Source of the DNA: Streptomyces sp. Alt3
Lineage (GTDB): Bacteria; Actinomycetota; Actinomycetes; Streptomycetales; Streptomycetaceae
Length of the DNA: 64,000 bases
Assembly: GCF_030719215.1 (NCBI RefSeq)
Contig: NZ_CP120983.1
Span: 6,324,001 to 6,388,000, forward strand
Direction of reading: 5' to 3'
Notes under the pieces: generated by a model
Database searches by the model: none
What the model was told of the DNA's origin: nothing
The model's input: the letters and a program-made list of their open reading frames with translations, nothing else
In this document: piece by piece, positions 1-64,000 of the stretch
Layout of the letters: every line of letters begins with the position of its first letter
How positions within the stretch are numbered: position 1 is the first letter of the stretch
Made by a program: the position numbers and the translations under genes

Positions 1-730
1 CCCGGTCTCCGAGGGTGACGGCGACCCGGCCGACATGTCGGCTCAGCTCGGCCGCGGCGTCCGCGGGATCCGGCAGGCCGGTCAGCTCCCGGGCCTCGTC
101 CGCGTTCGGCAGCAGCAGATCGATTCCCTCGACCAGATCGAGGAACGCCGCGGCTCCCAGCTCGGCGAGGAATCCGGCCGAAGCGGGGTCCACACTGGCC
201 GGGACCCCCCGCCGCCCGGCCTCCCGCAGCGCGAGTACCGCCGTCGCCCGGCTCGTCGGCCCGAAGAGGAGATAGCCGGACAGATGGAGCCGGGCCGCAC
301 CGTCGAGCAGCGAAGGCGCCCAGTCGCCGGGGGAGAGGCGCAGGACCGCCCCGCTGTCGGTGAGGAAGGTGCGCTCGGCCGACGAGTCGACCAGGGCCAC
401 CACCGTGCCGGTCGGGACGTCCTCGTCCACGCGCAGCAGCGCGCCCACCCCCGCCCGCCGCAGCGCCTCCCGGTGCCAGGCCGCGGACTCCGCCCCGGCC
501 CGGGCGAGCAGCCGGACGTCCCGGCACCCCGAACGCACCGCCCAGCAGGCGACATTGGCGCCCGCGCCACCCGGCAGCGTGGTGATCCGCGCAGGTGTGT
601 CCGTGCCGTGGCGCGGCGCCGACGCATGACGTACGAGCACATCGGTGACCACCTCCCCGACCACCAGCAGACCGCCCCCGGCCACTGCGGGCCGACCGCC
701 CTCGGTCGCCGCGCCGCCGGCCGTGCTCAC
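1..730 (-). CDS. PfkB-family kinase, probable pseudouridine kinase (partial)
   Basis: This is a ribokinase-family sugar/nucleoside kinase, read from GTG at 730 and running off the left edge after about 243 codons. The N-terminal half shows the PfkB signature: a Gly-Gly-Ala-Gly-Ala-Asn-Val-Ala stretch near residue 45, then the family's alternating strands and helices. The C-terminal part with the GAGD anion hole and catalytic Asp lies outside the window. Its start overlaps the stop of the pseudouridine-5'-phosphate glycosidase by four bases (GTGA), so the two are translationally coupled. Because of that neighbour, pseudouridine kinase (PsuK) is the likely role: phosphorylating pseudouridine for the glycosidase. 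The specificity is inferred from context only. Confidence 0.8.
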   Translation of the reverse strand, partial: MSTAGGAATEGGRPAVAGGGLLVVGEVVTDVLVRHASAPRHGTDTPARITTLPGGAGANVACWAVRSGCRDVRLLARAGAESAAWHREALRRAGVGALLRVDEDVPTGTVVALVDSSAERTFLTDSGAVLRLSPGDWAPSLLDGAARLHLSGYLLFGPTSRATAVLALREAGRRGVPASVDPASAGFLAELGAAAFLDLVEGIDLLLPNADEARELTGLPDPADAAAELSRHVGRVAVTLGDR

Positions 731-1680
731 CGTGCGGCCGCCGCCACGGCGATCCGCGCGGCAAGCCGCACGTTGCCGCGCACGGCGGCGAGATTGGCCT
801 CCAGGGACGCACCGGCCGTCTCCCGCATCAGATACTCCAGCAGGAACGGGGTGACGGCCTGCCCCGTGATGCCCCGCTCCCGACAGGCGTCCAGCGCCCC
901 GGCGAGCACCCGGTCGTGCACCGCGGGGTCCAACTGCTCTTCCTGAGGCACGGGGTTGGCGACGATCAACGCCGTGGGCGGGCCGCCCAGTTCCTCCCTG
1001 GCCCGCATCACGGCGGCCACCTCCTCGGGGGTTCGGACCGTCCAGTCGACGGGTTCGCCGGAGCTGCTCAGATAGAAGCCGGGGAAGTGTTCCGTGCCGT
1101 AGCCCAGCACAGCCACGCCGAGCGTCTCCAGCCGCTGCAGCGTCGCGGGCACGTCCAGGATCGACTTCACGCCCGCGCACACCACCGTGATCCCCGTCCG
1201 GGCCAGCAACCGGAGGTCCGCCGACTCGTCCTGGGTCCGCGTCCACTCCCGGTGCACGCCGCCGAGGCCCCCGGTCGCGAAGACGCGCAGCCCGGCCCGC
1301 TCCGAGAGGAAGGCGGTCGCGGACACGGTGGTGGCGCCGCTCGCGCCCAGGGCCAGTGCGGGAGCGAGATCGCGGTGGCCCAGCTTGCGTACCCCCGGGT
1401 CCTCGGCGACCCGGGCCAACTGGGAATCTTCCAGGCCTACATGGGCCCGACCGTCCAGCACGGCGACCGTCGCGGGGACAGCGCCGCCCTTCCGTACGAG
1501 TTCCTCCAGCTCCCGGGCGACCTGGAGATTGCGGGGGCGTGGCAGTCCGTGCGCGATGATCGTCGACTCCAGGGCGACGACGGGCCGCTGTTCCTCGACG
1601 GCCTCCCTCACCTCCCCGGAGAGCACGGGGGAGCTGTGGCCGGTTTCCTGCGGCACGGGTGCCGGTGGATTCTGAGGCAT
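727..1680 (-). CDS. psuG: Pseudouridine-5'-phosphate glycosidase
   Basis: The 317-residue protein cleaves pseudouridine 5'-phosphate to uracil and ribose 5-phosphate, a step of modified-nucleoside salvage in the cytoplasm. It opens its conserved core with VVALESTIIAHGLPRP, continues with the GGAVPATVAVLDG segment and carries the STTVSAT-like and GGLGGVHR motifs of the PsuG family; length is as usual for the family. The ATG at 1680 is chosen because homology begins shortly after it and the frame upstream is only the out-of-frame tail of the transporter gene. It is followed by the coupled kinase and preceded, after 68 bases, by the broken MFS gene. Confidence 0.93.
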   Translation of the reverse strand: MPQNPPAPVPQETGHSSPVLSGEVREAVEEQRPVVALESTIIAHGLPRPRNLQVARELEELVRKGGAVPATVAVLDGRAHVGLEDSQLARVAEDPGVRKLGHRDLAPALALGASGATTVSATAFLSERAGLRVFATGGLGGVHREWTRTQDESADLRLLARTGITVVCAGVKSILDVPATLQRLETLGVAVLGYGTEHFPGFYLSSSGEPVDWTVRTPEEVAAVMRAREELGGPPTALIVANPVPQEEQLDPAVHDRVLAGALDACRERGITGQAVTPFLLEYLMRETAGASLEANLAAVRGNVRLAARIAVAAAAR

Positions 1681-1748
1681 GCCCCATCTCTGTCGCGGGG
1701 GCGGAGGCCGCAAACCCCCGGCGGGGGCGGGGCCGTCCGGGAGGCCGG

Positions 1749-3028
1749 TCAGACCTTCGCGGACTCCCCGGCCGTACGTCCCACCGCCCTGCGCAGCGCG
1801 AGCGCCGCCATCGGCAGGAGGAGACAGGCGACGACCGCGTTGAGCCAGCCATAGCCGAGCTGGGAGACGATCACACCGGCCACCGCGCCCCCGATGCCGG
1901 CCGACGCGTTCATCGTGAGGTCGGAGAACCCCTGCGCCGCGGCCCGCGCCGCCTGCGGCACGGAGTCGGTGAGCAGGGCCGATCCGGCGACCAGACCAGC
2001 CGACCAGCCGAGCCCCAGGACGAACAGCCCGGCGGCCGTCCGGGCGTGCCCGCCCCCGGACGTACCGGCCAACAGGGCCGCGCAGCACAGCAGTCCGGCG
2101 GCCAGTCCGATGACGGAGCAGGCCGGCCCGGTCGGCGAGGCGGCCCATGACAGGGGAGAACGCGTACATGCCCGCGATGTGTCCGCTGATGACCAGGCCG
2201 ATCAGCTGGATGTCCGCGCCGTGGTGCCCCAGATGCACGGGGGTCATCACCATGACGGAGACCATCGCGGTGTGGGACACGGCGACGGTCACGAGTGCCA
2301 GCCGCGCCATCGGGGCCGCCCGCACCGCGGCGATGCCCGCCCGCAGCGAGCGGTCCGCCGCGGTCGCCGTGTCATCGGAGGCGAACGCCCTGGCGGTCAG
2401 CAGCGGGTCGGGGCGCAGCAGCACGGCCACCAGGGCCCCGGTGAGCAGGAAGATGACGAAGGCCCAGGCGAACGGGCCCGCGGTCTCGGGCACGACGGTG
2501 CCCCGGAACACCCCGCTCGCCGGGGCGGCGATGTTGGGGCCGAGCACCGAACCGATCGTGGCCGCCCAGATGACGTGGGAGATCGCCCGGCCGCGCCGCT
2601 CCGGCTCCGCGAGGTCGGCCGCCGCGAACCGCGCCTGGAGATTCGCCGACGAACCCGCGCCGAATCCGGCCATGCCGAGCAGCAGCAGGGGGAAGCTGTC
2701 CACGACGGCGGCGGTCACCACGAGGAAGGCTCCGAGCGCCCCGGTCAGATAGGCGAGGACGAGGCCGGGGCGCCCGGCCCCGCGAGGTCATCAGGGCGGC
2801 CAGCGGCAACGACAGCAGCGCGGTGCCCGCCACGGATGCCGTGGGCGCCAGCCCCGACAGTGCCTCGGAACCGCCCACCTCGGCCGCCAGGACCGGGGCG
2901 AGGGCGATACCGACGGCCACCCCCAGGCCGCCGAGTATCTGGCTGCCCATGAGCACGGCCGATGTCCGGCGCCGCAGCGCGGGCAGCTCGGCCGCCGTGA
3001 TCCGGGATGAGGGGGAAGCTGTCGTCAC
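1749..3028 (-). pseudogene. MFS transporter, disrupted by two frameshifts
   Basis: This reads as one major facilitator superfamily protein of about 425 residues only if two single extra bases are removed. Residues from the GTG at 3028 (ITAAELPALRRRTSAVLMGS) are in one frame up to about 2775. The middle, with the GAGSSANLQARFAAADL and VIWAATIGSVLGPNIAAP segments, is in a second frame to about 2125. The last four helices are in a third frame ending at 1749. Each break lies in a run of C and G (near 2773-2776 and 2121-2127), so sequencing error is as likely as true decay. It lies upstream of psuG in the same direction, so a nucleoside transport role is possible but unproven. Confidence 0.8.
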
Positions 3029-3136
3029 CGCCGCAGTGTGCCAGCCCGCACCTCTGCGCGGCACCGGTCCGGCGAGGTGAATCGCGCGCACGGCAGGGGC
3101 CCCGTGCAGTGAGCCAGGGGGCACGCCCTCCCGCCC

Positions 3137-3173
3137 GGGGCAGCCGGTGTTCCGTGTGGGGCAGCCGGTGTTC
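3137..3173. repeat. 16-bp direct repeat at the 3' end of ogt
   Basis: GGGGCAGCCGGTGTTC occurs at 3137-3152 and again at 3158-3173. The second copy reaches into the stop codon of the methyltransferase gene. It looks like a small local duplication; no function can be read from it. Confidence 0.7.
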
Positions 3174-3714
3174 AGAACAGCGGCTGCGGAAGTATCCCCT
3201 CGAGCGCCAGCAGCTGCCGCTTCGTCTCCGGCCCGCCCCCGAACCCGCCGAGCCCTCCGCCGCTCTCCACCACCCGGTGGCACGGAACCACCACCGGCAG
3301 CGGGTTGGAGCCCATGGCCGCCCCAACGGCCTGGGCGGCGCCCGGCAGGCCGGCCAGGGCCGCCAGGTCCCCGTACCCCACGACGGTGCCGTAGGGCACG
3401 CCGGACGCCAGCTCGCGCAGCACCTCGCGGTTGAAACCTGAGCTCAGCGACCAGTCCAGGCGGAGCGAGAACTCCCTCAGCTCCCCTGCGAAGTACGCGG
3501 CGAGCTGTCGCACCGGCTCGGCCAGCAGCGCGGAGTCCGTCTCCACGGGCTCCGCGCCCAGCCGTGTCCGCAACTGCCCGAGCGCCGCGTCCCGGACCGC
3601 CGGCCGGGCGTGGAAGGCCACGGTCACCAGACCCCTGCGGGTCGCGGCGAGCAGGAGCGGTCCGATGCCGCTGGGCACGACGGACCACTCCACGACCTGC
3701 TCGTCACTCTCCAT
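3172..3714 (-). CDS. ogt: Methylated-DNA--protein-cysteine methyltransferase
   Basis: A suicide DNA-repair protein that removes methyl groups from O6-methylguanine onto its own cysteine. The active-site motif PCHRV is near residue 140, preceded by the helix-turn-helix region (FNREVLRELASGVPYGTVVGYGDLA) and followed by the GGFGGGPETKRQLLALEG tail typical of the Ogt class. The ATG at 3714 gives 180 residues; the frame extends ten codons upstream to 3744, but that stretch has no homology. It stands alone ahead of the transporter/psuG genes on the same strand. Confidence 0.93.
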   Translation of the reverse strand: MESDEQVVEWSVVPSGIGPLLLAATRRGLVTVAFHARPAVRDAALGQLRTRLGAEPVETDSALLAEPVRQLAAYFAGELREFSLRLDWSLSSGFNREVLRELASGVPYGTVVGYGDLAALAGLPGAAQAVGAAMGSNPLPVVVPCHRVVESGGGLGGFGGGPETKRQLLALEGILPQPLF

Positions 3715-3763
3715 GCGACCCACGGTACGGCCGGGCACCGACAACGCCGCCCCGTCGGACCGC

Positions 3764-4636
3764 TCAGCGGGTGGCGTCCCGCACGACGTCGGGGTTGTTG
3801 GTGATGATGCCGTCCACGCCGAAGCCGGCCACCTGGGCCGCCTTCGCCGCGTCGTTCACCGTCCAGGTGTTCACCCGCAGCGGCTTGCCATGGGCGCCCT
3901 TCAGCTTCTGGACCGCCGCGACGTAGTCGGCGCCGATCGTGGTGTGCGACGGATTGATCTGGTCCGTGAACGCCGCGTACGACGGCAGATCGGCCACGGC
4001 GGGGGTGCCGAGGAAGCCCGTGACGACGTCCGGGCGCTGGGCGTGGACAGTTTTCACACTCTCTGCACCGAAGCTCTGGATGATCAGCTTGTGCTTGACG
4101 TGGTTGCGGTCGAGCCAGCCCTCCTTGCGCAGGACGCGCAGGGTCTCCTTCTCGATGCCCGGGTAGATCTCCGGGCTCTTGATCTCCAGGAGCAGCTTCT
4201 GGTGGTTGCGCTCCAGCCGGTGCAGGTACTGCGTGAGCGTCGGCACCCGGGCCCCCGCGAATCCCGCGCCGAACCAGCTGCCCGCGTCCAGCTTCGCGAT
4301 CTCCGCCGCCGTGAAGTCCTTGACCGCCCAGGGCGCACGGTCGGGGAAGACCTCCTCCGCGTCGGTGGTCCTGTTCAGGGTGGTGTCGTGCACGACGACC
4401 AGCACGCCGTCCTTGGTGAGCTGCACGTCGTTCTCCACCCACGCGATGCCCAGGTCGTCCGCCGCGTCCACGGCCGCCAGGGTGTTCTCCGGCGCGTAGG
4501 CGGACGCGCCGCGGTGGGCGTAGACGACCGGGCTGTCCTGGGTTCCCGTGGCCTGCGCCTGGGCGGCGGGCAGCAGGAAGCAGGTGCCGAGCAGGGCTGC
4601 TGCTGCACCGGAGGCGGTTGCTGTGCGTACGGACAC
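3764..4636 (-). CDS. Secreted glycerophosphodiester phosphodiesterase
   Basis: The 290-residue protein hydrolyses glycerophosphodiesters to glycerol 3-phosphate and an alcohol outside the cell. An N-terminal signal peptide (Arg-containing start, hydrophobic core, Ala-Gln-Ala cleavage region near residue 25) is followed by the GDPD domain. That domain has AHRGASAYAPENT, the ENDVQLTKDGVLVVVHD metal/catalytic segment and LLEIKSP. The GTG at 4636 is preferred because GAGGAG lies five bases upstream; an in-frame start further up (4690) lacks this. A single GTTCAC lies upstream, but no convincing PhoP tandem box was found. Confidence 0.92.
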   Translation of the reverse strand: MSVRTATASGAAAALLGTCFLLPAAQAQATGTQDSPVVYAHRGASAYAPENTLAAVDAADDLGIAWVENDVQLTKDGVLVVVHDTTLNRTTDAEEVFPDRAPWAVKDFTAAEIAKLDAGSWFGAGFAGARVPTLTQYLHRLERNHQKLLLEIKSPEIYPGIEKETLRVLRKEGWLDRNHVKHKLIIQSFGAESVKTVHAQRPDVVTGFLGTPAVADLPSYAAFTDQINPSHTTIGADYVAAVQKLKGAHGKPLRVNTWTVNDAAKAAQVAGFGVDGIITNNPDVVRDATR

Positions 4637-4850
4637 GTGTACTCCTCGCGTCGAGATGCGGACAGGTCGAGACTCGCATCCGATCCCCAACGGAGGGGAG
4701 GAGGATCATGGCCATGTTGTGAACGGAATGTTGGGTACCGGATCCCCGGGGGGCCCGGAGGCGGATAAAATGCCGCTCTTATGTTTGCTTGCCGGGCCTT
4801 GCCCTTTAGGGTCACCCCGAACCCGGGCACACCGCGAAGGGCGTACCAGC

Positions 4851-5723
4851 ATGCAGGGCACAGTTGACGGATTCACCTACGGTGCCGTGACCCCCGTCAC
4901 GGCGTTCCTCATGGCGTGCCTCGGTGCTGCGCTCGGCCTCCGGTGCACCACGCGGTCCCTGCGAGCGCGAGGTACCTCCAGGGCCGGATGGCTGGCCCTC
5001 GGCGCGACCTCCATCGGTTCCGGCATCTGGACGATGCACTTCATCGCGATGCTGGGCTTCAGCGTCAGGGAGGCACCGGTCAGCTACGACAGGCCCCTCA
5101 CCTACGCCAGCCTCGCCGTGGGCGTCGGGATGGTCGGGATCGGCATCTTCCTCGTCGGCTACCGGGGCGCGACCCGGATGGCACTGGTCACAGGCGGGAC
5201 GATCACCGGTCTCGGGGTCGCCTCGATGCACTACCTCGGCATGGCCGGAATGAACTTCGGGGGAGTGTTCGAGTACGACACGCTCACGGTCTCGCTCTCC
5301 GTCGTCATCGCCGTGGTGGCCGCGACCACCGCGCTGTGGGCGGCGGTCTCGGTCCACGGCTTCCTTCCCAGCCTCGGCGCCAGCGTCGTCATGGGCGTGG
5401 CGGTGAGCGGGATGCACTACACCGGGATGGCCGCGCTCCAGGTACACCTGCACCCCGACGCCGCACCCGCGCCGCCCGGTGAGGCACCCACCTCGCTGCT
5501 CCTGCCGATGATGATCGGGCCGGGCTGCTTCCTGCTGCTCGCCGCGGTGGTCGTGATGATCGACCCCCTGGTGGTGTCCGGTACCCCCGAGGAAGCAGGC
5601 CGGCGGCCGGCTCGGACCCTCCCGCGCGGCGGGCCGGTCACCCCGATCCCCGTCCAGCGCCGCCGCACCCCGCACTACGCGACCACCGCGCGCAAGGGCT
5701 CCCGGCCGCCGCGGAGCCGCTGA
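4851..5723 (+). CDS. MHYT-domain integral membrane sensor
   Basis: A 290-residue membrane protein with about seven hydrophobic helices, containing three MHYT-type motifs (WTMHFIAM, SMHYLGM and GMHYTGM). These are thought to bind copper or another metal and to sense O2, CO or NO at the outer membrane face. No GGDEF, EAL or kinase output domain is attached; the basic C-terminal tail of about 50 residues is cytoplasmic and unstructured in appearance. This stand-alone form is common in Streptomyces. ATG 4851 has a GAAGG at 4836. It is divergent from the phosphodiesterase gene and 39 bases ahead of uvrB. Confidence 0.85.
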   Translation: MQGTVDGFTYGAVTPVTAFLMACLGAALGLRCTTRSLRARGTSRAGWLALGATSIGSGIWTMHFIAMLGFSVREAPVSYDRPLTYASLAVGVGMVGIGIFLVGYRGATRMALVTGGTITGLGVASMHYLGMAGMNFGGVFEYDTLTVSLSVVIAVVAATTALWAAVSVHGFLPSLGASVVMGVAVSGMHYTGMAALQVHLHPDAAPAPPGEAPTSLLLPMMIGPGCFLLLAAVVVMIDPLVVSGTPEEAGRRPARTLPRGGPVTPIPVQRRRTPHYATTARKGSRPPRSR

Positions 5724-5762
5724 TCCCCGGCCGTTGTCAGTGGGGGGTCGTACGGTGGTTGC

Positions 5763-7883
<2,121 letters not shown>

Positions 7884-8014
7884 CCTGTGGGGTTCGCAGT
7901 GTTGCAGGACCGACACAAAAACGGCCCTTCACTCCTTCCTCCCTCATGGGACTGCGTAGGGTGCGGGGAAGCCGCGCACCGACGGGTGCGGGGCAAGCGG
8001 AGAGGGGACAGCGC

Positions 8015-8593
8015 GTGACGGTCAACATGACCAAGGGCCAGGCCATCAGCCTGACGAAGAGCGACGGGGGGACCCTGACCGCGGTACGGATGGGGCTCGG
8101 CTGGCAGGCGGCCCCGCGCCGCGGGCTGTTCGGCTCGCGCACCCGGGAGATCGACCTGGACGCCTCGGCGGTGCTCTTCGCCGACAAGCAGCCCGTGGAC
8201 GTCGTGTTCTTCCGCCACCTGGTCAGCGACGACGGTTCGGTCAAGCACACCGGCGACAACCTGGTCGGCGGCGCCGGCTCCGGTGGCGACGACGAGGCGA
8301 TCCTGGTCGACCTCCAGCGGGTCCCGGTCCACATCGACCAGATCGTCTTCACGGTGAACTCCTTCACCGGCCAGACGTTCCAGGAAGTGCAGAACGCCTT
8401 CTGCCGCATCGTCGACGAGACCAACGGTCAGGAGCTGGCCCGCTACACGCTGGACGGCGGCGGCCAGTACACGGCGCAGATCATGGCGAAGGTGCACCGC
8501 GCGGGCGGTGGCTGGCAGATGACGGCTCTGGGCAACCCGGCCAACGGCCGGACCTTCCAGGACCTGATGCCGGCGATCCTGCCGCACCTGTAG
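8015..8593 (+). CDS. terD: TerD-family stress protein
   Basis: A 192-residue single-domain TerD protein, a calcium-binding fold of the tellurium-resistance/general stress group. The typical ordered motifs are visible: MGLGWQ, DLDASAVLF, VKHTGDNL, the acidic GGDDEAILVDL calcium site and FTVNSFTGQTFQEV. GTG 8015 is chosen over the longer frame (7946) because AGAGGGGA lies just upstream and the family N-terminus (VNMTKGQAISL) follows. It is followed by a hairpin and a larger TerD fusion, then terC. Confidence 0.93.
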   Translation: MTVNMTKGQAISLTKSDGGTLTAVRMGLGWQAAPRRGLFGSRTREIDLDASAVLFADKQPVDVVFFRHLVSDDGSVKHTGDNLVGGAGSGGDDEAILVDLQRVPVHIDQIVFTVNSFTGQTFQEVQNAFCRIVDETNGQELARYTLDGGGQYTAQIMAKVHRAGGGWQMTALGNPANGRTFQDLMPAILPHL

Positions 8594-8633
8594 GCACCGC
8601 ACGGGCAAGTACCGGCCCGACGAACGCGTACGA

Positions 8634-8667
8634 GCAGCTCCCGGAGGCACCCGCCGCCGGGAGCTGC
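8634..8667 (+). terminator. Stem-loop after terD
   Basis: GCAGCTCCCGG (8634-8644) pairs perfectly with CCGGGAGCTGC (8657-8667) around a 12-base loop. There is no T-run, as usual in Streptomyces. It may end the terD message or reduce read-through into the fusion gene. Confidence 0.6.
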
Positions 8668-8725
8668 GGCCATGGCGGGGCACCGCAACGCAGGGCACCA
8701 CAACGAACGTCGAGGGGACAGGGCG

Positions 8726-10678
8726 ATGACGGCCGAGCTGGTCCGGGGGCAGAACCACACGTTGCCCCAGACCCGTCTGGAGATCAGGGTGTCGGCGGGC
8801 TCACCCGTCGTGGCCGGGGCCACGCTCGGGGACGAGCGGGGCACGGTCCGCGGCGCCGGGTGGATCGCCCATCCCGCCTCGCACCGGGTTCCCGGACTGG
8901 AGGTGTCCCGGCAGGCGGCGGCCGACCACCGGCTGGCCGTGGACCTGGACGCCCTGCCCGCCGAGGTGCACCGGGTCACCGTGGTCCTGGCACTGCCCAT
9001 GGGAGCCGGACGGCCGGTCAGCTTCGGCGCTGTCGCCGCGCCCTTCGTCGCCGTCACCGGACTCGACGGCACCGAGATAGCCACGTTCACCCTCACCGGA
9101 CTGGACACCGAGTCGGCCGTGTCCGCCCTGGAGCTGTACCGCCGTCAGGGCGCCTGGAAGGTCCGCGCCGTCGGCCAGGGCTACGCCGCCGGGCTCGCGG
9201 GTCTGTTCGCCGACCAGGGGGTCGCGGAGGCGGTGGAGACCGCCGCCGCCATCCAGGAGGCCGTCGCCTCCGGGCTCGCCCGTTCCGTGACACCGCCGCC
9301 CCGGGCCACCGAGGGTGAGCGGGTGCGCCACCCCGCGGGCCCGGCCGCCGCAGGAGCACAGGCCCCGGCATCGCCGTCCCCCGAGGCGCCTGAGGCACAG
9401 CAGCCCCCTGAGCCGCTGGGCGACCCCACGAGCCCGCGCACGGAGGCTCCCGGCGGCCCCATCGACTACGCGCACCCCCGGCGCCGGACCTCGGCGCCGC
9501 CCCCGCCGCCTCCGACGGCGCCACCTGCGGAGCCCGGGCAGCCCGCGCGGCCCGTCGCCGGTGACGCCACCGGCTGGTCCATGGACGAGCGTCTCTACAA
9601 CCAGATCTGGGGCATGTTCGAGGACCTCGCCCGCGCCGTCGCCGCCTGTCGCAGCGCCGTCGACTTCGCCGAGTCCCGGATGGACCAGGAGCTGGAACGG
9701 ACCCTTTCCGACCCGCGCAACCGCATCGGCGGCGCGGGCGACCGTGCCCGGGAGGCGGCCCGGGCCAAGCGCGACGAACTCGCCGGGCGGGCACGGGAGG
9801 CGCTGGAGCGCGATCTCGCCCAGCTCGCCGCCGAGTCCGCTGTCGTGGAGCCCGCTCTCCCCGCGGCCTACGCGGGCTGGGACAACCCCGTCTGGCACGG
9901 CTACCGCGTCCCGATGGAGATCCCGATGGCCCTGCGCATCGGAGACCTCAATCTGAGCGAGGCCCCCGATCTGCGCATCCCGCTGCTGGTGCGGCTTCCC
10001 CTGGAGCGCGGGATCTGGATCGACAGCGGGCGTACGGCCTCCGAGGTGGCTGCCTCGACGACCGGGGACCAGCTGCGTGGCCTGGCCATGGAGACCGCGG
10101 TCACCCTGGCCGCGCGGCTGCTCGCGGTCTACCCGGCGGACGAGTTCTCCGTGCACGTCATCGACCCGGCCGGTTCCGCCGCGGGACCGCTCTCGCCCCT
10201 TGTCGGATCCGGGGTTCTCGCCGGTCCGCCGGCCGCCGGGGCCGGAGGCGTGGCGTCGGTCCTCGCCCATCTCACCCGGCGCGTCGACCTGGTGCAGATG
10301 GCGATCAGGGCCGGCGCCGCGGACGCGCTGCCCCCGGACCTCGACACGGGGGAGCATCTGCTGATCGTCAACGACTTCCCGCACGGCTTCGACGACAGGG
10401 CCGTCACCCAGCTGCGCTATCTGGCCGACGAGGGCCCCTCGGTCGGGGTGCACCTGCTGATGGTGGCGGACCGCGAGGACGCCCGTGCCTACGGCCCCGT
10501 GCTCGACCCGCTGTGGCGGTCCCTGCTGCGGATCACCCCCGTGGCCGACGATCACCTCGCCGACCCCTGGGTGGGCCACGCGTGGACGTACGAGCCGCTG
10601 AGGACGCCGCAGGGCAGCCGGGTCCTGGAGCAGGTGCTCGCCCTGGTGGCCGAGGCGCGGCGTGGAGGCCGCCGCTGA
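8726..10678 (+). CDS. TerD / FtsK-like fusion protein
   Basis: A 650-residue multidomain protein. Residues 1-170 form a TerD-like domain (ELVRGQNHTLPQTRLEIRVS start, YRRQGAWKVRAVGQGYAAGL end) but without the acidic GDD calcium motif of the neighbouring TerD. Residues about 195-285 are a Pro/Ala-rich linker and about 290-375 are helical and possibly coiled. Residues about 395-645 resemble an FtsK/HerA-type P-loop fold (LRIPLLVRLPLERGIWIDSG then VHVIDPAG and LLIVNDFP). No GxxxxGK(S/T) loop is present, so ATP hydrolysis is doubtful. ATG 8726 has a GAGGGGA site. The N-terminal domain is paralogous to that of the TerD gene at the right edge of the window. Confidence 0.8.
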   Translation: MTAELVRGQNHTLPQTRLEIRVSAGSPVVAGATLGDERGTVRGAGWIAHPASHRVPGLEVSRQAAADHRLAVDLDALPAEVHRVTVVLALPMGAGRPVSFGAVAAPFVAVTGLDGTEIATFTLTGLDTESAVSALELYRRQGAWKVRAVGQGYAAGLAGLFADQGVAEAVETAAAIQEAVASGLARSVTPPPRATEGERVRHPAGPAAAGAQAPASPSPEAPEAQQPPEPLGDPTSPRTEAPGGPIDYAHPRRRTSAPPPPPPTAPPAEPGQPARPVAGDATGWSMDERLYNQIWGMFEDLARAVAACRSAVDFAESRMDQELERTLSDPRNRIGGAGDRAREAARAKRDELAGRAREALERDLAQLAAESAVVEPALPAAYAGWDNPVWHGYRVPMEIPMALRIGDLNLSEAPDLRIPLLVRLPLERGIWIDSGRTASEVAASTTGDQLRGLAMETAVTLAARLLAVYPADEFSVHVIDPAGSAAGPLSPLVGSGVLAGPPAAGAGGVASVLAHLTRRVDLVQMAIRAGAADALPPDLDTGEHLLIVNDFPHGFDDRAVTQLRYLADEGPSVGVHLLMVADREDARAYGPVLDPLWRSLLRITPVADDHLADPWVGHAWTYEPLRTPQGSRVLEQVLALVAEARRGGRR

Positions 10679-10752
10679 GACGGGGTGACAGCGGATCACG
10701 GATCCCGTCCAACTGCTCCGACCTGGCTTTTTGATCATCACTTGGCACGGAC

Positions 10753-10782
10753 TTTACCTTTTCTTGGTGCTTCCTGTACTGT
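10753..10782 (+). promoter_or_regulatory. Probable promoter of the riboswitch-terC unit
   Basis: TTTACC (10753-10758) and TACTGT (10777-10782) are 18 bases apart and resemble vegetative -35 and -10 boxes. They lie in an unusually AT-rich patch. The expected start near 10789 falls just before the first base of the riboswitch P1 helix, which supports the assignment. Confidence 0.5.
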
Positions 10783-10790
10783 CCTTGGTG

Positions 10791-10941
10791 CGGAGGGGAG
10801 TACTCCCGATCGCGGCGTTCCCGTCAGTACGGACTGTGACCGGTCCCGGGGCGTCGGCCCGGCGCGCATCCCGCGCTCCCGGGTGGAAGAGACCTCCGGC
10901 AGCGACGACGCTGATCTATAGCCGTAGCGAACTGCCGGAGG
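10791..10941 (+). promoter_or_regulatory. yybP-ykoY manganese riboswitch ahead of terC
   Basis: The leader has the landmarks of the yybP-ykoY family: GGGGAGTA at 10795-10802 near the 5' end and GAAGAGACCTCCG near the 3' end. The two are brought together by a P1 helix, CGGAGG (10791-10796) with CCTCCG (10893-10898). The 3' strand of P1, CCTCCGGC (10893-10900), can instead pair perfectly with GCCGGAGG (10934-10941), which is the ribosome binding site in front of the GTG at 10946. Metal binding should favour P1 and free the site, giving a translational ON switch. This family is known to sense Mn2+ and to control TerC/MntP-type exporters; the switching model is inferred. Confidence 0.85.
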
Positions 10942-10945
10942 CGCA

Positions 10946-11968
10946 GTGGACGTTTCATGGACCCTTTGGACGCTGACCATTCTCGGTCTCGTCGCCCTCA
11001 TCTCCGTCGACTTCTTCATCGGGCGCAAGCCTCATGACGTGTCGACCAAGGAAGCCGGAATCTGGACCATCGTCTGGATCACCCTGGCCGCTCTCTTCGG
11101 ACTGGGCCTGCTGGTCTTCGGCGAGAGTCAGGCCTCGGGAGAGTTCTTCGCCGGCTTCATCACCGAGAAGTCGCTCAGTGTCGACAACCTCTTCGTCTTC
11201 GTCCTGATCATGGCGAAGTTCTCGGTGCCCTCCCACCTCCAGCAGCGGGTGCTGCTCGTCGGTGTGCTGATCGCGCTGGTGCTGCGGGCGATCTTCATCG
11301 CCGCCGGCGCCGCGGTCATCGCCAACTTCTCGTGGGTCTTCTACATCTTCGGCGCGTTCCTGATCTACACCGCCTGGAAGCTGATCCAGGAGGCGCGGGC
11401 CGACGAGGAGGAGGACGACTTCGAGGAGAACCGTCTCCTGAAGTCGATCGAGCACCGCTTCGGTGTCGCCGACAAGTACCACGGGACCAAGCTCTTCATC
11501 CGGAACAACGGCAAGCGCATCATGACCCCCCTGATGGTGGTCATGCTCGCCATCGGCACCACCGATGTGCTCTTCGCGCTGGACTCCATCCCGGCGATCT
11601 TCGGCCTGACCCAGGACCCGTACATCGTCTTCACCGCGAACGCCTTCGCCCTGATGGGCCTGCGTCAGCTGTACTTCCTCATCGGCGGTCTGCTGAAGAA
11701 GCTGGTCCACCTCAGCTACGGGCTCTCGGTGATCCTCGGGTTCATCGGCGTCAAGCTGGTGCTGCACGCCCTGCACGAGTCCGGGGTGCACGTCCCGGAG
11801 ATCTCCATCCCGTTCTCCCTCACCGTCATCTGCGGCGTCCTGGTGATCACCACGATCACCAGCCTCATCGCCACCAGGAAGCAGGAAGCGGCCGAGAAGG
11901 ACGCGGGGAAGCGCCCGGAGACGGGCGAGCAGACGGACAGCAGCGAGAACGTCGGCGCGGAGAAGTAG
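10946..11968 (+). CDS. terC: TerC-family membrane protein, probable manganese exporter
   Basis: A 340-residue polytopic protein with about nine hydrophobic segments. It carries the family's acidic membrane motifs ITEKSLSVDNLFVF and GTTDVLFALDSIPAIFGLTQDP, which are thought to bind metal, and a charged cytoplasmic loop (ARADEEEDDFEEN). TerC proteins are linked to tellurite resistance and to Mn2+ export or metalation of secreted proteins. The GTG start has GGAGG four bases upstream, and that site is part of the riboswitch pairing. The last 30 residues are polar and variable. It forms the membrane partner of the nearby TerD proteins in the usual Ter scheme. Confidence 0.92.
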   Translation: MDVSWTLWTLTILGLVALISVDFFIGRKPHDVSTKEAGIWTIVWITLAALFGLGLLVFGESQASGEFFAGFITEKSLSVDNLFVFVLIMAKFSVPSHLQQRVLLVGVLIALVLRAIFIAAGAAVIANFSWVFYIFGAFLIYTAWKLIQEARADEEEDDFEENRLLKSIEHRFGVADKYHGTKLFIRNNGKRIMTPLMVVMLAIGTTDVLFALDSIPAIFGLTQDPYIVFTANAFALMGLRQLYFLIGGLLKKLVHLSYGLSVILGFIGVKLVLHALHESGVHVPEISIPFSLTVICGVLVITTITSLIATRKQEAAEKDAGKRPETGEQTDSSENVGAEK

Positions 11969-11983
11969 CGCCGGGCGGACACA

Positions 11984-12020
11984 CCGACGGCCGGGGCCCC
12001 GAGGGGCACCCGGCCGTCGG
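11984..12020. terminator. Bidirectional terminator terC / MBL gene
   Basis: A perfect 12-bp stem, CCGACGGCCGGG (11984-11995) with CCCGGCCGTCGG (12009-12020), closes a 13-base loop between two convergent genes. Confidence 0.85.
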
Positions 12021-12033
12021 CCGTCCCAAGGGG

Positions 12034-12690
12034 TCACCAGCCGCGCTCACGCCACTGCGGCAGGTGAGGGCGCTCGGCGCCGAGCGTGGTGTCGTGACCG
12101 TGCCCCGGGTAGACCCACGTCTCGTCCGGCAGCCGGTCGAACAGCTTGGTCTCCACGTCGTGGAGCAGGCTCGCGAACGCCTCCGGGTCCTTGTGCGTAT
12201 TGCCTACGCCGCCGGGGAAGAGGCAGTCCCCCGTGAACACGTGCGGGGCTCCGTGCGGGGCGTCGTACACCAGGGCGATGGACCCCGGGGTGTGGCCGGT
12301 CAGGTGCCTGGCGGTCAGCGTGACCCGGCCCACCCGGATCGTGCCGTCGTCCTCGACGAGCTCGTCGGTGGGGACCGGGATGCCCTCGGCGTCGTACCTC
12401 CCGGCGTACGTCCGCGCCCCGGTGGCCGCGACCACCTCGCCGAGGGCCTGCCAGTGGTCACCGTGCCGGTGCGTCGTGACGACCGAGGCGATGCCGTCCT
12501 CGCCGATCAGCCGCAGCAGGACGCCGGCCTCGGCGGCCGCGTCGATCAGGAGCTGCTCGCCGGTGGCCCGGCAGCGCAGCAGATAGGCGTTGTTGTTCAT
12601 CGGGCCGACGGCGACCTTGGAGATCATCAGATCCGTCAGCTCGTGCACATCGGCAGGTCCGCCGACCTTGACCGTTCCGCTGTACGTCAT
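12034..12690 (-). CDS. MBL-fold metallo-hydrolase (glyoxalase II-like)
   Basis: A 218-residue metallo-beta-lactamase fold hydrolase. The metal-binding HRHGDH motif, the GHTPGS histidine, the FTGDCLFPGGVGNT aspartate and the PGHGHDT histidine are all present, giving a complete dinuclear site. Similar actinobacterial proteins are called glyoxalase II-like or mycothiol S-conjugate hydrolases, but the substrate cannot be read here. The neighbouring gene is a mycothiol-dependent-type enzyme, which makes a thiol-linked role possible. The end of the gene is separated from terC by a shared terminator. Confidence 0.88.
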   Translation of the reverse strand: MTYSGTVKVGGPADVHELTDLMISKVAVGPMNNNAYLLRCRATGEQLLIDAAAEAGVLLRLIGEDGIASVVTTHRHGDHWQALGEVVAATGARTYAGRYDAEGIPVPTDELVEDDGTIRVGRVTLTARHLTGHTPGSIALVYDAPHGAPHVFTGDCLFPGGVGNTHKDPEAFASLLHDVETKLFDRLPDETWVYPGHGHDTTLGAERPHLPQWRERGW

Positions 12691-12700
12691 GTGACGCAGC

Positions 12701-13390
12701 CTATAGCGGGGGCAGCGCCGGGAGACCGCCGCCGTCCACCGTCAGTGCCGAGCCGTCACGGCGTCCGCAGAGCCAGCCCAGGATGTCGGTGGCCGTTCCC
12801 CGGACGGTGACCGCGGCGCCGTCGGAGCCGCCGCCCGTGGTCCACAGCTGTCCGTCCTCGGTGACCGCGGTCGTGGGGACGACGTCGGGGTGCCCCGCGA
12901 ACCGCTGCGCCAGGAAGTCGTTCTCCCGGATCACGAACTCCTCCGGCAGGGCCTCCAGCTCGTACCCCACCCCCAGGTCGACGTGGTGCAGCTCCACCTC
13001 GATCAGGCGGCGGAAAGGAATCCGGGACGCCGAATCCGTCACACCGTTGCGCAGGGTGACCGTGCGTTCCCGGTCCGCCGGCGCCTCGGCCACGGCGATG
13101 AAGGCCGCGGCGCTCGCCCGCAGGTCGGCGACCTGCTCGGCCAGGGGCCGGGGGGCGTCACGCTCGATGTCGGCGTCCCGGGTTTCGCTGTTCGCGTACA
13201 TCGGGCGCCCCTGGAGAACATTTGCGAGGGCGTCGGCGTTACGTGACAGGTGGGCAAGAACATGGCCGCGGCTCCAGCCCGGCAGACGCGACGGCTCGGC
13301 AAGGAAGCCGTCGTCCATCTTGCCCGTGGCACCGAGCAGCCGATCGGTCGCTTCACGTACAGCTTCCAGGTCGCGCGCATGATCAGTCAT
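12701..13390 (-). CDS. Maleylpyruvate isomerase family mycothiol-dependent enzyme
   Basis: A 229-residue protein of the DinB/MDMPI superfamily. The N-terminal four-helix domain has the family signature [20 protein letters not shown] near residue 37. The second metal-binding His region is in [13 protein letters not shown], and a smaller C-terminal domain ends in [18 protein letters not shown]. Family members use mycothiol as cofactor; the reaction for this member is unknown. ATG 13390 is the start that gives the family N-terminus; the frame upstream runs into the uvrA leader. It ends 10 bases before the metallo-hydrolase start and is probably cotranscribed with it. Confidence 0.88.
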
Positions 13391-13565
13391 GGGCCGAGCG
13401 TAGACCCCGCCACTCGTTCGGGTGATGGAGTCTTCGGTCGACCGTAAATCGAATGCGCGTGCTATACGCTCGGAGTCGAAAGCTTCGTACATCGCTGTGG
13501 CGCCCCCCATACCCTGGGACAGGGGCTCAGTTCCCCCACTTCTCTCCAGAAAGGTGCGGACCGGC

Positions 13566-16583
<3,018 letters not shown>

Positions 16584-16593
16584 CGGTCCGGTT

Positions 16594-16627
16594 CCGGGGC
16601 GGCATCCGTATCAGGGTGCCGCCCCGG
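16594..16627 (+). terminator. Terminator after uvrA
   Basis: An 11-bp perfect stem, CCGGGGCGGCA (16594-16604) with TGCCGCCCCGG (16617-16627), lies just after the uvrA stop. Confidence 0.85.
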
Positions 16628-16839
16628 CCCTCGTCATGGCTTCTCCGGCGGGCGGACGGCCGCGGCGACCGTCGCCGCCCGTCGGCGCTCCCCGGGCCCG
16701 GTCGAGGAGCCGTCGTTCTCCGCCGGTATCGTCGGGTCTGTCGCCCGTGCCTTCGGCCGGGGCCTGTGCCCGGAGTCCGCGGCACCGTGTGCCCGGACGG
16801 TGACGGCGGCTCTCTGTCCCCCCGACCAGTGGAGACCGC

Positions 16840-17268
16840 ATGTCCGGCCTGCCCGCCGCCCGCCGCACCGTACTGAAGGGCGCCGCTCTCGCCGGTGCCG
16901 CCGGGCTGGGAGCCGCGGCCTGCTCCACCGACTCGAAGCTCGGCCACGCGCAGACGCCCACGCCCACCGCGCCCGTGGAGCTCGGCGCCGCGGAGGAGGT
17001 TCCGGTCGGCGGGGCGAAGCTCTACCGCGAGCAGCGCGTCGTGGTGAGCTGCCAGGCCGCCGGCCGGTACAAGGCCTTCAGCGCGCAGTGCACGCACGCC
17101 GGCTGCCTCCTCGACAAGGTCGAGGGCAACGAGGGCAACTGCCCGTGCCATGGCAGCCGCTTCGACATGACCACGGGCAAGGCGCTGCAGGGCCCCGCCA
17201 CCGTGCCCCTGCCCTCCGTCCCGCTGAAGATCGAGGGCGGGAAGCTGGTCGCGGGCCCCGACGCCTGA
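16840..17268 (+). CDS. Rieske [2Fe-2S] lipoprotein-like protein
   Basis: A 142-residue exported Rieske protein. The start RRTVLKGAALAGAAGLGAAAC suits a Tat-type signal with a lipobox cysteine near residue 27, so it is probably membrane-anchored outside the cell. The cluster ligands are visible as CTHAGC and CPCHGS, and the family fold continues with RFDMTTGKALQGPA. Its redox partner is unknown; it is not beside cytochrome bc1 genes. It sits alone between the uvrA terminator and uvrC. Confidence 0.9.
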   Translation: MSGLPAARRTVLKGAALAGAAGLGAAACSTDSKLGHAQTPTPTAPVELGAAEEVPVGGAKLYREQRVVVSCQAAGRYKAFSAQCTHAGCLLDKVEGNEGNCPCHGSRFDMTTGKALQGPATVPLPSVPLKIEGGKLVAGPDA

Positions 17269-17382
17269 CCGTCACACCCGCCGCCGCGGTCCGTCCCGGC
17301 GACCGCACGGCCCGTCCCGCGGGCTGCCGCGGTCCGTCCCGGAAATGCCGCTCTGTCACCGCCCGCAAGTAGGGTGTGAGAC

Positions 17383-19434
17383 ATGGCAGACCCCTCCAGC
17401 TACCGCCCCAAGCCGGGACAGATCCCCGACTCCCCGGGGGTCTACAAATTCCGCGACGAGCACCGCCGGGTGATCTACGTCGGGAAGGCCAAGAACCTGC
17501 GCCAGCGCCTGGCCAACTACTTCCAGGACCTGGCCGGCCTGCACCCGCGTACCCGCACGATGGTCACCACGGCCGCTTCCGTGGAATGGACCGTCGTCTC
17601 CACCGAGGTCGAGGCACTTCAGCTGGAGTACTCCTGGATCAAGGAGTTCGACCCCCGGTTCAACGTCAAGTACCGCGACGACAAGAGCTATCCCTACCTC
17701 GCGGTCACGCTCAACGAGGAGTTCCCGCGCGTCCAGGTCATGCGCGGCGCCAAGAAGAAGGGCGTGCGCTACTTCGGTCCGTACGGCCACGCCTGGGCGA
17801 TCCGCGAGACCGTCGACCTGATGCTCAGGGTCTTCCCCGTGCGCACCTGCTCCGCCGGTGTCTTCAAGAACGCCGAGCGGACCGGCCGCCCCTGCCTCCT
17901 CGGTTACATCGGCAAGTGCTCCGCCCCCTGCGTCGGACGCGTCACCCCAGAGGAACACCGGGACCTCGCCGAGGACTTCTGCGACTTCATGGCGGGCCGC
18001 ACCGGCACGTACATCCGCCGCCTGGAGAAGGACATGATGCAGGCGGCCGAGGAGATGGAGTACGAGCGCGCGGCCCGGCTGCGCGACGACGCGGAGGCGC
18101 TGAAACGCGCCATGGAGAAGAGCGCGGTCGTCCTCGCCGACGCCACGGACGCCGACCTGATCGCCGTCGCCGAGGACGAGCTCGAAGCCGCCGTCCAGAT
18201 CTTCCACGTCCGCGGCGGACGTGTGCGCGGCCAGCGCGGCTGGGTCACCGACAAGGTCGAGGCCGTCGACACGGCGGGCCTGGTGGAACACGCGCTCCAG
18301 CAGCTGTACGGGGAGGAGGCGGGCGACTCCGTCCCCAAGGAGGTGCTGGTCCCGGCGCTCCCCGAGGACCCCGACGCCGTGTCCCAGTGGCTCGCGGACC
18401 GCAGGGGGTCGCAGGTCAGCCTGCGCATCCCGCAGCGGGGCGACAAGAAGGACCTGATGATCACGGTCCAGCGCAACGCCCAGCAGGCGCTGGGGCTGCA
18501 CAAGACCAGGCGGGCGTCCGACCTCACGACCCGTTCCCGGGCCCTGGAGGAGATCGCCGAGGCGCTCGGTCTCGGCACCGCTCCGCTGCGCGTCGAGTGC
18601 TTCGACATCTCACACCTCCAGGGTGACGACGTGGTCGCGTCGATGGTGGTCTTCGAGGACGGGCTCGCGCGCAAGAGCGAGTACCGCCGCTTCCAGATCA
18701 AGGGGTTCGAGGGCCAGGACGACGTCCGGTCCATGCACGAGGTCATCGGCCGCCGCTTCAAGCGCTACCTCCAGGAGAAGGAGCGGACGGGGGAGTGGGA
18801 GGAGACCCCTGCACCCACCGGCCCCGTTCCCGCCCCGCCCGCGCCAGGGACGGCGGAGCCCGTCTCCGTCAGCGACGAACCCCGCGACGAACCCCGCGAG
18901 GACGACGGCCGTCCCAAGCGCTTCGCCTACCCGCCGCAGCTCGTCGTCGTCGACGGAGGGCAGCCCCAGGTCGCGGCGGCCAAGCGTGCCCTGGACGAGC
19001 TGGGCATCGACGACATCGCCGTCTGCGGTCTCGCCAAGCGCCTCGAAGAGGTCTGGCTGCCCGACGACGACGACCCGGTGGTCCTGCCCCGCTCCAGCGA
19101 GGGCCTCTACCTCCTCCAGCGCATCCGGGACGAGGCCCACCGCTTCGCCATCACCTACCAGCGGGCCAAGCGGGCCAAGCGGATCCGCAGCAGTCCCCTG
19201 GACGACGTGCCGGGCCTCGGCGACACCCGCAAGCAGGCGCTGATCAAGCACTTCGGCTCCGTCAAGAAGCTGCGGCAGGCGACAATCGACGAGATCTGCG
19301 AGGTGCCGGGGATAGGGCGCAGGACCGCCGAATCGGTGGCCGTCGCCTTCGCGGCGGCCGCCCCGGCCGCACCCGCCGTGAACACCGCCACAGGAGAGAT
19401 CATTGAAGAGGACGACGGGGGCAGCCGGACATGA
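17383..19434 (+). CDS. uvrC: Excinuclease ABC subunit C
   Basis: The 683-residue dual-incision nuclease. The N-terminal GIY-YIG domain ([21 protein letters not shown]) makes the 3' cut. The UVR motif near residue 215-240 contacts UvrB. The RNase H-like domain ([21 protein letters not shown] and VVVDGGQPQ) makes the 5' cut, and tandem HhH motifs ([33 protein letters not shown]) close the protein. An inserted Pro/acidic stretch (about residues 470-510) is a streptomycete feature. The stop overlaps the rapZ start by four bases, beginning the uvrC-rapZ-yvcK-whiA operon. Confidence 0.98.
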
Positions 19435-20396
19435 CCGAACACGCGCGTGAACACCAGGACGACCGCGGCCGAGCAGACGGAGCAGAAGACGTGAGTACGG
19501 GAAGCACCACGGAGAAGGCCGAGGCCGCGACGCAGGCCATTCCCGAGCTGGTGATCATCTCCGGAATGTCGGGCGCCGGGCGCAGCACCGCGGCCAAGTG
19601 TCTGGAGGACCTCGGCTGGTTCGTCGTCGACAACCTGCCGCCCGCACTGATCCCCACGATGGTGGAGCTCGGCGCCCGCTCCCAGGGCAACGTCGCCCGC
19701 ATCGCCGTCGTCGTCGACGTACGGGGCCGTCGCTTCTTCGACAACCTCAGGGAGTCCCTCGCGGACCTGGAGTCCAAGCACGTCACCCGGCGGATCGTCT
19801 TCCTGGAGTCCTCCGACGACGCCCTCGTACGCCGTTTCGAATCGGTCCGCCGCCCGCACCCGCTCCAGGGCGACGGCCGGATCGTCGACGGCATCGAGGC
19901 CGAGCGTGACCTGCTGCGTGAGCTGCGCGGCGATGCCGACCTCGTCATCGACACCTCCAGCCTCAACGTCCACGAGCTGCGGGCCAAGATGGACGCGCAG
20001 TTCGCCGGTGACGAGGAGCCGGAGCTGCGGGCGACCGTGATGTCGTTCGGCTTCAAGTACGGACTGCCGGTCGACGCCGACCTCGTCGTCGACTGCCGCT
20101 TCCTGCCCAACCCGCACTGGGTCCCGGAGCTCCGCCCCTTCACCGGGCTCAACGAGGAGGTGTCCGACTACGTCTTCGACCAGCCGGGCGCCAAGGAATT
20201 CCTCAACCAGTACACGGAACTGCTGCAGCTCATCGCCGCCGGCTACCGCCGCGAGGGCAAGCGCTACGTGACGATCGCCGTCGGGTGCACGGGCGGCAAG
20301 CACCGTTCCGTCGCGATGTCGGAGAAGCTGGCCGCCCGGCTGGCCACCGAAGGGATCGAGACCGTCCTCGTCCACCGGGACATGGGGCGCGAGTGA
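19431..20396 (+). CDS. rapZ: RNase adapter / nucleotide-binding protein RapZ
   Basis: A 321-residue P-loop protein of the RapZ/YvcJ family. It has Walker A GMSGAGRS near residue 45, the DNLPP motif and the conserved C-terminal half ([36 protein letters not shown]). In E. coli RapZ steers RNase E to glmZ RNA; in actinobacteria its role is unclear. The N-terminal 35 residues are poorly conserved. It starts inside the uvrC stop (ATGA) and its own stop overlaps the next GTG, so all four genes are translationally coupled. Confidence 0.95.
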
Positions 20397-21427
20397 CCAG
20401 TCGCAATCTGCGTCAGCGCCGGCTGAGCAGGGCCACGGCCGCGCTCTCCGGCCGCAAGCGCGGCGCGCAGCCCAAGGTCGTCGCCCTCGGCGGCGGCATG
20501 GGGCTGTCCGCCTCGCTCACGGCGCTGCGCCGGATCACCGGCGACCTGACGGCCGTGGTGACCGTCGCCGACGACGGCGGCTCCAGCGGCCGGCTGCGCG
20601 AGGAACTCGGTGTCCTGCCTCCGGGCGACCTCCGCAAGGCCCTCGCCGCGCTCTGCGGGGACGACGAGTGGGGCCAGACATGGGCCCGGGTCATCCAGCA
20701 CCGCTTCGAGTCCAAGGGCGACCTGCACGAGCACGCCGTGGGCAATCTGCTCATCGTCGCCCTCTGGGAGCAGCTGGGCGACCATGTGCAGGCCCTCGAC
20801 CTGGTCGGCAAGCTGCTCGGAGCACACGGCAGGGTGCTGCCGATGTCCGCCGTCCCCCTGGAGCTCCAGGCGCTGGTGAGGGGCCACGACCCGCAGCGCC
20901 CCGATGACACGGTCACCGTGCGCGGGCAGGCGACGGTGGCGCTGACCCCCGGGGAGGTGCAGTCCGTCCACGTCGTCCCGGCCGATCCGCCCGCCGTCCC
21001 CGAGGCGGTGGCCGCTGTGCTCGACGCCGATTGGGTGGTTCTCGGTCCGGGGTCCTGGTTCTCCTCCGTGATTCCGCATCTACTGGTGCCCGAGCTGCTC
21101 GACGCACTGGTGACCACGAAGGCCCGCAAGGTCCTCTCGTTGAACCTCGCACCGCAGCCCGGTGAAACAGATGGCTTCTCACCGCAGCGTCATTTGGAGG
21201 TTTTGGGACGACACGCCCCTAAACTCGCCATGGACGTGGTGCTGGCCGATCAGGCCGCCGTGCCTGACCGTGAGTCCCTCGCAGACGCCGCCCAGCGGCT
21301 CGGAGCCGCGGTCGAGCTGGCTCCCGTGGCCTCACCCGACGGCGTTCCGATTCATGATCCGGAGCTGTTGGCCGCCGCGTACGACCGTATTTTTCGGATG
21401 CATGGAAGGATCGGCCCATGGCGATGA
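20393..21427 (+). CDS. yvcK: YvcK/CofD-like gluconeogenesis factor
   Basis: A 344-residue protein of the YvcK (CofD-like) family, required in other bacteria for growth on gluconeogenic carbon sources and for cell-wall homeostasis; it binds UDP-GlcNAc there. The family N-terminus [20 protein letters not shown], the [16 protein letters not shown] loop and [18 protein letters not shown] are all present. The GTG at 20393 (overlapping the rapZ TGA) is chosen over the longer frame, which is only antisense noise from rapZ. The end overlaps whiA by 10 bases. Confidence 0.93.
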
Positions 21428-22407
21428 CGCCAGCGGTGAAGGACGAAATCTCTCGGCTTCCCGTGACACGGACCTGCTGCAGAAAGGCAGAGGTCTCGGC
21501 GATCCTCCGGTTCGCGGGCGGGCTGCACCTGGTGAGCGGCCGGATCGTGATCGAGGCCGAGCTGGACACGGGGAACGCGGCACGCCGGCTCAAGCGGGAC
21601 ATCCTGGAGATCTTCGGACACAGCTCGGAGCTGATCGTGATGGCTCCCGGCGGTCTGCGCCGCGGTTCCCGGTTCGTCGTGAGGGTGGTGGCGGGCGGGG
21701 ATCAGCTGGCCCGCCAGACCGGTCTGGTGGACGGCCGCGGCCGTCCCATCCGCGGTCTGCCGCCGCAGGTGGTCTCGGGGGCCACCTGCGACGCCGAGGC
21801 CGCCTGGCGCGGAGCCTTCCTGGCCCACGGCTCGCTCACCGAGCCGGGCCGTTCCTCCTCGCTGGAGGTGACCTGCCCCGGCCCGGAGGCCGCCCTCGCC
21901 CTGGTGGGCGCGGCCCGCAGGCTCTCCATCGCTGCCAAGGCCCGCGAGGTCCGGGGTGTGGACCGCGTCGTCGTCCGCGACGGTGACGCGATCGGCGCTC
22001 TGCTGACCCGTCTGGGAGCCCACGACGCGGTGCTGGCCTGGGAGGAGCGCCGCATGCGGCGCGAGGTCCGTGCCACGGCCAACCGGCTCGCCAACTTCGA
22101 CGACGCCAACCTCCGCCGCTCCGCCCGCGCCGCGGTCGCCGCGGGCGCCCGGGTGGGGCGCGCGCTGGAGATCCTGGGCGAGGAGGTTCCGGAGCACCTC
22201 GCGGCCGCCGGACGGCTGAGGATGGAGCACAAGCAGGCCTCCCTGGAGGAGCTGGGGGCGCTCGCCGACCCGCCGCTGACCAAGGACGCGGTCGCCGGCC
22301 GCATCCGGCGCCTGCTGGCCATGGCCGACAAGCGTGCCCAGGACCTCGGTATCCCGGGCACGGAGGCGACTCTGGGCGAGGAGCTGGCCGACGGCCTCGT
22401 GGGCTGA
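21418..22407 (+). CDS. whiA: Sporulation regulator WhiA
   Basis: The 329-residue regulator that, with WhiB, switches Streptomyces aerial hyphae to sporulation septation. The N-terminal LAGLIDADG-like domain begins [30 protein letters not shown] (split over residues 3-32). A C-terminal helix-turn-helix domain ([16 protein letters not shown], then [26 protein letters not shown]) binds DNA. It starts within yvcK and closes the uvrC-rapZ-yvcK-whiA operon, an arrangement conserved in Gram-positive bacteria. A strong hairpin follows. Confidence 0.97.
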
Positions 22408-22421
22408 CAGCCGAGGAACTG

Positions 22422-22453
22422 CTGCCCCGGCCGCCTTCCGGTGGCCGGGGCAG
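22422..22453 (+). terminator. Terminator after whiA
   Basis: CTGCCCCGGCC (22422-22432) pairs with GGCCGGGGCAG (22443-22453). The flanks GGAACTG and CAGTTCC allow the stem to extend with a bulge. Confidence 0.85.
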
Positions 22454-22457
22454 TTCC

Positions 22458-22990
22458 GTGCCGGGCGGGAGGCGGTGGCGGGCTCCTATTCCGGGCCGCC
22501 TGGGCGGGAACCATTTCGAAATCGGCCGGAGAGCATTTTCGGAATTGGCAGGCGCGATCCGCTCGACATCGGCGCGCTCGGCGATCCGCTCGACGTGAAT
22601 GAGTCGGCCTTGCGCGGCCGGTATGAGTGTAGCCCCGCACGAATGAGCGGCGTGCTCCGCGGTTCGTCACACGAGTGCTCCGGAAGTGTGCAGGCCGCCC
22701 GGAGTTTTTATCGATTGAGTAGCACTCCGCACAATTGAGCGGCCGGTTCGTGCGGAAACTCGACCGGTGTCCGTCGCCGCCGCGGGGATCCGGCGGAACC
22801 GTCCGGGCCGGGCCCGCGTCCGTGACTCCCGGTGATGACGCGCCGACAGCCGTCTTCGTCCGCCCGTCGGCTGCAAGGGGACCGGATCCGGGGGGTGTTG
22901 ACGCTTCGTGACCACGTTCCGCCGGTATCCGCGTCGTCGTCCTCCCGGGCCGGAATACGGCCGGAATCCGCTGCTCCTACTCGGGAGTAA
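22458..22990. other. Long intergenic region whiA-gap, hairpin-rich, no gene seen
   Basis: About 530 bases without a supportable coding region. The stretch 22500-22760 is lower in GC than its surroundings and holds a perfect ATTTCGAAAT palindrome (22513-22522). A 14-base direct repeat GCGATCCGCTCGAC lies at 22554-22567 and 22581-22594. Hairpins include TCCGCAC/GTGCGGA (22726-22732 with 22750-22756). A TTGACG hexamer sits at 22898 without a good partner -10 box. The region could hold a small RNA or simply decayed sequence; reading frames here have poor codon bias. Confidence 0.4.
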
Positions 22991-23102
22991 GGACATCCCT
23001 CTTCGCACCACTGCTCTCGATGTCACTCCTGAGGCCTCGGAGAGGTAGGGTCGGAGGCGGTCGGGGACATCCCTATAAAACTCGCCGGCATCGAAACCGG
23101 CG
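22991..23102 (+). promoter_or_regulatory. Upstream control region of gap
   Basis: GGACATCCCT occurs twice, at 22991-23000 and 23065-23074. The second copy overlaps the -10-like TATAAA (23073-23078). A 6-bp hairpin CGCCGG/CCGGCG (23083-23088 with 23097-23102) follows in the probable leader, just before the GAGGAG ribosome binding site of gap. The repeated decamer could be a regulator site; no -35 box is clear. Confidence 0.4.
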
Positions 23103-23109
23103 TTCCTAA

Positions 23110-24135
<1,026 letters not shown>

Positions 24136-24170
24136 TCCTAGGATCGGCAGGCATCCAGGTGTGATGTGAA

Positions 24171-24208
24171 GGGGCTCGGACGGCGCGACGCGGCGCCGTT
24201 CGAGCCCC
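24171..24208 (+). terminator. Terminator or attenuator between gap and pgk
   Basis: A 16-bp stem, 24171-24186 with 24193-24208, has a single G-U pair and a 6-base loop. Its position inside the glycolytic cluster suggests partial termination that sets gap expression above pgk. Confidence 0.85.
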
Positions 24209-24248
24209 CTCGCATGCTCATCAGTCCTTCCAAGGAGTATGGGAACAG

Positions 24249-25460
24249 ATGAAGACGATCGACGAACTTCTCGCCGAAGGGGTCGCGGGCAAGCGGGTAT
24301 TCGTCCGTGCCGACCTCAACGTGCCGCTGGACGGCACCACGATCACCGACGACGGCCGCATCCGCGCCGTCAGCCCGACGGTCGCCGCGCTCGCCGAGGG
24401 CGGCGCGCGGGTCGTCGTCGCCTCCCACCTCGGCCGCCCCAAGGGCGCGCCGGACCCGGCGTTCTCGCTGGCCCCCGCCGCGGCCCGCCTGGGTGAGCTG
24501 CTCGGTGCCGAGGTCGCCTTCGCGACCGACACCGTCGGCGAGTCCGCCCGCACCACGGTCGCTGCTCTCGACGACGGCCAGGTCGCCGTCATCGAGAACC
24601 TCCGCTTCAACGCCGGCGAGACGTCGAAGGACGACGCCGAGCGCGGCGCCTTCGCCGATCAGCTCGCCGAGCTCGCCGACGTGTACGTGGGCGACGGCTT
24701 CGGCGCCGTCCACCGCAAGCACGCCTCGGTCTTCGACCTTCCGGCCCGGCTGCCGCACGCGGCAGGCGCCCTGATCGCCACCGAGGTCGGCGTCCTGAAG
24801 AAGCTCACCGAGGACGTCACGCGCCCCTACGCCGTGGTCCTCGGGGGCTCGAAGGTCTCCGACAAGCTCGGCGTCATCGACCACCTGCTGGAGAAGGCCG
24901 ACCGCATCCTGATCGGCGGCGGCATGGCGTACACCTTCCTCAAGGCCCAGGGCCACGAGGTCGGCAGTTCGCTCCTCCAGGAGGACCAGATCCCGGCGGT
25001 GCTCGGATACCTCAGGCGTGCCGAGGAGAAGGGCGTGGAGTTCGTCCTCCCCGTCGACGTCGTCGTCTCGGAGAAGTTCCCGGACCTCAGGACCAAGGCC
25101 CCGAGCCACCCCAGCACGGTCGCGGCCGACGCCATCCCGGCCGGCGTGATGGGCCTGGACAACGGTCCGGAGACCAACAAGCTCTACGCCTCGAAGCTCG
25201 CCGACGCGGCCACCGTCTTCTGGAACGGCCCGATGGGTGTCTTCGAGCACCCCGACTACGCCGAGGGCACCAAGGCCGTGGCCCAGGCGCTCGTCGACTC
25301 CCCGGCCTTCAGCGTCGTCGGCGGCGGGGACTCCGCTGCCGCCGTCCGCATCCTGGGCTTCGACGAGAACGCATTCGGCCACATCTCGACCGGTGGCGGC
25401 GCCAGCCTCGAATACCTCGAAGGCAAGACGCTTCCCGGACTCGCCGCACTGGAGGACTGA
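24249..25460 (+). CDS. pgk: Phosphoglycerate kinase
   Basis: The 403-residue enzyme transferring phosphate from 1,3-bisphosphoglycerate to [38 protein letters not shown] and the nucleotide-binding [14 protein letters not shown] and [13 protein letters not shown] segments are all in order. The ATG at 24249 starts the family N-terminus (KTIDELL); AAGGAG at 24230-24235 is 13 bases away, slightly far. It is six bases ahead of tpiA. Confidence 0.97.
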
Positions 25461-25466
25461 CCCCCG

Positions 25467-26243
25467 ATGACCACCCGCACCCCGCTCATGGCGGGCAACT
25501 GGAAGATGAACCTCAACCACCTCGAGGCCATCGCGCACGTCCAGAAGCTCGCCTTCGCACTGGCCGACAAGGACTACGACGCCGTCGAGGTCGCCGTCCT
25601 GCCGCCCTTCACCGACCTGCGCTCCGTGCAGACGCTGGTCGACGGCGACAAGCTGAAGATCAAGTACGGCGCCCAGGACCTCTCCGCGCAGGACTCCGGC
25701 GCGTACACCGGTGAGATCTCCGGCCCGATGCTCGCCAAGCTGAAGTGCACCTTCGTCGCAGTCGGTCACAGCGAGCGCCGCCAGTACCACGGCGAGAACG
25801 ACGAGATCTGCAACGCCAAGGTGAAGGCCGCCTACAAGCACGGCCTGACCCCGATCCTCTGCGTCGGCGAGGGCCTGGACATCCGCAAGGCCGGCGACCA
25901 GGTGTCCTACACCCTGGCGCAGCTCGACGGCGCGCTGAAGGACATCCCGGCCGAGCAGGCCGAGTCCATCGTGATCGCCTACGAGCCGGTCTGGGCCATC
26001 GGGACCGGCGAGGTCGCCACCCCCGAGGACGCCCAGGAGGTCTGCGGCGCGATCCGCCGCAGGCTCGCCGAGCTGTACTCGCAGGAGCTCGCCGACGCCG
26101 TCCGCATCCAGTACGGCGGCTCGGTGAAGTCGGGCAACGTCGCGGCCATCATGGCGCAGCCCGACGTGGACGGTGCCCTGATCGGCGGCGCCGCGCTGGA
26201 CGCCGACGAGTTCGTCAAGATCGTCCGCTTCCGCGACCAGTAG
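25467..26243 (+). CDS. tpiA: Triosephosphate isomerase
   Basis: The 258-residue TIM-barrel enzyme interconverting dihydroxyacetone phosphate and glyceraldehyde 3-phosphate. The substrate loop GNWKMNLN, the catalytic His in [10 protein letters not shown], the catalytic Glu in [12 protein letters not shown] and the phosphate-binding YGGSVKSGN and GGAALD are visible. It is closely linked to pgk upstream. Its last 25 bases, including the stop, are tandemly duplicated downstream. Confidence 0.97.
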
Positions 26244-26268
26244 GATCGTCCGCCTCCGCGACCGGTGA
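26219..26268 (+). repeat. 25-bp tandem duplication of the tpiA 3' end
   Basis: Positions 26219-26243 (the last codons and TAG of tpiA) are followed at once by 26244-26268, identical at 22 of 25 positions. The second copy is non-coding because the unit length is not a multiple of three relative to the stop. Confidence 0.85.
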
Positions 26269-26299
26269 GTATGCGGTGGAGCGGATCCGTCGTACCCTT

Positions 26300-26335
26300 G
26301 CGGGGGCCGAGGGGGGTGTACCCCCGGGCCCCCGC
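26300..26335 (+). terminator. Hairpin between tpiA and secG
   Basis: GCGGGGGCC (26300-26308) pairs with GGCCCCCGC (26327-26335), and an inner GGGGG/CCCCC helix closes the loop. It probably ends or attenuates the glycolytic message before secG. Confidence 0.8.
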
Positions 26336-26381
26336 TGTTCGTACATGCAGTCCTAGGAATTCCGGAAAGTAGGGACCAGCC

Positions 26382-26618
26382 GTGGTTTTGGCGTTCGAGA
26401 TCGCCCTGATCGTCTTCAGCCTGCTGCTGATGCTGCTGGTGCTGATGCACAAGGGAAAGGGCGGCGGCCTCTCCGACATGTTCGGCGGTGGAATGCAGTC
26501 GTCCGTGGGCGGCTCGTCGGTCGCCGAGCGGAACCTCGACCGCATCACCGTCGTGGTCGGTCTGGCCTGGTTCGCATGCATTGTCGTCCTTGCTCTGCTC
26601 ATCAAGCTGGACAGCTGA
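26382..26618 (+). CDS. secG: Preprotein translocase subunit SecG
   Basis: A 78-residue membrane protein with two transmembrane helices (residues about 3-24 and 52-73). They are joined by the Gly-rich cytoplasmic loop GKGGGLSDMFGGGMQSS typical of SecG. It stabilises the SecYE protein-export channel. The GTG at 26382 has AGGGA upstream. The position after tpiA is conserved in actinobacteria. Confidence 0.94.
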   Translation: MVLAFEIALIVFSLLLMLLVLMHKGKGGGLSDMFGGGMQSSVGGSSVAERNLDRITVVVGLAWFACIVVLALLIKLDS

Positions 26619-26660
26619 CCCGTCGTCCGCGATTCCCGGTGAGGGTGTAACTCCTTTCAC

Positions 26661-26688
26661 TGGACGCGCGTTGGGCCTTACGTAGACT
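26661..26688 (+). promoter_or_regulatory. Probable promoter of rbpA
   Basis: TGGACG (26661-26666) and TAGACT (26683-26688) are 16 bases apart and fit vegetative boxes. The start would be near 26695, giving a leader of about 33 bases. A sigma-R type GGAAT-GTT pair, reported for rbpA in S. coelicolor, was looked for and not convincingly found. Confidence 0.4.
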
Positions 26689-26727
26689 GGGGCATCTTCG
26701 AGCACCATCACGCAGGGAGTTACGACC

Positions 26728-27063
26728 GTGGCAAGTGGCAACGCGATCCGGGGAAGCCGGGTCGGAGCGGGGCCGATGGGGGAGGCCGAGCGAGGCGAGT
26801 CCGCGCCGCGCCTCCGCATCTCCTTCTGGTGCTCGAACGGGCACGAGACGCAGCCCAGCTTCGCCCATGACGCGCAGGTACCGGAGACCTGGGACTGCCC
26901 GCGCTGCGGCTTCCCGGCCGGCCAGGACCAGGACAGCCCGCCGGCCCCGCCGCGCACCGAGCCGTACAAGACGCACCTGGCGTACGTACGCGAGCGGCGC
27001 AGCGACGCGGACGGTGAGGCGATCCTCGCCGAAGCCCTGGCGAAACTCCGCGGCGAGATCTAG
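26728..27063 (+). CDS. rbpA: RNA polymerase-binding protein RbpA
   Basis: The 111-residue actinobacterial transcription factor that binds the sigma subunit of group 1/2 holoenzymes and stabilises open complexes. The N-terminal tail (GNAIRGSRVGAGP), the zinc-type core FWCSNGHETQPSFA and WDCPRCGFPAGQD, and the C-terminal sigma-interaction segment (YKTHLAYVRERRSDADGEAIL) are all recognisable. It has its own promoter and terminator. Confidence 0.97.
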   Translation: MASGNAIRGSRVGAGPMGEAERGESAPRLRISFWCSNGHETQPSFAHDAQVPETWDCPRCGFPAGQDQDSPPAPPRTEPYKTHLAYVRERRSDADGEAILAEALAKLRGEI

Positions 27064-27073
27064 AAGTTGTCCA

Positions 27074-27104
27074 CCGGCCGGCCACCCCCTGGGTGACCGG
27101 CCGG
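27074..27104 (+). terminator. Terminator after rbpA
   Basis: CCGGCCGGCCACCC (27074-27087) pairs with GGGTGACCGGCCGG (27091-27104) with one mismatch and a three-base loop. Confidence 0.8.
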
Positions 27105-27218
27105 AATCCGTATGCCCCCTCGTAGCCCGCCGTTGCCCCGCCGTACCCTCCAGATCAATTAGGTTGGAGGGGCAGCGGGGAAGGTTGCAGGTACGAGAAG
27201 AAGTGGGCGATTTCCGGG

Positions 27219-28871
27219 ATGAACGCACAAAGCCGAACCAAGCTGAACCAGACGCCCGAGTGGGCGGCTCTCGGCAAGCACCGTGAGGAGTTCGGCGACA
27301 CGCATCTGCGCCGGCTGTTCGCCGACGCGCCGGACCGCGGGACGGCGTACACCCTCCGGGTCGGCGACCTCCACATCGACTACTCCAAGCACCTGGTCAC
27401 CGACGAGACGCTCCGTCTGCTGCGTGGCCTCGCGGACGCCACCGGAGTGGCCGGACTGCGGGACGCGATGTTCCGCGGCGAGAAGATCAACACCACGGAG
27501 GACCGCGCCGTCCTGCACACCGCGCTGCGCGCCCCGCGCGACGCCGTGATCGAGGTCGACGGCGAGAACGTCGTGCCGGCCGTGCACGCCGTGCTGGACA
27601 AGATGGCGTCCTTCGCAGACCGGGTCAGGGCCGGGGAGTGGACCGGTCACACCGGCAAGCCGGTCAAGAACATCGTGAACATCGGCATCGGTGGTTCCGA
27701 CCTGGGCCCCGCCATGGCCTACGAGGTGCTGCGCTCCTTCACGGACCGCTCGCTCACGGTCCGCTTCGTGTCGAACGTCGACGGCGCCGACCTCCACGAG
27801 GCCGTTCGCGACCTGGACCCGGCCGAGACGCTGTTCGTCGTCGCGTCGAAGACCTTCACCACCATCGAGACCATCACCAACGCCACCTCCGCCCGCGACT
27901 GGCTCCTCACCGAGCTGAAGGTCGGTCAGGAAGCCGTCGCCAAGCACTTCGTGGCGCTCTCGACCAACGCCGAGAAGGTCACGGACTTCGGCATCGACAC
28001 GGCCAACATGTTCGAGTTCTGGGACTGGGTCGGCGGCCGCTACTCCTACGACTCGGCGATCGGCCTCTCGCTGATGATCGCCATCGGTCCGGACCGGTTC
28101 CGCGAGATGCTCGACGGCTTCCACCTCGTCGACGAGCACTTCCGCACCGCGCCCGCCGAGGAGAACGTCCCGCTGCTGCTCGGCCTGCTGGGTGTCTGGT
28201 ACGGCGCGTTCTTCGACGCGCAGTCCCACGCGGTACTGCCGTACAGCCACTACCTGTCCAAGTTCACCGCGTATCTGCAGCAGCTGGACATGGAGTCCAA
28301 CGGCAAGTCCGTGGACAGGGACGGCAACCCGGTCGAGTGGCAGACCGGACCGGTCGTCTGGGGCACCCCCGGCACCAACGGGCAGCACGCCTACTACCAG
28401 CTGATCCACCAGGGCACGAAGGTCATCCCCGCCGACTTCATCGGCTTCGCCGCACCGGTCCACGACCTGCTGCCCGGGCTGATCGCCCAGCACGACCTGC
28501 TGATGGCCAACTTCTTCGCCCAGACGCAGGCGCTGGCCTTCGGCAAGACGCCCGACGAGGTGCGTGCGGAGGGCGTCGCCGAGGAGCTCGTCCCCCACAA
28601 GACGTTCCGCGGCAACCACCCGACGACCACGATCCTCGCCGAGCGGCTCACCCCGTCGGTGCTCGGCCAGCTGATCGCGCTGTACGAGCACAAGGTCTTC
28701 GTCCAGGGTGCCGTCTGGAACATCGACTCCTTCGACCAGTGGGGCGTCGAGCTGGGCAAGGTCCTCGCCAGGAAGATCGAGCCGGTCCTGACCCAGGGCA
28801 CCGGCGGCGAACAGCTGGACAGTTCGACCGCCGCGCTCGTGTCGACCTACCGCTCGCTGCGGGGTCGCTGA
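27219..28871 (+). CDS. pgi: Glucose-6-phosphate isomerase
   Basis: A 550-residue phosphoglucose isomerase linking glycolysis to the oxidative pentose-phosphate genes just downstream. The family signatures [19 protein letters not shown], the glutamate-containing [18 protein letters not shown] and the C-terminal [11 protein letters not shown] are present. The ATG at 27219 begins the conserved [14 protein letters not shown] start. The PH-domain gene begins three bases after the stop. Confidence 0.97.
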
Positions 28872-28874
28872 GCC

Positions 28875-29378
28875 GTGTCCACGGGGGAGGGGAAGATACG
28901 TCTCAGGCCGCCGCGCAACACGCCCGCTCCCCGGGCCGTCGGCTGGTGGCGGGCCCGGTGGCTGCTGCTGACCGCGGCCCCGGTGGCGGTCCTGGGCGTC
29001 CTGGGCGCGCTCATCGCACCGGCCAGGTTCTGGCTGCTGGTGCCCGCCGCGGTACTTGCCGCGGCGGGCCTGTCGTGCGCCGTCCTCCTCCCCCTCTGGT
29101 GGTTCCGCACCCACCGCTGGGAGGTCACCGACGAAGCGGTCTACGTGAGCACCGGGGTCTTCCTGCGGGAATGGCGGATCGCGCCGATGTCACGCATCCA
29201 GACCGTGGACACCGTGCGGGGTCCCCTGGAACAGCTCTTCGGGCTGGCCACGGTCACCGTCACCACGGCGTCCGCCAAGGGCGCCGTACGGATCGAGGGG
29301 CTGACCCACGAGGTGGCCGCCGAACTCGCGGAGCGGCTGACCCTCATCACCCGGCACACCCCCGGGGACGCGACGTGA
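28875..29378 (+). CDS. PH-domain membrane protein (YdbS-like)
   Basis: A 167-residue protein with two transmembrane helices (residues about 27-70) followed by a bacterial PH domain (bPH2/DUF304: TDEAVYVSTGVFLREWRIAPMSRIQTVDT). YdbS-type proteins are usually encoded next to a larger YdbT partner, as here; in Bacillus they affect resistance to amylocyclicin. GTG 28875 is three bases after pgi, and the stop overlaps the GTG of the partner. Confidence 0.85.
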   Translation: MSTGEGKIRLRPPRNTPAPRAVGWWRARWLLLTAAPVAVLGVLGALIAPARFWLLVPAAVLAAAGLSCAVLLPLWWFRTHRWEVTDEAVYVSTGVFLREWRIAPMSRIQTVDTVRGPLEQLFGLATVTVTTASAKGAVRIEGLTHEVAAELAERLTLITRHTPGDAT

Positions 29379-30478
29379 GCACGGCGGCCGACAGCGGCCC
29401 CGGCTGGCGGCGCGTCCATCCGCGTACGGTGCTGGTCACCGCGCTGGTCACGACCGGAGTCGCGCTCGGCGCCGCCGTGCCGGTGACCGTCGCCCTGGCC
29501 GGCCGCCTCGGATACGCGAGGGCCGTCGGCTGGGCCGTGGCGGGAGCCGTGCTGCTGATCGGCTGCGCGGCGGCCGGCGACCACGTGCGGTGGCGGCGCA
29601 CCCGCTACCGGGTCGGTACCGAGCGCGTCGATCTCCACACCGGGCTGTTCCTGGTGAAGCGCCGTTCCCTGGCCCGCGAGCGGATCCGCAGCGTCGACCT
29701 CACCGCCCACCCGCTGCTGCGGATCCTGGGGCTGGTCTCGGTCCGCATCGGCACCGGCGAGCACACCGGTGGCGAGTCCACCCTGGAACTCGACCCCGTC
29801 GGCAGGGCCGAGGGTGAGCGGCTGCGCCGCGAACTCCTCGACCGTGTCACCGGCCCGGCCGCCGGCTCGCACCGCGAGGGCGCACTGGCCACCCTCGACA
29901 TCCGCTGGATCCGCTACGCGCCCGTCTCCTTCGTCGCGCCCATGCTGGGCGGAGCCGCGGCCGGCGGCGTGATGCAGATCAGCGAGTGGGCGGGAGTGCA
30001 GGCCGAGGTGATCGACTGGATCGCCGACCGCTTCCGGGACACCCCGCTGGTCCAGGCGATCCTGATCCTGGTCGCCGCGGCCCTGGTCGCCGGTGTCGTA
30101 GGGGCTCTCGGGCTCTGGACCGAGATGTGGTGGAACTACCGCCTGGAGCGTGAACCGGGCGGCACCCTGCGGGTCACTCGCGGACTGCTGACCTCGCGCT
30201 CCCTGTCCGTCGAGGAGCGCCGGCTGCGCGGGGTGGACCTGGTGGAGCCGCTGGGCGTACGGCTGACGGGCGCCGCCCGGCTGGACGCGATCACGACGGG
30301 TCTGGCCAAGGACGAGGAGGCGCACGGCGCCGACCACGACACCCTCCTGCCGGTCGCGCCCCGCCCGCTGGCCGAGGCCATCGCCGCCGAGGTGCTGCGC
30401 GAGCCCGGCTCCCCGACCGGGGCACCCCTGACCGCCCACCCCCGCGCCGCCCGGGCCGGCGGCTGCGCCGCGCCCTGA
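29375..30478 (+). CDS. PH-domain membrane protein (YdbT-like), N-terminal part of a frameshifted gene
   Basis: This frame codes for 367 residues with paired transmembrane helices. Two bPH2 domains follow: YRVGTERVDLHTGLFLVKRRSLARERIRSVDLT, and then RLEREPGGTLRVTRGLLTSRSLSVEERRLRGVDL. After residue about 355 it loses homology (PRAARAGGCAAP) and stops. The next frame continues at once with the missing helices and third PH domain, so one base seems to be missing in the C/G run near 30450-30460. Read together the gene (29375-30897) would give the usual YdbT length of about 507 residues. Sequencing error, pseudogene or a true two-part gene cannot be told apart here. Confidence 0.8.
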   Translation: MSTAADSGPGWRRVHPRTVLVTALVTTGVALGAAVPVTVALAGRLGYARAVGWAVAGAVLLIGCAAAGDHVRWRRTRYRVGTERVDLHTGLFLVKRRSLARERIRSVDLTAHPLLRILGLVSVRIGTGEHTGGESTLELDPVGRAEGERLRRELLDRVTGPAAGSHREGALATLDIRWIRYAPVSFVAPMLGGAAAGGVMQISEWAGVQAEVIDWIADRFRDTPLVQAILILVAAALVAGVVGALGLWTEMWWNYRLEREPGGTLRVTRGLLTSRSLSVEERRLRGVDLVEPLGVRLTGAARLDAITTGLAKDEEAHGADHDTLLPVAPRPLAEAIAAEVLREPGSPTGAPLTAHPRAARAGGCAAP

Positions 30479-30480
30479 CC

Positions 30481-30897
30481 GTGGTGCTGGTGCCCGTCCT
30501 GGTGCAGGTGCTCCTGGGTGCCCTGCTGACGCCCGTGCTGCTGTGGACCGCGCTCGGCTGCGCTGCCGTCGGTGTGCCGCTCGCCGTGGCCCTGGCCCTC
30601 GACGCGTACCGGTCACTGGGGCACACACTCAGCGGCCACTACCTGGTGACCCGCTCCGGCACCGTCCGGCGTTCCACCGCGGCGCTGCAGCGGACCGGTG
30701 TCATCGGCTGGACGGTGAGGCAGTCGCTCTTCCAGCGGCGGGCCGGGCTGCTGAGCATCACCGCCACGACGGCCGCCGGAGGCGGTGCCTACACGGCGCA
30801 CGACACCGATGCCTCCGAGGGCCTCGCCTTCGCCTCCGAGGCCGTCCCGGGGCTGCTGGAGCCCTTCCTGGAGCGCACAGGAGACCCCGGCCGGTGA
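30481..30897 (+). CDS. PH-domain membrane protein (YdbT-like), C-terminal part of a frameshifted gene
   Basis: This 138-residue frame starts with GTG two bases after the TGA of the upstream part, so it could be translated by coupling. It holds a strong transmembrane pair (VVLVPVLVQVLLGALLTPVL region and the following helix) and the third bPH2 domain (GHYLVTRSGTVRRSTAALQRTGVIGWTVRQS). Its in-frame upstream sequence RRLRRALTVV matches how YdbT proteins continue, which is why a single ancestral gene is inferred. Confidence 0.75.
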   Translation: MVLVPVLVQVLLGALLTPVLLWTALGCAAVGVPLAVALALDAYRSLGHTLSGHYLVTRSGTVRRSTAALQRTGVIGWTVRQSLFQRRAGLLSITATTAAGGGAYTAHDTDASEGLAFASEAVPGLLEPFLERTGDPGR

Positions 30898-30945
30898 CGC
30901 ACGGCACAGGAGGCCTTCTTCTCAGCGGGGCCGGGGTCGGCAACG

Positions 30946-31794
30946 ATGCTGATCATGAATCCCGCCAGCCGTCGTACGGTCCTCACCGCCCTCGCCACCG
31001 CCGCCGTCAGCGGCCCGCTGCTCGGCACGCTCACCGCGAGCCCCGCCCACGCCACCGGTGATCTGGACATCTACACCTCCAACACGGACCTCTACACGAA
31101 GCTCGCCGGTCAGGAGGGCGTCGAGTTCTCCCGCCGCTACCGCAGACACGAGTACGCCGACCACTCGCTCCCTCAGAGATACCCGTACAACCGGACCACC
31201 GTCATGGCCATGCACGGCGGCGGCATCGAGACCGGCACCTCCGAACTCTGCCTCGCCATAGCCGGCTACCACCCGGCCACGCTCGACCCCCTCGCGGACG
31301 GCCACGGGGTGTTCGACTACTGGATGTTCGAGGGACTGCGCTCCTCGGGCAACCGCGACCTGCACGTCACCGCCAAGAACTGCGACGACCACGTCGCCCT
31401 CTCCATGTCGGCGAGCAGCCTCAACGTCCTCAGCCTGCACGGCTGTACGGCGGCGCAGGCGGGCACCGTCCCGCAGGCCGTGGTCGTCGGGGGACTGAAC
31501 ACCCGCTTCAAGACCCTGCTCAAGGCCGAGTTCGACGCCGCCGGCATCGCCTGGCGGGACGGCAACGAGGTGCCCGACCTGGCAGGGGTCAACACCGACA
31601 ACCCGTGCAACCGCACCATGCTCGCCAAGGGCGGTCAGCTGGAGCTCACCACGGAGCTGCGCGCCGCCATGTTCACGGTCAACACCCGTGCGGGCCGGGC
31701 CGGCAGCACGACCGAGGTATTCGACCGTTTCACCGGCGCCTGCCGGGCCGCCGTCACGAAGCTGGAGCAGGGAACGGACCAGATCGTGCTCTGA
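30946..31794 (+). CDS. Secreted poly-gamma-glutamate hydrolase family protein
   Basis: A 282-residue exported protein. The start SRRTVLTALATAAVSGPLLG with an AHA cleavage site is Tat-like. The mature part matches the phage-type poly-gamma-glutamate hydrolase (PghP/DUF867) family: AMHGGGIETGTSELCLAIAG with the zinc-ligand His and Glu, then LSLHGC and later NPCNRT. The family is a zinc carboxypeptidase-like fold cutting gamma-glutamyl bonds; the natural substrate here is unknown. Two ATG codons (30946 and 30955) are possible starts; the first is used. Confidence 0.8.
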   Translation: MLIMNPASRRTVLTALATAAVSGPLLGTLTASPAHATGDLDIYTSNTDLYTKLAGQEGVEFSRRYRRHEYADHSLPQRYPYNRTTVMAMHGGGIETGTSELCLAIAGYHPATLDPLADGHGVFDYWMFEGLRSSGNRDLHVTAKNCDDHVALSMSASSLNVLSLHGCTAAQAGTVPQAVVVGGLNTRFKTLLKAEFDAAGIAWRDGNEVPDLAGVNTDNPCNRTMLAKGGQLELTTELRAAMFTVNTRAGRAGSTTEVFDRFTGACRAAVTKLEQGTDQIVL

Positions 31795-31833
31795 CCCCGG
31801 GCGGAGTGCTCCCGCACGGGGGCGCTCAGGGAA

Positions 31834-31871
31834 AAGGTCCGGCCCCGCTCGATCGAGCGGGGCCGGACCTT
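31834..31871. terminator. Bidirectional terminator before pgl
   Basis: A perfect 17-bp stem, 31834-31850 with 31855-31871, closes on GATC between two convergent genes, each stop lying close to one side. Confidence 0.92.
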
Positions 31872-31881
31872 CCACGACGTA

Positions 31882-32664
31882 CTACGCCGACGCGGGCGGA
31901 TACAGCGCGCGCGGCAGCTTCGAGGCCGCCGCGGCGTCCAGCAGCCACAGCGTGCGGCTGCGGCCGTAGGCCCCGGCCGCCGGGGCCTGGATCTCCCCGG
32001 CCCCGGACAGCGCGATCTCCGCCGCCTCGGCCTTGTCCTCACCCGCGGCCAGCAGCCACACCTCACGCGCCGCCCGGATGGCGGGCAGGGTGAGCGAGAC
32101 ACGGGTGGGCGGCGGCTTGGGAGCGCCGTGCACACCGACCACGGTGCGCTCGGTCTCCCGCACCGCGGGCAGCTCCGGGAAGAGCGACGCGACATGGGTG
32201 TCCGGGCCGACGCCCAGCATCAGCACGTCGAACGTCGGGACGGGCCCGTGGTCCTCCGGACCCGCCGCGGCGGCGAGTTCCGCCGCGTAACCCGCGGCGG
32301 CGGAGTCGGCGTCCCCGCCGTACGGTCCGTCGGACGCGGGCATCGCGTGGATCCGGGAGGGGTCCAGATCCACCTTGTCCAGCAGGGCCTCACGGGCCTG
32401 CGTGACATTGCGTTCCGGATCCCCCTCGGGCAGGAACCGCTCGTCGCCCCACCACAGGTCGAGCCGCGACCAGTCGATCGCGTCCCGGGCCGGTGAGTCG
32501 GCCAGCGCGGCCAGCAGACCGTTGCCGTTGCGCCCCCCGGTGAGGACCACCGAGGCGGAACCGCGGGCGGTCTGGGCGTCCACGATCTTCGTGATCAGCC
32601 TGGCCGCCGCGGCCTGGGCCATCAGCTCCTTGTCGCGGTGCACGACGAGCTGCGGAGCACTCAC
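31882..32664 (-). CDS. pgl: 6-phosphogluconolactonase
   Basis: A 260-residue enzyme hydrolysing 6-phosphoglucono-delta-lactone, the step after glucose-6-phosphate dehydrogenase. LTGGRNGNGLLAAL, WWGDERFLPEGDPERN and LMLGVGPDTHVASLFPE mark the DevB/SOL family; the last motif has Thr in place of the usual Gly before His. The GTG at 32664 overlaps the opcA stop (GTGA). It is the last gene of the tkt-tal-zwf-opcA-pgl operon and ends at the bidirectional terminator. Confidence 0.95.
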   Translation of the reverse strand: MSAPQLVVHRDKELMAQAAAARLITKIVDAQTARGSASVVLTGGRNGNGLLAALADSPARDAIDWSRLDLWWGDERFLPEGDPERNVTQAREALLDKVDLDPSRIHAMPASDGPYGGDADSAAAGYAAELAAAAGPEDHGPVPTFDVLMLGVGPDTHVASLFPELPAVRETERTVVGVHGAPKPPPTRVSLTLPAIRAAREVWLLAAGEDKAEAAEIALSGAGEIQAPAAGAYGRSRTLWLLDAAAASKLPRALYPPASA

Positions 32665-33692
32665 TTCGACGCCGCCTTCTTGGCCGCCGCCTTCTTCGCG
32701 GCCGGGGCGGCGGCGCCTGTGGGCTCCTGCCGCTTCTGCCCCGAACCGACGGACGAGGCCTCCGTGGGACCGCCGAGACGCTCCACACCGAACTTCACCG
32801 TGGACTCGTAGATGTTGTCCGGGTCCAGCCGGCGCAGCTCCTCCGCGAGGAGCTCGGCGGTCTCCCGCCGCTTCAGCGCGACCGCACGGTCCGGCTGGCC
32901 GGCCATGCAGAGCGTCGCCAGGGAACCGTCGGGACGGTCCAGGACGATCACGCCGTTCTTGGTCTCCAGCCGCACCGCCGTCAGACCCGGACCCCCTGAG
33001 AGGGTCCGCTCGACCGGGACGCCGAGCCGGTCCGCGAGCCACATCGCGAGCAGTTCGCAGCTCGGGTTGTCGGACTCGCCCTCGACCGTCGCCGAGATGA
33101 CCTGGGCGGGCTGCTGGTCGAGCGCCGCCGCCAGCATGGAGCGCCACGGTGTGATGCGCGTCCAGGCCAGGTCGGTGTCCCCGGGCCGGTACGTCGCCGC
33201 ACGCACCGACAGCTCGTCGAGCGGGTGCTCGGCGGAGTAGGTGTCGGTGATGCGGCGCTGGGCGAGTGCTCCCAGCGGGTCCTTGGCCGGATCCGCAGGG
33301 GCGTCCTCGGGCCACCACGCCACCACCGGGGCGTCCGGCAGCAGCAGCGGCAGGACGACGGACTGGGCGTGGTTGGCCAGCTCGCCGTGCAGACGCAGGA
33401 CGACGGTCTCGCCCGAGCCGGCGTCGGAGCCGACCCGGATCTCGGCGTCGAGCCGGGCGTCGCGGCGCGCACGCGGCGAACGGCTGACCCTCTTGATCAC
33501 CACGATGATCCGCGAGGGGTGCTCGCGCGAGGAGTCGTTCGCCGCCTTGAGGGCGTCGTACGCGTTCTCCTCGTCCGTGACGATGACGAGGGTGAGCACC
33601 ATGCCGACGGCGGGGGAGCCGATGTCACGGCGGGCCGAGATGAGGGCCTGGTTGATCTTGCTGGACGTGGTTTCCGTGAGATCGATCTTCAT
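32661..33692 (-). CDS. opcA: Glucose-6-phosphate dehydrogenase assembly protein OpcA
   Basis: A 343-residue actinobacterial/cyanobacterial partner needed for assembly and redox activation of glucose-6-phosphate dehydrogenase. MKIDLTETTSSKINQALI starts the family; VVLPLLLPDAPVVAWWPEDAP and DLAWTRITPWRSMLAAALD are conserved blocks. The last 20 residues are an Ala/Lys tail. The ATG at 33692 overlaps the zwf stop (ATGA) and the stop overlaps the pgl start. Confidence 0.95.
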   Translation of the reverse strand: MKIDLTETTSSKINQALISARRDIGSPAVGMVLTLVIVTDEENAYDALKAANDSSREHPSRIIVVIKRVSRSPRARRDARLDAEIRVGSDAGSGETVVLRLHGELANHAQSVVLPLLLPDAPVVAWWPEDAPADPAKDPLGALAQRRITDTYSAEHPLDELSVRAATYRPGDTDLAWTRITPWRSMLAAALDQQPAQVISATVEGESDNPSCELLAMWLADRLGVPVERTLSGGPGLTAVRLETKNGVIVLDRPDGSLATLCMAGQPDRAVALKRRETAELLAEELRRLDPDNIYESTVKFGVERLGGPTEASSVGSGQKRQEPTGAAAPAAKKAAAKKAASK

Positions 33693-35221
33693 GGCCGGCG
33701 CCAGCTCCGTCCGTCGCGTGCGAGCATGTCGTCCGCCTCGGCCGGACCCCAGGTGCCGGCCGCGTACCGGGCGGGCTTGCCGTGCTTGTCCCAGTACTCC
33801 TCGATCGGGTCGAGGATGTTCCAGGAGAGCTCGACCTCCTGGTGGCGCGGGAAGAGGTTGGCGTCGCCGAGCAGTACATCGAGGATGAGCCGCTCGTACG
33901 CCTCGGGGCTGGACTCCGTGAAGGACTCGCCGTAGGCGAAGTCCATCGTGACGTCCCGCACCTCCATGGACGTGCCGGGGACCTTGGAGCCGAACCTGAC
34001 GGTGACCCCCTCGTCCGGCTGCACCCGGATGACCAGGGCGTTCCCGCCCAGCTCCTCCGTCGCGCCTGACTCGAACGGCAGGTACGGGGCCCGCTTGAAG
34101 ACGACCGCGATCTCCGTGACCCGGCGGCCGAGCCGCTTTCCGGTACGCAGGTAGAACGGCACCCCGGCCCAGCGGCGGTTGTTGATCGTCAGCTTGATCG
34201 CGGCGAAGGTGTCCGTCTTCGACTTGGGGTCGATGCCGTCCTCCTCGAGGTAGCCGGGCACCTCCTGACCGCCCTGCCACGCGTGCGTGTACTGCCCGCG
34301 CACCGTGTGGCTGCCGAGGTCCTCGGGCAGCTCCACGGCCGTGAGCACCTTCAGCTTCTCCGCCACCAGGGCCTTCGGGTGGAAGGAGCCGGGCTCCTCC
34401 ATCGCCGTCAGCGCCAGCAGCTGGAGCAGGTGGTTCTGGATGACGTCACGGGCGGCGCCGATGCCGTCGTAGTAACCGGCCCGGCCGCCGATGCCGATGT
34501 CCTCGGCCATCGTGATCTGGACGTGGTCGACGTACGACCTGTTCCAGATCGGCTCCCACATGGTGTTGGCGAAACGGAGGGCCAGGATGTTCTGGACCGT
34601 CTCCTTGCCGAGGTAGTGGTCGATGCGGAAGACCTCGTTCGGCGGGAACACGTCGTGCACGAGCTGGTTCAGCTCCTGCGCGCTCCCCAGGTCGTGCCCG
34701 AACGGCTTCTCGATGACGGCCCGTCGCCAGCTGCCTTCCTTCTGGTCGGCCAGCCCGTGCTTCTTGAGCTGCTGGACGACCTTGGGGAAGAACTTCGGCG
34801 GCACGGAGAGGTAGAAGGCGAAGTTGCCGCCCGTGCCCTGCGCCTTGTCGAGTTCCTCGATCGTGGACCTGAGGGTCTCGAACGCGTCGTCGTCGTCGAA
34901 GGTGCCCTGGACGAAGCGCATCCCCTGGCTGAGCTGCTGCCAGACCTCTTCGCGGAACGGGGTGCGGGAATGCTCTTTCACGGCGTCGTGGACGACCTGG
35001 GCGAAGTCCTCGTCCTCCCAGTCGCGGCGCGCGAAGCCGATGAGCGAGAAGCCCGGCGGCAGCAGGCCGCGATTGGCCAGGTCGTAGACAGCGGGCATCA
35101 GCTTTTTACGGGACAAATCGCCCGTGACGCCAAAGATCACCAGGCCCGACGGCCCCGCGATGCGCGGGAGCCGTCGGTCCTGTGCGTCACGGAGCGGGTT
35201 GGCTCCGGGAACACCAGACAA
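33689..35221 (-). CDS. zwf: Glucose-6-phosphate 1-dehydrogenase
   Basis: The 510-residue entry enzyme of the oxidative pentose-phosphate pathway, producing NADPH. GVTGDLSRKKLMP is the nucleotide-binding turn, IDHYLGKETVQN carries the substrate-binding Lys and His, and the length is normal. The start is taken as TTG at 35221, five bases after the tal stop, with GGAGGG nine bases upstream; no ATG or GTG gives a full N-terminus. It overlaps opcA by four bases. Confidence 0.95.
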   Translation of the reverse strand: MSGVPGANPLRDAQDRRLPRIAGPSGLVIFGVTGDLSRKKLMPAVYDLANRGLLPPGFSLIGFARRDWEDEDFAQVVHDAVKEHSRTPFREEVWQQLSQGMRFVQGTFDDDDAFETLRSTIEELDKAQGTGGNFAFYLSVPPKFFPKVVQQLKKHGLADQKEGSWRRAVIEKPFGHDLGSAQELNQLVHDVFPPNEVFRIDHYLGKETVQNILALRFANTMWEPIWNRSYVDHVQITMAEDIGIGGRAGYYDGIGAARDVIQNHLLQLLALTAMEEPGSFHPKALVAEKLKVLTAVELPEDLGSHTVRGQYTHAWQGGQEVPGYLEEDGIDPKSKTDTFAAIKLTINNRRWAGVPFYLRTGKRLGRRVTEIAVVFKRAPYLPFESGATEELGGNALVIRVQPDEGVTVRFGSKVPGTSMEVRDVTMDFAYGESFTESSPEAYERLILDVLLGDANLFPRHQEVELSWNILDPIEEYWDKHGKPARYAAGTWGPAEADDMLARDGRSWRRP

Positions 35222-35226
35222 GGTGG

Positions 35227-36345
35227 TCAGCCCTCCGAAGGAGCGAGGCGCTTGAGCTCGGCCTCGGTCGAGTTGAGCAGGTCGATCCAGGCGGCCTCGA
35301 ACTTGTCGACGCCCTCGTCCTCCAGCAGCTGGACGACGTCGTCGTAGCTGACCCCGAGCTTCTTGATCGCGTCGAGGTCGGCACGCGCCTGGTCGTAACG
35401 GCCGGCAACGGTGTTGCCGGTGATCTCCCCATGGTCGGCCACGGCGTCCAGCGTCGCCTCCGGCATGGTGTTGACCGTGTTCGGCGCGACCAGGTCGTCG
35501 ACGTACAGGGTGTCCTTGAGGGACGGGTCCTTCACGCCGGTGGAGGCCCACAGCGGGCGCTGCTTGTTGGCCTGCGCCTTGTCCAGGGCGGCCCAGCGGT
35601 CGCTCGAGAAGACCTCCTCGTACGCCTCGTAGGCCAGACGGGCGTTGGCGAGGGCGGACTTGCCCTTCGCGGCCTTCGCCTCGTCGCCGCCGACCGCGTC
35701 GAGGCGCTTGTCGATCTCGGTGTCCACGCGGGACACGAAGAAGGACGCCACGGAGTGGATCTTGGAGAGGTCCAGGCCCGCGGCCTTCGCCTTCTCCAGG
35801 CCCGCCAGGTAGGCGTCCATGACCTCGCGGTAACGCTCCAGCGAGAAGATCAGCGTGACGTTGACGCTGATTCCCTTGCCGATGACCTCGGTGATCGCCG
35901 GCAGGCCGGCCTTGGTCGCCGGGATCTTGATGAGCGTGTTCGGCCGGTCCACCAGCCACGCCAGCTGCTTGGCCTCGGCCACCGTCGCCAGGGTGTTGTG
36001 GGCCAGGCGCGGGTCGACCTCGATGGAGACCCGGCCGTCCTGTCCGCCGGTGGCGTCGAAGACGGGGCGCAGGATGTCGGCGGCGTCACGGACGTCCGCC
36101 GTCGTGATCATGCGGATGGCTTCCTCGACGGTGACCTTCCGGGCGGCGAGGTCCGTGAGCTGCTGGTCGTAGCCGTCGCCCTGCGAGATCGCCTTCTGGA
36201 AGATCGAGGGGTTGGTCGTGACACCCACGACGTGGCTCTGGTCGATCAGCTCGGCCAGGTTGCCGGACGTGATCCGCTTACGCGACAGGTCGTCCAGCCA
36301 GATCGCCACGCCCTCGTCGGAGAGGCGCTTGAGTGCGTCTGTCAT
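35227..36345 (-). CDS. tal: Transaldolase
   Basis: A 372-residue transaldolase of the long actinobacterial type. [11 protein letters not shown], the Schiff-base lysine in [32 protein letters not shown] and [15 protein letters not shown] are in order. ATG 36345 follows GGAG by eleven bases; the frame extends upstream only into antisense noise. It lies between tkt (34 bases upstream) and zwf. Confidence 0.96.
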
Positions 36346-36379
36346 GAGAATTGCATCTCCTACTAGTCGTATGACCGGG

Positions 36380-38467
36380 TCAGCGCGCGGCGGCGGCGAT
36401 AGATTCCCGGGCGGCCTCCGCCACGTGCGCGGCGGTGAAGCCGAACTCGCGGAAGAGCACCTTGGCGTCCGCCGACGCACCGAAGTGCTCCAGCGAGACG
36501 ATCCGGCCGGCGTCGCCCACGTACCGGTACCAGGTGAGACCGATGCCCGCCTCGACGGCGACCCGGGCCTTGACGGACGGCGGCAGCACGCTGTCCTTGT
36601 ACGCCTGGTCCTGCTCCTCGAACCACTCGACACACGGCATCGAGACCACACGGGTCGGCACACCGGCCGCCTGGAGCTCGTCACGCGCCTCGACTGCCAG
36701 CTGGACCTCGGAACCCGTGGCGATCAGAACGGCCTGGGCCTCGCCGCCGTCGGCGTCGAAGAGCACGTAGCCGCCCTTGGCGGCGTTCTCGTTCGCCGCG
36801 TAGGTGGGCAGGCCCTGGCGGGACAGCGCCAGACCGTGCGGGGCGCTCTTCCCGAAGTCCTTCTTGCCGCGCTTGAGGATCTCGCGCCAGGCGATGGTCG
36901 TCTCGTTGGCGTCCGCCGGGCGGACGACGTTGAGACCCGGGATCGCCCGCAGCGAGGCCAGGTGCTCGACCGGCTGGTGCGTCGGGCCGTCCTCGCCGAG
37001 GCCCACGGAGTCGTGCGTCCACACGTACGTCACCGGGAGGTGCATCAGCGCGGACAGGCGGACGGCGTTGCGCATGTAGTCGGAGAACACCAGGAAGGTG
37101 CCGCCGTAGATGCGGGTGTTGCCGTGCAGCGCGATGCCGTTCATGGCCGCGGCCATGGAGTGCTCGCGGATGCCGAAGTGGATCGTCCGGCCGTACGGGT
37201 CGGCCTCGGGCAGCGGGTTGCCGGCCGGGAGGAACGACGACGTCTTGTCGATCGTGGTGTTGTTCGAGCCCGCGAGGTCGGCGGAGCCGCCCCACAGCTC
37301 GGGGATGACACCGCCGAGCGCCTGGAGGACCTTGCCGGACGCGGCACGCGTGGCGACACCGTGGCCGGCCTCGAAGACGGGGAGCTCGTCCTCCCAGCCC
37401 GCGGGCAGCTCGCCCGCGGCGATGCGGTCGAAGTCGGCCGCGCGCTCCGGGTTGGCGGTGCGCCAGGCGGCGAAGCCCTTCTCCCACTCGGCCTTGGCCT
37501 CGCGGCCGCGGTCCAGCGCCTCACGGGTGTGGGAGATGACCTCGTCGGAGACCTCGAAGGTCTTCTCCGGGTCGAAGCCGAGAACCCGCTTGGTGGCGGC
37601 GATCTCGTCGTCGCCGAGCGCCGAGCCGTGCGCGGCCTCGGTGTTCTGGGCGTTCGGGGCGGGCCAGGCGATGATCGAGCGGGCCGCGATGAACGACGGG
37701 CGCTCGGTCTCGGCCTTCGCGGCCAGCAGCGCGCGGTGGAGGCCCTCGGGGTCGAGGTCGCCGCTGGGCAGCTGGTCGACGCGCTGGACGTGCCAGCCGT
37801 AGGACTCGTAACGCTTCAGGGTGTCCTCGGAGACCGCGGTCTCCGTGTCGCCCTCGATCGAGATGTGGTTGTCGTCCCACAGCAGCACCAGGTTGCCGAG
37901 CTTCTGGTGGCCGGCCAGCGAGGACGCCTCGGCCGAGATGCCCTCCTGGAGGCAGCCGTCACCGGCGATGACCCAGATGGTGTGGTCGAACGGGGAGGTG
38001 CCCGCGGCGGCCTGCGGGTCGAAGAGACCGCGCTCGTAGCGGGAGGCCATCGCCATGCCCACGGCGTTGGCGACGCCCTGGCCCAGCGGGCCGGTCGTCG
38101 TCTCGACACCGGTGGTGTGGCCGTACTCCGGGTGGCCCGGCGTCCTGGAACCCCAGGTGCGGAACGCCTTGAGGTCGTCCAGCTCCAGGCCGTACCCGGC
38201 CAGGTAGAGCTGGATGTACAGCGTCAGGCTGGAGTGGCCCGCGGACAGTACGAAACGGTCGCGTCCGGTCCAGTCCGCGTCCGCCGGGTCGTGACGCATC
38301 ACCTTCTGGAAGAGGGTGTACGCGGCAGGAGCGAGGCTCATCGCCGTACCCGGGTGGCCGTTTCCGACTTTCTGTACGGCGTCCGCGGCCAGGACGCGGA
38401 CGGTGTCCACGGCCCGCTGGTCCAATTCGGTCCACTGGAGGTCTGTGGTGGTCGGCTTGGTGCTCAC
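36380..38467 (-). CDS. tkt: Transketolase
   Basis: A 695-residue thiamine-diphosphate enzyme of the non-oxidative pentose-phosphate pathway. The substrate-binding [13 protein letters not shown], the thiamine motif [32 protein letters not shown] (split over residues about 156-187), the [20 protein letters not shown] loop and [11 protein letters not shown] are present. It starts with GTG at 38467 and is the first gene of the leftward pentose-phosphate operon. Confidence 0.97.
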
Positions 38468-38759
38468 CCTGAGTCAGGGCTCCTCTCCACTGTTCGTAAA
38501 CCGGTGACTGGTTACCGCACCGGGCATTGTCGAGCCTACCCCCGTCGCAAGGCCGCACTTCTGCCCTTTCCACAGTGCGGGCGACCTGCGGAGTTCGCCT
38601 CCCGTATGAGCGCCGCCGTTCACTTCTGCGCCACCCCAACACGACCCCACCCCCGCGAAGGGCGGCGTGTACCCAACGTCTACAGTGGTCTGGTTCGCGC
38701 AAGTCTTTACCGGGCCTTCCCGCCCGGAGCTTGCTGGGATTTCTCTGTCAGGGGTGTGC
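38468..38759. other. Divergent promoter region tkt / ctaB
   Basis: The 292 bases between the two divergent genes must hold both promoters. On the ctaB side a good -10 box TACAGT lies at 38681-38686, without a clear -35. On the tkt side GGGTAGGCTCG gives a possible -10. No reading frame here has coding bias. No repeats or strong hairpins were seen. Confidence 0.45.
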
Positions 38760-39707
38760 GTGACGGCCGTCGAGTCCCGACCCGCAGGGGTCGCCTTGAC
38801 TCCGAGCCCAGTGGGCCAGCGCCCGTTCGGGGCCCGCATCAAGGCATTCGTGGCTCTTACCAAGCCGCGCATCATCGAGCTGCTGCTGATCACCACCGTT
38901 CCGGTGATGTTCCTCGCCGCTCAGGGCGTGCCCGATCTTTGGCTCGTAGTGACCACCACCATCGGCGGATATCTCTCCGCGGGCGGTGCCAATGCGCTCA
39001 ACATGTATATCGACCGTGACATCGACGCGCTGATGGACCGTACGTCTCAGCGCCCGCTGGTCACCGGCATGGTGAGCCCCCGTGAGTGCCTCGCCTTCGG
39101 AATCGCCCTCGCGGTGATTTCCACGGCGTGGTTCGGACTGTTCGTCAACTGGCTCTCCGCTGCACTCGCACTCGGCGCACTTCTGTTCTACGTCGTCATC
39201 TACACGATGCTGCTGAAGCGCCGTACCTCCCAGAACATCGTCTGGGGTGGAATCGCCGGCTGTATGCCGGTGCTCATCGGCTGGTCCGCGGTGACGAATT
39301 CGATGAGCTGGGCCGCGGTCATTCTTTTCGCGGTGATCTTCTTCTGGACGCCGCCGCACTACTGGCCGCTGTCGATGAAGGTCAAGGACGACTACGCCCG
39401 CGTCGGCGTCCCGATGCTCCCGGTCGTGGCCTCCAACCAGGTGGTCGCCCGCCAGATCGTCATCTACAGCTGGGTGATGGTCGGCGTCTCGCTCCTGCTG
39501 ACCCCGCTGGGCTACACCGGATGGTTCTACACCCTGGTGGCCGTACTGACCGGCGGCTTCTGGCTCTGGGAGGCCCACGGCCTGCAGAACCGGGCCAAGT
39601 CCGGCGTCACCGGCACCAAGCTCAAGGAGATGCGGCTGTTCCACTGGTCCATCACCTATGTCTCGCTCCTCTTCGTCGCCGTCGCGGTGGACCCCTTCCT
39701 GAGGTAG
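38760..39707 (+). CDS. ctaB: Protoheme IX farnesyltransferase (heme O synthase)
   Basis: A 315-residue integral membrane prenyltransferase with about eight or nine helices that makes heme O for cytochrome oxidase. The Mg-binding [20 protein letters not shown] and [13 protein letters not shown] motifs are clear. GTG 38760 ([11 protein letters not shown]) is preferred, with AGGGG upstream; a GTG two codons earlier is possible. Its partner ctaA is 0.6 kb downstream on the other strand. Confidence 0.95.
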
Positions 39708-39730
39708 TCCCGCACGCGCAGAGGCTCCGC

Positions 39731-39774
39731 CGACGGGCGGGGGACGTGGCCGACGCCACGCCCCCCGCCCGTCG
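39731..39774 (+). terminator. Terminator after ctaB
   Basis: The arms 39731-39744 and 39761-39774 pair over 14 bp, and an inner CGTGGC/GCCACG helix continues the hairpin to a four-base loop. Confidence 0.9.
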
Positions 39775-39807
39775 CCAGTCGATCTACCCGTCGGTAGCAT
39801 CCTGACC

Positions 39808-40173
39808 ATGGCAGAGACGGCAGAGCCTCAGACCCAGCAGACGGACGACAAGCACGCGGCCCGCGCCGAGCGCAGGGCTGCGAAGCTCGCCAAGCAGATC
39901 AACGCCTTCGCCAAGGCGCACGGCGGTGCCGAGGGGCAGCTCGCCCACCTCGGGCGGATGGGCACCCGCATCGTGCTTGTCGGTGAGGACGGAGGCTGGG
40001 GCGATCTCGTCGCACCCTCCTACGCGGTGGCCGAGAACGCCACGAGCAAGGCCGGCATCACGGTCCACGAGGACTTCGACGGCGAGTTCGCGGCCAAGGT
40101 CCGCACGGGCCCGTACGAGTGGTCCCGGATGGCGGGCATCCAGGTCGGCGGCCCCTCCGACGACAAGGGCTGA
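39808..40173 (+). CDS. Conserved hypothetical protein
   Basis: A 121-residue soluble protein without a recognised domain. It has a charged, helical N-terminus (TQQTDDKHAARAERRAAKLA region) and a compact remainder with RMGTRIVLVGEDGGWGDLVAPSYAVAE. There is no signal peptide or membrane segment. It resembles small proteins that accompany ctaB/ctaA in other Streptomyces, but that linkage is from memory. It is bounded on both sides by strong terminators, so it is a single-gene unit. Confidence 0.75.
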   Translation: MAETAEPQTQQTDDKHAARAERRAAKLAKQINAFAKAHGGAEGQLAHLGRMGTRIVLVGEDGGWGDLVAPSYAVAENATSKAGITVHEDFDGEFAAKVRTGPYEWSRMAGIQVGGPSDDKG

Positions 40174-40211
40174 CGCGCCCGGGCGTCTCCCGCCCGGCGC
40201 AGGTACGACGA

Positions 40212-40260
40212 AGAGCCGCTGTCACCCCGGGCCCCTCAGGGGCGGGGTGACAGCGGCTCT
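40212..40260. terminator. Bidirectional terminator before ctaA
   Basis: A perfect 17-bp stem, 40212-40228 with 40244-40260, with an inner GCCCC/GGGGC helix, lies between two convergent genes. Confidence 0.92.
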
Positions 40261-40280
40261 CGTGTGTCCGTGCGGTGCCG

Positions 40281-41252
40281 TCAGACTGCTGCCGCGTGCT
40301 CCGGCTGCTGCCCGCTCGCCGGAGCGGGGATGCCGGCGTCGCCCACCGGGCGCTCGCGCAGCGACAGGAGCAGCCGCAGGACCGCGATCCACATCAGGGA
40401 GGAGCCGAGCATGTGGATCCCGACCAGGATCTCGGGTACGTCGCTGAAGTACTGCACATAGCCGATGGCGCCCTGTGCCAGCAGCACCAGCAGCAGGTCA
40501 CGGGCGCGGGCCCGGGTGTCGGCGGGGGCGTCCACGACGCGCAGGGCGAAGAACATCGCGATGGCCAGGGCGCAGACGACCCAGGCGGCGATGGCGTGGA
40601 TGTGCGCGGCGGCGCTCCAGTCCCACGGCATGCGCGGTACGTCGCTGCTGTCGCCGGCGTGCTTGCCCGAGCCGGTCACCGTGGTGCCGAGCACCATCAG
40701 CAGGACCGTGGCGGCGACGACGGCCCAGGACAGCTGCCGCACCGGGCGCGGGGCGCGGGGGCGCGGTGTGCCGTCGCCCTCACCGATCCGCACCCAGGTG
40801 ACCACGGTCACCGTGAGGAGGCAGTTGGCGAGCAGGAAGTGCCCGGCCACCGACCAGGGGTTGAGTCCGGCCCAGACGGTGATCCCGCCGATGACGGCGT
40901 TGCCCATCACCAGCCAGAACTGCGACCAGGCCAGGCGGGTGAGACCGCGCCTGCGGGGCTTCAGGGAGCGCGCCGCGATGATCGCCCAGCCGACCGCGGC
41001 CGACAGGACGTAGGTCAGCATCCGGTTGCCGAACTCGATGGCGCCGTGCAGACCCTGCTCGGGGGTGGCGAAGAGGCTGTCGTCGGTGCACTTGGGCCAC
41101 GTGTCGCAGCCCAGGCCCGATCCGGTCAGGCGGACCGCACCGCCCGTGACGATGATGAAGACGCTCATCACCACCGCGGCGAGCGCCGCTCGCTTGGCCG
41201 TCTTCGCCGACGGTGTCCAGCGCTTGGCGATGTAGGAGATGGGGGTTTCCAC
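40281..41252 (-). CDS. ctaA: Heme A synthase
   Basis: A polytopic membrane protein (about eight helices) oxidising heme O to heme A. The first-half signatures GGAVRLTGSGLGCDTWPKC, with its cysteine pair, and EFGNRMLTY, and the second-half TGSGKHAGDSS and QLSAAAHIHA-like histidines mark the CtaA/COX15 family. GTG 41252 (VETPISYIAKRW) is preferred because TACGAT, a good -10 box, ends seven bases upstream, suggesting a leaderless message. In-frame ATG 41282 and GTG 41303 are alternatives. Confidence 0.92.
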   Translation of the reverse strand: METPISYIAKRWTPSAKTAKRAALAAVVMSVFIIVTGGAVRLTGSGLGCDTWPKCTDDSLFATPEQGLHGAIEFGNRMLTYVLSAAVGWAIIAARSLKPRRRGLTRLAWSQFWLVMGNAVIGGITVWAGLNPWSVAGHFLLANCLLTVTVVTWVRIGEGDGTPRPRAPRPVRQLSWAVVAATVLLMVLGTTVTGSGKHAGDSSDVPRMPWDWSAAAHIHAIAAWVVCALAIAMFFALRVVDAPADTRARARDLLLVLLAQGAIGYVQYFSDVPEILVGIHMLGSSLMWIAVLRLLLSLRERPVGDAGIPAPASGQQPEHAAAV

Positions 41253-41363
41253 GCGCCCTATCGTAGGGAACGGCTTGTGCATGTTTTCACGAGGGGTGGG
41301 CATTCCCGGGTGAGCCCGGACAATGCCCCGGGGCGCCGCTCAGGGAGCCGCCCCGGGCCAGGC

Positions 41364-42127
41364 TCACTCCCAGCGGAAGAAACGCGCCGCCGCGCCCAGT
41401 CCCAGCACGGACCAGACGGCCAGGACCGCCGCGTCGCCCCACGGCATCGCGGCGCCGTGCTGAAGCACGTCCCTGAGCCCGTCGGAGAGAGCCGAGATCG
41501 GCAGCAGGCCCAGGACCGACTGTGCGGCGTCCGGGAACCTGTCCAGCGGCACGACGACCCCGCCGCCGACCAGCAGCAGCAGGAAGACCAGGTTGGCGGC
41601 GGCCAGCGTCGCCTCGGCCTTCAGTGTCCCCGCCATCAGCAGTCCGAGCCCGGAGAACGCCACGGTGCCCAGTACCAGCAGCAGCAGGACGGAGAACGGG
41701 TTCCCCTCCGGGGACCAGCCGAGCGCGAAGGCGATCACCGTCAGCAGGACGACCTGCAGCACCTCCGTGACCAGTACCGAGAGCGTCTTGGCCGCCATCA
41801 GGCCCCAGCGGGGCAGGGGCGAGGCGCCCAGCCGCTTGAGGACGCCGTAGCGCCGTTCGAAACCGGTCGCGATGGCCTGGCCGGTGAAGGCCGTGGACAT
41901 CACCGCGAGCGCCAGGACGCCCGGTGTCAGGAAGTCGACCGTCTCACCCGCTCCCGTGTCGACGATGTCGACCGCGCTGAACAGGACGAGCAGCAGCGTC
42001 GGGATGACCACGGTGAGCAGCAGCTGCTCACCGTTGCGCAGGAGCATCCGCGTCTCCAGCACGGTCTGTGCCGCGATCATGCGGGGAAGCGGGGCGGCGC
42101 CGGGGCGCGGGGTGTACGTACCGGCGC

Positions 42128-42131
<4 letters not shown>
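41364..42131 (-). CDS. ABC-2 type transporter permease
   Basis: A 255-residue membrane protein with six hydrophobic helices of the ABC-2 permease family (ETRMLLRNGEQLLLTVVIPTLLL, then GFERRYGVLKRLGASPLPRWGL). It pairs with the ATPase encoded just upstream; the two overlap by four bases (ATGA). Such two-gene units are usually exporters of drugs or lipids; the substrate is unknown. It is next to ctaA and the suf operon, as also seen in other Streptomyces. Confidence 0.9.
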
Positions 42132-43054
<923 letters not shown>

Positions 43055-43223
43055 GGCGGGCAAGTCTAGGCTGGCCCGGAAGGGGTCCGGCGCGCCGGGT
43101 TCCCTCCTGTGTCCGGACGTGTCCGGAGCGTTCTCCCGGGGCCCGGGACCTGCCCGCCCCGGGGCGGGCCGAGGGGGCGCCCACCTGCGAAGGACTGTCG
43201 AGATCAGCTGTTTCCGCAGGTCA

Positions 43224-43241
43224 ACTTAGGTCTGCCTAAGT
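43224..43241. promoter_or_regulatory. 18-bp palindrome upstream of sufR, iron-box-like
   Basis: ACTTAGG-TCTG-CCTAAGT is a perfect 7-4-7 inverted repeat located 70 bases before the sufR start. TTAGGT and the CCTAA arm resemble half-sites of the DtxR/IdeR/DmdR iron box, but the spacing differs from the 19-bp consensus. It is a good candidate operator for a second regulator of the suf operon or of the divergent ABC genes. Confidence 0.55.
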
Positions 43242-43297
43242 GATGAAGCGCACCGCGCCCGGTTCGGAGGCGGGTTGTCAGGCCCGAAGGAATTACG

Positions 43298-43311
43298 CAA
43301 CAATGGCGTTG
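43298..43311. promoter_or_regulatory. SufR operator (CAAC-N6-GTTG)
   Basis: CAAC-AATGGC-GTTG overlaps the sufR start codon by one base. From memory, CAAC-N6-GTTG is the motif bound by the [4Fe-4S] SufR repressor in S. avermitilis in front of its suf operon. The match here is exact, and the placement fits autorepression. Confidence 0.75.
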
Positions 43312-44060
43312 TGAAATACGTTGGCGAGGCTCCTCAGGAGGAACTCGCGACCGGTGAGCGCTCGACGCGCAACAGGGTCGCGCGCTCCATCCTGGACCAC
43401 GGCCCGTCCACCGCCGCCGATCTGGCGAAGCGGGTCGGCCTGACCCAGGCGGCCGTGCGTCGTCACCTCGACGCCCTCGTCTCGGACGATGTGGTCGAGG
43501 CCCGCGAGCAGCGGGTGTACGGGGCTCGGACCCGCGGCCGTCCGGCCAAGGTCTTCGCGCTCACCGACTGCGGCCGGGACGCGTTCGACCAGTCCTACGA
43601 CAAGCTCGCCGCCGACGCGCTCCGCTGGATCGCCGACACCGCCGGGGACGAGGCGCTCGTCGCCTTCGCCCGCGCCAGGATGGCCTCCCAGTCCGAGACG
43701 TACCGGGCCGTGATCGAGGCCGCGGACCCCGAGGCCCGCACCCAGGCCCTGGCCAAGGCCTTGTCGGCCGACGGGTACGCTGCTACGGCGCGTAGCGCGC
43801 CGGGTCCCCAGCAGGGCGAGCAGTTGTGCCAGCACCACTGCCCGGTCGCGCACGTAGCCGAGCAGTTCCCGCAGCTGTGCGAGGCGGAGACGGAGTTCTT
43901 CTCCAGTCTGCTCGGGACCCATGTGCAGCGTCTCGCCACCCTCGCCCACGGCGACGGTGTGTGCACGACGTTCGTTCCGCGCGGCAGCCCCACGGCACCA
44001 CAGACTTCACAGACCACTCATTCAGCATCTGCAAGTACGGCCGGGAGGAACCCCGCATGA
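43311..44060 (+). CDS. sufR: SufR-type iron-sulfur transcriptional regulator
   Basis: A 249-residue regulator: winged helix-turn-helix ([38 protein letters not shown], split over residues about 20-57) with the wing [12 protein letters not shown], then a C-terminal half with three clustered cysteines (CQHHCPVAH...QLCEAE) that fit the Fe-S ligands of SufR. It should repress the operon when its cluster is present. The GTG at 43311 is chosen because the operator and poor coding bias lie just upstream. Its stop overlaps sufB (ATGA). The last 30 residues are Ser/Thr-rich. Confidence 0.92.
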
Positions 44061-45478
44061 CGCTCCCTACGGAGACTGCCCACCCTGAGCTCGATGGCCT
44101 GGGCACGTACGAATTCGGCTGGGCCGACTCCGACGCGGCAGGCGCGGCGGCGAAGCGCGGCCTGTCCGAAGCTGTCGTCCGCGACATCTCGGAGAAGAAG
44201 AACGAGCCGGAGTGGATGCTCAAGCTCCGGCTCAAGGGCCTGAAGCTGTTCGGCAAGAAGCCCATGCCGAACTGGGGCTCGGACCTGTCGGGGATCGACT
44301 TCGACAACATCAAGTACTTCGTCCGGTCCACGGAGAAGCAGGCGGAGTCCTGGGAGGACCTGCCCGAGGACATCAAGAACACGTACGACAAGCTCGGCAT
44401 CCCCGAGGCGGAGAAGCAGCGCCTCGTCGCCGGTGTCGCCGCGCAGTACGAGTCCGAGGTGGTCTACCACCAGATCAACGAGGAGCTCGAGGCGCAGGGT
44501 GTCATCTTCATGGACACCGACACCGCGCTCAAGGAGCACCCGGAGCTCTTCAAGGAGTACTTCGGCACCGTCATCCCCGTCGGTGACAACAAGTTCGCCT
44601 CGCTGAACTCCGCCGTGTGGTCCGGCGGCTCCTTCATCTACGTGCCGAAGGGCGTGCACGTCGAGATCCCGCTCCAGGCCTACTTCCGGATCAACACGGA
44701 GAACATGGGCCAGTTCGAGCGGACGCTGATCATCGTCGACGAGGACGCCTACGTCCACTACGTCGAGGGCTGCACCGCGCCGATCTACTCCTCGGACTCG
44801 CTGCACTCCGCGGTCGTCGAGATCATCGTGAAGAAGGGCGGCCGCTGCCGCTACACGACCATCCAGAACTGGTCGAACAACGTCTACAACCTGGTCACCA
44901 AGCGCGCCGTGGCGTACGAGGGCGCGACCATGGAGTGGGTCGACGGCAACATCGGCTCCAAGGTCACCATGAAGTACCCGGCCGTCTACCTGATGGGCGA
45001 GCACGCCAAGGGCGAGACCCTGTCCATCGCCTTCGCGGGCGAGGGCCAGCACCAGGACGCCGGCGCCAAGATGGTCCACATGGCACCGAACACCTCCTCC
45101 AACATCGTCTCCAAGTCGGTGGCGCGAGGCGGTGGCCGCACCTCCTACCGCGGTCTCATCGAGATCGGGGAGGGTGCGCCGGGCGCCAAGTCCAACGTGC
45201 TGTGCGACGCGCTGCTCGTGGACACCATCTCCCGCTCCGACACCTACCCCTACGTGGACGTCCGTGAGGACGACGTGTCGATGGGTCACGAGGCGACCGT
45301 CTCCAAGGTCTCCGAGGACCAGCTCTTCTACCTGATGAGCCGCGGCATGACGGAGTTCGAGGCCATGGCGATGATCGTGCGCGGCTTCGTCGAGCCGATC
45401 GCCAAGGAGCTGCCGATGGAGTACGCCCTCGAGCTCAACCGGCTGATCGAGCTGCAGATGGAGGGTTCGGTCGGCTAG
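44057..45478 (+). CDS. sufB: Fe-S cluster assembly protein SufB
   Basis: A 473-residue scaffold subunit of the SufBCD complex where clusters are built. [45 protein letters not shown] and [20 protein letters not shown] are conserved blocks; the key cysteine in [11 protein letters not shown] and the active-site Arg/Glu region are intact, and no intein interrupts it. It overlaps the sufR stop by four bases and is followed by sufD after 67 bases. Confidence 0.97.
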
Positions 45479-45545
45479 TACGGCCCCGCCGTCCGCCGAT
45501 CGTCCCCGAGAGTTCTTGACTGAGAAAGCGAGCACTACGACAGCC

Positions 45546-46727
45546 ATGGCTGAGGCTCAGAACATCCCTGCGGGCTCCACCACCGCCGGGTCCATCGCGG
45601 TGGCGGCAGAGTCCACCGTCGCCACGCGCATGAGCGCGCCCCCGTCCTTCGACGTCGCGGACTTCCCGGTCCCGCACGGCCGCGAGGAGGAGTGGCGGTT
45701 CACGCCGCTGGAGCGACTGCGCGGCCTGCACGACGGCACCGCCGTCGCCACCGGTGACGGTGTCAAGGTCGTCGTCGAGGCGCCCTCGGGCGTCACGGTC
45801 GAGACCGTCGGCCGCGACGACGCCCGTCTCGGCAGGGCGGGCACCCCGGTGGACCGGGTCGCCGCCCAGGCGTACTCGTCCTTCCAGCACGCCTCGGTCG
45901 TCACGGTCGCCAAGGAGGCCGTGCTCAGCGAGCCGGTCCGGATCACCGTGCACGGCGAGGGCGGCGTGGCCTACGGCCACCAGGTCGTCGAGCTGGGCGC
46001 CTTCGCCGAGGCCGTCGTCGTCATCGACCACACCGGTGACGCCGTGCTCGCGGCCAACGTCGACTACGTCCTGGGCGACGGCGCCAAGCTGACCGTCGTC
46101 TCCGTCCAGGACTGGGACGACACGGCCGTCCACGTCGGCCAGCACAACGCGCTGGTCGGCCGCGACGCCTCGTTCAAGTCGATCATCGTGACCTTCGGCG
46201 GGGACCTCGTCCGTCTCCACCCCCGGGTCGCCTACGCCGCCCCCGGCGGGGAGGCCGAGCTCTTCGGCCTCTACTTCACCGACAAGGGCCAGCACCAGGA
46301 GCACCGCCTCCTGGTCGACCACAACACCCCGCACTGCAAGTCCAACGCGGTGTACAAGGGCGCCCTCCAGGGCGACGACGCCCACGCCGTGTGGATCGGT
46401 GACGTGCTCATCCAGGCCGCCGCCGAGGGAACCGACACCTACGAGATGAACCGCAACCTGGTTCTCACCGACGGTGCCCGGGTCGACTCCGTACCGAACC
46501 TGGAGATCGAGACCGGCGAGATCGTCGGCGCCGGCCACGCCTCGGCGACCGGGCGGTTCGACGACGAGCAGCTGTTCTACCTGCAGTCCCGCGGTATCCC
46601 GGCCGAGGAGGCCCGCCGACTCGTCGTGCGCGGCTTCTTCGCCGAGCTGGTCCAGCAGATCGGCCTGCCGGACGTCGAGGACCGGCTCCTCGACAAGATC
46701 GAGGCCGAGCTGAAGGCGTCGGTCTGA
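45546..46727 (+). CDS. sufD: Fe-S cluster assembly protein SufD
   Basis: A 393-residue paralogue of SufB forming the SufBC2D complex. PVPHGREEEWRFTPLERLRG, YFTDKGQHQEHRLLVDHNTPHCKSNAVYKG and GHASATGRFDDEQLFYLQSRGIPAEEARR are conserved. The ATG at 45546 (AEAQNIPAGSTTAG) matches streptomycete SufD starts as remembered; a TTG at 45516 would add ten residues. The ferredoxin gene begins one base after the stop. Confidence 0.95.
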   Translation: MAEAQNIPAGSTTAGSIAVAAESTVATRMSAPPSFDVADFPVPHGREEEWRFTPLERLRGLHDGTAVATGDGVKVVVEAPSGVTVETVGRDDARLGRAGTPVDRVAAQAYSSFQHASVVTVAKEAVLSEPVRITVHGEGGVAYGHQVVELGAFAEAVVVIDHTGDAVLAANVDYVLGDGAKLTVVSVQDWDDTAVHVGQHNALVGRDASFKSIIVTFGGDLVRLHPRVAYAAPGGEAELFGLYFTDKGQHQEHRLLVDHNTPHCKSNAVYKGALQGDDAHAVWIGDVLIQAAAEGTDTYEMNRNLVLTDGARVDSVPNLEIETGEIVGAGHASATGRFDDEQLFYLQSRGIPAEEARRLVVRGFFAELVQQIGLPDVEDRLLDKIEAELKASV

Positions 46728-46728
46728 G

Positions 46729-47046
46729 ATGGCCTTCGTCAGAGCCTGTGGGCTGAGCGAGCTGGAGGACGACACCCCCAAGAGGGTGGAGCTCGACGGC
46801 ACGCCGGTCTCCGTCGTCCGCACCGAGGGCGAGGTGTTCGCGATCAACGACATCTGCTCGCACGCGAACGTCTCGCTGTCGGAGGGCGAGGTGGAGGACT
46901 GCGCGATCGAGTGCTGGCTGCACGGATCGAGCTTCGACCTCCGCACCGGCAAGCCGTCCGGTCTTCCCGCGACGCGCCCCGTCCCCGTATACCCCGTAAA
47001 GATCGAAGGGGACGATGTGCTCGTCTCCGTCACCCAGGAGTCCTGA
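46729..47046 (+). CDS. Rieske-type ferredoxin of the suf operon
   Basis: A 105-residue soluble Rieske [2Fe-2S] protein related to dioxygenase ferredoxin subunits. Ligands are in CSHANVSLSEG and CWLHGSSFDLRTG (Cys-His pairs). Its place between sufD and sufC is conserved in actinobacteria and suggests it supplies electrons to cluster assembly, which is inference. It begins one base after sufD and ends seven bases before sufC. Confidence 0.93.
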   Translation: MAFVRACGLSELEDDTPKRVELDGTPVSVVRTEGEVFAINDICSHANVSLSEGEVEDCAIECWLHGSSFDLRTGKPSGLPATRPVPVYPVKIEGDDVLVSVTQES

Positions 47047-47053
47047 GTCACCC

Positions 47054-47818
47054 ATGGCAACGCTTGAAATCCGCGACCTGCACGTCTCCGTCGAGGCCGA
47101 CAACGCCACGAAGGAGATCCTCAAGGGCGTCGACCTGACCGTGAAGCAGGGCGAGACGCACGCCATCATGGGCCCGAACGGGTCCGGCAAGTCCACCCTC
47201 GCCTACTCGCTCGCGGGTCACCCCAAGTACACGATCACGAGCGGCACGGTGACCCTGGACGGCGAGGACGTCCTGGAGATGTCCGTCGACGAGCGGGCCC
47301 GAGCCGGCCTGTTCCTCGCCATGCAGTACCCGGTCGAGATCCCCGGCGTCTCGGTCTCCAACTTCCTGCGCACCTCCGCCACCGCCGTCCGCGGCGAGGC
47401 CCCCAAGCTGCGTACGTGGGTCAAGGAGGTCAAGGAGACGATGGCCGAGCTCCAGATGGACCCCTCCTTCGCCGAGCGCAACGTCAACGAGGGCTTCTCC
47501 GGCGGTGAGAAGAAGCGCCACGAGATCCTCCAGCTGGAGCTCCTCAAGCCGAAGGTCGCCATCCTCGACGAGACCGACTCCGGCCTCGACGTCGACGCCC
47601 TGCGCGTCGTGTCCGAGGGCGTCAACCGGGTCCGTGAGGGCGGCGAGGTCGGCACCCTGCTGATCACGCACTACACGCGGATCCTCCGCTACATCAAGCC
47701 CGACTTCGTGCACGTCTTCGCCAACGGCCGCATCGCCGAGTCCGGCGGCGCGGAGCTGGCCGACAAGCTGGAGAACGAGGGCTACGAGGCATATGTGAAG
47801 GGTGGCGCTTCCGCGTGA
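47054..47818 (+). CDS. sufC: Fe-S cluster assembly ATPase SufC
   Basis: A 254-residue ABC-type ATPase driving the SufBCD scaffold. Walker A GPNGSGKST, the SufC-specific QYPVEIPGVSVSNFLR, the signature FSGGEKKRHEI, Walker B AILDETDSGLD and the switch histidine in ITHYTRIL are visible. It has no membrane partner, as expected. The stop overlaps the GTG of sufS. Confidence 0.97.
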   Translation: MATLEIRDLHVSVEADNATKEILKGVDLTVKQGETHAIMGPNGSGKSTLAYSLAGHPKYTITSGTVTLDGEDVLEMSVDERARAGLFLAMQYPVEIPGVSVSNFLRTSATAVRGEAPKLRTWVKEVKETMAELQMDPSFAERNVNEGFSGGEKKRHEILQLELLKPKVAILDETDSGLDVDALRVVSEGVNRVREGGEVGTLLITHYTRILRYIKPDFVHVFANGRIAESGGAELADKLENEGYEAYVKGGASA

Positions 47819-49083
47819 CTGACGCCCGACAGGGGCTCTCCGGCCTCCTCGACACCGAGGCGATCCGCAAGGACTTCCCGATCCTGGACCGCACGGTCCA
47901 CGACGGCAAGAAGATCGTTTACCTGGACAGCGCGGCGACCTCGCAGAAGCCGCGCCAGGTGCTCGACGCCCTCAGTGAGTACTACGAGCGGCACAACGCC
48001 AACGTCCACCGCGGTGTGTACACCATCGCGGAGGAGGCCACCGCGCTGTACGAAGGCGCCCGCGACAAGGTCGCCGCCTTCATCAACGCTCCCAGCCGCA
48101 ACGAGGTGATCTTCACCAAGAACGCCTCGGAGTCGCTCAACCTCGTCGCGAACATGCTCGGCTGGGCGGATGAGCCCTACCGGGTCGACAGCGACACCGA
48201 GATCGTCACCACGGAGATGGAGCACCACTCCAACATCGTGCCGTGGCAGCTGCTCTCGCAGCGCACCGGCGCGAAGCTGAAGTGGTTCGGCATCACCGAC
48301 GACGGCCGCCTCGACCTGTCCAACATCGACGAGATCATCACGGAGAAGACGAAGATCGTCTCCTTCACCCTGGTCTCCAACATCATGGGCACGATCAACC
48401 CGGTCGAGGCGATCGTCCGGCGCGCCCAGCAGGTCGGTGCGCTGGTCTGCATCGACGCCTCGCAGGCGGCCCCGCACATGGTGCTCGACGTGCAGGCGCT
48501 GCAGGCCGACTTCGTGGCCTTCACCGGTCACAAGATGGTCGGCCCGACCGGCATCGGCGTGCTCTGGGGACGGCAGGAACTCCTGGAGGACCTGCCGCCC
48601 TTCCTCGGCGGCGGCGAGATGATCGAGACCGTGTCGATGCACTCGTCGACGTACGCGCCGGCTCCGCACAAGTTCGAGGCGGGAACGCCCCCGATCGCGC
48701 AGGCCGTCGGCCTCGGCGCGGCCGTGGACTACCTCTCGGCCATCGGCATGGAGAACATCCACCGCCACGAGCAGGCCATCACCGAGTACGCGGTGCGCCG
48801 GCTCCTGGAGGTCCCGGACCTCAGGATCATCGGTCCGGCGACGGCCGAGGACCGCGGGGCGACGATCTCCTTCACGCTCGGCGACATCCACCCCCACGAC
48901 GTGGGGCAGGTGCTCGACGAGCAGGGCATCGCCGTCCGGGTCGGCCACCACTGCGCACGGCCGGTCTGCCTGCGGTACGGAATTCCTGCGACGACGCGAG
49001 CGTCGTTCTACCTGTACTCCACGCCGGCCGAGGTCGACGCCCTGGTGGACGGGCTGGAGCACGTGCGGAACTTTTTCGGTTAG
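47815..49083 (+). CDS. sufS: Cysteine desulfurase SufS
   Basis: A 422-residue class II, PLP-dependent desulfurase delivering sulfur for clusters. YLDSAATSQKP, HRGVYTIAEEAT, TEMEHHSNIVPWQ, the PLP-lysine in FTGHKMVGPTGIGVLWG and the active-site cysteine in GHHCARPVCLRYG are all present. GTG 47815 overlaps the sufC stop. SufU follows 18 bases later and is its sulfur acceptor. Confidence 0.97.
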   Translation: MTDARQGLSGLLDTEAIRKDFPILDRTVHDGKKIVYLDSAATSQKPRQVLDALSEYYERHNANVHRGVYTIAEEATALYEGARDKVAAFINAPSRNEVIFTKNASESLNLVANMLGWADEPYRVDSDTEIVTTEMEHHSNIVPWQLLSQRTGAKLKWFGITDDGRLDLSNIDEIITEKTKIVSFTLVSNIMGTINPVEAIVRRAQQVGALVCIDASQAAPHMVLDVQALQADFVAFTGHKMVGPTGIGVLWGRQELLEDLPPFLGGGEMIETVSMHSSTYAPAPHKFEAGTPPIAQAVGLGAAVDYLSAIGMENIHRHEQAITEYAVRRLLEVPDLRIIGPATAEDRGATISFTLGDIHPHDVGQVLDEQGIAVRVGHHCARPVCLRYGIPATTRASFYLYSTPAEVDALVDGLEHVRNFFG

Positions 49084-49101
49084 ACGGCAGAGGGTTGACT
49101 G

Positions 49102-49557
49102 GTGAAGCTTGATTCCATGTACCAGGAAGTGATCCTGGACCACTACAAGCACCCCCACGGGCGTGGCCTGCGGGACGGCGACGCCGAGGTGCACCACGTC
49201 AACCCGACGTGCGGCGACGAGATCACGCTCCGCGTGAAGTACGACGGCGAGACCATCGCCGACGTCAGTTACGAGGGCCAGGGCTGCTCCATCAGCCAGG
49301 CCAGCGCCTCCGTGCTCAACGAGCTGCTGGTGGGCAAGGAGCTCGGCGAGGCGCAGAAGATCCAGGAGGCATTCCTGGAACTGATGCAGTCCAAGGGTCA
49401 GCTGGAGCCGGACGACGCGATGGAGGAGGTGCTGGAGGACGCGGTCGCGTTCGCCGGCGTCTCCAAGTACCCGGCCCGGGTCAAGTGCGCGCTGCTGAGC
49501 TGGATGGCGTGGAAGGACGCGACGGCGCAGGCGCTGTCCGAAGGGAAGACCGCATGA
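49102..49557 (+). CDS. sufU: SufU sulfur-transfer protein
   Basis: A 151-residue zinc protein of the SufU/NifU-like family that accepts persulfide from SufS. Ligand and acceptor cysteines lie in NPTCGDEITL, YEGQGCSISQASASV and RVKCALLSWMA, and the SufU-type insertion (EAQKIQEAFLELMQSKGQ) between the last two is present. The GTG at 49102 (VKLDSMYQEVILDHYKHP) is the family start. Its stop overlaps sufT. Confidence 0.96.
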   Translation: MKLDSMYQEVILDHYKHPHGRGLRDGDAEVHHVNPTCGDEITLRVKYDGETIADVSYEGQGCSISQASASVLNELLVGKELGEAQKIQEAFLELMQSKGQLEPDDAMEEVLEDAVAFAGVSKYPARVKCALLSWMAWKDATAQALSEGKTA

Positions 49558-49892
49558 GCGAGAACGAGACTCTCACGACCAAGCCGGCCTCCGAGGAGGA
49601 GGTCCGCGAGGCGCTGTACGACGTGGTCGACCCCGAGCTGGGGATCGACGTCGTCAACCTGGGCCTGATCTACGGCATCCACATCGACGACGCCAACATC
49701 GCCACCCTCGACATGACGCTGACATCCGCGGCCTGCCCGCTGACCGACGTCATCGAGGACCAGGCGAAGTCCGCGACGGACGGCATCGTCAACGAGCTGC
49801 GGATCAACTGGGTCTGGATGCCGCCGTGGGGCCCGGACAAGATCACCGACGACGGCCGTGAGCAGCTCCGCGCGCTCGGCTTCAACGTCTGA
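49554..49892 (+). CDS. sufT: SufT / MIP18-type Fe-S maturation factor
   Basis: A 112-residue DUF59 protein: ALYDVVDPELGIDVVNLGLIYG and the cysteine in SAACPLTDVIEDQ define the family. SufT proteins help Fe-S maturation or carrier function when demand is high. The ATG at 49554 overlaps the sufU stop, and this is the last gene of the operon before a very strong terminator. A longer reading of the frame (49209) is only out-of-frame sufU. Confidence 0.94.
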   Translation: MSENETLTTKPASEEEVREALYDVVDPELGIDVVNLGLIYGIHIDDANIATLDMTLTSAACPLTDVIEDQAKSATDGIVNELRINWVWMPPWGPDKITDDGREQLRALGFNV

Positions 49893-49913
49893 TCGACCTC
49901 CCGCTCCACCCGC

Positions 49914-49960
49914 GCGAACGGCCGTGGCCGCCAGTCCTCCTGGCGGCCACGGCCGTTCGC
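49914..49960 (+). terminator. Terminator of the suf operon
   Basis: A perfect 21-bp stem, 49914-49934 with 49940-49960, has a five-base loop. It is one of the strongest hairpins in the window. Confidence 0.95.
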
Positions 49961-50106
49961 CGTTCCTCAGACCCTCGGGACGACGGGTCCGCGCCGGGCC
50001 GCACGGGCGTCCCGTGCTGTTCGTCCGCCGTACCCGTGCCGTGTGCCCGCCGTTGGCGCCGGGGCCGGAGCCTGCTCCTCGACACCACGCCGACGAGAGG
50101 CACGCC

Positions 50107-51501
50107 GTGCTGCACCAGCTTCCGCTCCAGAACCGACGGGCGGCCTTCGCCGCCGCCGGGATCCTCGTACTGGCCGCGTCGGTCGGCAACGTGCCCGCGC
50201 ACGCGGCGAGCTACGGGACCCCGACGATCGCCCTGTCGGCCTCCTACCTGTCCGGTGCCGTCGGCGCGACGGGCGACCCCCTGGTCGCCGTGACCGTCGC
50301 GCAGAGCGGTGCCGACGTCTCGGCGCTCACCGTGACCGCCTCCGCCAGCTCCAGGTCGTCCGTGGCCGCGGTCTCCGACGTGACCGTCACCGGCACCGGC
50401 GCCACCCGGCAGGTCTCCGTCGCCGCGCACGCCCGCGGGTACACCGACCTCACCCTGAAGGTCACCGGGCTCGGCGGGAAGACCGCGACCAAGGTGCTGC
50501 GCTACGCCGCGTCGGCCGCCGTGCAGAACTCCGCCGGCACCCGCTACCTGACCGGTTCGTCGGACGCCTCGGCGGCCGTCGACGTCGGCGGCGGGTACGC
50601 GGTGGTGGCGGACGACGAGTCCAACACCCTGCGCCTCTACGACCTCTCGGTCTCCGGTGCCCCCGTGCGGACCTGGGACGTCGCCTCGAAGCTCGGAGTG
50701 AGCAAGGAGATCGACATCGAGGGGGCCGCACGGGTGGGGAACACCGTCTACTGGACGGGGTCGCTCGGCAACAACAAGGACGGCGAGTACAAGTCCGCCC
50801 GCAACACCGTCTTCACCACGACCGTCACCGGCTCCGGCGCCGCCACCCAGCTGACGGTCGGCGGCTCGTACAAGAAGCTCCGCGACGACCTGGTCGCCTG
50901 GGACGAGGCGAACGGCGACCGGTTCGGCTTCGCCGCGGGCACCGACGACGGTCAGGCGCCCAAGCAGATCGACGGGTTCAACGTCGAGGGCCTGGAGTTC
51001 GCACCCGGCTCGACCACGACCGCGTACGTCGGCTTCCGCGCGCCCCTGGTTCCGCCGAAGGCGGGCGCCAAGGCGCTGCTCGTGCCCGTGACCAACTTCG
51101 ACAAGGTCGCCGGCAGCGGGGCGAAGGCCGTCTTCGGGACACCGGTCGAGCTGGACCTCGGCGGGCTGACCATCCGTGACATCCGGAAGAACGCCGCCGA
51201 CCAGTACCTGATCGTGGCCGGGTCCTGGGCGGCCGACGACAACTCCGACCCCTACGCCCTCTACAGCTGGGACGGCGTCGCCGGACACGCGCCGGTGAAG
51301 CGGACCGACCTGCCCACCAGCGACCCCGGCGGCTGGGAGGCCGTCGTCTCGGTGCCGGACCTGACGACCGCCGGGACGCGTGCCCAGGTGATCACCGACG
51401 CCGGAGCGGCCGACCTCTACGGTGACGGCACCGAGGCGAAGGACCTGGACCACGCCGAGTGGAAGAAGTCCCGCGCCACCTGGTTCACCGTGGGCGGCTG
51501 A
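50107..51501 (+). CDS. Secreted DUF3616-like protein, probable beta-propeller
   Basis: A 464-residue exported protein with a signal peptide (QNRRAAFAAAGILVLAAS, cleavage after AHA near residue 37). The first 130 residues look like an Ig/cadherin-type domain (VAVTVAQSGADVSALTVTAS, then TDLTLKVTGLGGKTATKVL). The rest contains repeated strand motifs and the DUF3616-like IDIEGAARVGNTVYWTGSLGN and DGFNVEGLEFAPGSTTTAYVG. The function is unknown. GTG 50107 gives the signal peptide; the frame extends back to 49858 without one. Confidence 0.75.
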   Translation: MLHQLPLQNRRAAFAAAGILVLAASVGNVPAHAASYGTPTIALSASYLSGAVGATGDPLVAVTVAQSGADVSALTVTASASSRSSVAAVSDVTVTGTGATRQVSVAAHARGYTDLTLKVTGLGGKTATKVLRYAASAAVQNSAGTRYLTGSSDASAAVDVGGGYAVVADDESNTLRLYDLSVSGAPVRTWDVASKLGVSKEIDIEGAARVGNTVYWTGSLGNNKDGEYKSARNTVFTTTVTGSGAATQLTVGGSYKKLRDDLVAWDEANGDRFGFAAGTDDGQAPKQIDGFNVEGLEFAPGSTTTAYVGFRAPLVPPKAGAKALLVPVTNFDKVAGSGAKAVFGTPVELDLGGLTIRDIRKNAADQYLIVAGSWAADDNSDPYALYSWDGVAGHAPVKRTDLPTSDPGGWEAVVSVPDLTTAGTRAQVITDAGAADLYGDGTEAKDLDHAEWKKSRATWFTVGG

Positions 51502-51533
51502 CCGGCTTCACCCCACCGGCGCCGGGCGGCGGG

Positions 51534-52697
51534 TCACCACTGCGGTGTCCCGCCTCCGGGCGGCGGTGGGACGGGCCCCTGCTGGGGGAAGCCCTGCGGC
51601 GGTACGCCCGCGGCCTCGGCCAGCACCGGGCCGAGGTTCTCCGTCCGGATCCGCCGGTCGACGTAGAGCAGGCCGGTCACCAGCTGCGGGAACGTCGTGG
51701 AGATGACCTGGCTCACCGTCATCCCCAGCAGGGTCGCGACCAGATAGCCGCTCATCGCCACCACCACCGCCGCGGTGCTCGGGTCCTCGTCCAGCGACGC
51801 GGTCCCGATCATGCCCGGGAACAGGCCGAGGAACGAGAACGGGATCTGGACGATGTAGCCGGCCACGGCGGCCATCAGCCCGGCCAGCAGGGTGATGCCG
51901 AAGATCCGCCACCAGTCGCCCTTCACCAGCTGGCTGGAGCGGCGCAGCGCGGCGACGGGACCCTGGCCCTCGAAGACCACGGCCGCCGGCGCCAGGCAGA
52001 CCTTGATCCAGAGCCAGACCGCCAGCGGTCCGGTCGCCAGGGCGCCGATGAGGCCCAGTGACAGGGCGATGGCGGCGCCGCCCCCGCTGTCCATGGCGAG
52101 GACACTGATGATCAGCCCGAAGAAGGCGGTCATGACGAGCAGGACGGGCACGAGCGCCACGAGGGACGTGAGGATCAGGGCGCCGATCACGGGGGCGACA
52201 CGGGACCAGGCCTTGCGCCACACCGCCGCGAAGGCGACCGGCCTGCCGAGGACCGCCTCCTGCAGCACCGCGGGGACCGCCGCGTACATCAGCCCTGAGA
52301 CGACGGAGATGGTGACGATGCCCACCAGTCCGAGGACGATGCCGGCTGTCACGAGCGGAACGACGTCCGTGGACGAGGCCGTCTCGTCGTAGTCGAGGGC
52401 CACCACCCGGTCCAGGTGGTCGGAGACGGCGGAGTAGGCGACGGCCACCGCCGCCGCCATCAGCAGCGTGGCGCCGCCGTAGAGCGCCGCGGCCATGCCG
52501 AACAGCTGCTTCCAGTACCTGCCCATCGTCGAGAACGCCCCGCCCAGCACGTCCCCGAGCCCCAGCGGGGCGAGCGGTATCACCCCCGGCTTCGGCGGCG
52601 GCACCCAGCCGCCCCACCCCGGTGGCCCCCCGAAGGGGTAACCGCCGTACGACGCGCCCCCGTAGGCGCCCCCGCCCCACCCTGCGTCCTGCGCCAC
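51534..52697 (-). CDS. Membrane protein with Gly/Tyr/Pro-rich N-terminus
   Basis: A polytopic membrane protein of about 387 residues with about six long hydrophobic segments. The cytoplasmic N-terminus is rich in Gly, Tyr and Pro (GGGAYGGASYGGYPFGGPPG region). The conserved FEGQGPVAALRRSSQLVKGDWWRIFGI-type block (split at residues about 245-270) and the tail LLYVDRRIRTENLGPVL resemble the membrane domain family found with glycerophosphodiesterases. The function is unknown. The second of two adjacent GTG codons (52697) fits the GGAG spacing best; 52700 is the alternative. Confidence 0.8.
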   Translation of the reverse strand: MAQDAGWGGGAYGGASYGGYPFGGPPGWGGWVPPPKPGVIPLAPLGLGDVLGGAFSTMGRYWKQLFGMAAALYGGATLLMAAAVAVAYSAVSDHLDRVVALDYDETASSTDVVPLVTAGIVLGLVGIVTISVVSGLMYAAVPAVLQEAVLGRPVAFAAVWRKAWSRVAPVIGALILTSLVALVPVLLVMTAFFGLIISVLAMDSGGGAAIALSLGLIGALATGPLAVWLWIKVCLAPAAVVFEGQGPVAALRRSSQLVKGDWWRIFGITLLAGLMAAVAGYIVQIPFSFLGLFPGMIGTASLDEDPSTAAVVVAMSGYLVATLLGMTVSQVISTTFPQLVTGLLYVDRRIRTENLGPVLAEAAGVPPQGFPQQGPVPPPPGGGTPQW

Positions 52698-52826
52698 CAC
52701 TGCTCCGTTTGTTCGTATCGTCCGGTCGTCATCAGGTCGTACCGGTGCGGACACCGTAGCGTCCCGGGGTGCCGGTGATCCCCGGCCGGTCCTGGCGTGA
52801 CAGGGCCGGGACATGGGCCTGCGCGT

Positions 52827-52868
52827 GTTGTGTACGGCCGTACACAACGTTGTGTACGCTTGTACGCA
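52827..52868. promoter_or_regulatory. Operator of the SMR-TetR unit
   Basis: A perfect 22-bp palindrome (half-site GTTGTGTACGG at 52827-52837, mirrored to 52848) is followed at once by a second, imperfect copy starting GTTGTGTACG at 52849 and ending at the SMR start codon. Two adjacent sites covering the promoter and start fit repression by the TetR protein encoded in the same operon. TACGCT at 52855-52860 could be the -10 box of a leaderless message. Confidence 0.8.
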
Positions 52869-53188
52869 TGGGATACGGACTGCTGGCCGCGGCCATCGCG
52901 GCGGAGGTGACCGCGACGACGGCCATGAAGTACAGCGAGGGGTTCACCCGGCTGTGGCCCTCGCTCGTCACGGTCGTGGGCTACGTGCTGGCGTTCGCGC
53001 TGCTCGCCCAGACCCTGAAGACGCTGTCGATCGGCACCGCCTATGCCATCTGGGCGGGCGTGGGCACCGCCGCCGTCGCCGCCATCGGGGTCCTCTGGAT
53101 GGGCGAATCCGCCGGCCTCGCCAAGCTGGCCGGCATCGCGCTGATCATCGCCGGGGTCGTGGTCCTCAATCTCGGAGGGGCCCACTGA
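52868..53188 (+). CDS. Small multidrug resistance (SMR) family pump
   Basis: A 106-residue protein with four transmembrane helices. The essential membrane glutamate is in the first helix (AAAIAAEVTATTAMK) and the family motifs AYAIWAGVGTAAVAAIGVLWMGE and the ending IIAGVVVLNL are clear. SMR pumps export cationic toxic compounds or guanidinium using the proton gradient. The ATG at 52868 directly follows the operator; the stop overlaps the TetR gene (TGATG). Confidence 0.93.
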   Translation: MGYGLLAAAIAAEVTATTAMKYSEGFTRLWPSLVTVVGYVLAFALLAQTLKTLSIGTAYAIWAGVGTAAVAAIGVLWMGESAGLAKLAGIALIIAGVVVLNLGGAH

Positions 53189-53736
53189 TGGCCCGGCGCC
53201 ACGACCCCGAGCGGCGCGAGCGCATCATCGAGGCGGCCATCCGCGTCGTCGGCGCCAAGGGCATCGCGGGCCTCAGCCACCGCACGGTGGCCGCCGAGGC
53301 GGACGTGCCGCTCGGCTCGACGACGTACCACTTCGCCTCCCTCGACGAGCTGTTGGTGGCCGCGCTCCGGCGGTGCAACGAGAACTTCGCCCGGATGGTC
53401 CGGGAGGGGGGCAGTCTCGCCGACCCCGCGGTCCCGCTCGCCGACGCGCTGACCCGGCTGCTGGGGGAGTGGTTCTCGGGAGGGCGCGGGCCGATGGAGC
53501 TGGAGTACGAGCTGTATCTCGCGGCGCTGCGGCGGCCCGCCCTGCGGCCGGTGGCGGGCGAGTGGGCCGACGCGCTGGTCGAGCCGATCGCCCACCGCAC
53601 CGACCTGGCCACCGCGCGGGCGCTCACGGCCCTGCTGGACGGGATCTGCCTCCAGGCGCTCCTCACCGGGGGCGAGTTCGACCCCGAGTACACCAGGGAG
53701 ATGCTGGCGAGGGTCGCCGAGGGGGCGGCCGGCTGA
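53188..53736 (+). CDS. TetR-family transcriptional repressor
   Basis: A 182-residue regulator with an N-terminal helix-turn-helix (ERIIEAAIRVVGAKGIAGLSHRTVAAEADVPLGSTTYHF, split over residues about 10-48) and an all-helical ligand-binding part. Translational coupling to the SMR gene and the double palindrome upstream make autoregulation and pump control likely. The inducer is probably a pump substrate; this is inferred. Confidence 0.92.
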   Translation: MARRHDPERRERIIEAAIRVVGAKGIAGLSHRTVAAEADVPLGSTTYHFASLDELLVAALRRCNENFARMVREGGSLADPAVPLADALTRLLGEWFSGGRGPMELEYELYLAALRRPALRPVAGEWADALVEPIAHRTDLATARALTALLDGICLQALLTGGEFDPEYTREMLARVAEGAAG

Positions 53737-53886
53737 GAGCACGCGCGGTCCGGAACGCGTGAACGTCCCGTGGGCCGACGGCGACGGGCCCCCGGGTGAC
53801 CACCGATCCGGCGGGAGACGGACGGACACGCTCCGGCACCTGAGACCGGTTCGCCCGCGCGGGGCTCGGACGGTTAGGTTCTGTGC

Positions 53887-54885
53887 ATGACCGACACGAC
53901 TTCCCAGGGCTCCGCCCGTACCACCGGCGCCGTCGCCGCCGGCCTCGCCACCATCGCCGGTGACGGCACCGTCCTCGACACCTGGTTCCCCGCCCCCGAG
54001 CTCACCGCCGAGCCCGGGCCCGCGGGCACGCAGCGCCTGACCCCCGACGAGGCGGTGAACCGTCTCGGTGAGGGCGCGGCCAAGGCCATCGGTGTGGACG
54101 CGCGCCGTGGTGTGGAGATCGTCGCCGTGTCCACGGTCATCTCCTCGCTGGACGACAAGCCGCTCGACGCGCACGACACCTACCTGCGGCTGCACCTGCT
54201 CTCGCACCGCCTCGTCCAGCCCCACGGGCAGAACCTCGACGGCATCTTCGGGTTCCTCGCCAACGTCGCCTGGACGTCGCTGGGTCCGGTGGCCGTGGAC
54301 GACCTGGAGAAGGTCCGGCTGAACGCCCGCGCCGAGGGCCTGCACCTCCAGGTCACCTCCGTGGACAAGTTCCCCCGGATGACGGACTACGTCGCGCCCA
54401 AGGGCGTCCGGATCGCCGACGCCGACCGGGTCAGGCTCGGGGCACACCTCGCCTCCGGCACGACCGTGATGCACGAGGGCTTCGTCAACTTCAACGCGGG
54501 CACCCTCGGCACCTCCATGGTCGAGGGCCGCATCTCCGCGGGCGTCGTCATCGGCGACGGGTCCGACATCGGCGGCGGCGCCTCCACCATGGGCACGCTG
54601 TCCGGCGGCGGCAAGGAGCGCATCTCCATCGGGCAGCGCTGCCTGATCGGCGCGGAGGCGGGCATCGGGATCGCGCTCGGCGACGAGTGCGTCGTCGAGG
54701 CCGGTCTGTACGTCACGGCCGGTACCCGGGTCACGATGCCGGACGGGCAGGTCGTCAAGGCCCGCGAGCTCTCCGGTGCCTCGAACATCCTCTTCCGCCG
54801 CAACTCGGTCACCGGCGCCGTCGAGGCCCGCCCGAACAACGCGGTGTGGGACGGGCTCAACGACGTCCTGCACAGCAACGACTAG
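53887..54885 (+). CDS. dapD: Tetrahydrodipicolinate N-succinyltransferase
   Basis: A 332-residue enzyme of the succinylase branch of lysine and diaminopimelate synthesis, of the long actinobacterial type. The left-handed beta-helix hexapeptides appear at [24 protein letters not shown] and [23 protein letters not shown], with [15 protein letters not shown] next. A TAGGTT -10 box (53875-53880) ends six bases before the ATG, so the message is probably leaderless. The last bases overlap the end of convergent dapA. Confidence 0.95.
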
Positions 54886-55769
54886 TCGGCAGCGGCGAGG
54901 AGTTCCTCGTACAGCCCACGCAGCCCGGCGGCCGCCTCGCGGCCGGCGGGCTGCAGCGGTTCGCGGACGGGCCCCGCGTCCAGCAGCGCCTTCGCCGTGA
55001 CCGTGCCCGGCAGGCCGGCGGCCATCATGGCCTCGACCAGAGGGGCGACCAGCCCGTTGAGACGGGCCGCCTCCGCGGTGTCACCGGCGTCGAACGCGTC
55101 CAGCACGGCCCGCATCTGACGGGGGACCGCGTTGGCGACCGTACTGACGTAGCCGGCACCGCCGATCGCGTACAGCGGGAGGTTCAGTTCCTCGCAGCCC
55201 GAGTAGTACGCCAGCGAGGTCCGCGCCATCACCCCGGTCGCCGCGAGGAGGTCGTACGAACAGTCCTTGACCGCGAGGACGCGCGGGTGTTCCGCCAGTC
55301 GCAGCAGCGTCGCGGGTTCGATGCGCGTGCCGGTGCGGCCCGGGATGTCGTACAGCATCAGCCCGATGCCCGTCGCCTCCGCGACCTTGAGGAAGTGCGC
55401 CTCCACGGCGGCCTGCGGCGGACGGCTGTAGTACGGGGTCACCACCAGCAGGCCGTCCGCGCCCGCCGCCTCGGCCTCCCGCGCGAGCCGGACCGTGTGC
55501 CGGGTGTCGGAGCTCCCCACTCCCGCGATCAGCGGGACCGAGCCCCCGACCGCCTCCCGGACCGCCCTCAGCAGCGCGGTCTTCTCCTCGTCGGTCGTGG
55601 TCGGCGACTCGCCGGTGGTGCCGCTGAGCACGAGGCCGTCGCAGCCGTCCGCGACGAGGGAGGCGGCATGGCGGCGGGCGGCGTCCAGGTCCAGGCCGCC
55701 CGTGGCGGTGAACGGCGTGATCATGGCGCAGAGGGCGCGGCCGAAGGGCCCGGCGGTGTGGGAAGTCAT
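54882..55769 (-). CDS. dapA: 4-hydroxy-tetrahydrodipicolinate synthase
   Basis: A 295-residue aldolase condensing pyruvate with aspartate semialdehyde, the first step of the diaminopimelate branch. The GTTGESPT loop, the tyrosine in [17 protein letters not shown] and the Schiff-base lysine in LAVKDCSYD are present. The ATG at 55769 starts the family N-terminus; the frame continues 12 codons upstream. The stop shares the CTAG tetramer with the dapD stop. Streptomycetes usually carry more than one dapA; whether this is the main copy is unknown. Confidence 0.93.
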
Positions 55770-55911
55770 GTGCGCAGTCTCCGTGCCCGGTCCGTGCGGG
55801 TCCACTTAGATCTGCTTGGGGTGAGGGGCAAGGGATGCTGAACGGTGAAAGCGCTGTCCGGCATGATCGAACAAAGTGGCGACGGACCGTTCCAGGGGTG
55901 GGGCACACGGA

Positions 55912-56526
55912 ATGCGCGTACGGAAGACGATCTCGGTGGCCGTGCTCATGGCGGCCGCGCCGGCACTGTCCGGCTGCGCCGGATTCCTCGTCCCGGCGGG
56001 TGAGGGAGAGCCGGGCCCGGAACCGAGCCGCGCTGCCGTGGAGCGGCCGGCCGACCCCGGTCCCGCCCCGGCCCGGGGCGCGCCGAGCCCCTCCCCGTCG
56101 GCCGTCGGCTGCCCGGCGTCCGGTGCGGTCGTGGACATGGGCCCCGTCGAGACGGCGATGTTCCACCGGGCCGTCACGCTCACGCTCACCAACTGCGGGC
56201 AGCGGCCGTACCGTGTGCGCGGATACCCGTCGGTCCGGGCGCTGGGCGACGACGGTGAGCGCATCCCCGTCCCCGTCAACGCGGGAGGATCGATGTTCGG
56301 CGACGACGAGGGGCCCGAGGAGGTCGTGCTCCGACCCGGCGGGCAGGTCACATCGGTACTGGCCTGGGTCTCCACCCAGGAGGGCGGCGACCTCATCGAG
56401 GGCGACGCCCTGGAGATCGCGGCCGCGCCGGATTCCGGGGCGCGGGTCTTCCCGCTGGAGCAACACGACCTCCGCCTGATGGACGAGCTGAACACGACGG
56501 CCTGGCGGACGGACACGGCGGGCTGA
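55912..56526 (+). CDS. Lipoprotein with DUF4232-like domain
   Basis: A 204-residue protein with a lipoprotein signal (MRVRKTISVAVLMAAAPALS then the lipobox Cys near residue 21). A Pro/Glu-rich spacer follows, then a beta-rich domain (HRAVTLTLTNCGQRPYRVRGYPSVRALGDDG) resembling DUF4232. A cysteine pair (VGCPASG and TNCGQ) may form a disulfide. It is probably anchored on the outside of the membrane. The function is unknown. Confidence 0.8.
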   Translation: MRVRKTISVAVLMAAAPALSGCAGFLVPAGEGEPGPEPSRAAVERPADPGPAPARGAPSPSPSAVGCPASGAVVDMGPVETAMFHRAVTLTLTNCGQRPYRVRGYPSVRALGDDGERIPVPVNAGGSMFGDDEGPEEVVLRPGGQVTSVLAWVSTQEGGDLIEGDALEIAAAPDSGARVFPLEQHDLRLMDELNTTAWRTDTAG

Positions 56527-56532
56527 ACGCCC

Positions 56533-56554
56533 TTGACCTCAAGCGCGCTTGACG
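56533..56554 (+). promoter_or_regulatory. SoxR box in the promoter of the ABM gene
   Basis: CCTCAAG-CGCG-CTTGACG (56537-56554) matches the SoxR operator (CCTCAAG-N4-CTTGAGG) at all but one arm position. It overlaps a TTGACC -35 box (56533-56538), the placement used by MerR-family activators. From memory, the S. coelicolor SoxR regulon includes an ABM-type monooxygenase gene. A redox-active compound signal is therefore likely. Confidence 0.75.
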
Positions 56555-56609
56555 TACGAGGGTGGTGATCGCGGGGCGCCGCAGGGGCGCGCCCGGAGAG
56601 GACCACGCC

Positions 56610-57320
56610 ATGCCGTCCGTACAGTTCACCTCCCGTCCCGACCTGACCCGTCCGGACACCGGTGTCGTCAAGGTCAGTACGTGGGACACCGGTACCCCCG
56701 AGCGGCAGGCGCGCACGGTCGAAGCCGTCCGCGCGGCCTGGGGCAGCCGTGAGTGGCCGCACCCCGGCCTCCTCTCGTACACCGTCCACACCGGGGAGGA
56801 CGGAAGGACGCTCCTCCACCACTCGCAGTGGACCGGGGAGGATGCCTACCAGGACTTCGCGCGCGGCGGCCGCGACGAGCGCAACGCCGAGATCGACGCG
56901 GCCGTTCCAGGTGTCGAACGGCTGGGAATCGCCACCTTCGAGCCGTACCGCTCCGGGTTCGCGGAGGGTGACGTCCGCGAGCCGGGCTGCGTCGTGACCG
57001 TGGACATCCGCTTCGTCGGGCCGGACCCGCAACGTCAACGGGAGTGGGTGGACTCGGTGTTCGAGGCCATCGACAGCGATCCGGCGCTCGCGCCCGGCGG
57101 CATCTCGGCCCACTTCCACCTCGGCACGGACGGCACACGCGTGCTCAACTACGCGGAGTGGGAGACCGCACGGGCGCACGCCGACGCCCTTGCCGCGCCC
57201 GGAGGGAGCGTCGGATCACCGACACCCCAGTGGGACAGGGTCCGCAACCACCCCGGTCTGGCGAGCAGTACCGTGCGCCGCTGGACGCCCGTCCTCAGCA
57301 TCGCCGCGGAGCTCGGGTAG
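56610..57320 (+). CDS. Tandem ABM-domain monooxygenase-like protein
   Basis: A 236-residue protein made of two antibiotic biosynthesis monooxygenase (ABM) domains. The first covers residues about 10-110 (LLSYTVHTGEDGRTLLHHSQWTGEDAYQDF) and the second about 125-220 (AHFHLGTDGTRVLNYAEWETARAHADAL). ABM domains oxidise quinone-like aromatics or act as heme-degrading or sensing folds without cofactors. The SoxR box upstream suggests a role in handling redox-active metabolites. ATG 56610 has CGGAGAGG nine bases upstream. Confidence 0.85.
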   Translation: MPSVQFTSRPDLTRPDTGVVKVSTWDTGTPERQARTVEAVRAAWGSREWPHPGLLSYTVHTGEDGRTLLHHSQWTGEDAYQDFARGGRDERNAEIDAAVPGVERLGIATFEPYRSGFAEGDVREPGCVVTVDIRFVGPDPQRQREWVDSVFEAIDSDPALAPGGISAHFHLGTDGTRVLNYAEWETARAHADALAAPGGSVGSPTPQWDRVRNHPGLASSTVRRWTPVLSIAAELG

Positions 57321-57433
57321 AACCGGGCGGCACGGGACGAAATGCGTCTACGCTGGAGCCGCGGCCGATGACCCGTACACAGAGGGCCGGCCCGTCGCAC
57401 ACAGCCCGCGCATGCCCCGAGGAGAACCCCCTG

Positions 57434-58900
57434 ATGTCCGCAGAGCGCCCCTCCCTGCCGCCGGTGCGGCTGCACACCGAGGCCGAGCTGGCACGGGACG
57501 CGCTGGCCGCTCCGCTGCTCGCCCGGGCCGTCCGCCTCGCCCGCTGGGCCGGTCCCGCGACCCGGGTGGGCGCCGGTGGCGAGCTCGTCGAGGCGCAGCT
57601 GCCCGCAGCCGCCGAGCACCTGGGCCTCGGCGACGACGAGGACGGCGCGGCGTACGCCAGCGAGGCATGGCGCCTCGCCGTCGACACGGGGCTCCTCGAC
57701 GTCGAGGACCCGGAGGACGAGGAGGCGGAGGGCGACGCCGAGGGCACCGTGACGGTCGGCGAGAACCTGGGCCTGCTGACCTCGGGATCGCCGCAGGACG
57801 TCCTCGCGATCTGGCTCGACGGCCTGGAGGCCGTGCACGCGGACGCCACCGCCCCGGCCTTCGACGACTTCGCCGACCTCATCGGTGAGGACGGCAGCGT
57901 CGACTTCGACGCCCTGGACTGGGACCCGGAGGAGGAGGCCGAGTTCCTCGACGGAGTGCTCGGCAACCTCTATCTGCTGACGCTCTCGGAGGCCGGCCCC
58001 GCGGACGCCCCGGTGCCGCTGCCCGCCCTCGCCGCGTCCATGGTGGTGCCCGAGGACATGGGCGAGCCCACGGACGACGTCCTTGAACAGGTGTCCGAGG
58101 TCATGATGAGGCTGGACGACCAGTTCCGGGTCCTCGCCCCCATCGGGATCGTCGATTACCGGCCGGTGGACGAGGCGTTGCTGACCGAGGAGGGCGAGGA
58201 GGCGACACCGCCCGCCGACGACGAGGACGTCACCCGCTACGGCATGGTGAAGCTGACACCGCTCGGTCTCTACGGCATCCGGGAACGGATGCTGGAGGCC
58301 GGCGTGGACGCCCCCGCCGTCGGTGACCTCGCGGACAAGGGCGCCGACGTCCTCCTCGACGGCATCGCGTACTACCCCGAGGAGGCCGCGCGCACCGAGG
58401 TCGGCCTCTGGCTCGGCCGGCGCGGGGCGGAAGGGGCGGAGACCGCCGCCGCGGAACTCCTGGCCGCGGCGCGCGGAGCCGACGAGCGCGCCCCGCTCCG
58501 CAGGCTCCACTGCCAGCAGGCCCTCGCGCTGGTCGGGCCGGAGGCCGAGCCCGCCGTACGCGCCGTGCTCGCCGACCCCGAACTCGGCGGACTGGCGCGG
58601 GTCTGGCTCGCGGAGCGCGGCGCGGCGGACGTACCGGCGCCCCCGGAGTCGATGATCTTCTGGCTCGCCGTCGACACGATCGCCGCCCAGCTGGACTCCG
58701 ACGGCGACCTGGACGAGCTCCAGGAGCTCGTCGAGGGGCTCTCCGGCCGGCACAGCGGCTTCTTCGACCAGGCTTGGAGGGTCGAGCACCCCGCGACGGC
58801 GGAGGTGCTGGAGGCCGTGGGGCGGCTGCACCGGGACCGGAAGATCGCGAAGGACGCCCGCAAGGCCGCGTTCAAGGCCCGCTCGCGCGCGAAGAGCTGA
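57434..58900 (+). CDS. Large acidic hypothetical protein
   Basis: A 488-residue soluble protein with very high Asp/Glu content (for example VEDPEDEEAEGDAEG near residue 95 and EEGEEATPPADDEDV near residue 255) and a basic C-terminal tail (DRKIAKDARKAAFKARSRAKS). It is mostly helical in appearance, with Ala/Leu-rich repeats at residues 330-400 that look HEAT-like. There is no signal peptide, membrane segment or known catalytic motif. ATG 57434 follows GAGGAG by about ten bases. I do not recognise a function. Confidence 0.75.
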   Translation: MSAERPSLPPVRLHTEAELARDALAAPLLARAVRLARWAGPATRVGAGGELVEAQLPAAAEHLGLGDDEDGAAYASEAWRLAVDTGLLDVEDPEDEEAEGDAEGTVTVGENLGLLTSGSPQDVLAIWLDGLEAVHADATAPAFDDFADLIGEDGSVDFDALDWDPEEEAEFLDGVLGNLYLLTLSEAGPADAPVPLPALAASMVVPEDMGEPTDDVLEQVSEVMMRLDDQFRVLAPIGIVDYRPVDEALLTEEGEEATPPADDEDVTRYGMVKLTPLGLYGIRERMLEAGVDAPAVGDLADKGADVLLDGIAYYPEEAARTEVGLWLGRRGAEGAETAAAELLAAARGADERAPLRRLHCQQALALVGPEAEPAVRAVLADPELGGLARVWLAERGAADVPAPPESMIFWLAVDTIAAQLDSDGDLDELQELVEGLSGRHSGFFDQAWRVEHPATAEVLEAVGRLHRDRKIAKDARKAAFKARSRAKS

Positions 58901-59139
58901 ACCCGAGGCGTTCACGGGCCGGCTGATCCGGGCCTGGAGGTGTGAGCGCGCTCCGGGCAGAAGGATTTCGGCCAGGACGTCCGGCACCGGCCACGCCCCG
59001 TGTCCCGATTCGTCCCCGAACGCGGCACGGTTTGATGTGCAGGCCCGCTCGACGTCGTACGTCGTTCAACTCCTGTTGGTGCGGGGGAGGGAGCGTGATC
59101 GCGCCAACCCACCCGGCCACGCACCAGCAGGAGTCCGCG

Positions 59140-60609
59140 ATGTCGATCACGCGCAGGGAATTCAGCAGACAGTCCGCCCTCACCGGCGCCGGCATAGCCC
59201 TGACCGGTGCCGTCGGCACCCTGGCCACGGCTCCCGGCGCCCTGGCGGCCGAGGACGCGCGACACGGCCACGGCCACGGACACGACGACGACAAGGGGCA
59301 CGGGCACGGCAAGGAGCTGGGCTACGGCCCGCTGCTCCCCGACCCGAAGGGCATCCTCGCGCTGCCCGCCGGATTCTCGTACCGCGTCCTCACCCACAGC
59401 GGTGTCACCAAGCTGGAGACGGGCGAGCCGACCCCCTCCAACCATGACGGCACCGCCGCCTTCGAAGGGGCCCGCGGAGTCACCCTGCTGGTCAACAACC
59501 ACGAGCTGAGCGGCACCCGGGCCGGCTGGGAGCACCCCGTCCCGCTCACCGACGGCCTCGTCTACGACCCGGTCGCCGCAGGCGGCTGCACCGTCGTGGA
59601 GACCCGCCGCGACGGCCGCACCGCCGAGTGGGTCGGCATCGCGGGCACGTCGACCAACTGCGCGGGCGGCAGCACCGAGTGGGGCACCTGGCTCACCTGT
59701 GAGGAGACCGAGGACAAGGCCGGCAAGAACGGCCTCCTCAAGGACCACGGCTACGTCTTCGAGGTCGACCCGTACGACAAGCGCGCCAACCGCGACCCGC
59801 GCCCGATCAAGGCGTTCGGCCGGTACGCCCACGAGGCCGTCGTCATCGACCCGAAGCACGGCCACGCCTATCTGACCGAGGACGCGTCCGGCCCCAACGG
59901 CCTGCTCTACCGCTGGGTCCCGCCGCACGGCTTCAAGCACGGCCGCGGCAAGCTGCGCACCCTCGCCGACGACGCCGGTGTCCTCCAGGCCACCAAGTGC
60001 TTCGACAGGAAGGGCGCGTTCGTCGACGACCTGTCGCGCGCCACGGAGATCGGCACCGTCTACGGCGTGGACTGGGTCGACGTACCCGACCGCGACGCGA
60101 AGACGGTCTCCGTCCGCAAGCAGTTCACCGAAGGACAGGTCACCCGGGCCCGCAAGCTCGAGGGGATGTGGTGGGGCGACGGCGGCGCCTACATCGTCTC
60201 CTCCTTCGCGCGCGGCGAGAGCCCGGTCGCGCACGACGGCCAGGTCTGGTTCTACGACCCCAAGCGCCGCACGCTGACCCTGAAGGTGCTCCTCGGCGTC
60301 AACGCCGACCCCTCCCAGGACGGCGCCTTCGACGGCCCGGACAACATCACCGTGTCCCCCTACGGCGGTCTGGTCATCGCCGAGGACGGGGACGGCATCC
60401 AGCACCTCTTCGGCGCGACCGACAGCGGCCGCACCTACCCGATCGCGCGCAACGAACTGAACGGCGGCACGGAGGAGGACCCCTCCTACAGCGAATTCAC
60501 CGGGGTCACCTTCTCGCCCGACGGGAAGACGCTGTTCGCCAACATCCAGACCCCGGGCATCATGCTCGCCATCACGGGCCCGTGGAAGCGCCAGCCGCAC
60601 AAGCACTGA
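59140..60609 (+). CDS. PhoX-type alkaline phosphatase family protein
   Basis: A 489-residue Tat-exported protein (RREFSRQSALTGAGIAL signal, Ala-rich cleavage site near residue 38) of the DUF839/PhoX family, which uses Ca2+ and Fe3+. NNHELSG, CAGGSTEWGTWLTCEET, GRYAHEAVVIDP and YLTEDASG are the typical metal and propeller motifs; DGPDNITVSPYGGLVIAEDG and FSPDGKTLFANIQTPG follow. Directly after cleavage lies a His/Asp-rich stretch (HGHGHGHDDDKGHGHG). A GTTCAAC upstream is not a convincing PhoP box. It is followed by a hairpin and the Y RNA locus. Confidence 0.88.
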   Translation: MSITRREFSRQSALTGAGIALTGAVGTLATAPGALAAEDARHGHGHGHDDDKGHGHGKELGYGPLLPDPKGILALPAGFSYRVLTHSGVTKLETGEPTPSNHDGTAAFEGARGVTLLVNNHELSGTRAGWEHPVPLTDGLVYDPVAAGGCTVVETRRDGRTAEWVGIAGTSTNCAGGSTEWGTWLTCEETEDKAGKNGLLKDHGYVFEVDPYDKRANRDPRPIKAFGRYAHEAVVIDPKHGHAYLTEDASGPNGLLYRWVPPHGFKHGRGKLRTLADDAGVLQATKCFDRKGAFVDDLSRATEIGTVYGVDWVDVPDRDAKTVSVRKQFTEGQVTRARKLEGMWWGDGGAYIVSSFARGESPVAHDGQVWFYDPKRRTLTLKVLLGVNADPSQDGAFDGPDNITVSPYGGLVIAEDGDGIQHLFGATDSGRTYPIARNELNGGTEEDPSYSEFTGVTFSPDGKTLFANIQTPGIMLAITGPWKRQPHKH

Positions 60610-60617
60610 CCTCCGTA

Positions 60618-60656
60618 CGCGCGGCGCGGGCGGGAAAATCCCTCGCGCGCCGCGCG
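60618..60656 (+). terminator. Terminator after the PhoX gene
   Basis: CGCGCGGCGCG (60618-60628) pairs with CGCGCCGCGCG (60646-60656) around a 17-base loop holding GGGAAAATCCC, which can itself pair. Confidence 0.75.
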
Positions 60657-60666
60657 GCCGTCCTCC

Positions 60667-60672
60667 TAGAGT
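60667..60672 (+). promoter_or_regulatory. -10 box of the Y RNA locus
   Basis: TAGAGT is a good vegetative -10 hexamer. A start six or seven bases downstream falls at 60678-60679, the first paired base of the first Y-RNA-like structure. No convincing -35 box was found. Confidence 0.55.
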
Positions 60673-60678
60673 CATGGC

Positions 60679-60759
60679 CATGCACCTCCCGGTGCGAAGG
60701 CAGCGGCTACTTCCTTTCCCGAAATACGCCGCAGCCGTCCTGATCTCGGGAGGCACATG
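60679..60759 (+). ncRNA. Short Y-RNA-like structure without a tRNA-like module
   Basis: About 80 bases fold into a Y-type stem. The outer helix is CATG/CATG plus CCTCCCG/CGGGAGG (60679-60691 with 60747-60759, one 2x2 internal loop). An asymmetric internal loop follows (GTGCGAA and GTCCTGATCT), then an inner helix GGCAGCGGC/GCCGCAGCC (60699-60707 with 60728-60736, one A-A mismatch) and a 20-base loop. The 27 bases at 60688-60714 match the second structure (60770-60796) at 22 positions, and TCCTGATCTCGGG at 60738-60750 is repeated exactly in it. This suggests a duplicated Ro-binding stem. Transcription is not shown by sequence alone. Confidence 0.65.
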
Positions 60760-60763
60760 CGCC

Positions 60764-60902
60764 GGGGTGCCCGGTGCGCAGGCGACGGATACTTCTTTGA
60801 TTCGAGTGTTGCGGGTTCGAGTCCCGCCCGGCCACGGCCGGTAGCTCAATCGGGTAGAGCATCGGAATAGCACCGCCGCCGACTCCTGATCTCGGGCACC
60901 CC
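60764..60902 (+). ncRNA. yrlA: YrlA-like Y RNA with a permuted tRNA-like module
   Basis: The ends pair perfectly: GGGGTGCCCG (60764-60773) with CGGGCACCCC (60893-60902). An internal loop (GTGCGCA and GACTCCTGATCT) and the inner helix GGCGACGG/CCGCCGCC follow (60781-60788 with 60873-60880, one mismatch). Inside lies a tRNA-like module in permuted order. It has a T arm GCGGG-TTCGAGT-CCCGC (60811-60827), then an acceptor-like hairpin CCGGC-CACG-GCCGG (60828-60841), then TA and a D arm GCTC...GAGC with GGG in its loop (60842-60860). An ATTC/GAAT helix could replace the anticodon stem. This is the architecture described for bacterial YrlA RNAs, and the Ro60 gene follows 42 bases downstream. Confidence 0.85.
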
Positions 60903-60943
60903 TCCTCCGTTGTGCCCTCTCCCACGAATTCGGGGGAATTCAC

Positions 60944-62524
60944 ATGGCACGCTTCAACACCCGGCTCACCCAGCCCCTTATCACCTCGCCCGTGACGTCG
61001 ACCGGGCACACCGCCCGCAACCACCAGGGCGCCACGGGGCATCTCCGCGACAGCCGCTCCGAGCTCTTCCTGCTCGCGGTCGCCAACTTCGTGTCGCAGG
61101 AAAGCTTCCACGAGGACGGGGAGGAGCGCGACACGCGCTACGCGACGCTGGTGCGCTCGCTCGCCGTCGAGGACCCGGAGTGGACGGCCGGGCTGCTGCG
61201 CTGGCTGCGCCGCGAGGGGCAGATGCGCACCGCGTCGCTGGTCGGCGCCGCCGAGTACGTGAAGGCGCGGCTCGACGCGGGCGCGGTGGACGGCCCGTCC
61301 AACAGACAGGTCGTGGACTCCGTGCTGCTGCGCGCGGACGAGCCCGGTGAGCTGCTCGGGTACTGGACCTCGCGGTACGGCCGCGCCGTGCCCAAGCCCG
61401 TCAAGCGCGGGATCGCCGACGCGGTGCGCCGGCTCTGGAACGGCAAGGCGCTGCTGAAGTACGACACCGCGTCCAGGGGCTACCGTTTCGGTGACGTACT
61501 CAACCTGGTGCACGCCACGCCGGACCCCGCCAAGCCCTGTCAGGGCGATCTGTTCCGGTACGCGCTGGACCGCAGGCACCACCCCGAGAGCGCGGAGGCG
61601 CCCGAGTCGAACCGCACGCTGACCGCCCACCGGGCACTCATGGCGGTGCCGGCCGCCGAGCGGCGCCCGGTGATCACCGGGCCCGGGGGTGCGGAGCGGC
61701 TGGCCGGGGCGGGCATGACCTGGGAGGCGCTGGCCGGCTGGCTGCAGGGGCCGATGGACGCCGCGGCCTGGGAGGCCGTGATCCCGTCCATGGGGGTGAT
61801 GGCGCTCGTGCGCAACCTGCGCAACTTCGACGAGGCGGGGGTCCCGGACGGGACCGCGGCGCGAGTGGCGGCGCGGATCAGCGACCCGGAGGCCGTGGCC
61901 TCCTCGCGTCAGTTCCCCTTCCGCTACCTCGCGGCGTACCGGCACGCGCCGTCGCTGCGGTGGGCCTATCCGCTGGAGCAGGCGCTCGGACACTCCCTGG
62001 CGAACGTCCCGGCGCTGCCCGGCCGCACCCTGATCCTGGTGGACCGCTCGGGGTCGATGTGGTCGCCGCTCTCCGACCGCTCCCTGCTGAACCGGGCCGA
62101 CGCGGCGGCCGTCTTCGGTACGTCGCTGGCGCTGCGGGCCGCGGACGCGGACCTGGTGGAGTTCGGCACGACCAGCTCGGCGGTCGCGTACCGCAGGGGC
62201 GAGTCCGTGCTGAGGATCCTGGACCGGTTCGGCAATCTGGGCGGCACGAACACCGTACAGGCGGTGCGCAAGCACTACCGCGCGCACGACCGGGTACTGA
62301 TCGTCACCGACGAACAGGCGTCGTTCACCTACTACGGCGACGCCACCGAGGGGATACCGCCGACCGTGCCCGTCTACACCTGGAACCTCGCCGGCCACCG
62401 GGTCGGGCACGCGCCGTCCGGGAGCGAGAACCGCCACACCTTCGGGGGACTTTCCGACGCGGCGTTCCGCATGGTGCCCCTGCTGGAAGCGGGCAGGAGC
62501 GCGGACTGGCCATGGAACCGCTGA
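60944..62524 (+). CDS. rsr: Ro60 / TROVE-domain RNA-binding protein (Rsr)
   Basis: A 526-residue ortholog of the Ro60 autoantigen. Residues about 1-340 are the helical-repeat TROVE ring that binds Y RNA and the 3' ends of misfolded RNAs (VANFVSQESFHEDGEERDTRY; LRWLRREGQMRTASLVGAAEY; MGVMALVRNLRNFDEAGV). Residues about 360-520 are a von Willebrand A-like domain with an intact MIDAS (LVDRSGSMWS) and the later TDEQ and GGTNT motifs. Bacterial Rsr works with Y RNAs and PNPase in rRNA maturation and RNA decay under stress. The ATG at 60944 has GGGGG seven bases upstream, inside a GAATTC inverted repeat. Confidence 0.95.
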   Translation: MARFNTRLTQPLITSPVTSTGHTARNHQGATGHLRDSRSELFLLAVANFVSQESFHEDGEERDTRYATLVRSLAVEDPEWTAGLLRWLRREGQMRTASLVGAAEYVKARLDAGAVDGPSNRQVVDSVLLRADEPGELLGYWTSRYGRAVPKPVKRGIADAVRRLWNGKALLKYDTASRGYRFGDVLNLVHATPDPAKPCQGDLFRYALDRRHHPESAEAPESNRTLTAHRALMAVPAAERRPVITGPGGAERLAGAGMTWEALAGWLQGPMDAAAWEAVIPSMGVMALVRNLRNFDEAGVPDGTAARVAARISDPEAVASSRQFPFRYLAAYRHAPSLRWAYPLEQALGHSLANVPALPGRTLILVDRSGSMWSPLSDRSLLNRADAAAVFGTSLALRAADADLVEFGTTSSAVAYRRGESVLRILDRFGNLGGTNTVQAVRKHYRAHDRVLIVTDEQASFTYYGDATEGIPPTVPVYTWNLAGHRVGHAPSGSENRHTFGGLSDAAFRMVPLLEAGRSADWPWNR

Positions 62525-62543
62525 TTACGAATGCGGCACTACT

Positions 62544-62561
62544 GACCGCTCCGGAGCGGTC
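62544..62561. repeat. 18-bp palindrome after rsr
   Basis: GACCGCTC-CG-GAGCGGTC is a perfect inverted repeat 20 bases after the rsr stop and 43 bases before the next gene. It could be a short terminator or an operator for the small gene; a CATACT that may be a -10 box follows at 62590. Confidence 0.5.
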
Positions 62562-62603
62562 GGGCATGGCGTCCGGCGCTTACAGGGCGCATACTCGACC
62601 GTA

Positions 62604-62834
62604 ATGAAACAGTCAGCCGGTTCCCGGCGTCACCTGCCTTCCAGTCCCTTCAACCGCCCGGCCCAGGCGGCCCCACCGGTCGAGTGCTTCGATGTGGGCG
62701 ACAGGGTGTCGCACGACCAGTTCGGACTCGGACGGGTCCTTGCCGTCGAGGGCGACAACGACGCAGTACTCATCGACTTCTCCGGTCGACAGGGGAGGAT
62801 CCTGAATCCGTACTCGAAGCTGACCAAGCTCTGA
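62604..62834 (+). CDS. Small tudor-like protein (PcrA/UvrD C-terminal domain type)
   Basis: A 76-residue protein whose second half (FDVGDRVSHDQFGLGRVLAVEGDNDAVLIDFSGRQGRI, residues about 29-66) resembles the SH3/tudor-like domain at the C-terminus of PcrA/UvrD helicases, which contacts RNA polymerase. The N-terminal 27 residues are basic and Pro-rich. There is no helicase nearby. A role in binding RNA polymerase or nucleic acid is inferred from the fold only. It may be leaderless (CATACT eight bases before the ATG). Confidence 0.75.
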   Translation: MKQSAGSRRHLPSSPFNRPAQAAPPVECFDVGDRVSHDQFGLGRVLAVEGDNDAVLIDFSGRQGRILNPYSKLTKL

Positions 62835-62880
62835 GGGAGCGCACGAGCACGCTAAGCGTCCCACCGGAGACTCTCCGGAT

Positions 62881-62916
62881 CCGGGGCACCTGAAGGGAGA
62901 CCCTCAGGTGCCCCGG
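62881..62916. terminator. Bidirectional terminator before the TerD gene
   Basis: CCGGGGCACCTGA (62881-62893) pairs with TCAGGTGCCCCGG (62904-62916), a perfect 13-bp stem with a ten-base loop between convergent genes. Confidence 0.9.
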
Positions 62917-62941
62917 AAGCCGTTCCGGGGCCCGGTGGGCG

Positions 62942-64000
62942 CTACAGCGCCTTCGCGGCGGGCTTGACCATGCCGCGGACGGTCCGGGACTTCACGAACT
63001 CACCCACGGCCGTCATCTCCCACTCGCCGGAGAACTGCTTGATCAGCTTGGCCATCATCACGCCGGTCTGCGGCTCCGCCCCGGTCAGGTCGAAGCGGAC
63101 CAGTTCCTCCCCGGTGGCCGCGTCGATGAGGCGGCAGTACGCCTTGGCGACCTCGGTGAACTTCTGCCCGGTGAACGAGTTGACCGTGAAGACCAGTCCG
63201 GTCGCCTCGGCGGGGATCCGGCCGAGGTCGACGACGATCACCTCGTCGTCCCCCGCGCCCTCGCCGGTGAGGTTGTCGCCGGAGTGCTTGATCGCGCCGT
63301 TCAGGATGGAGAGCTTGCCGAAGTAGCAGCTGTCCAGGTGGCTGCGGTCGGGGCCGAAGGCGATCACCGACGCGTCGAGGTCGATGTCCTTGCCGCGGAA
63401 CGCGGGCTCCCAGCCGAGACCCATCTTGACCTGCGAGAGCAGCGGCTTGCCGCCCTTGACCAGGGAGACCGTCTGGTTCTTCTGGAGGCTGATCCGGCCC
63501 TTGTCGAGGTTGATCTTGCCGGAGCCGGCGGGCGGTGCCGGCGGTGCCGCGGGGGCCGGGGGAGCGATCCTGGGGTCCACGGGAGCGGCCGCCGGCGCCG
63601 GGGGAGCGGCGGGCGGGGCGACGGGCGCGGCCGGGACGGGCGCAGCCGCGGCGGGCTCTTCCACCGAGACGCCGAAGTCCGTGGCGATCCCGGCCAGGCC
63701 GTTCGCGTAGCCCTGGCCGACGGCGCGGGCCTTCCAGGCGCCGTTGCGCAGGTAGATCTCGATGACCACCAGTGCCGTCTCGCCGCCCAGCTGCGGCGGG
63801 GTGAAGGTGGCGAGCGCGCTGCCGTCGTCCGCGTTGCGCACGGTGGCGGTGGGCTCGACGCCCTGGAAGGTCTGGCCCGCGGCGTCCGGGCTCGCCGTGA
63901 CCACGATCTTCTCGATGCCCGGGGGGACCGCCGTGGTGTCCACCACGATCGCGTCGGGCGCGGACCCGCCGCCCGAGCGGTAGGTCACGCCGGGGCCCGA
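62942..64000 (-). CDS. Two-domain TerD-family protein (partial)
   Basis: The gene enters from the right edge without its start. The first visible domain is the C-terminal part of a TerD-like fold (YLRNGAWKARAVGQGYANGLAG). A Pro/Ala linker follows, then a complete TerD domain (KINLDKGRISLQKNQTVSL, MGLGWEPAF, DLDASVIAFG, IKHSGDNLTGEGAGDDEVIVVDL with the acidic calcium site, and FTVNSFTGQKFTEV). The first domain is closely similar to that of the TerD/FtsK-like fusion at 8.7 kb. It is likely cytoplasmic and part of a Ter stress system; its operon lies outside the window. Confidence 0.92.
   Translation of the reverse strand, partial: SGPGVTYRSGGGSAPDAIVVDTTAVPPGIEKIVVTASPDAAGQTFQGVEPTATVRNADDGSALATFTPPQLGGETALVVIEIYLRNGAWKARAVGQGYANGLAGIATDFGVSVEEPAAAAPVPAAPVAPPAAPPAPAAAPVDPRIAPPAPAAPPAPPAGSGKINLDKGRISLQKNQTVSLVKGGKPLLSQVKMGLGWEPAFRGKDIDLDASVIAFGPDRSHLDSCYFGKLSILNGAIKHSGDNLTGEGAGDDEVIVVDLGRIPAEATGLVFTVNSFTGQKFTEVAKAYCRLIDAATGEELVRFDLTGAEPQTGVMMAKLIKQFSGEWEMTAVGEFVKSRTVRGMVKPAAKAL

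Follow-up and report, generated by a model that had tools for sequence, protein, structure and literature searches.

A tandem array of predicted Y RNAs, one with a permuted tRNA-like module, lies upstream of ro60 in Streptomyces

In the genome of Streptomyces sp. Alt3, the DNA directly upstream of a gene for a Ro60 protein would be left blank by annotation that relies on Rfam's present model. This raises the question as to what is encoded there, and what it might do for Ro60. Work on bacterial Y RNAs has, to our knowledge, been confined to a small number of species, and the reason why one of them mimics a tRNA is open. An initial annotation of a 64,000-nucleotide (nt) stretch of this genome (here, the window) proposed a single YrlA-type Y RNA at this place, with the parts of a tRNA in permuted order. 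The available portions of two reviews describe YrlA as a substrate of the tRNA enzymes DusA and TruB (PMC8394870) and, for other bacteria, a Y RNA whose basal stem binds Rsr and whose tRNA-like domain binds PNPase (PMC8394870, PMC4726728). In Salmonella, according to the accessible sections of PMC7790460, the rsr-yrlBA operon holds two Y RNAs together with Rsr; rtcB and rtcA belong to it as well, and its control lies with RtcR, a sigma54 activator.

The proposed RNA, here called Y3, has the T arm, acceptor, and D arm where the initial annotation placed them and in the order claimed, the reverse of that in a tRNA. The perfect 10-bp stem formed by its 5' and 3' ends, the inner helix, and the CACG loop are likewise all present in the sequence (Table 1). 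The Rfam YrlA model (RF02553) matched Y3 with 64.0 bits (E 1.6e-14 in the 361 nt searched), a match that spans 60782-60885 and the full model (1-114) and whose score lies under the curated gathering cut-off of 69. In a genome-wide search, for which 150 of 1083 first-look candidates were scored, Y3 was the best YrlA match (E 9e-14) among the seven listed at E up to 10; the second-best, with 38.4 bits, spans two tandem tRNA-Asn genes. As the initial annotation had expected of standard methods, a whole-window Rfam search at the gathering score listed nothing at Y3, and ARAGORN called no tRNA there. Y3 has neither an anticodon arm nor a linear cloverleaf by inspection of the sequence and by ARAGORN, and is not classed as a transfer RNA. 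The YrlA cut-off was also reached in none of 20 related Streptomyces Ro60 loci (0/20). Since the model at its cut-off misses the Y RNAs of the window and of all 20 loci, annotation that relies on it would leave them blank.

Table 1. Features of the Y RNA array and ro60, in window coordinates
Feature	Coordinates	Strand	Evidence
-10-like box TAGAGT, predicted array promoter (predicted start near 60680)	60667-60672	+	TANNRT pattern
Y2, Y RNA without tRNA-like module, ~80 nt (81 nt)	60679-60759	+	repeat of Y3 flanks, model R1
Y2 lower stem	60685-60691 x 60747-60753	+	repeat search, covariation analysis
Y2 inner helix, 5' strand GGCAGCGGC	60699-60707 x 60728-60736	+	one A-A mismatch
Y3, YrlA-type Y RNA with permuted tRNA-like module	60764-60902	+	YrlA model, covariation
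Y3 terminal stem, perfect 10 bp	60764-60773 x 60893-60902	+	6/10 pairs changed on both sides
Y3 inner helix	60781-60788 x 60873-60880	+	7/8 standard pairs; A60785 opposite C60876
Y3 module-closing helix, at tRNA anticodon-stem position	60801-60805 x 60862-60866	+	5/5 pairs changed on both sides
Y3 T arm GCGGG-UUCGAGU-CCCGC, loop UUCGAGU	60811-60827	+	sequence, fold, YrlA match, all cells paired
Y3 acceptor-like hairpin, loop CACG	60828-60841	+	sequence, fold; 5/6 pairs changed on both sides
Y3 D arm	60844-60860	+	fold, YrlA match; 2/4 pairs changed on both sides
GAATTCGGGGGAATTC inverted repeat, likely ro60 ribosome-binding site in its loop	60926-60941	+	75/81 loci
ro60, Ro60 (TROVE + vWA), 526 aa	60944-62524	+	PF05731, fold match

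Folding energy by itself is poor evidence for Y3 (z -1.45; 15 of 200 shuffles fold equally well), and because of this weakness we used covariation in its place. The comparison covered 81 loci, namely the window and 80 named Ro60 loci, the best 80 of 224 found; the nearest of these belongs to [Kitasatospora] papulosa, with a Ro60 95% identical. Y arrays occur in the Ro60 loci of relatives, and the feature is not confined to one strain. Motif searches were run over the 81 loci first, and then the covariance models R1 (74 Y2 sequences) and R2 (55 Y3 sequences), to which most of the scanned loci had also contributed sequences. Alignment of the homologous loci revealed compensatory changes in 20 of 38 Y3 pairs over 55 sequences, with 95.8% of cells paired. 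For two further kinds of unit, Y1 and Y2, described below, the values were 12 of 39 pairs with 99.5% of cells paired (54 sequences) and 3 of 15 pairs with 99.6% (74 sequences). In each of Y1, Y2, and Y3, none of 500 shuffles reached the observed number of cells changed on both sides, a number that kinship of the strains inflates and that refers to structures drawn on the same sequences. When the structures were slid by 1 to 3 columns, far fewer cells were paired than in the true register. The Y3 alignment (A2) holds 55 of 67 rows, with 9 Leu-type rows and 3 with long inserts left out (12 in all); from the Y1 alignment (A3), identical rows and a false one (L049; locus and genome labels are our own) were dropped.

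The changes are distributed over the RNA in an informative way. In Y3 they cover the terminal stem, acceptor, D arm, and anticodon-stem helix, and the module therefore amounts to a whole tRNA body minus the anticodon loop; the acceptor and D-arm covariation over the 55 sequences indicates that this permuted domain is under structural selection. All cells of the Y3 T stem are paired, four of its five pairs being invariant and one varying on one side, and two of the five T-stem pairs of Y1 vary on both sides. The lower stem of Y2 is nearly invariant, with none of its seven pairs changed on both sides, and the Y2 count of pair types is not above that of shuffles (500/500 as high). Lower stems differ from unit to unit (GUCCAG/CUGGAC, CCUCCCG/CGGGAGG, GGUGCCCG/CGGGCACC) yet pair within each. 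Taken together, the covariance model, the architecture, the covariation, and the co-occurrence with Ro60 documented below support the proposal that Y3 is a YrlA-type Y RNA.

The initial annotation treated this one RNA as the whole feature. Y3 is real, as claimed, but the window also contains a second Y RNA, Y2, upstream of it. The two are tied together by a direct repeat of 29 nt with 83% identity (60688-60716 against 60770-60798, 82 nt apart) and by a second one, TCCTGATCTCGGG, found at 60738 and 60884 (13 nt, 100% identity, 146 nt apart). Y2 scored 87.5 bits against model R1, the window being among the 74 sequences that built it, and the Y3 model R2 also matched Y2 (40.1 bits, E 1.9e-6). These repeats and the R2 match identify a Ro60-proximal stem and loop common to the Y2 and Y3 of one locus. 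Inspection of its 81 nt found no T arm or D arm in Y2, which is without a tRNA-like domain and is therefore classed as a Y RNA and not as YrlA. Y2 is present in 79 of the 81 loci, in three of them in altered form: L069 and L047 have it cut to about 45 nt, and in L077 it is full-length and divergent. This conservation and the upstream copy itself rule out the single-RNA reading. In the cut Y2 of L069 (2235-2290), nothing is left except the lower stem and the GGUGCG...UUGAUCUC loop that the units share, a naturally occurring minimal version of the presumed Ro60 site.

Across the 81 loci, three tandem units, Y1-Y2-Y3, are the commonest arrangement (54 loci, including the three with altered Y2), followed by Y2-Y3 in 18 loci, among them the window and its clade. 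The remainder have Y1-Y2 (five loci), Y1 only (two), or Y2 only (two, L018 and L022), so that in the last case the tRNA-less unit stands alone at a Streptomyces Ro60 locus. Y1 is of the tRNA-like kind as well and was found in 61 of the 81 loci by the model-based count; a first motif count gave the same total (61/81) with one false row (L049) and one locus missed (L007). The presence and absence of Y1 needs 10 changes on the tree of the 81 Ro60 proteins, a quick tree in which 28 of 78 inner branches are poorly supported. Traces of lost units can be recognized by eye: a collapsed hairpin with the Y3 lower stem in L012 and L048, the 3' half of Y3 in L032, and the 5' half of Y1 in L018 and L022. 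These comparisons support the view that the window holds a two-gene Y RNA array, which appears to be the reduced form of a longer one. In a separate observation, the first half of the Y3 D arm (GATGTG(T/G)C.GAA...) occurs in four consecutive copies about 100-60 nt before ro60 in L017, possibly as a trace of module rearrangement.

How such an array might be expressed is suggested by the position of its promoter-like element. In 74 of 81 loci, a -10-like TANNRT box stands no more than 22 nt ahead of the first Y unit, in most cases 13 nt ahead of Y1; it precedes Y2 in none of 59 Y1-bearing loci and Y3 in 4 of 70. The window's clade, which is without Y1, has a similar box and an upstream AT-rich block directly before Y2. 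A box before the first unit only suggests that the array would be made as one transcript. At its other end, 75 of 81 loci have the GAATTCGGGGGAATTC motif in the 150 nt that precede Ro60; this inverted repeat could be a translational switch or a protein site.

We then turn to the protein. The initial annotation named a complete TROVE/Ro60 gene directly after the Y RNA, and this holds: ro60 starts 41 nt downstream of the Y3 end, and its product matches PF05731 with 49.3 bits against a cut-off of 23. An AlphaFold model of the window Ro60 (pLDDT 77.6) matched Rsr of D. radiodurans (2nvo, E 5e-12), Xenopus Ro60 (1yvp, E 7e-13), and the Ro60 of a Thermus phage (9l5y, E 2e-16). The 13 best Foldseek matches are all TROVE/Ro60/Rsr proteins (E 4.2e-11 or better; TM 0.60-0.69 by query), and the gene is predicted from this model to encode a Ro60 with the TROVE HEAT-repeat ring and a vWA domain.

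Protein and RNA go together in the genus. Among 295 sampled Streptomyces genomes, which overlap with the 80 named loci and are not independent of them, a Y-model match was found in 151 and TROVE in 147, with both in 144, Y only in 7, Ro60 only in 3, and neither in 141. Model R2 finds units in two of the three Ro60-only genomes (L199, L200; the third is G081). Six of the seven Y-only genomes were read (L193-L198); five have Ro60 fragments and one has no Ro60 within the fetched 5 kb, so Y units are kept where Ro60 has decayed or was not found within that distance. Y3 still scores >150 bits in two of these six, L195 and L196, which speaks against a strict dependence of the Y RNA on Ro60; the Y RNAs are not strictly tied to the protein. 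The Ro60 fragments lie beside the Y units in L193, L194, L195, L197, and L198, and in L193 and L194 Y2 still scores 79-82 bits, with Y3 degraded or gone.

Which tRNA does the module imitate? We compared un-permuted Y3 modules with the 57 distinct tRNA sequences of the window's genome. The module of the window aligned best with tRNA-Lys(TTT), with a score of 37, whereas 67 shuffled Y3 units reached 18 at most. Other loci have other arms. A Leu-type D arm is found in 11 of 72 Y3 units, several of which have a hairpin at the position of the long variable arm that characterizes class II tRNAs, and an initiator-Met-type D arm is found in four loci (L028, L033, L052, L079). A fifth, L070, had been called initiator-Met type by a regular expression, and alignment shows an ordinary GUAGCUC D arm there. 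A D-arm test covered 9 of the 11 Leu units and 3 of the 4 initiator units. These scored 14-22 with their own isotype and 10-16 with the next, the shuffled maximum being 15; 8 of 9 Leu units and 3 of 3 initiator units exceeded this maximum, and the Leu match of L031 (14) falls in the shuffled range and is not counted. With many GUAGCUC arms, one isotype is almost as good a fit as several others, and we claim no isotype for them.

To account for the 11 Leu-type units on the tree of Ro60 proteins, 10 changes are required. Four pairs of loci were compared, of which L051 and L072 are the clearest. The two agree at 298 of 300 positions over Y1, Y2, and the 5' stem of Y3; in the module they agree at only 69 of 104, past it at 74 of 80, and in Ro60 at 1514 of 1560 (97% DNA identity). 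Between L049 and L043 the rest of the array differs too. These alignments indicate that the tRNA-like module is exchanged as a cassette between close relatives. The cassette may come from tRNA genes or from the Y RNAs of other strains.

In the class at large, 54 of 394 genomes have TROVE, and they belong to 22 of 137 genera. Outside Streptomyces, we scanned regions of about 4 kb at 34 Ro60 genes (32 genomes) with R1 and R2, and R2 matched at E 0.01 or better in 32 of 34; L259 and L272 had no R2 match at that threshold in their ~4-kb regions. Six of these loci (L241-L246) have four or five units packed into about 0.7 kb. All 10 non-Streptomyces arrays inspected begin with a tRNA-less unit, and 5 of the 10 have a third type of unit, about 120 nt long, with a T arm, a long hairpin, and a GC hairpin in place of the D arm. 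The Rfam YrlA model gave 17 matches in 15 of 19 other-genus loci (33.5-53.9 bits), none reaching the cut-off. A Glu D arm is the best match above the shuffled range in 7 of 45 units, and in 5 of the 7 Glu-bearing arrays another unit matches another isotype above that range; 15 of the 45 units do not surpass a score of 15, the highest that 225 shuffles gave, and the Glu match of L246 (13) lies in the shuffled range and is not counted.

Streptomyces phages carry similar sets. Alone3 and BRock each encode a Ro60-like protein (50-51% identical) with R2 matches just upstream, as in the window; unlike in the window, their Y units lie inside phage tRNA clusters, and the two clearest units of each are weaker, at 32-56 bits. 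In Alone3 (L289), a Y RNA-like match of 32 bits at 2265-2419 overlaps an annotated tRNA-Ser(gct) at 2274-2347 and adjoins the phage Ro-like gene, and a further match of 56 bits at 1919-2068 is unannotated. The tRNA-Ser(gct) annotation may be a misread Y RNA.

Returning to the question raised at the outset, we consider it very probable that Y2 and Y3 are an array of Y RNAs with ro60 as their partner gene; a single transcript would be trimmed to Y RNAs that dock on Ro60, and Y3, with its exchangeable cassette, would tether the protein. From the one promoter before the first unit, transcription would begin at Y2, pass through Y3, and probably enter ro60; RNases would then trim Y2 and Y3 apart into separate Y RNAs. 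Both have the same stem and internal loop, the presumed Ro60-binding site, and both would be expected on the Ro60 ring. Y2 would occupy Ro60 without a tRNA handle. Y3 carries, in permuted order, an anticodon-stem remnant, variable loop, T arm, joined acceptor, D arm, and second anticodon-stem remnant, a body that tRNA-binding proteins and modifying enzymes would be expected to treat as a tRNA. By analogy with Deinococcus and Salmonella, Y3 may tether Ro60 to PNPase or another tRNA-binding factor and so direct it to the decay of structured or damaged RNA. Y2 and Y3 have the Ro60-side stem in common but not the handle, and from this anatomy we infer that Ro60 may work with two kinds of RNA, one that tethers and one that does not.

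An alternative sees Y2 and Y3 chiefly as the 5' untranslated region of the ro60 mRNA, a cis-acting leader that Ro60 binds to stop its own translation, with the GAATTCGGGGGAATTC hairpin as the switch. A promoter-like box before the first unit only, an array that in the window ends 41 nt before ro60, and the presence, in 75 of 81 loci, of a GAATTCGGGGGAATTC motif that covers the ribosome-binding site would all fit such a leader. It would have no need, however, for a tRNA-like module, for exchange of that module, or for several redundant units; the reviews, as far as their text is available, place bacterial Y RNAs in Rsr particles (PMC8394870, PMC4726728); and Y units persist where Ro60 has decayed or was not found. 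We regard this explanation as unlikely.

That the module only survives, without a role, from a place where tandem tRNA genes met is very improbable. The next-best YrlA match of the genome is the tandem tRNA-Asn junction (38.4 bits); at junctions of this kind the arms stand in permuted order, and modules could have come from them. The acceptor, D-arm, anticodon-stem, and terminal stems all show compensatory changes, however, which refute degeneration as the whole story, and the module is conserved across genera and linked to Ro60; we keep the idea as a proposed origin of the module. That Y3 is a permuted tRNA gene, circularized and processed to a working tRNA, is scarcely credible despite its arm order and its score with tRNA-Lys(TTT) (37 against a shuffled maximum of 18), as it has no anticodon arm and a Y RNA stem in place of the anticodon loop, a 4-nt loop with no CCA bridges its acceptor ends, and ARAGORN calls nothing there.

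The same genome contains other tRNA-like oddities. A second, unrelated pair of permuted tRNA-like RNAs, with T arm, acceptor, and D arm in that order within long stems, lies outside the window and without Ro60 at G000:C1:2724389-2724729 (-). In all of the 10 best loci, it immediately follows the gene of a DUF7873 protein (PF25283, 407 bits; loci of this pair: L149, L279-L288, L292-L305). Similar DNA at E 0.001 or better occurs in 73 of 150 Streptomyces genomes, a few of these matches being short or on the Ro60 array (e.g., G018, G077), and by eye the pair, or a single unit of it, can also be recognized next to DUF7873 in two further families of the class (f17, f18). Over 10 sequences, 15 of 107 predicted pairs changed on both sides, and YrlA matches to this pair reach only about 27-34 bits. 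No mention of DUF7873 was found in the literature searched, and the pair and its partner are possibly a new tRNA-mimic system. Within the window, ARAGORN calls a tRNA-Trp at 3267-3340 (-) where the Rfam tRNA model lists nothing, probably a false or decayed tRNA. In the tRNA list of the genome, three odd tRNA-like genes called Trp, Met, and Asp (L177, L178, L179) have one and the same unusual D arm, GTAGCGCAGAGGTCGTCGCGC, and T arm, GACGCCGGTTCGAATCCGGCC, and differ from each other in anticodon and acceptor stem.

The locus is of a known kind, a YrlA-type bacterial Y RNA beside Ro60, and two Y RNAs per operon are known from Salmonella in the available part of PMC7790460. Like YrlA (RF02553), Y3 has the T arm-acceptor-D arm order, an enclosing stem, and a place beside a Ro60 gene; unlike it, Y3 scores below the cut-off, has a long GC-rich terminal stem outside the match, stands in a tandem array, and has a module that imitates different tRNAs in relatives. 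Salmonella rsr-yrlBA, as far as described there, likewise has two Y RNAs beside a Ro60 orthologue, whereas those described here lie upstream of ro60 behind a sigma70-like box. The Y RNA/Rsr/PNPase complex of D. radiodurans (RYPER), in the accessible text of PMC8394870 and PMC4726728, shares the Ro60 orthologue and a Y RNA with a presumed Ro60-binding lower stem. RYPER tethers PNPase, and for Streptomyces Y3 such tethering would be by analogy with it. As far as we have searched, in sources available in part, the arrangement is new: up to five units, a single promoter-like box, a tRNA-less unit in 79 of 81 loci, and exchange of the tRNA mimic. Our literature search returned nothing on Streptomyces Y RNA and Ro60 or on this locus; the central Y RNA papers fell outside its scope, and we claim no priority.

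The exchange invites a broader, tentative idea, which we put forward as possible. Actinomycete Ro60 loci may keep a repertoire of permuted mimics of different tRNAs, renewed by swapping bodies into a constant stem, so that Ro60 would be fitted with interchangeable decoys or adaptors. If so, the swapped bodies would include Leu with its long variable arm, initiator Met, Glu, and the common GUAGCUC type, several per array, and they would perhaps chase the tRNA-targeting nucleases of phages or rivals as decoys, or recruit different tRNA-handling enzymes. In Streptomyces, harmless as a laboratory bacterium, nature supplies a series at this one locus: the number of units ranges from one to three, the module is present in some arrays and absent from others, and near-identical strains differ in the tRNA that it imitates. 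With this series, whether the identity of the imitated tRNA matters is directly testable.
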